Assembly: GCA_027066455.1 (NCBI GenBank)
Contig: JAMONT010000040.1
Location: 1 to 40,069 of the forward strand
DNA from: Candidatus Altimarinota bacterium
GTDB lineage: Bacteria > Patescibacteriota > Gracilibacteria > BD1-5 > UBA6164
DNA: 40,069 bases
Reading direction: 5' to 3'
A program made the translations under genes and the position numbers. The notes below the pieces were generated by a model that did no database searches, was not told the DNA's origin, and saw only the letters and a list, made by a program, of their open reading frames with translations. Below, piece after piece: positions 1-40,069 of this stretch; positions within the stretch are counted from its first letter, which is position 1; every line of letters starts with the position of its first letter.

Positions 1-282
1 AATTAAAGTATTTTTTTTATCTTGTTTTTTTAGTATGTTACTTAATAATTTTCATCTAGCTTCTATTATTGTAGCAAAACTTAAGGCAGAAATTTTATTT
101 CAATATTCTTTTCAAAAAACTTTATCAAAATTATCCCACCTTCCTTCTAATTCATTTGAACTTAATCAAGATTTTTTTAATAAAAAATTGAAAACATCAA
201 AAGAATTACTTATTTTTAGGATACTTCTAAAATAAGCAGTTAAAGAAAAAGGTTCTAGTAAAATTTTATAATTTTTTAACAT
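1..282 (-). CDS. Unknown protein, N-terminal part (gene runs off the window)
   Basis: With TGA read as Gly this frame is open from an ATG at 282-280 to the first base of the window, 94 codons with no stop. It begins MLKNYKILLEPFSL and contains SGLSSNELEGRWDNF; three glycines come from TGA. I do not recognise the family and see no signal peptide or nucleotide-binding motif. It is transcribed divergently from the orphan gene at 440, so the 283-439 spacer probably holds both promoters. The in-frame TGA codons, the clean opening and the A/T-rich leader support a real gene; its function is unknown. Confidence 0.6.
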
Positions 283-439
283 AATTTTTTTATTTTTATT
301 AAAAATATTTTTTGAAATTATAAAGATTTATTTTAAAAAAACAAATTTAAAATAAGAATTTTAAAATAAAATCTTTTTGAAAAATCTTAAATTTATATAT
401 ACTTAATTTAAGTAGAAAATAATTTTTTATAAAAAAAAT

Positions 440-2074
440 ATGAATACTAATCGTTTAATTTCAGAGAATGAAAAAATTTATAAAGATTTTTTTAATAATT
501 ATGATATAATTATTAGTTGCCCTATAGTAGTTACTTTTGTTTGAGATATTTCCTTTTTATCAAAATGAAACACTTCTAATTTAACTCAAAAAATAACACT
601 TAGAAATTATATTTGATATAATAAAAATTTTTCAAACAAAGAAATTGAATATATAGTTAGGGATAATAATAAAGGTTTTATAAAACAAGATATAGAAACA
701 AAATATTCTATAAATAAAAAATTATTAAAAAAAATTTGATTAGATTGAAAAATTTGATTTTTGTCTGAATATAATTCAGCAAATCCACCTTCAATAATTT
801 GAAATATATTAATTTTAAAATTATTGATAGATAAAAAATTAAGTATAGAAGATATTGAAAAATTGGATTTAGAAAATTCAGAATTCAAAAAAATATTAGA
901 TTTAGTTTTGGATTTAGATAAAAAATTATTACAAAAATTTAATTTTTTTTGAGCAAATAGAAATAATGGTATTTATTTATGAGCTAGTTTATTGAGTTCA
1001 GATTCTCATATTTTATCAATTCAAGATTGAGAAGAATATATATTTAAAAATATTTGAGAAAATTATGATTTTAATCAATTAGATTTAACACTGTCTTTAA
1101 TAAGTCCTAATTTAATTACTAAAAATAATTATAATTCTTTATTTTTAGATGAAAAAACAGAAAAAATAAAATGATTTATTGATGAATTTGATATTAATTC
1201 AAATATAAAAGAAAATATAGATTTATATAATTGAATAAATAATATTTGAAATTTTTATTCTATAAAATTATATAAAGATTTATTAAGATTATATGGAGCT
1301 AATTGTTCAGAAACTAATTTTTATAGAGATTTAAAAATTTATAGAGAAACTTTGAAATCTTTATTTAATAACAAAAAAGATGAATTAAATGATAAATTTA
1401 TAAAAAAACAGATTTTAGAATTAGTTTTAGATAGAAATTTTGATTTTTATATGGATTATGTTTGAGTTTTTAGTTCTATAAAATTTGCTATTTTTAGTCA
1501 AAAAATATGATATATAGATGAAGAATTAATTAATACTTTAAATAGAAAAACAGCATTTAATTTAAAATTGGATTATTCTTCTTTTTATGATTGATATGAA
1601 AGAAAATGACTTAAATTAGAACAATATAGAAGTTTATGAGAATTATCTATTTTATCATCAGAATTTTTACATCTAAAATATTTAGATTGAGAATTAATAA
1701 CAAATTCTTGAGATTATGATTTTTTAATAAAAAATACAAAATGACTAACTCTTGATTTAATGAGAAGAAAAATTTATTTAGATTGAGAAAAATTAACATC
1801 AAAAGAAATTCATTCTCAAAATACAACAATTGAGATTTTAGAAATTTTGTTACTAAGATTATGAGAAAGTGTTTCAAATAAAGAATTACCAAAATCAAGT
1901 TACTCAACAAATAAAAATGAAATGTTATGAAAAATAGTTTTACCAATAGTGAAATTAATAGAAGAAAGAAAAAAAATGAAATTACCTTTTATTTGCAAGT
2001 GAAGTTTATCAGATTTTTATATAAAATTAGATAAAAATGGTTTAAAAATAAATATAATAAAAAAGTTGTCTTAA
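440..2074 (+). CDS. Orphan protein, possibly GHMP-kinase-like N-terminus and winged-helix C-terminus
   Basis: 544 residues from an ATG preceded by an A-rich tract to TAA. About thirty in-frame TGA codons act as Gly. The first 230 residues loosely follow the order of GHMP sugar kinases: an early beta strand (CPIVVTFVGD), a region where the GSGLGSSA loop would sit but reading NSANPPSIIGN, then a YLGASLLSSD segment like the substrate-side motif. The ATP loop glycines are not conserved, so kinase activity is doubtful. The last 110 residues (KGLTLDLMRRKIYLDGEKL and onward) resemble an OmpR-type winged helix, with a strand, three helices and a terminal hairpin. Both assignments are fold-level guesses. 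It is followed by a strong hairpin terminator and is therefore probably monocistronic. It could instead be a lineage-specific family. Confidence 0.55.
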
Positions 2075-2095
2075 CTTTTTCAGTTTTTGTCTTTG

Positions 2096-2129
2096 AAAAT
2101 TAAAGTATTTTGTAGATACTTTAATTTTT
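2096..2129 (+). terminator. Rho-independent terminator after the orphan gene
   Basis: A perfect 13-bp stem (AAAATTAAAGTAT at 2096-2108 pairing with 2116-2128) has a 7-base loop and ends in a T run. It lies between the stop at 2074 and the reductase start at 2142. Its right arm is only 13 bases from that ATG, so it could also modulate reductase translation. Confidence 0.7.
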
Positions 2130-2141
2130 AATAAAAATTAT

Positions 2142-3863
2142 ATGGAATTTTATAATTGTAAATTTTCTGAATTTTCTGAATGAATATTAAGAAATTGAGG
2201 AATTATTGAAGATCAGGAAAAACCATCAGATATGGTTAAGAGAATAACAGATTGATTAAAAGATATAGATAGTTTTTTTTCAAATTTAGAAAGTACAAAT
2301 ATACATATAAATAATATGAAAAAATATATTTGTACTAAAATGGTTGTTCCAAATACTACAATAATGACAAATTTAGGAAGACATAATTCTAAGCCTCTTT
2401 CTGCTTGTACTGTTCCAGATATAAATATGAAAGGTGATTTTGAAAAGTTAAAAGCTAAGGTTGATAATATACATTTATCTTGAATGTGAACTTGATTTGA
2501 TTTTACTTGATTAGATGATCCTATTAAATTATTATATTTTTTAAATAAGGCTTGAGTTGATTTAGAAGAGTCATGAAAACAAGAAAGACCTGTAGGAAAT
2601 ATGTGAATAATTTCAATTTATGATAAGCATGTAGTTGATTTTATTAATGTGAAAAGATGAGCAGATGAAAGGTGAGAAAAATGGAATTTTAATATATCCA
2701 TATCTATTGATAATAATTTTATAGATGCTGTTAAAAATAATAAAAAAGTACAACTATTAGATTGAAAAGAAATTGATGCAAATGAATTATTTAATTTAAT
2801 TGCTGAATCTGCTTATGATTGTGCTGATCCATGAATTTTATTTATGGATAGAATGCAAAGTTGAAATACAACTCCAGATGTTTGAGAATATGTTTCAGTT
2901 GCTCCTTGTTGAGAAACAGGATTAGCAAAATGAGAAACATGTAATTTTTGATCTGTTAATATTGCAGAATTTGTTGATTCAGATAATAAAATAGATTATA
3001 AAGAGTTAGAAAAAGTTATAATAGATTTAGTTAGATATTTAGATAATATAGTTGAATATAACTTAGATAAGTATTCAGATGAAAGCTCAAAAAAGATAAT
3101 GGAACAAAAAAGAAAAATTTGAGTATGAATATGTGGAGTTGCAGATATGTTTTTGAAATTAAAAATACCATATTGAAGTAAAGAAACAATTGAATTATCA
3201 GAAGATATAATGAGCTTTATAAACTTTAAATCTAAGGAAGCTAGCATAAAATTAGCAAAAGAGAGATGAAGTTTTTGAGCTTTTAATACTTCATTATATC
3301 AAACAAATTATTTAGTTAATACATTTTGACAAAAAAATACAAACACTATATCAAAAGAGGATTGGCTAAAATTAGATAAAGAAATCAAGAAAAATTGATT
3401 AAGAAATTCTAACACAGTAATTCTACCACCAACTTGAAGATCTGCATTAGTCTTTTGAGCAAGTCAACAAATTGAACCAATTTTTGGTGTTAAATGACTA
3501 GATTGAAAATTACCTAAATCATTACTTGAAGAATGATTATCAGAAGATATTTTAGAAGAAATAAATGAGAGTTGAACATTAAATATTTTAAAAATATTAA
3601 AATCTACTAATAAAAAATATAAAAGAATATTAGAAGTTTATAAAACTGCAAATGAATTATCTTTAGAAAATCATTTAGATATATTGGAGGCTTTTTCAAA
3701 ATATACAGATGAAGCTGTTTCAAAAACAGTTAACTTACCAAATAATGTATCTATTAAAGATATTAAAAATGTTTATTTAGATTGTTATAGTAGATGATTA
3801 AAATGAGTTACTATTTATAGAGATTGAAGTAAATTATTTCAACCAATAAAAACTTCTAAATAA
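2142..3863 (+). CDS. nrdJ: Adenosylcobalamin-dependent (class II) ribonucleotide reductase-like protein, divergent
   Basis: 573 residues. It should reduce ribonucleotides to deoxyribonucleotides. Family landmarks run in order: LSAC (Cys89, equivalent of E. coli class I Cys225), GMGTGFDF, an NMG segment, DPGILFMDR, PCGE (Cys256, Glu258, thiyl-radical Cys439 and Glu441 equivalents), CNFGSVNI (Cys267, equivalent of Cys462), GASQQIEPIF, AVSKTVNLP and KGVTIYRDGS. Three things are odd: the residue two before the radical cysteine is Ala254 instead of the near-invariant Asn; the phosphate loop reads PTGRSAL rather than PTGTIS; and the protein stops right after YRDGS, without the C-terminal cysteine pair that normally re-reduces the active site. 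There is no ATP-cone domain. Most glycines are TGA. Nudix and HD hydrolase genes follow on the same strand, suggesting a nucleotide-pool operon. Confidence 0.85.
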
Positions 3864-3923
3864 ATTTGTTTATTATTTATTTTATTATAAAGTATAATTA
3901 CTTTATTTATTAAATATTATTTT

Positions 3924-4400
3924 ATGCCTACATGAGAAAAGTATAATTTCCAATATTGTCCAAAATTAGTTATTTTTAATAAAAATAATGAAGTATTATT
4001 ATGTAAAAGACAAGGAGAAGAAGATTTTAATTGAGTATTTTCATTTCCAGGATGAAAAAGAGAAAAAATTGATATCAGTATTGAAATTTGAATTAAAAGA
4101 GAAAAAAGTGAAGAAATATGAGAAAAAGTAAGAATAAAAATGTATAGACTTTTTAATATAGAAAAAGAATATGTAAAAAAATCATGAGATACAATGATTT
4201 TACCTCATTATGTTTGATTTTATGAATGATGAGAAATTATAATTAATGAAGAATATTCTGAATATAAATGGCTTTGATTAGATGATATTAATAATATAAA
4301 TACTATTTGAACAGTTATTCCTATAATTAAGCAGTTTATTATTTTTAAAGAAACTGATTTTTTTAAAGAAAGTTTTAAATATAATAATTTTTTAATTTAA
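3924..4400 (+). CDS. Nudix hydrolase
   Basis: 158 residues. A strand LVIFNKNNEVLLCKRQG leads into a Nudix-box-like segment, FPGGKREKIDIS...IKREKSEEIG, with the catalytic REKSEE matching REUXEE. The upstream half is slightly irregular: Asp replaces the first Glu and spacing to the RE pair is one residue longer than the consensus GX5EX7REUXEEXGU. Such enzymes cleave nucleoside diphosphates linked to another moiety; the substrate cannot be told from sequence. Spacing is 60 bases from the reductase-like gene and 5 bases to the HD hydrolase gene, so the three are probably co-transcribed and may clean up nucleotide pools. Confidence 0.8.
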
Positions 4401-4405
4401 AAAAT

Positions 4406-5056
4406 ATGAATAACATAACAAAAACTAAAAATTTTATAAAAAAAGAATTAGAGTGACTTTGCTCTGCTCATGATTTACATCATATAAATAGAGTTTATAA
4501 AATTTCAGAAACAATTTTTTTAGAAGATAAAAAATGAAATAAAGAAATTATTTTAATTTCTGCTTTATTACATGAAATGTTAGATAATAAATTTTTTGAA
4601 TGAGTTTTAGAAAAACAAAAAGAAAAGATAGAAAATTTTTTAAATAGTTTAGAATTAAATAAACAAGAAAAAGAAAAAATAACTTATATAGTAGAAAATA
4701 TTTGATATTGAAAAAGTTTATCTTGAAAAAAAATTGATAAATTTATAGAATTTCAAATTGTAGAAGATGCAGATAGATTAGAAAGTATTTGAGCAATAGC
4801 TATAGCGAGAACTTTTGCATATTGATGAAAAAAACATATACCAATTTATGATCCAGAAATAAAAGTAGAATTAGATATGACCCCTGAAGAATATAGAAAT
4901 CATAAATGAACTTCTATAAATCATTTTTATGAAAAATTATTAAAATTAAAATATTTAATGAATACAAATTTTTGAAAAAAAATAGCAAAAGATAGGCATA
5001 AATTTATGGAAACTTTTTTAGAACAATTTTTTTGAGAGTGGAATTGAGAAAAATAA
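4406..5056 (+). CDS. HD-domain phosphohydrolase (YedJ/YpgQ-like)
   Basis: 216 residues. It shows the HD-superfamily pattern of this subfamily: SAHDLHHINRV near residues 18-28, ISALLHEMLD where ALLHD is usual, VEDADRLESIGAIAIAR in the middle, then SINHFYEKLLKLK and a final RHKFMETFLEQF. The second metal motif is His-Glu rather than the canonical His-Asp, a conservative but unusual change. Relatives are metal-dependent phosphohydrolases acting on nucleotides. The gene starts 5 bases after the Nudix stop, so translation is likely coupled, and a terminator hairpin near 5152-5188 ends the unit. All HD-motif glycines such as those in LESIGAIA are TGA-coded. Confidence 0.85.
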
Positions 5057-5151
5057 AAATAATTTTATTAATTTAGATTTATTAAAATAAAAAAGTAAAA
5101 AAAATGGTTTATTATTTCCTCAAAATAGATATTTATATAATTAAATATAAT

Positions 5152-5188
5152 AAAAAAACTAATCACAAAAGTGTAATTAGTTTTTTTT
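5152..5188. terminator. Bidirectional hairpin terminator
   Basis: AAAAAACTAAT...CAC pairs with GTG...AATTAGTTTTTT across a 4-base loop, with a two-base bulge and poly-A/poly-T flanks on either side. It lies between the convergent HD hydrolase gene (plus) and tRNA-Phe (minus), so it can serve both. Confidence 0.65.
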
Positions 5189-5199
5189 ATTTTTTTAAA

Positions 5200-5274
<75 letters not shown>

Positions 5275-5313
5275 TTGTATTTTTGGCTAAAAAATTTCTT
5301 TTTAGCAAGAACT

Positions 5314-5340
5314 ATTATATAAAAATTCTATAATAAGCAA
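5314..5340 (-). promoter_or_regulatory. Promoter of tRNA-Phe
   Basis: On the minus strand TTGCTT (5340-5335) is followed after 15 bases by a perfect TATAAT (5319-5314), about 40 bases upstream of the tRNA 5' end. The spacer is short but the -10 box is consensus. Confidence 0.55.
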
Positions 5341-5359
5341 ATTTTTTTTTGAGAAAATT

Positions 5360-5387
5360 TTGTTTTTTTTAAAAAATACTTTATAAT
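5360..5387 (+). promoter_or_regulatory. Promoter of the T4SS pilin-like gene
   Basis: TTGTTT at 5360-5365, a 16-base spacer and a perfect TATAAT at 5382-5387, ending 34 bases upstream of the ATG at 5422. It is divergent from the tRNA-Phe promoter. Confidence 0.5.
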
Positions 5388-5421
5388 GTAAACAAGAAAT
5401 ATATTTTTTATAACAAATATT

Positions 5422-6342
5422 ATGAATTTAAGAAAAATTTTAATATCATTAATACTTCTCTTTTGAATATTTTTTTTGGCTAATAATACTATGGCTGTAA
5501 ATATTGAAATGTGAAATAATGATTTTGAAAGATTAGTTGAAAGAGTTTCTATAAATACTGATTCTGTTGATGATAAAAGAGGTATTGTAGAAAAAATAGA
5601 ATCTTTGTGAGTTAATCTTTTATGAACATTCAAAGTTGTAATACAATGATTATTACTGCTTTTTATAGTTTATGCTTGAGCTATGATGATAATGTCAATG
5701 TGAACAAATGAAGAAGATTTAGCTAGTGCCAAAAGACATATTCGGTATGCTTTAATAGCATTAGTTTTTATAAATATGCCTTGAACTATATATGATGCAC
5801 TTGTTGATGGCTGATGAGAAGATATAACACAAAGTATTTGAATAGTTACAGATAAAACTTTTGGATTTATAAATATGGAAAATTTGTTAACTATTATTTG
5901 AAATATTGTTCAATTTATTCAAGTAATAATATTTTTTATAGCAATATTACTTTTAAGTCTTTCTGCTATAAAATTAATTATGGCTAGATGAAGGGAAGAT
6001 GTTATAAAAGAACATAAAAATAATATATTTTATTCACTTTTATGACTTGTATTTGTTTGGTTGATATGACTTTGGAAAGATATAGTTTTTGATTGAGTTA
6101 ATATTCAAACTAAAGCTAAAGGTTTTTTCAATTCTATGGCAGAATTTATTTTAATGTTTGCTTGACCTATTGCTATTTTCTTTTTAATAATGGCTTGATA
6201 TTATTTTATTACAGCTAATTGAGATGAAGATAAAATTAAAAAATGAAAAAGTATTATTGTGAATGTTGTATTATGATTTGTAATTTTACTAATGTCTTAC
6301 ACTTTCCTACTTGATTTAAATGATTTTAACATAAATGATTAA
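5422..6342 (+). CDS. Type IV secretion-type pilin-like membrane protein with two homologous halves
   Basis: 306 residues. A hydrophobic N-terminal signal-like segment (LISLILLFGIFFLA, processed near NNTMA) is followed by several membrane helices. The central segment pairs two transmembrane helices with a short charged linker, IMSMGTNEEDLASAKRHIRY, as in the small T4SS pilin-like (VirB2/TrbC-type) proteins common in Patescibacteria. A second copy of the same pattern appears near the C-terminus (GYYFITANGDEDKIKKGKSI then a helix), so the protein looks like an internal duplication. A role in a conjugation-like or secretion machine is inferred from this pattern and from the VirD4-like ATPase at 12749-15157. 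Its own promoter and strong terminator suggest a single-gene transcript. Confidence 0.65.
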
Positions 6343-6380
6343 AAAAAATACTAAAAAAGAAATTTTTTAGTATTTTTTTT
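6341..6380. terminator. Strong bidirectional terminator
   Basis: A perfect 18-bp stem (6341-6358 with 6363-6380) surrounds a GAAA tetraloop, with A8 and T8 ends. It sits between the convergent pilin-like gene and the ftsE-like gene and overlaps both stop codons. Confidence 0.85.
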
Positions 6381-7059
6381 ATAAATTATAAATTCAAGGA
6401 TTTAGATCAGAAAAAATTTCTTTATCTTTAAAAGTAATTACTCTTTTTTTGTATTTATCAACCAAATTTTTATCATGAGTTGCTATAATTATAGTTTTTC
6501 ATAATTTATTCAAATCTTCAAAAAGTTCCATAATTGTGTCTGCTGTTTCAGGGTCTAAGTTACCAGTTGGTTCATCTCAAATAATTAAATCGGGTTCATT
6601 TACCAAAGCTCTAGCAATAGTAACTCTTTGTTTTTCTCAACCTGAAATTTCAAAAATTGATTTATCTTTTTTAAGTAAAAGTCCAACTTGTTTCAAAATA
6701 TTAGGAACTCTATGTTTTATTTCAGTATTAGAATATCAACATACTTCCATTCAAAAAGCCACATTTTCATAAACAGTTTTAGATTCAAGTAATTTATAAT
6801 CTTGAAAAACTACTCAAATTTTTTTTCTATAATTAGATAAAAATTTATCATTTTTTTTATAATATAAAGAATTTTCATCATTTAAAATAATTTCCCCCTT
6901 TTTAGGTTTCAAATCTCAAATAATACTTCTAATAAAAGAAGTTTTTCAAGAACCAGATTTTCCTATTACAAAAGCAAATTCTCAAGTTTTTATTTCAGTA
7001 TTTATATCTTTTAAAACAATTTTATTTCAAAAAGATAAAGTTAAATTTTCTATTTTCAT
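6379..7059 (-). CDS. ftsE: FtsE-like ABC transporter ATP-binding protein
   Basis: 226 residues with all ABC ATPase motifs: Walker A GKSGSGKTS near residue 36, a Q-loop VVFQDYKLL, signature SGGEKQRVTIARAL, Walker B LIIGDEPTGNLD and switch ATHDK. The QDYKLL and DEPTGNLDP segments are typical of FtsE, which with the permease FtsX signals to peptidoglycan hydrolases at the division site. No ftsX lies beside it; the neighbour upstream is the divergent 83-residue membrane protein, far too small to be FtsX. LolD/MacB-type ATPases look similar, so the assignment is probable rather than certain. Several motif glycines are TGA-coded, which is direct evidence for code 25. Confidence 0.8.
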
Positions 7060-7133
7060 TTTTTTATTTAAATTTAATAAATTATATTCTCATAAACATT
7101 TTACTAAAAAAACAAAAAAACTCAAAATTTTTT

Positions 7134-7162
7134 TTGACTATATTTTAAAAATATGATTTAAT
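7134..7162 (+). promoter_or_regulatory. Promoter of the 83-residue membrane protein gene
   Basis: TTGACT (7134-7139), a 17-base spacer and TTTAAT (7157-7162), 31 bases before the ATG at 7193. The spacer ends in TATGA, which gives an extended -10 character. Confidence 0.5.
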
Positions 7163-7192
7163 ATAGTTATATTTTAAAAATTTATAAAAAAA

Positions 7193-7444
7193 ATGAACCA
7201 AATAACTAAAAAGATATTCTTATCTTACAAAAACTTTTTTGATAAAACTATAGAAAATTCAACTATAACTATTGCTTTAATTTGTATAGTTTTATTTTCT
7301 GTGTGATTTTTTGTAAATAATATTTGAGCATTTTCTTTGGATAATTCTTTAAAAGCTAATATTCTTGAAATAAAAAAGGAAAAAAAAGAATTTAATATAA
7401 TTATAATAGATTGAAAAAAATATAAATTAGTTTTAGTTAAATAA
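7193..7444 (+). CDS. Small single-pass membrane protein
   Basis: 83 residues, with an ATG preceded by seven A's. A basic N-terminus (MNQITKKIFLSYKNFF) is followed by one transmembrane helix (STITIALICIVLFSVGFFV) and a charged tail ending in IIIIDGKKYKLVLVK. I recognise no family. In-frame TGA codons (three Gly), its own promoter and a terminator directly after the stop support expression. It is divergent from the ftsE-like gene; a functional link is possible but cannot be shown. Confidence 0.6.
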
Positions 7445-7474
7445 AAAAGTAGTAAAAATTTTTGCTACTTTTTT
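7443..7474 (+). terminator. Terminator after the small membrane protein gene
   Basis: AAAAAAGTAG (7443-7452) pairs with CTACTTTTTT (7465-7474); the enclosed TAAAAATTTTTG can extend the stem. The right arm ends in a T run. Confidence 0.7.
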
Positions 7475-7529
7475 ATTTTTGCTTATACTAAAGAAGTAAA
7501 AAAAATATTATTAACAAAATTAAAAAAAT

Positions 7530-8141
7530 ATGAAACTAATTTTTATATGAATACAAGGTTCTGGAAAAGGAACACAAGCAAAAATTTTGAAAGAAAAATA
7601 TTCTTTTAAAATTTTTGAAACAGGCTGAGCTCTTAGAAATATTGCAAAAGAAGAATCAGAACTTTGAAAAAGGATTAAAAAAACAATAGAAGCAGGAATT
7701 TTGGTAGATATAAATACTATTTGAGATATTATTTCAGATTTTTTAGAAAAAAATGATACTAGTTCAAATATTATTTTTGATTGAATTCCTAGAAATAAAG
7801 AGCAAAAAAATTTGGTTGATGATTTGATTTCAGATTACAAAGTTGTACTTTTTGATTTACCAAAAGAAGTTGCTGAAAAAAGATTACTTTGAAGAATGTT
7901 TAATTCTAAAACTTGAGAAACTTTTGTTTCAGGAACTTTATTTGATCCAAAAACTTGAGATAAATTAGAAATTAGAAAAGATGATAATCAGGAAGTTATA
8001 AAACAAAGAATAGATAGCTTTTATGCTAAAACTATACCAATTATTGAAGAATATGAAGCTGAATGAAAATTAATAAAAATTAATGCTAATAATTGTATTG
8101 AAAGTGTTACTTTAGATTTAGAAAAGTCTTTGAACTTGTAG
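7530..8141 (+). CDS. adk: Adenylate kinase
   Basis: 203 residues. It interconverts ATP + AMP and two ADP. Motifs in order: P-loop GIQGSGKGTQA (residues 6-16, its first Gly being TGA), AMP-binding ETGGALR, NMP-site segment FDGIPRN, LID start RLLGRMFNSKTGE, LID RKDDNQEVIKQR, and a closing KTIPIIEEYE helix. The LID is the long form but lacks the four zinc cysteines. Length is slightly below the usual 210-215. In many bacteria adk sits in the ribosomal protein operon; here it stands alone upstream of sufB. Confidence 0.95.
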
Positions 8142-8218
8142 GAATAGATTAAAAATAATCAAATCTTTTTAATTTTTTTGTATAATAAATAAAAGTTAAT
8201 TTTTAAAGAAAATAATAA

Positions 8219-9625
8219 ATGTCAAAAGAAAAAAATAATTCTACAATTAAAACAGAAAATACTTGGGATTTTCATGATGAAATAAAATATTCAAAAATTG
8301 CAAAAGCTTGAATAAATGAAGAAGTTGTAAGACAAATAAGTATTTCTAATAAGGAACCTGTTTGGATGTTGGAGCTTAGATTAAAGGCTTTAAAAATTTT
8401 TGAAGAAAAAGAAATGCCAAAATGGTGACCTAATTTATCTAAATTAGATTTAGATAAAATTTATTATTTTGCAAAACCTGAATGAGCAGGGAGCAATAAA
8501 ACTTGGGAAGATGTTCCTGAAAAAATAAAAAATACTTTTGATAAACTTTGAATTCCTGAAGCTGAAAAAGAGGCTTTAGCTTGAGTTGGAGCTCAATATG
8601 ATAGTGAAGTTGTTTATCATTCTTTGAAGCAAGAATTGGTTGATTTGGGAGTTATTTTTGAAGATACTTCTTTAGCTTTGAAAAAATATCCTGAACTTGT
8701 AAAAAAATATTTTTCTAAATGTATTTCTTTATCTGAACACAAATTTTCAGCTTTGCATTATGCTGTTTGGTCTTGAGGAACTTTTTTATATATTCCTTTT
8801 TGAGTAAAAATTTTAGAACCACTTCAATCATATTTTAGAATGAATTTAAAGTCTTGAGGACAGTTTGAACATACAATAATTGTTTTGGAAGATGAAACAG
8901 AAGCTCATTATATAGAGTGATGCTCAGCTCCAAAATATGATGAAAATTCTTTGCATGCTTGAGCTGTTGAAATTTTTGTCTGAAAAAATGCTAATATGAG
9001 ATATTCTTCAGTTGAAAATTGGAGTTTAGATACTTATAATTTGAATACAAAAAGAGCAATAATAGGAGAAAATTCCTTTATGCAATGGGTTGGAGGAAAT
9101 TTGGGTTCTGGAGTTACTATGCTTTACCCTTGTAGTATTTTGAAGTGAGATAATTCGAAATGTGATCATTTGTGATTATGATTTGCAAACACTAATCAAA
9201 TTCAAGATATTTGAGCAAAAGTTATTCATATTTGAAAAAATACAAGTTCAAATATTGTAAATAAATCTTTATCAAAAGGTTGATGAAAAGCTATTTATAG
9301 AGGTTTAGTTGATATAAAAAAGTCAGCAACTAATTCTGTTTCAAAAATAGATTGTGATGCACTTTTACTTGATTCTAAATCTATTTCAGATACAATTCCA
9401 GTTTTAAAAGTAGCAAATACAAGCTCAGTTATTTGACATGAAGCAAGTGCTTGAAAAATAGATGAACAAAGTTTATTTTATTTGAGAAGCAGATGAATAG
9501 ATGAAGATGAAGCAAAATCTATGATTGTAAACTGATTTTTAAGCCCAATAATGAAAGAATTACCATTAGAATATGCAAGTGAAATGAATGTTTTAATTTC
9601 AATGGAAATGCAAGGAGGATTTTAG
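8219..9625 (+). CDS. sufB: SufB, Fe-S cluster assembly scaffold
   Basis: 468 residues, full length for SufB (E. coli about 495). It opens with an ISISNKEPVWMLELRLKAL segment, typical of SufB, and contains YDSEVVYHSLK, EHKFSALHYAVWSGGTF, a YFRMN patch, EGCSAP with the cysteine of that motif, and the beta-helix core ending GHEASAGKIDEQSLFYLRSRG. It builds Fe-S clusters with SufC, SufD and SufS, none of which is adjacent. Many conserved glycines are TGA. A TG-rich, moderately GGT/GGA-using gene; it starts 78 bases after adk without an evident terminator, so read-through is possible. Confidence 0.95.
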
Positions 9626-9657
9626 TTTATTAAAAAAGTATATTAAGTTTAATAAAC
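9625..9657 (+). terminator. Possible terminator after sufB
   Basis: GTTTATTAAA (9625-9634) pairs perfectly with TTTAATAAAC (9648-9657) over a 13-base loop. No T run follows on the plus strand, so termination is uncertain. Confidence 0.35.
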
Positions 9658-9679
9658 AAAAAAACATAATAGAAAAAAA

Positions 9680-9775
9680 ATGACTCTTGTTAACTACAAA
9701 AATCATCTTTTAGATATTTCTATTTACACAGTTTATTGCACAGTCCCATTTTTCCTAACTTATATCTATTATTAA
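9680..9775 (+). CDS. Possible 31-residue hydrophobic peptide
   Basis: An ATG directly after eight A's, the same leader style as the annotated genes, opens a 31-codon frame ending in TAA: MTLVNYKNHLLDISIYTV and a hydrophobic, Tyr-rich end. It fits exactly between sufB and the convergent pilT stop. Codons such as GTC, AAC and TGC are rarer than in neighbours, and no TGA is used. It could be a short membrane peptide or chance. Confidence 0.25.
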   Translation: MTLVNYKNHLLDISIYTVYCTVPFFLTYIYY

Positions 9776-9780
9776 TAATT

Positions 9781-10860
9781 TTATAGACTTTCCTTTATTG
9801 TCTTTGGATTATTAGAATATTTTATTCATTCTTCTTCAGAAATAACTCATTCTTGTATTAATTCAATCAAATCTTTTTCGAGTAATTGCATTCATTCTCT
9901 ACTTCACATTTGCATTATAGAGGGAATTTGATGTAAATCATTTTCTCTTATCATATTTGAAATAGCTGTTGTATTTATAAGTATTTCTTTTACCATATGA
10001 ACTTTTCAATCTTGCTTTCATTTTAAAAGTCTTTGAGAAAAAATTCAAACTAGTATATCAGCTAACTGCATTCTAACCTGATTTTGAGCATGTGTATCAA
10101 AACTATCAATTACTCTAGAAAGAGTTTGATGAGCAGAACGGGTATGAAGAGTTGAAAAAACTAAATGCCCAGTTTCAGCTAGAGTTAAAGCCATTCAAAT
10201 TTCTTCTGGAGTTCTCATTTCTCAAAATAAAATTACATTAGGAGCTTGTCTCATAGCTCAAGCTAAAGCTGTTTTATAATCTAAAATATCTTTTCATATT
10301 TCTTTTTGTTCAATTAAAGATTTTTTATGTTTATGAATATATTCAACTGGATCTTCAATTGTAATTATATGTTTTGCATAATTTCTATTTATATAATCTA
10401 TCATAGCAGCTAAAGTAGTAGATTTTCAAGAACCAGTTGGTCAAGTTACCAAAACAAGTCATTGTCATCTTTTTGTAACTTCTTTGAAAATTCATGGTAA
10501 ATTCAAATCTTCAATACTTGGAATTTTTCAACTAAGAAGTCTAAAAACAAGCATATAATTTCACATTTGAAAACTTACATTTCATCTAAATCTTCTTCAA
10601 GAAAAAGAAAATGCAAAATCTAAATTTCTAGTTTTAACTAATGTATTATGTTGTTTTTCACTTAAAACAGATTGGGCAAAATCCATAGTATCTCTCCAAG
10701 TCATTTTTTCAATTCCTTCATTTATTGGAGTCAATTCACCTCAAACTTTTATTATAGGATAACTTCAAACAGTTATGAATAAATCAGATCATTCATTATC
10801 AGAAATTAATTGTAAAAGTTGGTTTCTAAGTAAATATTCCTCTTTGATTACTCATTTCAT
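9781..10860 (-). CDS. pilT: PilT-like type IV pilus retraction ATPase
   Basis: 359 residues. It is a hexameric AAA+ motor that retracts type IV pili at the inner face of the membrane. Visible motifs: Walker [15 protein letters not shown], Asp box IEDPVEYIH, Walker [21 protein letters not shown], His box STLHT followed by [12 protein letters not shown], and a PilT-like AIxNMIRE (AISNMIRE) helix near the C-terminus. Two ATG codons are possible (10860 and 10855 out of frame); the first gives the usual N-terminal length. It ends a minus-strand run after the TGP-tailed protein, the VTC protein and the secretion ATPase. The two type IV pilin genes at 34-35 kb are plausible substrates. Confidence 0.92.
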
Positions 10861-10884
10861 ATTTTTTTTTTAATTTTAATTTTT

Positions 10885-11739
10885 TTATACTCTTTTTCTA
10901 TTATACACAAAATATATTCAACTTAAAAGGAAAGTTAAAAGTAAAAGTATAGTAGTTGCTGGTCCAGTATCTGGAGTTTGTTCAGTATTTAAAGCTGTAT
11001 TATTAGTTTCTAAGTTTCCTTCTGTAATTTCATTAATCAAATCAGTATTTTCAGATGTGATACTACTTAATCAAAATTCTTTGTATCAACCATTATTAAA
11101 AGTTATTTCTTCTCACTTACTATTTTTTAATGATAAAACAGTTAGCATATAGGTATTACTATCAACAGTTTCTTTTTCTAAATTAGCAATAATAGAAGTT
11201 ATATTATTTTCATTAGAACCTTTTTTATTAGTAATATTTATTATTTCAAAAAGTTTAAAATCAAAATCTTGACTTTCTAATTCATTTTTAAAATTTAATT
11301 TAATATTATTTTTATCTATAATTGTAATAAAGTCTATACCATTTTCCATAAGTTCTGCATCATTTTTTATTACCTGATTTTCCAATTGTCCAGTTGTAGA
11401 AAATTCTATAGAGGCTTCTGTTCAACTAATTGCAAGTAAATTATATTTAGAATTTATTTGCAAGTCTTCTTTTAATTTAAAATTAATTATTTTATTATCA
11501 TTTTCATCTTTCAAAGCTAAATCAGTTTTTCATTCTCTTAAAACTGTAAAATCTCAATTAACATATCAATCTTTGAAATAAATATATTCTTTAAAATTTA
11601 TTTTTATTTCTTTTTTAGATAAAATTTTTACTTCAGATATTTCATTTTCCAAAGCTTCAATTTTTCAATCTGGATTAGCATTAATATTTACAAATAAAAG
11701 TAAACTTAACACAAAACTAACTAAAATATTATTTTTCAT
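10885..11739 (-). CDS. Secreted surface protein with C-terminal TGP-type sorting signal
   Basis: 284 residues. A signal peptide (MKNNILVSFVLSLLLFVNINA) is followed by a mature region with no recognised family, rich in Asn, Lys and Glu and predicted mostly beta. The C-terminus carries a cell-wall-sorting-like tripartite signal: a QTPDTGP motif, a hydrophobic stretch (TTILLLLTFLLSGIYFVY) and a basic end NRKRV. This is the layout of sortase substrates, with PDTGP in place of LPXTG. It is located 24 bases upstream of pilT and 75 bases downstream of the VTC gene on the same strand, so it may be a surface component of a pilus or secretion locus. Confidence 0.75.
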
Positions 11740-11814
11740 AGGTAACTTTATTATATATATAAATTTTTATACAAACATATTTTAACATATATTTGTGCTT
11801 AAAGCAATTTTTTT

Positions 11815-12597
11815 TTATTTTTTTTCAATTTTATTTATTTTATTAATAGTTTTTTTAAAAACACTAGCCTCTTTTGTAGCTCAAGTATAATAAAGTCAAA
11901 GTCAGTATTTACTACAAGAATTAGCAGATTTTATTCATAATTCTTTTAAGATTTTATGAGATTTAGTATTTTTAGAAGTTGTTTTACTTTCAACAATTAC
12001 AAGGTTTTCTAATTTTTTTTCTTTATTATTAAGAATATTAACTAAATTAATATTAAAATCAATTGTTAATCTTTCATCATTTTTATTACTTACAAAAGTT
12101 ACTCTGTTGTACATAGTTTTTATTTTTGGTTTTAATTCAGGCTCAACTTCATTTTTATAAAAACTTTTCCATAATCAGTTAAAAAAGTCTTTTTGTCATT
12201 CAGACATAGCTCCAGCTTCTGTTACAGGAATTTGATATCTTAATTTTTTTGTTATTCAATTTTCTTTTTGTTTGTATTCAGAAAAAGCAATATTAGAATT
12301 TAAATAAATTCTAGTTCTAAGTTTTGTTCTAGATTTATTTTCTTTTTTATTTATATGTTGTCTATAAAAAAAATAATCATCACTATCCATATAAGTTGAT
12401 TCATATGAAAAAACTTTTATTCATTTTATTTCTAAAATAGAAAAATCTTTTTCTAATTTTTCTAAAAATTTTTCTAATTCTACTTCAGTTAATAAATACT
12501 TTACATCAATTCTATTTTGAAAACTAACACTTACATTAAGTTGTTCTAAACTAATTTGATTAAAATTATTTAATTTATTTTGTAAAGAAATCTTCAT
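11815..12597 (-). CDS. VTC-domain protein
   Basis: 260 residues matching the VTC (polyphosphate polymerase / CYTH-like tunnel) domain. It has RIDVKYLL at the start, YESTYMDSDDYFFYRQH, SRTKLRTRIY, a FSEYKQKE strand, YNRVTFVS...RLTIDF, IVESKT and a closing KYGLGLYYTG. The alternating basic and acidic strands (RIDVKY, KLRTRIY, VESK) are the phosphate- and metal-binding faces of the beta tunnel. In eukaryotes the domain makes polyphosphate; bacterial members are often found beside CotH or secretion genes and are uncharacterised. There are no transmembrane segments here, so it is cytoplasmic. It sits between the secretion ATPase and the TGP-tailed protein on the same strand. Confidence 0.75.
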
Positions 12598-12748
12598 TTT
12601 GTTTTTTTATATAAGTAAAAAATTTATTTAACAAAACAATTTTATCATAAGTTTTTTTTAAAGTCAAAAAAAAACTATTTTTTATATTATTTGAAAACTT
12701 TTTCAAAAAAAATGTTATTTACTTATTAACTAAAATTAATATATTTTT

Positions 12749-15157
12749 TTATCTTCTCCCTTTATTTTTCTTAAACTCCTCTTTTCTTTCCTCCCAAATT
12801 TTTTCTTGAATATCTATTTCTTCTAAAGTTTTTTTAATTTTTTCTTCTACTATTTTTTTTGGTTTTGAATATTTTTCTCTACTTACTGATAAAACTTTTT
12901 CATATCTTTTTTTAAATAAATCTTCTCTTTTAAAATGAGGAGAAAAAGTTCCAGAAGAAAATATTTTTGATGGCATTCATTCTATTAAAAGTTTTGTATA
13001 AATAGAATATTTTTTTAAATTAGTCAAATCTTCCAAAGTTACTCATCAATTAAAAGTATCAACTAATTTTGAAGCATCATCACTTCAAACTTGAAAAGAA
13101 ATAAGAGTTCAAACATTACCAAAAACAGCTCAAGAAACAGCTTCAGACATTTGAGAAATATATTGATTTGCCATAACTAAATTTAATTTATATTTTCTTG
13201 CTTCACTCAAAATAGTTGCAAAAGAATCTGTAGCAAAATTTTGGAATTCATCAACATATAAATAAAAATCTATTCTATCTTTTTCAGGAATATCAGCTCT
13301 AGACATTGCATCTAATTGAAATTTTGTAACTAGCATTGAACCAAGTAAATTAGAAGCATCTTCTCAAATAATTCATTTACTTAAATTTACAATAACAATT
13401 TTTTTATTATCCATGGCCCATCTAAAGGAAAAACTATTTTTTGGTTGTCATAAAATATTTCTTAAAATTGTTGAAGAAAGAAATTGTCCAACTTTATTTA
13501 AAATTGGTCAAACAGATTCTACTTTTTGATTTGGGGCCATTTTTGCAAATTCATGTGTCCAGAATTTTTTTATAATTGGGTCAGTAATTTTATTTACAAC
13601 TTTGTTTCTATAACTATCAGAAGTTAACATTAAAGGAATTGAAATAAGAGTTGTATTTGGATATTCTAAAAGTGCAAATAAAGTATTTCTCAAAATATGC
13701 TCTAATCTTGGTCACCAACTTTCACCAAAAATTCTTTTAAAAATACTTATAATTCCTGAAACAACAACACTTCTATGTTCTGGTTTTACATCTTCAAGCA
13801 TATTAAAAGCAATAGGAGAATTCACATCAGCAGGATCAAAAACTATTACAGAATTAGTTCTAGATTTTGGAACAAATCAAATAACAGTTTCAGCCAAATC
13901 CCCATGTGGGTCAATAACAGCAACTCATCTACCTTTTTTTATATCATCAATAATCATATTTTCAAGCAAAGTAGATTTCCCCATTCAAGTTTTTCAAACT
14001 ATATACATATGTCTTCTTCTATCACTTACTCAAATTCAATATTCTAATTCTTCATTTCTAAAATTTGTAATTCAAATTGGTGTCAAATTATCATTTTCTG
14101 AAAGTAAAGGTAAATCTGTAGGTGGTTCAAAAGTTTTTGCCATAACCCAATTAATCCCCGGAGTTTGTACATGAATTGTAGGTAAATGAACAAGTCAAGC
14201 TAACTCAGAACTACTTAAAATCATATTTCAATTAACATTTCTATTTTTTATTTTATTTTTTTCTTCAGGAGTTGTTAGAAAATCAGAAACAGAAAATTTA
14301 TTATTTTGAGGATTATTAAAAATAGCCAAAGTAGAAAATATTTCTTTTAAATTTTTTTTGGCATTAATTTGAGAATTTCCAGCATAAACCAAATTAATAT
14401 CAACTTCAAAAGCAACTTTAGAAAGTTTTTCATTCACTTGTTCAGGTAAATCATTTTCTTTTTTTTCTAAAGTTTCTCCCTCTCATGTAGGAGAGGGTTG
14501 GGGTGAGGTCTTTGGAACAAATAATCTAAATAAAAAACTAAAAGGAGAAAAAATTCTTCTTAAAATAGTAGGATAAGGGCTTAATAAAAATTTTTTATAA
14601 AATTTTGGGTAACTAGAATTTTCTATTTCAAAAATTTTTTTAGCATTTTTTTTCCATTCTCCATCAGCAATTGGTTTGAAATTTATTTGAAAAAGATTTA
14701 AAGAATTTTCTGTCCCAACTTTATTTAAAGCTGCAGTTATTGAAGAATAAGGGTCTATTCAAGTTTTTAATCATTCTTGTCAAATATTTGCAAAATTTTT
14801 TATAGGATATAAAAAATGTTTTTTTGTACTTATTTTTAATGCTGTAATTTTTGAATTAGGAATTTTAGATAAAAAATTGGAAGTTTCATCTATTTGAATA
14901 TCATTATAATTTGCATAAATTTGGTTTTTAACAAATTCTGCTAAAGAATTTTCTACTATAAAATAAAATTTTATTTTATTTCCAAATTTTGCTATTTCCA
15001 TAGAAAATTCAGGACTTTTATATTCAGATTTCTGGAAAAAAGAAGTATGAATTTTTTCTATAGTATCATGAAAAATAAGCAAAATATGCTCAAAAGCAGC
15101 TGCTCAATTTTCATTATTTTTACTAACAAGAATTTCAAAAATCTTTTTTGTTGTCAT
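12749..15157 (-). CDS. VirD4/HerA-type secretion or conjugation ATPase
   Basis: 802 residues. The first 350 residues are a lineage-specific region without known motifs. Then come Walker A GKTGMGKSTLLENM (near residue 390), DPHGDLAETVI, the TraD/TraG-like block around FKRIFGESWGPRLEHILRNT, and Walker B VDEFQNFATDSFA (near residue 637) followed by the glutamine finger ANQYISQM. This is the coupling-protein type of DNA or protein pumping ATPase (VirD4/TraG with DUF87/HerA). Both Walker A glycines around Thr are TGA. Residues about 215-229 are encoded by a GC-rich palindromic insertion (SPQPSPTGEGE). The likely partners are the T4SS pilin-like protein at 5422-6342 and perhaps the small ORF directly upstream. 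Confidence 0.88.
14474..14511. repeat. GC-rich palindromic element inserted in frame in the secretion ATPase gene
   Basis: CCCTCTC (14478-14484) pairs with GAGAGGG (14491-14497) and is followed by TTGGGGTGAGG. Base composition is unlike everything around it. The same kind of sequence occurs as interspersed repeats in many bacteria; here it stays in frame and is translated as SPQPSPTGEGE. Confidence 0.75.
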
Positions 15158-15219
15158 TTTTTATTAATTAAATTTATACACTATATTATATATTATTTTA
15201 CAAAAAAAGCAAAAAAAAT

Positions 15220-15372
15220 TTATGGAAAAAGAAATTTAAAAATTTCTATAAAAAAACTTTTTATAATTTCAAAATTTATTCAGTTTAAATATAATATTAA
15301 AAATACAAAAGGAATAATAAAAAATCATTCTATAAGTAGAATAAGGCCATTTTTTCTAAAAAAGTTAATCAT
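15220..15372 (-). CDS. Possible small membrane protein upstream of the secretion ATPase
   Basis: 50 residues from an ATG at 15372 to TAA. A basic start (MINFFRKNGL) leads into one long hydrophobic helix (ILLIEGFFIIPFVFLILYL), then an amphipathic FEIIKSFFIEIFKFLFP end. Two glycines are TGA-coded. It lies 62 bases upstream of the ATPase start on the same strand, as small membrane genes of secretion loci often do. There is no recognised family, and short length in AT-rich DNA keeps confidence low. Confidence 0.35.
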
Positions 15373-15441
15373 TTTGTTTTTGTTTTTATTTACTAAAGTT
15401 TTATTTATTTTATGGAAAAATAAAAAATGTAAAAAGTTTTT

Positions 15442-15469
15442 TTGACTTTTTTAGCTTTTCTTATATACT
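15442..15469 (+). promoter_or_regulatory. Promoter of tRNA-His
   Basis: TTGACT (15442-15447), 16-base spacer and TATACT (15464-15469), 36 bases upstream of the tRNA. Both boxes are one base from the sigma-70 consensus. Confidence 0.75.
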
Positions 15470-15505
15470 CCTTATTACTTTTAAAATAAAGTAAAAACTA
15501 TTTAT

Positions 15506-15583
15506 GGTGCCTGTAGTTTAGTTGGTTAGAATATCGGGTTGTGATTCCGAGGGTCGTGGGTTCAAGTCCCATCAGGCACCCCA
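15506..15583 (+). tRNA. tRNA-His (anticodon GTG)
   Basis: Cloverleaf with the extra G-1 (15506) facing C73 (15580), the identity pair of tRNA-His. Acceptor GTGCCTG pairs with CAGGCAC, anticodon GTG lies in TTGTGAT, the T loop is TTCAAGT, and CCA is encoded at 15581-15583. Confidence 0.95.
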
Positions 15584-15669
15584 TTTTTTTAAAAATATAT
15601 TAGTGAATTTTAAAAATTATATAGTGAAAATTTTTTCTAAAAAAAATCAAAAATTTTTACTACTTAACT

Positions 15670-15696
15670 TTTAAGAAATAATTATTTTTTCTTAAA
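15670..15696 (+). promoter_or_regulatory. Dyad in the rpsA leader
   Basis: TTAAGAAA-type arms (TTTAAGAAA at 15670-15678 and TTTCTTAAA at 15688-15696) form a 9-bp stem 67 bases before the rpsA ATG. It could terminate tRNA-His transcription or form an rpsA leader structure. Confidence 0.35.
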
Positions 15697-15762
15697 TACA
15701 AAAAAAGAAATTCTGCTTTTAAGGATTTCATTATTTTATTTTTTTAATTTTTATGTCTAATT

Positions 15763-17031
15763 ATGACAGATAAAAAAGAAATGACTTTGTTTGAAGAGTT
15801 ATTAGAAAAATCTCCTGAGATAAAATATCCAAAAACAAATGAAATTGTTGCTGGAACAGTTATTAAGGTAGAGAAAAAAAATATTTTAGTTGACTTAAAT
15901 GGTCAATTTACAGGTTTGGTAATTTGAAGAGAATTAGGAAATACTGTAGATTTGAAACTTGTTAATTCAGGTGATTCAATTGATGTAATGATTCTGGGTG
16001 ATAATCCTGAAAGAGGTCTTATGATTTTATCTTTAAAAAGAGCTAATCAAATCAAAAGTCTTAATAGTCTTAATGATAAATTTAAATCAGAAGAAATTAT
16101 TACTGTAAGACCAACAGAAGCTAATAAATGAGGTTTACTTGTTGATATTGATGGTTTAAAATGATTTATTCCAGTTTCTCAATTAACTCCTCTGCATTAT
16201 CCTAGAGTTGAATGAGCTGATCCTTCTAAAATTTTAGAACATTTAGAATGATTATTAACTACAGAATTCAAGGTTAAAGTTATTAATGTTGATGAAGGTG
16301 GTAAAAAAATTATTTTCTCTGAAAAAGCTGCTATTCAAGGTCAAAGAACTAAAGCTCTTGAAAAATTGAAAGAAGGTGATGTAGTTGAATGAGTTGTAAG
16401 TTGAATTTTGAGTTATGGTTTATTTGTAACTTTTGATGGTTTAGAATGATTAGTTCATGTTTCTGAAATAGATTGGGGACATGTAAATGATCCTTCAAAA
16501 TTTGCTAAAGTTTGAATGAAAGTTAAAGTTAAAGTTATTTGACTTGATAAAGAAAAAATTTCTCTTTCTATTAAAAAATTACAAGAAAATCCTTGGGATG
16601 TTCTTGCTAGAACTTACAAATTAAATGATACTATAAAAGCTCCTATTTCAAGAATTTCTCAATTTGGTGCATTTGTATCACTTGAATGAGGTATTCAATG
16701 ACTTATACATTTATCTGAAATTTCTCATGGTGTTGTAAAAAATATTAGAGATTTTATAAAAGTATGAGAAGAAGTTGAGGCTAAAATTATTAATTTTGAA
16801 CCTAAAATTAAAAGAATTGGTTTATCTTTAAAAGCTTTACAAAAAGCTCCTTCTAAACCAAAACCAGAAGTTAAAAAAGTTGAAAATAAAAAGGATGAAA
16901 ATAAAAAAGAAGAAAAAGTAGAAAAAAAAGATTCAGCTAAAAAAGTTCCTGCTAAAAAAGCACCAGTTAAAAAAACTCCAGCTAAAAAAGTAGAAAAAAA
17001 AGTTGAAGAAGTTAAAGAAGAAACTAAATAA
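15763..17031 (+). CDS. rpsA: Ribosomal protein S1
   Basis: 422 residues. Four S1 (OB-fold) RNA-binding domains are visible. They start near EIVAGTVIKVEKKNILVDL, EEIITVRPTEANKGGLLVDI, GDVVEGVVSGILSYGLFVTF and DTIKAPISRISQFGAFVSL, each ending in an ILSLK-, SEKA- or SLSIK-like strand. The C-terminal 60 residues are a Lys/Ala/Glu tail (PAKKAPVKKTPAKKVEKK), similar in style to that of the neighbouring S2. S1 feeds mRNA to the 30S subunit; because genes here lack Shine-Dalgarno sequences and start after A-rich tracts, it may be especially important in this organism. TGA is common at motif glycines. An upstream dyad (15670-15696) could be an autoregulatory leader. Confidence 0.93.
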
Positions 17032-17066
17032 TATTTTTGGGAAGTTTTAAAAAACACAAAAATATT
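17030..17066 (+). terminator. Hairpin between rpsA and rpsB
   Basis: AATATTTTTG (17030-17039, overlapping the rpsA stop) pairs perfectly with CAAAAATATT (17057-17066). There is no downstream T run, so it may be only a weak terminator or an mRNA-stabilising structure. Confidence 0.35.
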
Positions 17067-17122
17067 AAAATTAAAAATTTTATTTATAAAATTTTGCTTA
17101 TATTTATAAAAAAACTAAAAAA

Positions 17123-17983
17123 ATGGATAAAAAATTATTAGATAGTATGTTTGCTAATCTTTTACATATTGGTAACAAAACTACATATGTAAATCCTAAA
17201 ATGAATGATTACATTTATGGTGCTGTTAATGGTATACATGTATTAGATTTATCTAAAACTATTACTAGATTAGAAGTTGTAAAAAAAGAATTAGAAACTT
17301 TGTCTAAAGAAGGGAAAAAAATTCTTTTTGTTGCAACTAAATTACAATCAAGAGATGCTTTTGCTGATTTAGCTAAAAAATCTGGACACTATTATGTAAA
17401 TGAAAAATGGGTTCCTGGACTTTTAACTAACTTCAAAACAATTTCTAAAAGAATTGCATATTATATAAAATTATCAACTGATTCTGAAAAAGGTGCTTTT
17501 GATGTTTTAACTAAAAAAGAAAAGGCTAGTAAAATGCTAGAACTTGAAAAATTAGACAGAGTTTTTAGAGGTTTGAAAGAAATGAAAAAATTACCAGATG
17601 CAGTTTTTGTTGCTGATGGAGTTTATGATAAAAAATCTTTAATGGAAGCTAATAAAGTAGGAAAAAAATCTTTTGCTATTTTAAATACAAATGGTGATAT
17701 TGACTTGGTTGATGACTTTATTCCAGCAAGTACAAATTCTGTAAAATCAGTTACTTTTATTGCTGAAGCATTGATTTCTAGTTTACCAAAAGCTTCATCT
17801 TTAAAAGCTCAAGTTAAAAGAACTCCAGTTAAAAAAACTTCAGGAGAACAAGTAAGAAGTCCAAGACCAGAAATTAAAAAAGAAGTAGAAAGAAAAGCTC
17901 CAGCTAAAAAAGTTGAAGATAAAGAAGTAGAAAGAAAGGCTCCAGTTAGAAAAACTGAAACTAAAAAAACTGAAGAAAAATAA
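17123..17983 (+). CDS. rpsB: Ribosomal protein S2
   Basis: 286 residues. S2 motifs: LLHIGNKTTYVNPKMNDYIYG, KEGKKILFVATK, WVPGLLTNFKTI, MKKLPDAVFVADGVYDKK, and IPASTNSVKSVTFIAEAL in place of the usual IPGNDD. From residue 235 it carries an extra Lys/Pro/Glu/Arg tail (KKEVERKAPAKKVEDKEV) absent from standard S2 and resembling the S1 tail. It has no TGA codon at all: every glycine is GGT or GGA, unlike its neighbours. This fits high expression. The start follows an A-rich tract. Confidence 0.95.
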   Translation: MDKKLLDSMFANLLHIGNKTTYVNPKMNDYIYGAVNGIHVLDLSKTITRLEVVKKELETLSKEGKKILFVATKLQSRDAFADLAKKSGHYYVNEKWVPGLLTNFKTISKRIAYYIKLSTDSEKGAFDVLTKKEKASKMLELEKLDRVFRGLKEMKKLPDAVFVADGVYDKKSLMEANKVGKKSFAILNTNGDIDLVDDFIPASTNSVKSVTFIAEALISSLPKASSLKAQVKRTPVKKTSGEQVRSPRPEIKKEVERKAPAKKVEDKEVERKAPVRKTETKKTEEK

Positions 17984-18010
17984 AAAAATTATTTTCTAAA
18001 AACTTAAAAA

Positions 18011-18370
18011 ATGTCAGAAAATGAAAAAAATCAAACTGAAGATTTAACTAATAAAAATAAATTTTATTATGTTTTATCTTTTATTCCTTTTGTAAATTTA
18101 TCAATTCTTTTTTTAGATATTGATAAAGATGAATTATTAAAAAAATTCCTAACTCAAGGGTTAACACTTCTTTTATTGTTTTTTGTTTCAAGTATTATTT
18201 TACCACTTTTTTGGTTGTGATGGTTATGGAAACTAATATTTTTAGCATATTTTATTTTAAGTATATTCTTAGCTTGAAATGCACTTAATTGAAAATATAT
18301 AGATTTATGATTTTTAACTAAAATTTCTGAAATTTTTTGAGGAAAAAAGGAAGATAAAGAAGAAAAATAA
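18011..18370 (+). CDS. DUF4870/Tic20-like membrane protein between rpsB and tsf
   Basis: 119 residues with three hydrophobic segments: YVLSFIPFVNLSILFL, GLTLLLLFFVSSIILPLFWL and LIFLAYFILSIFLAGNAL. The order of a helix, an acidic/basic linker (DIDKDELLKKFLTQG), two helices and a GKYIDLGFLTKISEIF ending matches DUF4870/Tic20-like small membrane proteins, whose role is unknown. It begins 28 bases after rpsB and shares the A-rich start. Its position splits the nearly universal rpsB-tsf pair. It changes from TGA-free to TGA-containing codon use after residue 69. Confidence 0.7.
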
Positions 18371-18408
18371 TCCCTCCCCCTTTCAGGGGACTCCCTTTGT
18401 AAAGGGAG
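18371..18408. repeat. GC-rich double-hairpin element
   Basis: CCCC(18377-18380)/GGGG(18386-18389) and CTCCCTTT(18391-18398)/AAAGGGAG(18401-18408) form two adjacent hairpins directly after the stop at 18370. GC content stands out from the surroundings. It resembles the interspersed palindromic repeats seen in many genomes and may act as a terminator or mRNA end. Confidence 0.65.
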
Positions 18409-18452
18409 AAAAAAGGATAAAAAGATATTTTAATTTTTAACAAAAAAAGATT

Positions 18453-19238
18453 ATGGCAATTACAGCACAAGATGTAAAAGAATTGAGAGAAAGAACTGGT
18501 ATTGGTATGATGGAATGTAAAAAAGCATTAATGTCTACTGATGGAAATATGGAAAAAGCAATTGAAGAATTGAGAAAAAAAGGTTTAGCTAAAGCTGCTA
18601 AAAAAGCTGATAGAGAAACTTTAGAATGAGCAATAAAAATTATTACAAAAGGAAATAAAGCATATATTTTATCTATTAGTTGTGAAACTGATTTTTTAGC
18701 AATTTCTGATAAGTTTAAATCTATGATGTCTGATATGATTAAATTTTTAGAAGAAAATGGTGAAAGTTCAAAAGATTCAGCTCAAGAAAAAATTAATTCT
18801 GATTATGCTTTAGAATTAGGAGAAAATCTTAAAATCAAAGAATATAAAATAGTTGAAGCTGATTCTATTGCTTCTTATGTTCATTCAAATGGAAAATTAG
18901 CTTCTGTGATTTCTGCTAAAGCTGGAACTGATACAGAAAAATTAAAACAAGTTGCTATGCATGTAACAGCTGCTAATCCTGAATATTTAAGAGCAGAAGA
19001 TATTTCTGATGAAATAGTTGAAAAAGAAAAAGCTTTACAATTAGAAATAATGAAAAATGATGAAAAAATGTGAAATAAACCAGAACAAGTTTTAGTAAAA
19101 ATTATTGAAGGTAAAATGTGAAAATTTAAATCTGAAATTTCTTTACTTGAACAAGCTTTTGTTATTGATCCAAATCAAAAAGTTAAAGCTTTTATTTGAG
19201 AAGATACAATTGAAAAGTTTTATAGATTTAGTATATAA
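18453..19238 (+). CDS. tsf: Elongation factor Ts
   Basis: 261 residues. It exchanges GDP for GTP on EF-Tu. The N-terminal UBA-like domain and the TDFV region are clear: [50 protein letters not shown], then [17 protein letters not shown] and a C-terminal [17 protein letters not shown] with [10 protein letters not shown]. It is slightly shorter than E. coli EF-Ts (283). Four TGA glycines (LEGAIKII, MGNKPEQ, KMGKFK, FIGED) are in conserved places. It is followed by a GC-rich hairpin and tRNA-Trp. Confidence 0.95.
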
Positions 19239-19254
19239 AAAAACTATTCCTAAA

Positions 19255-19287
19255 CCCTTTTCCCTTATAGAAGAAAGGGAACAAGGG
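19255..19287 (+). terminator. GC-rich hairpin between tsf and tRNA-Trp
   Basis: CCCTT-TTCCCTT (19255-19266) pairs with AAGGGAA-CAAGGG (19275-19287), about 12 bp with one bulged base. It is the third GC-rich palindrome within 5 kb and probably terminates tsf transcription or marks processing before the tRNA. Confidence 0.5.
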
Positions 19288-19292
19288 AATTT

Positions 19293-19367
19293 ACTTCCAT
19301 ATTTCAACGGTTAGAATGCAGGACTCCAAATCCTGCGATCTAGGTTCGATTCCTAGTGGGGGTGCCA
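19293..19367 (+). tRNA. tRNA-Trp (anticodon CCA)
   Basis: Acceptor ACTTCCA pairs with TGGGGGT (two G-U pairs), anticodon stem CAGGA/TCCTG, loop CTCCAAA giving CCA, T arm CTAGG/CCTAG, discriminator G and encoded CCA. The C at the wobble position reads UGG only, so UGA is not decoded as Trp here, consistent with UGA = Gly. Confidence 0.9.
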
Positions 19368-19377
19368 TTAAAAACAA

Positions 19378-19411
19378 AAAAAAGAATAAAAAATATTTTT
19401 TATTCTTTTTT
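19378..19411 (+). terminator. Perfect palindrome between tRNA-Trp and tRNA-Lys
   Basis: 17-bp arms (19378-19394 and 19395-19411) of the form AAAAAAGAATAAAAAAT, with A and T runs at the ends. It is a terminator-like structure placed 8 bases before tRNA-Lys. Confidence 0.6.
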
Positions 19412-19418
19412 ATACTAA

Positions 19419-19494
19419 GGATTTATAGCTCAGTTGGTAGAGCATTCGCCTCTTAAGCGACAGGTCCCGGGTTCAAACCCCGGTGAATCCACCA
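19419..19494 (+). tRNA. tRNA-Lys (anticodon CTT)
   Basis: Acceptor GGATTTA pairs with TGAATCC, D arm GCTC/GAGC, anticodon loop CTCTTAA giving CTT, T loop TTCAAAC, discriminator A and encoded CCA. Confidence 0.93.
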
Positions 19495-19535
19495 TTATAA
19501 TTATTTCTAAAGTAATATTAATTTTCTCTATTTTT

Positions 19536-22500
19536 TTAGTTAAAAAATTCTTTTAATAATCTAATTTTTAAATATCTAAAGAAATTTTTGTTTTTGTAAC
19601 TAATATTATTTTTTTCTAACCTTTCTATATTTGTATAAAAAGTAGAAATTTTTCTTTTCTTTGTTTCTTTTTCTAATTTATTTAAAATATAAATCATTTT
19701 ATTCACAAGTCTTAATTGTTTTGAAGAAATCCCAAAATCTGTAACTTCTTCTATTAATTTTTGTTTTTCTTCATTTATATATTTAGCTTCAATAATCCAT
19801 CTTCATTTAATTCATCAAATTGGAGTACAAGTAAATAATGTTAAAATACTTCAAACTCAAGGTTTCAAAACTGAAACATTTTCTTGAGGAGTATTATAAG
19901 ATTTTTCAATTTTATATCTAAATCTTTTGAATTTTCCATTTATTTTTTTAAATACCCAAACTTCTTCTGCTTCATCTAATTCAATAATTTTTTGAAAATG
20001 TGTTTGGTATCTTCAATCATCTTTTTTCCAATAAGAAGAATGTCAAAATACTACTTTATTTCATGGTTTACCATATTCATTTATTGATGAATTTGGATAC
20101 ATCATAGCTCAAGTTTTCAAATAATCATTAACATGAATTTCTTTTCAAGAAATCATTTTTGTAAAATCAATTGTATTAGAAGGAACATGATTTATAGGAA
20201 TTACTAATCAATTAGAAGGAACAACAATATATTCATCTCTATTTTGGTCTTGTTTTGGTAAAACTTGTTTCCAATATTCTATATTATTTATATAGTTTCA
20301 AGCTAATCTAAAAATATTAGAGTCAGGAAGAGTTGTATTAATTCTTTTTTGTTTTATTGTTTTAATTCTTTGAGAAATTGGTGTTCAAGTTTTTGGTAAA
20401 ACTTTTGGAAAATATTTTAATCAAACTCAAATAGTTCATTCTTCCTCTATAATTTTTTCTAATTTTCTTTTTTTATTTATATATGTAATATATTCTGGAG
20501 TGAAATCTCTAATTTTTTCTAATTTTTTAATTATTTCTTTCTTAATTACTTCTATTTTTGGTTCTTCTATAATTTTCTCTTCTTTAAGTTCTTCTGTTTT
20601 TGGCTCTTCTTTTTTAATTATTTTTTTAATTGGTTCTGACTTAGGTTTAGGTTTTTTCTTTTTAGAAGAAGTTCATAATCCTAAATATTCTTCATAAAAT
20701 CAAGCATCTATTGAATAATCATCTATTCCTGAAACAAGAATTATTGTATCAGATTTTCTTGTAGAAAGATCAATATTAGAATCTTTTAAATCATCAGTTC
20801 ATTTATTTTTTGGACTAACTGTATTATAATTAATATTTGAAACTATTGGAGCTTGGAATAAAACTATATATTCTGATGGAATTAAATCTTGAAAAAGATA
20901 TAATCAACCAGTATTTGTAGTTGTATCAGCTAAAAAATTTCCATTATTATCAAATAATTTTACTATAGCATTTTCTATAGGATCTTCTCAAATATCTTGA
21001 ATACCATCTTTATTTTCATCATGCCAAACATAATTTCAAAGTTCTACTTTCATATAAATTCAAGCATCAAGTCCTAAATAATCTTCATTTGAAATAAGAA
21101 TCTTATCTTCAGAAATACCTGTTATTGGATCTATATCAGAATCTATATCATTATTTGTTGTAGAATCTTTTGGTGATAAAAAGTAATTATTTGGAACAAT
21201 TATTTGTACTTTATATTCTTCTGGAATTAAATCACCAAAAGAATAAATACCACCTGAACCTGTTGTAGTTGTAGCTATTTGATTAGAATTTTTATCTAAT
21301 AAATTTACAACAACATTTTCAACTCATACTTCTCAAGAATCTTGAATTCAGTTTGCATTTAAATCATGCCAAACTCTATCTCAAAGACTTGCAAATTCAT
21401 AAATTCAAGCATCCCAAGTTATATCATCTTCTCAACTTTCAAGTTCTGTAATAATTGTTTGTTTAGAAACAAGATTTATATCAGAATCAATAGCATCATC
21501 TGTTCAAATATCTTGATAACTTATCTCATATCATGTTGGAACAACTAATTCTATTCTATAAGGATCTGGAATCAAATTTTCAAATTTATATAATCAACCA
21601 GTATTAGTTGTTGTTGTTTGCAAGACTGTTCAAATAGAACTTAATAAATTTATAGTAACATTTGCTACTCTAATTTCTCAAGTATTTTGAATTCAATCAG
21701 CATTTTCATCAAGCCAAACTATATTTCAAATACTAGCAAGTTCATAAATTCAAGCATCCCAAGTTGGGTCATATTCTCAACTTTCCAAATTTATATTTAT
21801 TGTTTTTCAAGTAACTAAATCAATATCTGAATCTCAAATATCACTTCAAATATCTTGAAAACTTATTTCATATCAAGTTGGTTTTATTACTTCTATTGTA
21901 TAATCTGCTGGAATTAAATTTTCAAATTTATATAATCAACCAGTACTAGTTGTTGTTGTAGATAATTCTGCTCAAGTTGAACTTAATAATTTTACAACAA
22001 CATTTGCTACTCAAGTTTCTCAAATATCTTGAATTCAGTTTGCATTTTTATCAAGCCAAACTATATTTCAAACACTTGCAAATTCATATAAACCTAAATC
22101 CCAAGACAAATCATTTTCTCAACCTACCAAAGTTGTAAGTCCAGTTTTAAAATTAGAAGCCAAATCAGCATCAGAATCAACATTAATATTTGTTCCAGAA
22201 TTTTTTGGAGAAACTTCATAATTAGTTGGTTTAACAAATTCTATCTCATAATCTCATGGAACTAAATTTTCAAAGTTGTAATCTCAATTAACATCTGTAG
22301 AACCTGTAGAAACTACAGCACCACTAGAATTTAATAATCTTATTTCTATATTTTCTATTCAAATTTCTCAAACATCTTGAATTCAATCAGCATTTTTATC
22401 AAGCCAAACTCTGTCTCAAATACTAGCACTTTCATAAACTCAAGCATCCCAACTCATATCATTTTCATCATTAGATAAAGTTGTATTAATTGTTTTTCAA

Positions 22501-25500
22501 GTTGAAATATCAACATCAGAATCAGTTCAAGTTCAAGTAGTATTTTGAGGAGAAAAACTATATCAAGTTGGTTTTACAACTTCTATAGAATAATCTCAGG
22601 GAGCTAAATTATCAAATAAATAAGCTCAAGTTGAACTTGTAGTTGTTGAACTTAATTCTGCTCAAGTTGAGCTAATTAATTTTACAACAACATTTGCTAT
22701 TCAGCTTTCTCAAATATCTTGAATTCAATCTGCATTTGTATCACTCCAAACATAATTTCAAATACTTGCAAGTTCATAAATTCAGGCATCCCAAGTCATA
22801 TCATTTTCTCAACTTTCCAAATCTGTGATTTGAGTTTCTCAAGTTGTAGAATTTATATCTGAATCAATTGTATCATCAGTTCAAGAATCTTGTGGAGAAA
22901 TTACATATCAATTTGGAGTTATAATTTTTATAAAATAATTTTGGGGAACTAAATTATCAAATAAATAAGCTCAACTAGCATTTGTAGAACCTGTAGAAAC
23001 TATTACAGAACTTATATTTAATAATTGTACTTCTACATTTGCAATTCAATTTTCTGAAACATCTTGTATTCAATTAGCATTTTCATCAAGCCAAACATAA
23101 TTTCAAATACTAGCAAGTTCATAAATTCAGGCATCCCAAGTCATATCATTTTCTCAACTTTCCAAATCTGTGATTTGAGTTTTTCAAGTTGTAGAATTTA
23201 TATCTGAATCAATTGTATCATCAGTTCAAGAATCTTGTGGAGAAATTTCATATCAATTTGGAGTTATAATTTTTATAGAATAATCTTGAGGAATTAAATT
23301 ATCAAATAAATAAGCTCAACTAGCATTTGTAGAACCTGTAGAAACTATTATAGAACTAGAATTTAATAATTGTACTTCTACATTTTCTATTCAAATTTCT
23401 CAAACATCTTGAATTCAGTTTGCATTTTTATCAAGCCAAACTCTATCTCAAATACTTGCAAGTTCATATAAACCTAAATCCCAAGATAAATCATTTTCTC
23501 AACCAACTAAAGTTGTAAGTCCAGTTTTAAAATTAGAAGCCAAATCAGCATTAGAATCAACATTAATATTTGTTCCAGAATTTTTTGGAGAAACCTCATA
23601 ATTAGTAGGTTTAACAAATTCTATCTCATAATCTCATGGAACTAAATTTTCAAAGTTGTAATCTCAATTAATATCTGTAGAACCTGTAGAAACTACAGCA
23701 CCACTAGAATTTAATAATCTTACTTCTATATTTTCTATTCAAATTTCTCAAACATCTTGTATTCAATCAGCATTTTTATCAAGCCAAACTCTGTCTCAAA
23801 TACTAGCACTTTCATAAACTCAAGCATCCCAACTCATATCATTTTCATCATTAGATAAAGTTGTATTAATTGTTTTTCAAGTTGAAATATCAACATCAGA
23901 ATCAGTTCAAGTTCAAGTAGTATTTTGAGGAGAAAAACTATATCAAGTTGGTTTTACAACTTCTATAGAATAATCTCAGGGAGCTAAATTATCAAATAAA
24001 TAAGCTCAAGTTGAACTTGTAGTTGTTGAACTTAATTCTGCTCAAGTTGAGCTAATTAATTTTACAACAACATTTGCTATTCAGCTTTCTCAAATATCTT
24101 GAATTCAATCTGCATTTGTATCACTCCAAACATAATTTCAAATACTTGCATAAGGAATATATACTCAAGCATCCCAAGAAATATCATTTTCTCAAGCTAT
24201 TAAAGTTGTTGTAATTGTTCTTTTTGTTGTAGAATTAATATCAGAATCAAGTACATCATTTCAACCTAAATCTTGTCAAGTTATAATATATGGAGCATTT
24301 AGAATAAATTTAACATAATAATCTCAAGGAATAAGTCATACAAAACTATATATTCAAGAAGCATCTGTTGCTCAAGTTCATTTAATTACATTTAAAGAAT
24401 CAAATAATTCTACTCAAATATTTGCTATTCAATTTTCTCAAACATCTTGAATACCATCTCTATCTGTATCAAACCAAACTTTATCTCAAATACTTGCACT
24501 TTGATAAATTCACATATCCCAAGATAAATCATCTTCACCATCAACTAAAGTAGTTGTATCAGTTATAAAAGTAGCTGAATTAACATCAGAATCTGTAGCA
24601 GTGTTTCAACCTTGATTTCTTGGTGAAACAGTATATCAAGCTGGCAAATTAGAAAATTCTACATAATAATCTCAAATAGGTTTATTTACAAAATGATATA
24701 ATCATCATGAAGCTGTTGTTTGAGTTTCTACTAATGTATTATCTGATTTATATAATCTTACAGTTACTCAATCTATTCAAAGTTCTCAAATATCTTGAAT
24801 TCAGTCAGCATTTATATCATTCCATACAAAATTTCAAATTGAAGCTATTTCTGTATAAACTCAAGCATCCCAACTAAGGTCATTTTCTCAAGCTACTAAA
24901 GTTGTATTAATTGTTCTTTTTGTTGTTGTATTAATATCAGAATCAAGTGCATCATTTCAACCTTGATCTTGTCAAGTTATAATATAAGGTGCATCTATAG
25001 TAAATTGTACATAATAATCTCAAGGAGTTAATCCTGTGAAATTATAACTTCAAGTACTACTTGTAGTTGTAGTTGCCTGACTTACATTTGAAGAATTAAA
25101 TAATTCTACTCAAATACCAGAAACTCAGTTTTCTCAAATATCTTGAATACCATTTCTATCTGTGTCAAACCAAACTATATCTCAAATACTTGCTTGAGGA
25201 GCAACATATCAAGGACAATCAGGATCAGTATTATCATAAAATGAAACTCAGTCTATTTTAATAAAATTTCACCCATTTGATGAAATTTTTATTCTAGCTT
25301 TTACTGCTCAAGCTGGAGCTGTAGCAACTAAGGTTTTTTCATCACTAAGTTTATTACCATCACTATTATCAACAACAAAGGTAGTAGGAGAAGTCTTATT
25401 ATGACTTCAAGTAATAACAGCATCTCAAGAATCAAGAAATTCCAAAGTAACAGCTTGATCAACATAGGTATGAACTCAATCATAAAATCTTAATGTATAT

Positions 25501-25796
25501 GTATTTCAAGCAACTACTGATAGATCTTGGTATATTGTTTCAGAGGTCCAAGTATATGCATAATATGTTCAAATAGGGGGTGAATTTGAAGTTCAGACAT
25601 CTCAACCAGAAACTGTCCATCAATTCAAATCTCCCTCAAAAGAACCATTTGTTACCATACTACATCAACCTTGATATGTAGTATAATTAGTATCATCATA
25701 TCAAACAGCATAAGTTTGATTTACAAAAAATCCTGTTCATAAATTTGATAAAATAAAGAACAAAGCTATACTTGCTAGTATTTTTTTTCTATTCAT
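19536..25796 (-). CDS. Giant SdrD-repeat surface protein with an LPKTG motif and C-terminal sortase domain
   Basis: 2086 residues; the two ends and most of the interior were checked with code 25 and no in-frame stop was seen. Domain order: signal peptide (1-33, LASIALFFILSNLGTGFF, cut near QTYA); a galactose-binding-like jelly roll (about 50-195, NGSFEGDLNGWTVSG); 13 SdrD_B Ig-like repeats of about 115 residues (about 198-1700, each with SIGDxVWxDxNxDGIQD and an Asp-rich DxDSDxN calcium loop); a Lys/Pro/Glu linker (1703-1770); LPKTG (1800-1804); a sortase domain (about 1845-2010). The sortase has GNKVVFGHSSYW (His1919), TLFTCTPIGG (Cys1990) and Arg1999. No hydrophobic anchor follows LPKTG and none ends the protein, only a basic helical tail. 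Known sortases and SdrD adhesins are separate proteins; their fusion is the remarkable part. It may be a self-processing or self-anchoring adhesin. Confidence 0.9.
19780..20265 (-). other. Sortase domain of the giant surface protein
   Basis: On the minus strand the domain reads from IVVPSNGLVIPINHVPSN through MMYPNSS, GKPGNKVVFGH (catalytic His at codon 20042-20040), VSVLKPG and LTLFTC (Cys codon 19829-19827) to GRW (Arg codon 19802-19800) and IIEAKY. The order of strands and the TLxTC-P motif are the sortase fold signature. The exact class cannot be set by eye. Confidence 0.9.
20385..20399 (-). other. LPKTG sortase-type motif
   Basis: Codons TTA CCA AAA ACT TGA give LPKTG only when TGA is read as Gly. 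It lies about 115 residues before the catalytic His of the same chain and is followed by TPISQRIKTIKQKR, with no membrane helix, unlike a normal sorting signal. Confidence 0.75.
22381..22770 (-). repeat. 390-bp identical repeat, copy 1 (within the SdrD array)
   Basis: By direct comparison this stretch is identical to 23761-24150, an offset of exactly 1380 bp (four units). Similarity with few mismatches extends back to 22081/23461. It marks a recent duplication or gene conversion. Confidence 0.85.
23761..24150 (-). repeat. 390-bp identical repeat, copy 2 (within the SdrD array)
   Basis: Partner of 22381-22770. Identity ends abruptly at 24150, where this copy continues into a different unit (taaggaatat instead of agttcataaa). 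Confidence 0.85.
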
Positions 25797-25857
25797 AAGT
25801 TAATATTAAAAGATTAAAAGTAAAATAAATAATTAAATATTTTCTTCACACATAAAA

Positions 25858-25866
25858 ATTATATCA
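25858..25866 (-). promoter_or_regulatory. Extended -10 promoter of the giant surface protein gene
   Basis: The minus strand reads TGATATAAT, a perfect TATAAT with the TGN extension, 62 bases upstream of the ATG at 25796. No good -35 box is seen, as is usual for extended -10 promoters. Confidence 0.5.
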
Positions 25867-25944
25867 TAAAAATTTTATAAAATATAAAAAAGACTATTTA
25901 CTAATATTATATAAATTGTATAATATATAAATGAAATTAATTTT

Positions 25945-25977
25945 TTGACAAAAGAATAATTTTTATTTGATTTTAAT
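25945..25977 (+). promoter_or_regulatory. Possible promoter of the ATPase/nuclease-like pair
   Basis: A perfect -35 TTGACA (25945-25950) is followed by TTTGAT (25966-25971, spacing 15) or TTTAAT (25972-25977, spacing 21). Neither spacing is ideal, so the start point is uncertain. It is divergent from the surface protein promoter. Confidence 0.4.
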
Positions 25978-26026
25978 AGAAAATAAGTATACTCATTTTT
26001 AATAATTTATTATATAAAAGTATAAT

Positions 26027-27307
26027 ATGCAAATTCAAATAAAAAATATTTGAAAGATAGAAAATGCTATTGTTAATTTAGATTGATTAAGTGTAATTGC
26101 TTGAAATAATGATACTTGAAAAACAACAGTTAGTAAAATTGTTTTTTCAGTAATAAAAGCATTTCAAAGATATAAGAATGATTTCAATATTTCAAAAGAA
26201 GAAATTTTAGAAGAAAAAATATGAGATTTATATAGAGTTTTAAGATATTTTATTAGAAATATAGAAAGAAGTGAAAATAAGCTTAATAATTTAAATGATT
26301 TATTAAAAAAAGATTTTTATCCACCTATTTTTTTAAATGAATTAAGTATTTTTTGAAATGAAGATATTTTTGAAATGAAGAAAAATAAGATTTTAGAATT
26401 GTGATTTAAAAAATGAGAAAAAGAGAGAATTTTAAAAGAATTAGATAATATAAAAGTTGAATTTTTAAAGGAAGAAAAAAGGGAGGACTTAATAAAAAAA
26501 GCCTTAAAAAATATTTTAAAAAGTGAATTTGAAAATCAATTTAATAATAATTTATGAAAAAGATGAATTATTGAATTGAAAGAATGAAAAATATTATTAT
26601 TTAAAATTATTTTAGAAAATAATAATATTTTAGAAGTAAAAATAAATGATGATGTTTTAAAAATAAAAGATACAACATTTATTGATTCTCCAATACATTT
26701 AAATTTATTTAATTACTTAAATATTAGGACAAATATACCATGAAGAAGAAATAGAGAGTTACCATTTCATATAAGTGATTTATTTACAAAAATTAGAGAT
26801 TCAAGATTTGATGAAGAAAAGAAAAATATTTTTGTTAAAATTATAAAAGAAATAGTATGATGAACATTCAAGGTTATAAGAGAAAATTTTCAAGACAAAT
26901 TAATCTTTGAAAAAGAATGAGAAAAAATTAATCCATTAAATACAGCAACTTGAATAAAATCTTTTTGATTATTAGATTTATTAGATAAGTCTAATAACTT
27001 AGAATCAGAAAATTTATTAATTTTAGATGAACCAGAAGTTCATTTACATCCAGAATGGCAAGTAAAATATGCTAGATTGATTATTGATTTAATTGAAGAG
27101 AGAAAATTATCTGTTTTGATAACTTCTCATAGTCCATATATGATTGAAGCATTAAGTAAATTTTCAAAAGAAAAAGACATTAATGCAAGTTTTTATTTAG
27201 CTGAGGAAAATGGAAAATGAAAATGTGTTATTGAAGATAAAACAGAAAAAAAATATGAAATATTTGAAAAATTATCAAAACCTTTTAGAAATTTAATGTT
27301 AAAATAA
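26027..27307 (+). CDS. AAA/ABC-type ATPase of the OLD/RecF-like family
   Basis: 426 residues. It begins with a strand-loop pair IQIKNIGKIENAIVNLDG typical of AAA_15/AAA_21 and OLD ATPases, then Walker A GNNDTGKTT (residues 26-34), a long helical insertion (about 45-200), an SFGLLDLL region where the ABC signature sits, Walker B LLILDEPEVHLHPEWQ (near 330) and ITSHSPYMIEAL (near 364). There is no Toprim domain at the end, so it is not a complete OLD nuclease. Such ATPases power anti-phage or toxin-antitoxin modules together with a small effector. The next gene starts one base after its stop, so the two are a translationally coupled pair. Confidence 0.8.
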
Positions 27308-27308
27308 T

Positions 27309-27842
27309 ATGCTATTAGAGTTAAAAAAATATTGAATAGATAAATGATATTTTATAGAAAAAAAATTAAATGAATTACCTGAAGCAAAAAAAGACTGATT
27401 TGATAGTTTAGAAAATAGAATTATAGATTTTGATGAAACTTGAAAAATTTTTCCTAAATTATCTGTAAAAACAGCAGATGTTTTAAATATAAAAAATAAA
27501 TATAACTTAAATTTTATTGAATTTAAAAATATTAAAAATTCTGTAAATGTAGCTGATTTTATAAAAAAATTGTATTTTAGTTTAAAAGTTCAAGAAAGTT
27601 TTCAGTTATTAAGAAATATTCTTAATAAAAAAATTGAGTGAGAAAAACTTTTTTGAACTAAAGAAAAAAGAAAAAAATTTAATGAAACTAAGAATAAATT
27701 TATATTTTCAATTTCTTGTAATAATTTAGATTCAAAATTATCTATATTATTAGATTTAGAAACTCTTTGATTAGAAGATTATGATAAAACTTTAGAAAAA
27801 GTTTTTTGGATAGAAACAAAAGATCTAAAAAGCTATCTTTAA
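27309..27842 (+). CDS. Small PD-(D/E)XK-like partner of the ATPase
   Basis: 177 residues, ATG one base after the ATPase stop. The core reads KTADVLNIKNKYNLNFIEFK: an Asp in a strand, a turn, then a second strand ending Ile-Glu-Phe-Lys. That is the D...ExK arrangement of PD-(D/E)XK nucleases. It continues with NSVNVADFIKKLYFSLK, a helix that often packs on this core. No other domain is recognisable; the last third is helical and charged. The likely role is the nuclease effector of the pair. The alternative is a non-catalytic partner, since the motif is short and I could not check it by alignment. Confidence 0.55.
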
Positions 27843-27863
27843 AAATAAAAATTAACAAAAAAA

Positions 27864-28940
27864 ATGCAACTCTCAGATTTTGATTATAATCTTCCAAACG
27901 AGCTAATTGCTCAGTTTTGAATAGAGCCTAGAGACCATTCTAGGCTTTTAATTGTTGATAAAAAAGTATGAAAAATCACACAAAAAAAATTTTATGATAT
28001 TTTAGATTATCTGTGAGAAAATGATGTTTTGGTTATAAATAAAACTAGAGTAATAAATGCTAGATTAAAGGGATTTATGACTATGACTTTACCAGCTGAT
28101 GAAAGAAGAGATTGAAAAAAAACTAAATTAAAAAATTGTGAAATTTTTCTTCATAAACAAATAAATTCAAGTAGTTGGGATTGTATGACTTATCCTTGAA
28201 AAAAATTAAAAATTGGGAGAAAAATATTTTTTGAAATTAATTGAAAAAAAGTTCTAAAAGCTGAAGTCAAAGAAAATACTCATTATTGAAAAATAATAAA
28301 ATTTTCTAAATCTGGACTAGAATTTTTAGAAATAATTGAAAAAATTGGAGAAATTCCTTTGCCTCCATACATAAAAAATAAATTAGAAAATTCTGAAAGA
28401 TATCAAACAATTTTTTCAGAAATAAAAGGAAGTGTAGCAGCTCCAACTGCCAGTTTACATTTTACAGAAGAATTATTTGAAAAATTGAAAAAAAAATGAG
28501 TAAAAATAGAAAAAGTTTTACTTCACGTTGGACTTGGAACTTTTAATGATGTAAAAACTGAAAAAATAAAAGATCATAAAATGCATTTAGAATATATAGA
28601 ATTAGAAGAAAAAGTAGCTAAAAATCTGAATAAATACAAAACTGAATGAAAAAATATTATTGCTGTTTGAACAACTTCTATTAGAGTTTTAGAAAGTTTT
28701 TGTGATGATTTTTGAATTTTAAAATCCTGAAAAACTGAAACAGATATTTTTATTTATCCCTCTTATAAATGGAAATTTGTAGATTCAATAATTACCAATT
28801 TTCATTTACCAAAATCTACACTTTTAATGTTAGTATCTAGTTTTACTTGAAGGGAATTAATTATGAAAGCTTATAAATATGCTGTAGAAAATAATTTTAG
28901 ATTTTTTTCTTTTTGAGATGCTATGTTTCTAAGAAAATAA
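27864..28940 (+). CDS. queA: S-adenosylmethionine:tRNA ribosyltransferase-isomerase
   Basis: 358 residues. It transfers and isomerises the ribosyl group of SAM onto preQ1-modified tRNA to give epoxyqueuosine. Motifs: [24 protein letters not shown] at the start, [110 protein letters not shown]. It is full length. It begins 22 bases after the nuclease-like gene and may share its transcript. QueA depends on preQ1, whose synthesis genes are not in this window. Confidence 0.95.
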
Positions 28941-28980
28941 TTTTTTTTGTGATCTTTGGACTTAATACCTACTAATATTA

Positions 28981-29012
28981 AATATTATTTTGATTAATTT
29001 TGAAATAATATT
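28981..29012. terminator. Possible terminator between queA and the RumA-like gene
   Basis: AATATTATTT (28981-28990) pairs with AAATAATATT (29003-29012) over 12 bases. It lies between convergent stops but lacks a clear T run. Confidence 0.35.
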
Positions 29013-29088
29013 AATATAGAAAAATAAGGTTTAGAAATTATATGAGAAAAAATATCTTAATGTAAAAATATGTACTTTTTTTGTATTT

Positions 29089-30561
29089 TTATTTTTTCTT
29101 TAAACTAACAATAGTCTCAATATGATGAGTATGTGGAAACATATCCATAGCTTTTATTTTTTCTATTTTATATTCACCATTTTGTAAAATATATTCCAAA
29201 TCTCTTGCTAAAGTTGAAGGATTACAACTTACATAAATTATTTGTTTTGTATTAAAATTCAAAATATTTTCTAAAGCTTTTGGATGCATTCCAGCTCTTG
29301 CTGGGTCAATAATCAACAAATCAGCCTTTTTTCAATCTTTCAAATATTTTTCTAAAAAATCCTCAACTTTAGAATTTTCAAAAGAAATATTTTCCAAGTT
29401 ATTTAGTTTAGCATTAGTTTCTCAATCTTTTGAAGAAGATTTTACCATTTCAACAGAAATAACTTTTTTAGCTCAAGCTTTTGCAAAAATCATTCAAATT
29501 GTCCCAGTTCATCAGTATAAATCTAAAACTGTAAAATCTGAAAAATCTCATTTAGCAAAATCTAAAACTAACTCATAAAGTTTTTGAGCTCCAGTAGAAT
29601 TTGTTTGAAAAAATGAAGTTGGAGAAATATTAAAAGAAAGTCACATTAAATTTTCTTTTATAGTTTTTTTACCAAAAATTAGTTCCAAATCTCAAATACA
29701 AGTATCAGCTTTATTAACATTATGAGAAAAATAAATTGATTTAATTTGTGAATATTTTTTTGTTAAAGATATTAAAAAATCTTTTATTAAATCTAATTTT
29801 TCTGTTTTATCTAAATTAACTTTATCTTCAAAATAATTTGGATTAAATGAAAGTAAAAGCATTATTTCATCAGCAAAATGAGTTCTTCTAATTAAAATAT
29901 GTCTAAAAAATCATTTTTGGTCAAATTGGTCATAAACAGGAAGTCAAAGAGTTTTTGAGAATTTTTTTATTTCTCTAAAAATTTCATTTTGAATTTCATC
30001 AATTAAAACACATCAATCAAAATCTTGAATTTTAGAAAATTCTCATTGTTTATGAAATCAAACATTAAAATGTTCTTCTTTATTATGAGTTCTTGAAATA
30101 TATTTTCAGTAAGAAAATTCTACTTTATTTCTATATCAATTTATAGTTGGTGAAGCCTCAATTTCTAAAAATAATTCATCTAAATTTTTCAAATTTCTTG
30201 TAATATTATGCAAAGCTTCTTTTACTTGATTTTCTTTTATTTCAAGTTGTTTTTCATACTTAATATTTACCCACTTACAACCTCAACATTCTCAATATTT
30301 ATTTTCTTTATTTTCTTCTTCAAAAGGAGATTTTTTTATAACATCAACAATTTGAGCTTCTAAAAAAGAATTTTTCTTTTTTGTTACTTTTAAATTTACA
30401 ATACTTTCAGGAACTACTCATCAATTTATTATAATTTTTCTTCAATTATAATCAGGATTAATATGCTCTAAAACAGCTAATCATTTTCATCAAAAAATTA
30501 ATTTTTCAACAAAAATATTTTCTAAAATATCTCACTTTTTTATTCCTATTTGATTTTCCAT
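29089..30561 (-). CDS. rlmD: RumA/RlmD-family RNA (uracil-5)-methyltransferase
   Basis: 490 residues. The N-terminus is TRAM-like ([20 protein letters not shown]). A partial Fe-S motif GECGGCKW follows near residue 105; the first cysteine of the usual C-x5-C-x2-C is not present, while a later Cys (DFDGCVLIDE) fits the fourth, so a cluster may be absent or altered. The SAM domain has [28 protein letters not shown] (two glycines from TGA), [20 protein letters not shown], and the catalytic [12 protein letters not shown]. It ends with [17 protein letters not shown]. It methylates uridine C5 in 23S rRNA or tRNA; the exact target is not clear from sequence. It is downstream of the DHH gene on the same strand. 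Confidence 0.88.
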
Positions 30562-30602
30562 TATTTTTAGTTATTTATTTAAACTTAGTTTTATTATTAT
30601 AA

Positions 30603-31568
30603 TTAATTTTTTTCAAAATCAATAGTTTTTTCTATTTCTATTTTCCCTTTTATAGTAAATCAAGCAGCTTTTTTATGTCCTCATCAACCAAATTTTTTTG
30701 CCATTTTTGAAACATCAACATCATCGTGAAGAGTTCTAAAAGAACCTTTTATATTTCCATCTTTTTCATATAACATTGAAGTTAATTTTATTTTAGAACA
30801 AGTATTTAAATAACTTATAGCTCAAGAAATATTTTCAGTAGTTGCTCCAATTTTTTGTAATTGTTCAGTTTTTATATATGAAGTCAAAATTTCTTTATCT
30901 AAAAAACTATTTGAAAAAATTTTTCCCCAAGTTTTTAAAGTTAAAAAATCATTTTTTCTAAAAAAATTATTTATAATATAATCTTTATCAGCTCAAAGTT
31001 GTATTAATTCTGAAGCATATTTTAAACTCAAAGAATTTGTATTTGAATGACTAAAATTTCAAGTATCAGTTAATAGTCAGCTTAAAAGACAAGTTGCAGC
31101 TCCAGTATCTATTTCTAAATTCAAAATTTTTGCCATTTCATAAATTATAGCAGTTGCAGAAGGATAATTTCATAATACTAAATTTTGTCTGGCAAAAAGT
31201 TCATTTGAAATATGATGATCTATTGAAATAGTATTATAATTTTTTTTATTAAAAATTTCAGAAAAATTATTTTCTAATCAAGTTTGTCATATAGAAGCTG
31301 TATCTACAAAAATTATTAAATCATAATTAGTAGAAAAATTGTTAGAATATTTTTGTGTATCTGGAATGAATTTTAATTTTTCAGGAATGTTGTCAACACA
31401 AAAAAGTTCTACTTTTTTATTTGATTTTATAGAATCAATTATTCTTTTTAATCAAGTTGCAGAACCAATAGTATCTCAATCAGGATTTCTATGGCTTATA
31501 ATTAGAATTTTTTTAGCCTCTAGAATTTTAGTAAAAATTTTTTTATAAATTTTTATTTTTTTTTGCAT
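30603..31568 (-). CDS. DHH/DHHA1-family phosphoesterase (NrnA-like)
   Basis: 321 residues. It has a DHH N-terminal domain with ISHRNPDGDTIGSATGLKR, LIIFVDTAS, SIDHHISN (the DHH motif) and SGLLTDTGNFSHSNT. It ends in a DHHA1 domain with a GSFRTLHDDVDVSKMA segment and the substrate-binding GGGHKKAAGFT. The four motifs carry the metal-binding Asp and His residues. NrnA-type enzymes degrade short oligoribonucleotides and pAp, or cyclic dinucleotides. The single-domain cytoplasmic length fits NrnA better than membrane GdpP. It is 41 bases upstream of the methyltransferase gene, so the two are likely one operon. Confidence 0.88.
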
Positions 31569-31640
31569 TTTTTTATGTCTAAAAAATATTTTATATACTA
31601 TATCTAAAAAAAAATATTTGTAAAGTTTTTCTGAAATTTT

Positions 31641-31832
31641 ATGTTAAAAGTTAATAATAAATTGTTAAAAACTATTTTCGTTAAAAACTATATATTTTTT
31701 GGCTTAGATAAATATATTAAGCTGTTTAAAAAATTTATACAAAACTATATTTTACTGATTATATTGAAACTAGTCAAAGCTTTTTTCACGAAAATCATCA
31801 TTTTTGTTTGACTTATTTGCAAAAAAGAATAA
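31641..31832 (+). CDS. Possible 63-residue basic hydrophobic peptide
   Basis: ATG at 31641 to TAA at 31830, beginning MLKVNNKLLKTIFVKNYIFF and rich in Lys, Ile, Phe and Leu, with one TGA glycine near the end. Codons GGC, CTG, GTC, ACG and ATC are much more frequent than in neighbouring genes, so it may be chance, foreign, or part of a leader for the rsmH operon. Confidence 0.2.
31664..31691. repeat. Direct repeat GTTAAAAACTAT, two copies
   Basis: Two exact 12-base copies at 31664-31675 and 31680-31691 in the divergent spacer, 16 bases start to start. They could be a regulator site; in AT-rich DNA chance is possible. Confidence 0.35.
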
Positions 31833-31910
31833 AACTATATATAAGATTTCCTTTATACAAAAATATTACAAATTAGTTTTTAACAATTTTTTAACAATTT
31901 AAGAGATATA

Positions 31911-32882
31911 ATGAAAAATATTGAAGAAAAACATATATCTGTTTTATACAAAGAATTGGTTGAAGCAATAGAGATTTTTGCTTGAAAACAAAATATTGTA
32001 GTTGATTGTACTTTATGACTGTGAGGTCATGCTGAGGGAATTATAGAAAAATTAAATTTTTGAGATGTGTTTATTTGATTCGATGCTGATTCTAGAAACT
32101 TAGTTTTAGCTCGTGAAAGATTAGAAAAAATAGAAAATATTAAAGTAATAGAAAATATTAAAGAAATTTCAGAAGATAGGAAAAATATTATTTTTATTAA
32201 TTCTAACTTTTTAAATTTAAAATTAGAATTAGAGAAAAGATGAATAAAAGAAATTACTTGAATATATTATGATTTATGAATTTCTTCAGTTCATATTGAT
32301 GAAGTTGATAGATGATTTAGTTTTAGGACTTGTTGACCTTTAGATATGAGGTTTGATACAAGTTGTGGAATTACAGCAAAAGAAGTTGTTAATTCTTATA
32401 AAAAAGAAAAATTGTATGAAATTTTTAGAAATTATGGTGAAGAACCTGCAAGCAAAAAAATTTCTGAAGCAATTTATAGAGAAAGAAGAGAAAAAAAAAT
32501 AGAAACCACAAAAGATTTACTTGAAATAATTGAAAAAAATTCTAGTCACCCAAAAGTGAAAACAAGAATTTTTCAAGCAATAAGAATAGAAGTTAATAAA
32601 GAATTAGAAAATATAAAAATTTCTTTAGAAGATGCTATAGAACTTTTAACAAAAGATTGAACAATATTTGTTATAAGTTTTCATTCTTTGGAAGATAGGA
32701 TTACAAAACAAACCTTTAAAAAAGAGTCCAGAGACTGTTTCTGTTCTGATATGATTTGTATTTGTAAACATATAAAAACATTAAAAATACTAACAAAAAA
32801 ACCAATTTTACCGACAAATAATGAAATTCAATACAACTCGAGGGCAAGAAGTGCAAAAGCCAGAATAGCTAAAAAGCTATAA
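31911..32882 (+). CDS. rsmH: 16S rRNA (cytosine-1402-N4)-methyltransferase
   Basis: 323 residues. It methylates C1402 of 16S rRNA. Motifs: [13 protein letters not shown], the SAM loop DCTLGLGGHAEGI (two glycines from TGA), [42 protein letters not shown], a helical insertion with a [15 protein letters not shown] helix and the final [14 protein letters not shown]. The C-terminal [15 protein letters not shown] matches the RSAKLR-type end. It precedes an ftsL-like gene, the usual start of the division and cell wall (dcw) cluster, but the cluster then breaks off into recR. Confidence 0.95.
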
Positions 32883-32917
32883 TTGAATTTTATTATTTAA
32901 GAGAAAACTTAAAATAA

Positions 32918-33289
32918 ATGAACCCTAATCTAATTATTTTAAAAAGCTCGGCTCCAAGGTTTTTTTCGAAAAGAAAAACAACTAGAGATGAATTCAAACT
33001 TGGTATGACAACAACTTATATAATGATGTTGTTATTTATATGAGTTCTTTGAATTTATTATGTTTGGAGTTTGAACGTAAATGCTACAAACGGTTATATG
33101 ATTAGGAATTTGGAGGCTGAAAGAAAAAGTCTGATAGTAGAAAAAGATTTACTTGATATAAAAATAGCAGAATTAGAAAGTTTATCAAACTTGAGATTAA
33201 AATGAGTTAAATGAAAAGTTAAAATAACAGAAATAAAATATTTGGTGAAAAAAGATTGAGAACAATATGCTTATAATGATATAAAATAA
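32918..33289 (+). CDS. FtsL-like septum protein
   Basis: 123 residues. It has a basic cytoplasmic N-terminus (PRFFSKRKTTRDEFK), one transmembrane helix (TTTYIMMLLFIGVLGIYYVW) and a coiled-coil segment (MIRNLEAERKSLIVEKDLLDIKIAELES). This is the topology of FtsL/DivIC, bitopic division proteins that bridge FtsQ and FtsW/FtsI. Sequence identity in this family is always low, so the call rests on architecture and on its place 35 bases after rsmH. In-frame TGA is used four or more times. Confidence 0.7.
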
Positions 33290-33296
33290 AAAAAAT

Positions 33297-33905
33297 ATGC
33301 CAGAAGCTTTGAAACAATTAATTAATATAATATCCTTATTACCTTGAATTTGAGAAAAGTCAGCTAATCGTTTGGCTTTTTTTTTGCTAAATTCAAATGA
33401 AAATTATATAGAAAATTTTGCTTCTAGTTTAAAAAATATAAAAACAAAAGTAGCTAATTGTAAAAATTGTCATAGTTTGGTTGACAGTTCAAAAGAATTA
33501 TGTAATATTTGTTCTAATTCTTCAAGAAATAAAAACCAAATCACAATAGTTGAAGAATATTTAGATTTAATTACAATTGAACAAGTTGGGATTTTTGACT
33601 GAGTTTATCATATCTTATGATGAGCAATTTCACCTATAAATTGAGTTTTTATTTGAGATTTGAATTTTGAAAGTTTGTTTGAAAGATTATTTAATTTAGA
33701 TGAAAATATTGAAATAATTTTAGCTACAAATCCAAATATAGAATGAGAAGCAACAGCAACTTATATAAAAGAAGAAATAAAAAAAAGGTGACTTAATAAA
33801 AGAGTTAAAATTACTAGGATTTCTAGATGAATAAGTGCTGGTTATATAGAATATGCTGATAATATTTCTATAATTAATTCTATAAAGGGAAGAGTAGAAT
33901 TTTAA
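33297..33905 (+). CDS. recR: Recombination protein RecR
   Basis: 202 residues. Helix-hairpin-helix segment LLPGIGEKSANRLAFFLL, a C4 zinc finger (CKNC...CNIC), and a Toprim domain ITIVEEYLDLITIEQVGIF, YHILGGAISPINGV, ATNPNIEGEATATYIKE. RecR with RecF and RecO loads RecA at gaps; recF is also in this window at 39417 on the other strand. It starts 7 bases after the ftsL-like gene and ends in a strong hairpin. Several zinc-site and Toprim glycines are TGA-coded. Confidence 0.95.
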
Positions 33906-33943
33906 AAAAAATCTGAAAAAATTAATTTTTTCAGATTTTTTTT
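33904..33943. terminator. Terminator after recR
   Basis: A perfect 20-base-per-arm palindrome centred on ATTAAT (33921-33926), with A and T runs at its ends. It lies between recR (plus) and the pilin gene (minus) and can serve both. Confidence 0.85.
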
Positions 33944-33988
33944 ATAAACTTTCCTTTTTAAATTATATTTTTAGATTAAATTAAAGAA

Positions 33989-34561
33989 TTAATAAGCCAA
34001 AGAAGTTTCAGAATTATTCTCTACAATATTTCAGTCAATTGCTTTTATTAATCCAGAAACATCATTAACTGTATCTATTTTATAATAGTATCATTCCAAT
34101 TTTGCTATTTTTTTTCAGATATTATTTACAGTTATTCCACTTATTTGCCAAAAATATTTTCATTTCTCTAAATCATAAACATAAGCATAAATATAAGAAT
34201 TTCATTCAGCATCTTTATAATCATTAATATTTTCTCAGATATTCACAAAACTTAATTCTCAAGCATTATAATTTACTCAAACATTAATGTTTGTTCCAGA
34301 AGCAAAAGTCAAACTATTATCTAATTGATTTTGAATTTTTGGAGTTTTTAATAAATCTTTTAAATAAATTTTATTATTAGCAGCAACAATAACAGATATT
34401 TTTTTATTTATACTTTGCAAATTAACTTCTGTTTTTGTATTTTCAGATTCTTTTGTATAACTATTAAAATTGATAAAAGAAATAGTTGCTAAAATAGCTA
34501 ATATTATTATTGTAATTATTAGTTCAACTAAAGTAAAAGCTTTTTTATTTTTATTTATCAT
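33989..34561 (-). CDS. Type IV pilin-like protein 1
   Basis: 190 residues. Prepilin signal KNKKAFTLVELIITIIILAI: a short basic leader, cleavage before Phe, then Glu at position 5 of the mature helix. The remainder has SFINFNSYTKES and a KETKTEVNLQSINKKI segment homologous to pilin 2, so the pair arose by duplication. The N-terminal helix embeds in the pilus core. Glycine here is mostly TGA-coded, whereas in pilin 2 it is mostly GGT. This suggests it is expressed less and is a minor pilin. Confidence 0.88.
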
Positions 34562-34623
34562 TTTTTATTAGTTTTTTTACAATATATTAAAAATAATAAG
34601 TTAAATTATTTTCATTAAACTAT

Positions 34624-34650
34624 AAAAAAACTCTTTAAAAGAGTTTTTTT
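34624..34650 (-). terminator. Hairpin between the two pilin genes
   Basis: AAAAAAACTCTTT (34624-34636) pairs with AAAGAGTTTTTTT (34638-34650). On the minus strand it follows pilin 2 and precedes pilin 1, so it may attenuate transcription of the second gene. Confidence 0.7.
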
Positions 34651-34666
34651 ATAAAATTTTTATAAA

Positions 34667-35245
34667 TTAATTAGAAGCATAAGGAAGATTTACAGTACTA
34701 TTATTAGTTACTGCAGCAGTAGCATGATTATAATCTTTTATTAAACTATCAGTATCAGTACTAATACCTTTGTAATAATAACCTTCAACTTTAGCAATTG
34801 CATTACCAGCAGCATCTTTTGTATTACCAGCTACTTGATAAAAAGTTTTAGCACCATCTACAGCATAAGCAAAAACATATTCATTATCATCATTATCTCT
34901 AAATTTAGAACCATCTTCTCCTAAATTTTTAAAATTAATATTACCAGCATTATAGTTTATTCAACCTGTAAGAGTAACACCAGAATTAAAAGTACCAGAA
35001 GTAAGTATATTAGCAGTTAGACCTGTACCTGATAAAACATCTTTTAAATATATACTATTATTAGCAGCTACAACTGTAGCAGTTTTTTTAGATATATTTT
35101 GTAAATCAGTAACTACTTTTGAATCTTTAGCATCTTGAGTATATTGTCCAAAATTTAGGAAAGCAATTGTACCTAAAATAGCTAAAATTGTAATAACTAC
35201 AATTAGTTCTACTAATGTAAAACCTTTTTTACTCATATTTTTCAT
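34667..35245 (-). CDS. Type IV pilin-like protein 2 (probable major pilin)
   Basis: 192 residues. Prepilin signal KNMSKKGFTLVELIVVITIL with cleavage after Gly and Glu5 in the mature helix. The ATG at 35245 is used; an internal ATG at 35236 also leaves the signal intact. Most glycines are GGT, GGA or GGG and only one TGA is seen, like rpsB and unlike pilin 1. It has its own -10 box and a downstream hairpin. It is probably the abundant pilin, polymerised by a PilB not in this window and retracted by PilT at 9781-10860. Confidence 0.9.
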
Positions 35246-35302
35246 AATTTTTTATATATTAGTTTATAAAATTTTTTTAGTATTTTGTTTTGTAATCTTT
35301 TT

Positions 35303-35308
35303 ATTATA
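35303..35308 (-). promoter_or_regulatory. -10 box of the pilin 2 gene
   Basis: TATAAT on the minus strand, 58 bases upstream of the ATG. The -35 region (ACTTTT at 35330-35325) is weak. Confidence 0.45.
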
Positions 35309-35677
35309 TAAAAATTAAAAAAAGAAAAGTATTTATTTAAATATTTTTTTAAAAGTTTATAAATTTTATAAAAAAATAAATTTATATATCTTATAAATTA
35401 TAAAAAAATAATTTTTATTAAATAATAATTTTTGTTTTATACTTTTTATTATTTGAAAAATTTAATGTTTATAAAATTTAAGTATATATAGTTTAGTTTT
35501 TAGATAAAAATATAACCCATTAAAATAAATATTTAAATAAATAAATTAATTCTTTAAATTTAAATTTTTATTATAGATTACTATTTGTCCTTGTAATTTC
35601 AGAACACAAGCATTTTAACATATTTTTTTTATAAAACAAAATAAATAAAATAAAAAAGTCAAGTTATTTAATATATT

Positions 35678-35700
35678 TTTAATATAAGCCTTATATTAAA
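35678..35700. promoter_or_regulatory. Operator-like inverted repeat
   Basis: TTTAATATAA-GCC-TTATATTAAA: ten perfectly paired bases on each side of three GC-rich bases, in the noncoding region between the pilins and mscS. No run of T follows, so it is more likely a protein-binding site than a terminator. Confidence 0.4.
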
Positions 35701-35899
35701 GGATATACTAAACTATTTTACAAAACTATATTTTATATTTTTAAGTATTTTTTTTTTGTTAAATATATTTTTGCTAAATATTTTTAAATTTAGAAAAAAC
35801 CTAAATATATTATTTAAAGTTACAATAATTTATTTTTATTTTGCATTTTAAAAAAAAATATATAAAATGCCTACAATCTTAAAATTTAACTAAAAAAAT

Positions 35900-36745
35900 A
35901 TGCCAGAAATAAATAATATATTTACTAATCTAGATTTATCTAAATATCTAAATCTTTGAATAGAATGAACTTTGTCTTATGCTCCAAAAGTTTTTTGAGC
36001 ATTAATTACTTTGTGGATTTGATTCAAAATAATCAACTTTTTACTAAAAATTGTTGATAAAGCAATGAAAAAATCAAAAATTGATAGAGCATTAACAAAA
36101 TTTGTTGAATCAATTATTTCAGCAATTTTGAAAGTTTTACTTATTTTGAGTGCAGCTTGAATGCTTTGAATTGAAACAACTTCATTTATTGCAATTCTTG
36201 GTGCTGCCTGACTTGCTATAGGTATGGCTCTTTCTTGAACTTTACAAAATTTTGCTGGTTGAGTTATGATTCTTTTATTCAAACCTTTCAAAATATGAGA
36301 TTTTATAGAAGTTTGAAATTATTCTTGAGTTGTAAATGAAATCCAAATTTTTAATACTTATTTAATTACTCTTGATAAAAAAACAATAATTATTCCAAAT
36401 TCTGAAATTTCAGGAAAAACTCTTACAAATTATAGTTCTCATTCAAAAAGATTAGTTGAATTTAATGTTTGAGTTTCATATTCTGAAAATATTGATAAAG
36501 TAAAAATTACTTTAGAAGAAATAGCTAAAAAAGATAAAAGAATTTTTGAAGAAGAATGAATAAATATTTTTTTATCTGAATTAGCAGATAGCGCTGTTAT
36601 TTTCAAAATGAGAGTTACAGTAAATACTCCAGATTATTGGCCAGTTTATTTTGCTGTTTTGGAAGATATTAAAAGAACATTTGATGAAAGATGAATTTCT
36701 TTTCCTTTCCCACAAAGAGATGTACATATTTATAATGAAAAATAA
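35900..36745 (+). CDS. mscS: MscS-type mechanosensitive channel
   Basis: 281 residues, close to E. coli MscS (286). A first helix (SYAPKVFGALITLWIGFKII), a second (IISAILKVLLILSAAGMLGI), and the Gly/Ala-rich pore helix TSFIAILGAAGLAIGMALSG with TLQNFAGGVMILLFKPFKIGD. The cytoplasmic beta domain has VNEIQIFNTYLITLD, IIIPNSEISGKTLTNYS, and the C-terminal ISFPFPQRDVHI, the classical MscS end. It opens under hypo-osmotic membrane tension. It is transcribed on its own and its stop lies 13 bases before the convergent PLD stop. Confidence 0.95.
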
Positions 36746-36757
36746 TTTTTTGTAAAA

Positions 36758-37792
36758 TTATTTAAAATCCTGATTAAAAAAAACTAAAAACTTTTTTATA
36801 ATTTCAGGATTTTTTAATAAAAGTCACATTTCTCTATTTTGGTTTATAGAATTTTTATTGAAATTTACAGATCAAATATACAAAATTTTTTCATCAACTA
36901 AAAATGCTTTTGCGTGGATATTTTTTTGTACTTTCACTCTTATTCAAGCATTTTTCAAAATTTGTATATTTTCTATATTTGTTTTTCTATCTCAAAAAAT
37001 TATTTCTAAATCAATATTTTTTTTATTTTTTAAATATAAAATTTTTTCCAAAAATTCATCTCAAACAGAAGGAATATACATTTGCAAAGAAATTTTGGCA
37101 GAATTAAATAAAATATCAAATTTTTCTTTTGTATAATTAGGACTTAAAATAATATTATGATCATAAACAAAATCTTTTTTTCATTCAAAATCACTTAAAA
37201 ATATTTTTTTAAATTTTTCTTTTAAATTAAAATTTTTTGTAAATATAAAAAAATCTATATTTTTTTTGAAAGTAGAATAAGTAAAATTTCAGCTAGAAAT
37301 TATTAGTTCATCATCAATTATCATCATTTTAGAATGATTTAATTTGAAATTTTTAGGATTTGACCAATTTACTAAAATTCAATTTTTTTTGAATTCTAAA
37401 AAAGTTTTCATATTTAAATTAGCAGATTTATATATATTTTTTTCTAAAACAATTTTTACTTCTACTCATCTTTTTTTTGCCATAATAACAGCTTGTCTAA
37501 TATTTTTATTTGTAAAAATATATACTTCTATATAAATATTTTTTTTAGCATTTTTTATTTTTTCTATTATTTTTTTAGAAATATTTTCTCAAGTTTTAGT
37601 TTTAAAAATTTCAATATCATCTATTTCTTTTATTGTTTCAAAACTAAAATTTTTTAGCTCTTGTTTCAAAATATCTTGCTTAACTAATTTTTCTTGCTTA
37701 GCTTTATGAAAATTGAAATATTCTAAAGAAAAGGGAATTGCTAAAGTTAAAAAAAGAATTATTCAAATTGTTGTAGTTAAAATTTTTTTCAT
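36758..37792 (-). CDS. Phospholipase D-like protein, membrane-anchored
   Basis: 344 residues. An N-terminal hydrophobic segment (KKILTTTIGIILFLTLAIPF) anchors it. Two PLD half-domains follow, each with HxK: LNHSKMMIIDDELIISSGNF and NIHAKAFLVDEKILYIGSVNF, with the usual Asp and GS/GN residues downstream. The two together form one active site. Relatives include cardiolipin synthases, phospholipases and Nuc-type nucleases; the Lys-rich, single-helix form here looks like an exported nuclease or lipase. It lies downstream of a TGP-tailed surface protein, separated by a terminator. Confidence 0.85.
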
Positions 37793-37826
37793 AATTTTTT
37801 ATATTTATCAAATGAAAAATAAAAAA

Positions 37827-37852
37827 AATCTTTTCTTAAAGAAGAAAAGATT
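37827..37852 (-). terminator. Terminator after the second TGP-tailed protein gene
   Basis: AATCTTTTCTT (37827-37837) pairs with AAGAAAAGATT (37842-37852) around AAAG. On the minus strand a run of eight T's follows (complement of 37821-37828). Confidence 0.75.
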
Positions 37853-37875
37853 AAATTAATTTTTAAATATTTTTT

Positions 37876-39318
37876 TTAACTTTGTTTTTTTCTAAAAAAT
37901 ATAAAATATAATCCAGAAAGTAGCAAAGAAAATAATATAAATAAAACAGTCTCGGTTGGTCAAGTTTGAATTTTTGTAACATCAGAATATTCTTTAGAAT
38001 CTATTTCTTTTCATTCTTTTTTACATATAGCTTTTATTGCAAAATCTTCATAAGTTATTTCTTTTGCTTCTTTTATAAAAATAGTATATCTATTTTCTTT
38101 AATATTTTCTATTAAATTAAAAGCTTCTCAATCTTTTTTAAAAACTCTATAACCTGTAGCATCTTCTACTTTATCCCAAGATAATATAGATTTTGTTTTT
38201 AATTCAGTTAATTTTAATCAAGAAATTTTTGTTTCTTCACAAGCTCAAGTTTTTGTAACAGCTTTTTCTTCTTTTTTAATTTTTTCTTTTTTCTTTACAG
38301 GTTCTTTTTCTTTCTCTATAACTTTTTCTCAAATAACTGTAATTGTTTTTGCAGCTTTTTGTTCATTTTTATTTCACATATCATCAGAAATTTCTAAATC
38401 TATTGGATAATCTCAAGCTTTATCTGGAGCTGGAAAATTTCAAATATGTTTTCATTCCATATCTTCAGTTAAGCTATAAACAGCATCATCTACAGTAATA
38501 CTTACTTCCATATCTGGTTGAGTTAAAACTTCTACATTTATTGTATCTCAAGATTTTATATTATCTTCTGGGTCAATTGTAAAACCTCTTGAAATTGGAG
38601 GGACAGAATTAACTTCGAAAGTTATTTTTTTACTTTTACCAATAATATTTTCATCTCCATCAAGTAAAAGAGCTTGAATAATATTAGTTCAATCTGGAAG
38701 TTCAGTTAATTCTTTATTAAAAATTCCAGAACTATCAGCTACTACTGAATATGTTTTATTGTCATTTAATTTAATTTTAACTTTGTAATTCTTTTTTGCT
38801 TCTCAAAGAATTTTTACAGAATTTTTTCAAATAGTTTCATTATTACTAGGAGAAGTTATAGAAATTTCTTCTGTTGTAACACCTCATCAAGTAACTGTAA
38901 TGTCAGCTTCTCAAGTTGGTCAATCATCATTACTAACATCTTCAGAAGCTACAGCAATTGCTTTGTTTCAGGGTTTTAAAAATTTTATAGAATTCTCAAA
39001 TTTTTTAACTCATTCATCAGAACTAGTAAAAGTATAAGAAGGATAAACACTATCAGCAAAACCAAAGAAATCTACTTCTCAAGGAGTTGTATTTATTCAT
39101 TCAACTAAACCAATTGTTCAAGTATAATTTTTATCAATATCACCATTTTCATCAATAGCTTTTATAGTTATATCAACAGCTTGTCAAGCTTCTATTGTTG
39201 TAGGATCCAAAATAACTTTGAATGAAACCACTTCAGCAAATACATTTGCTTTAAAGGAAAACAAAAGTATAAAACTCAAAATAAGAATTTTAAAAATCTT
39301 TTTCAATTTTCTTTCCAT
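37876..39318 (-). CDS. Secreted Ig-like surface protein with C-terminal TGP-type sorting signal
   Basis: 480 residues. A signal peptide (ILILSFILLFSFKANVFA), several beta-sandwich repeats resembling Ig-like domains (for example VDITIKAIDENGDIDKNYT and ITSPSNNETIGKNSVKI), a Lys/Glu-rich linker (KEKEPVKKKEKIKKEEKA), and a fibronectin III-like module (SILSWDKVEDATGYRVFKK). It ends in a tripartite tail: IQTGP, hydrophobic TVLFILFSLLLSGLYFIFF, then RKKQS. The tail resembles that at 10885-11739 closely (TGPxTxxLxLLxxLLSGxYF), so both are probably handled by the same sorting enzyme. The sortase could be the one fused at 19536-25796 or another elsewhere in the genome. Confidence 0.8.
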
Positions 39319-39416
39319 AATTATTTGTTTAAAATTAAAATATTATATATATTCTACAGGACTTTTAGTTAAATAACAACTTTTTTTATAAAAAAGGTAT
39401 TTACAATTTTAGTTTT

Positions 39417-40069
39417 TTATTTTAAAAATATTTTTTTTATAGTATTTTCTTCCAAAGAAAAATTGTCAGAAATTGCTGTAACTATAGTTTGAAATCAGCT
39501 TAATTTAGACAAAAGTAGCTTTTGATGATTTCCATCAAGTTCACTTAAAAAATCATCTATTAAAATTATTGGAATTTCTTTTGTATTTTTTTCTAAATAA
39601 TTTATTTCTATGAATTTTAAACCCAAAATAACACTTTTAATTTCTCATCTAGAAGCAAAATCAATTATTTTATAATTATCAACTTTTATGTTAAAATCAT
39701 CTAAATGTGGTCAAATAGTAGTTCTTCATAAAATTATTTCTAAATCCAAATTTTTTTTTAAATAATTCTCTAACTCTTTTTTTATAATTTCAGAAAAATT
39801 TTGCTTTGTTAAAAGAGGATTTTGTAAATTTATTTTAGATTCATATTCAAAAGAAATTTTTACATTTTTATTTAAAAAATATTTTTCCAAATTTCAAATA
39901 TCTTTTTTTATAAAATTTATCAAATTTTTTCTATATTTATAAATAATTATTATAGATTTTATTAGCTCTCAATCCCAAAAATTCAAACTTTCAATTTTTT
40001 CTTTCTTTTCTTTTATAGCTTTTAATAATTTATTTCTTTGTTTCAAAATATTTTCAAATTTTTTATAAT
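39417..40069 (-). CDS. recF: RecF, C-terminal part (gene continues beyond the window)
   Basis: About 217 residues. The end of RecF is clear: a helical middle (KFENILKQRNKLLKAI), GTTIGPHLDDFNI, DFASRGEIKSVILGLKF corresponding to the S-x-G-x-x ABC signature, and IIDDFLSELDGNHQKLL as the Walker B and D-loop. It continues with IVTAISDN and stops at TAA 39419-39417. RecF recognises gapped DNA junctions and works with RecR (33297-33905). The N-terminal Walker A lies outside the window. Confidence 0.9.

Follow-up and report, generated by a model that had tools for sequence, protein, structure and literature searches.

A sortase and a conserved LPxTG-type motif joined to surface stalks in a single chain, mainly in one order of Gracilibacteria

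Sortases and SdrD-type adhesins are normally separate proteins, and a sortase normally anchors many substrates, each of which must be held at the membrane. One gene of a Candidatus Altimarinota bacterium (assembly GCA_027066455.1) joins an SdrD-like stalk, an LPKTG motif, and a sortase in a single chain, which raises the question of what an enzyme does when it is attached to a candidate substrate of its own. We analyzed the whole stretch of DNA presented here (40,069 nucleotides, contig JAMONT010000040.1; hereafter, the window) together with related genomes, starting from a preliminary description made from the sequence alone.

The gene occupies window positions 19536 to 25796 on the minus strand (2086 codons, ATG start) and is read from 25796 to 19536 under genetic code 25, in which TGA encodes glycine. 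The preliminary description had recognized this frame, which is the same in many independent assemblies; the strand was corrected to minus, the same stretch on the plus strand being closed by many stops. In the family alignment, TGA was used at 71 of the 140 Gly codons in conserved-glycine columns, indicating that code 25 is real for this gene. A chance or frame artefact was ruled out because frame, catalytic triad, and motif were kept in 16 more fusions from other assemblies and because the glycine columns confirmed code 25. The neighboring genes are unrelated to the fusion: on one flank rpsB and tsf converge on it, and on the opposite flank an AAA gene and a queuosine gene point away from it. 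A Pfam sortase search of the genome (G000) picked up only an enzyme on contig C21 and missed the window copy on C40, probably since in-frame TGA codons break up the gene. Such fusion genes are easily overlooked in routine annotation.

The encoded chain begins with a predicted signal peptide (residues 1–30; 25707–25796, minus strand, as for all features below), likely cut after the AxA-like TYA; the signal peptides of relatives end in TFA, TYA, or IYA at the matching position. No other membrane segment was detected in the whole 2086-residue chain. The N-terminal domain (residues 43–190; 25227–25670) has a weak likeness to CBM_4_9 (NGSFE...GW), and at E 2e-4, under the Pfam cut-off, the match agrees weakly with the galactose-binding-like domain proposed earlier. 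SdrD_B repeats span about residues 202–1699 (20700–25193). Pfam recognized 13 stretches (1407 bits summed), and each repeat carries one calcium-type loop, DxNxDGxQDxGE, giving 13 in total, in line with the original count. An exact 390-bp repeat with 1380-bp spacing (four SdrD_B units) at about 22380–24150 appears to be either a recent duplication or an assembly effect, so that in this draft assembly the SdrD_B repeat number could be wrong. A linker rich in K, E, P, and I (residues 1700–1799; 20400–20699) follows the repeats and, judged by eye, takes the position of the SD repeats of SdrD; the full-length NCBIfam SdrD model scored 795 bits against a cut-off of 2500.

The catalytic barrel of the sortase, delimited by Pfam, alignment, and AlphaFold, covers residues 1855–2007 (19776–20234). 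Pfam Sortase (PF04203) matched residues 1890–2005 with 43.4 bits against a cut-off of 26.6. The catalytic residues His1919 (GHSS; 20040–20042), Cys1990 (TLFTC; 19827–19829), and Arg1999 (GRW; 19800–19802) were invariant, all three being present in 18 of 18 aligned relatives. A structure check, proposed in the preliminary description, gave an AlphaFold model with a sortase barrel (pLDDT about 80–93), and a barrel was obtained again with the model of a relative (L050). The best fold match was the class C sortase SrtC-1 of Actinomyces oris (2xwg, Z 15.2), followed by class A and E sortases (Z 13.5–13.9). The best sequence match in the PDB was the class D sortase of Clostridium perfringens (4d70, E 5e-9), and the NCBIfam class C, D, and E subfamily models gave 18–22 bits, all below their cut-offs of 140–165. 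With an intact triad and a predicted barrel, the enzyme is, as modeled, an active-type sortase.

The enzyme has no membrane anchor, the sole membrane segment of the protein being the N-terminal signal peptide. Membrane anchoring is usual among sortases and is not essential to the fold family. The C-terminal membrane helix of class C enzymes is absent from the window protein, and their DP[WFY] lid is not conserved before the barrel, where LPxTG stands instead. In the window model, class C alignments start at model residues 14–20, so that LPKTG (model residues 25–29) lies over their lid, as judged from structure-alignment end points. The placement was not reproduced with the L050 model, where alignments start at 64–79. 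The window model's suggestion that LPKTG docks in the active site was not taken as proof, since the segment has a pLDDT of 54 and the docking does not recur in the L050 model; it was treated as a hint.

The barrel is followed by a C-terminal three-helix domain (residues 2010–2086; 19539–19769) without a membrane helix. The same domain ends a 156-residue exported protein of the same genome (L207, C52:13456–13701, E 5.8e-6), and weaker likenesses were seen in L208 and L209. These helices may serve as a docking or retention module, one that may be in general use among the proteins that these bacteria export.

Relatives with the same fusion and a conserved triad had been proposed as a check. The last 291 residues of the protein, used as a query against 48 genomes of the same family, gave 18 strong matches, the window included, and two more matches, in a sister family, came from an alignment search of 77 genomes of the order. 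Seventeen fusions were recognized, of which 16 come from eight genomes of one Gracilibacteria order and one from a record filed elsewhere (the window, L032–L035, L037, L038, L039, L041, L042, L044–L048, L171, and L056). Four further enzymes stand alone (L036, L040, L043, and L165). The arrangement is not a singular oddity but a recurring module, and with the frame, the triad, and the barrel all upheld, none of the three outcomes that the preliminary description had named as refuting it came about. In five fusions the frame is truncated on its 5' side where the contig or locus stops. The stalks of the fusions are wholly different, consisting of SdrD_B, DUF7507, DUF11, cadherin-like and Big_9 domains, or merely a Ser/Gly-rich chain. 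The sortases of the fused family form one clade, separate from the housekeeping sortases (support 100/100). A phylum-wide sample of 380 genomes yielded sortase cores only, and within it no match from beyond the window's order extended as far as the motif; the 29 loci inspected from this sample had ordinary single-enzyme layouts. No relatives of the fusion were found in a viral collection.

Two further observations concern single genomes. One genome (G028) holds five fused paralogues (L044–L048), three of which have identical sortase cores and stalks that differ at least in part, a sequence pattern suggestive of gene conversion or module shuffling. The fusion L056 comes from a record filed as Peribacteria (JAISMG01), and its frame is open under code 25 only, so that JAISMG01 may have been misfiled or contain contaminating DNA. 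A shortened copy of the fused gene lies on another contig of this record (L058).

The motif itself proved to be a conserved feature of the fusions. LPKTG (residues 1800–1804; 20385–20399) lies within a sorting signal, P-x-x-L-P-K-T-G-T-P-I-S-Q-R (residues 1797–1810; 20367–20408), defined by conservation among the 17 fusions, and by sortase chemistry the presumed cut site is T1803/G1804. Neither a hydrophobic helix nor a basic tail was detected after residue 1804, as the preliminary description had said; the positions it gave for the motif and for the three catalytic residues were also correct, and the signal peptide and K/P/E linker were present in the minus-strand frame. The motif-centered consensus of the fusions is [LYF]-P-x-[IVL]-L-P-x-T-G-T-P-[IL]-S-x-R. 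Column by column, P-3, L0, and G4 are kept in 17 of 17, T3 in 16, and P1 in 14, and the flanking linker columns are variable. Exact LPxTG occurs in 13 of the 17, the remaining four having one-letter variants (LLKTG twice, LPQSG, and LAQTG). The distance from motif to catalytic Cys is 184–217 residues in all of them. Kept by every fusion amid a variable linker, the motif is, by its conservation pattern, under selection.

None of the four stand-alone relatives has the motif. The association of motif with fusion gives a naive p of 1.7e-4, which describes the pattern rather than testing it cleanly, as the sequences are related rather than 17 independent trials and the fusions were partly found with queries containing the motif region. 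The stand-alone L036 nests among fused copies from the same genome (support 100/98) and reads IPQTRASIGDR where those copies have LPRTGTPIS[ED]R. The cut site is gone, and from this alignment the L036 segment is read as a decayed remnant of the fused-copy motif. A second in-frame LPxTG of the window, LPPTG at residue 428 of a 573-residue protein (2142–3863), has no helix after it and surroundings unlike a sorting signal.

Two of the stand-alone enzymes revealed where the motif can be placed when it is not in the same chain. Directly upstream of L036 (the place also covered by L051), a 229-residue secreted protein (L051, 9153–9842) ends in NSIPTKIPTTGVSISR and a stop codon (IPTTGVSISR, stop); the sortase gene begins 26 bp further on. 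Directly upstream of L165 (the L052 place), a 116-residue secreted protein (L052, 9343–9693) ends in IVTYPNTLPRTGASN and a stop codon (YPNTLPRTGASN, stop), and here the gap to the sortase gene is 13 bp. Both candidate substrates are short low-complexity proteins. Their sortases belong to the fused clade and not to the housekeeping clade, and both have an N-terminal membrane segment, which the fused enzymes lack. A motif placed at the very end of a protein, just upstream of a dedicated sortase, looks like an enzyme-substrate pair, and the fusion would then join a substrate to its enzyme in one chain. No motif-bearing neighbor was found beside the other two stand-alone enzymes, and no bare-motif substrate acting in trans was seen among the matches read in their genomes, G010 and G032, where 8 of 38 and 1 of 31 matches, respectively, came without a locus. 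These two genomes do hold ordinary LPxTG-helix proteins.

The function of the module is suggested by what replaces it. The N-terminal 86 residues of the 229-residue protein have homologues in 13 of the 77 genomes of the order, and most of these homologues end in SLH domains (PF00395). SLH domains bind cell-wall polymers and keep proteins on the surface of the cell that makes them. In L045 (1387–2790), the same N-terminal domain is fused to the motif and sortase, and one genome (G019) holds both the SLH form (L223) and the split-motif form (L210, the same gene as in L051). Across this family (L211–L224, L051 9153–9842, and L045 1387–2790), the Gly/Tyr-rich (GYGYG) N-terminal domain was constant, and the C-terminus was SLH, a bare LPxTG-like motif with an adjacent sortase, or a fused sortase. 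Because one C-terminal anchor replaces the other, the module appears to do the same job, surface attachment. These sequence exchanges suggest that the motif and sortase together behave as a surface anchor and point to anchoring on the cell's own envelope.

The genome also encodes one ordinary membrane-bound sortase, on C21. Conceivably, it is this housekeeping enzyme that, acting in trans, cleaves LPKTG and anchors the stalk; the fused sortase would then be a released by-product or act on something else. Close relatives do have ordinary substrates for such enzymes, with LPxTG-P-[EA], a helix, and a basic tail (KRK), and a pattern search of this genome (97.7% completeness) turned up nothing further for C21 to act on, neither an LPxTG protein with a membrane helix nor a signal-bearing protein with an end-placed motif. 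The LPxTG/FPxTG pattern gave 27 matches against 23 in a reversed control; in-frame matches in an FtsW/RodA-like protein, in cytoplasmic-looking proteins, and in a 61-residue frame without a signal peptide were rejected as substrates, and PF00746 had no convincing match in the genome. However, the fused proteins mostly have [LYF]PxxLPxTG-TP[IL]S with no helix, unlike the ordinary substrates, and in the split pairs a motif of the same kind stands next to an enzyme that groups with the fused sortases rather than with the housekeeping ones. Trans-cutting also leaves the invariant triad of the fused sortase unexplained, and we consider it unlikely.

The split pairs also bear on the possibility that LPKTG is a pseudo-substrate that plugs the groove uncut, in the manner of the class C DP[WFY] lid, the real substrate being another protein. 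Class C lids mimic LPXTG (PMC3493515), and the segment lies over that lid in the window model. Such lids, however, contain no cuttable LPxTG; the motif is gone from the stand-alone relatives, where a lid would remain useful, and it stands at the split substrates' own C-terminus, and the docking was not repeated in the L050 model. This explanation is improbable. Still less credit is given to head-to-tail polymerisation, in which fused sortases would link stalks into fibers through a lysine of the next stalk. Class C pilus-building sortases are the closest folds by Z and G028 has five fused paralogues, but class A and E enzymes fit nearly as well, the split substrates are short and of low complexity, and a shared acceptor lysine is unlikely since stalk domains differ widely between relatives. 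The preliminary description had suggested release of the stalk or its joining to an envelope component or a host surface. Self-cleavage for release or for transfer to another cell accords with the cleavable signal peptide as the only membrane anchor and with the life of these bacteria on other cells (PMC11452946). The module nevertheless takes the place of SLH domains, and this swap points to the producer's own envelope instead, making release or transfer very unlikely. A covalent harpoon, in which the exported sortase would transfer its own stalk from LPKTG onto an amine of a host or prey, welding the cells or leaving the stalk there, is just as hard to credit.

The best-supported reading is that the attached stalk's LPKTG is the site on which the sortase acts, the part of the earlier proposal that stood, with the motif kept in every fusion, absent from the stand-alone relatives, and present in the split pairs. 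We propose that the enzyme works within one chain and probably only once, cleaving the LPKTG that precedes it and handing the stalk over to the envelope of the same cell, a reading to which we assign a probability of roughly 0.6 from the comparisons above. The chain would be exported by Sec and lose its signal peptide; the attached sortase would then take the LPKTG upstream in the same chain and cut it in cis between T1803 and G1804. The stalk would be held as a thioester on Cys1990 and then transferred to an amine in the envelope of the producing cell, a peptidoglycan precursor being the simplest acceptor. The sortase part, now beginning at Gly1804, would be left over, so that each enzyme would serve one molecule. 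With enzyme and substrate tethered, a membrane helix and basic tail would not be needed. An ordinary substrate is retained by its hydrophobic helix and charged tail until the sortase arrives, and a protein whose sorting signal has been deleted ends up in the supernatant (PMC5569036); the missing helix after LPKTG fits the tethered-enzyme view. The cis chemistry is feasible, since engineered sortase-LPETG-target chains (srtA) cut themselves, 20–40% already during synthesis (PMC2901362).

Direct observation covers the parts of the system and how they are conserved, the occurrence of both fused and split forms, and the exchange with SLH anchors; together these describe a natural lineage in which substrate, cut site, and enzyme occupy one chain and the module is reused on unrelated stalks. 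They provide a testable account of how uncultured Gracilibacteria living on other cells could hold giant surface proteins, and the short helix-free sorting signal [LYF]PxxLPxTG can now be searched for.

Reports on CPR bacteria mention sortases merely as present (PMC6744442, PMC6851277). In the open literature searched, with subscription journals and preprints outside its scope, no natural adhesin-sortase fusion was found; the parts are known, and the natural single-chain arrangement with split and SLH-exchange counterparts is unreported there. The protein resembles Gram-positive LPXTG adhesins of the MSCRAMM type (SdrC/SdrD) in its signal peptide, calcium-loop SdrD_B repeats, and LPxTG toward the C-terminal side, whereas here LPKTG is followed by the enzyme itself instead of a hydrophobic helix and basic tail. 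Class C pilus sortases are the best structural match, with LPKTG over the lid in one model, but the window enzyme has LPxTG in place of DP[WFY], lacks the C-terminal membrane helix, and is joined to an adhesin. The class D sortase of C. perfringens (4d70) is a separate enzyme with no substrate fusion. A group B Streptococcus SrtC1 lid mutant, KDPYS to IPNTG (PMC3166054), likewise places a sorting motif in cis upstream of the barrel, although it is engineered, its catalytic Cys is mutated, and the motif is disordered in the crystal. The BISOP fusions (PMC2901362) combine enzyme, LPxTG, and target in one self-cutting chain, as proposed here, but they are man-made and ordered enzyme-LPETG-target, whereas the present chains are natural, exported, and ordered target-LPxTG-enzyme, a natural counterpart to the self-cleaving sortase fusions of protein engineering.
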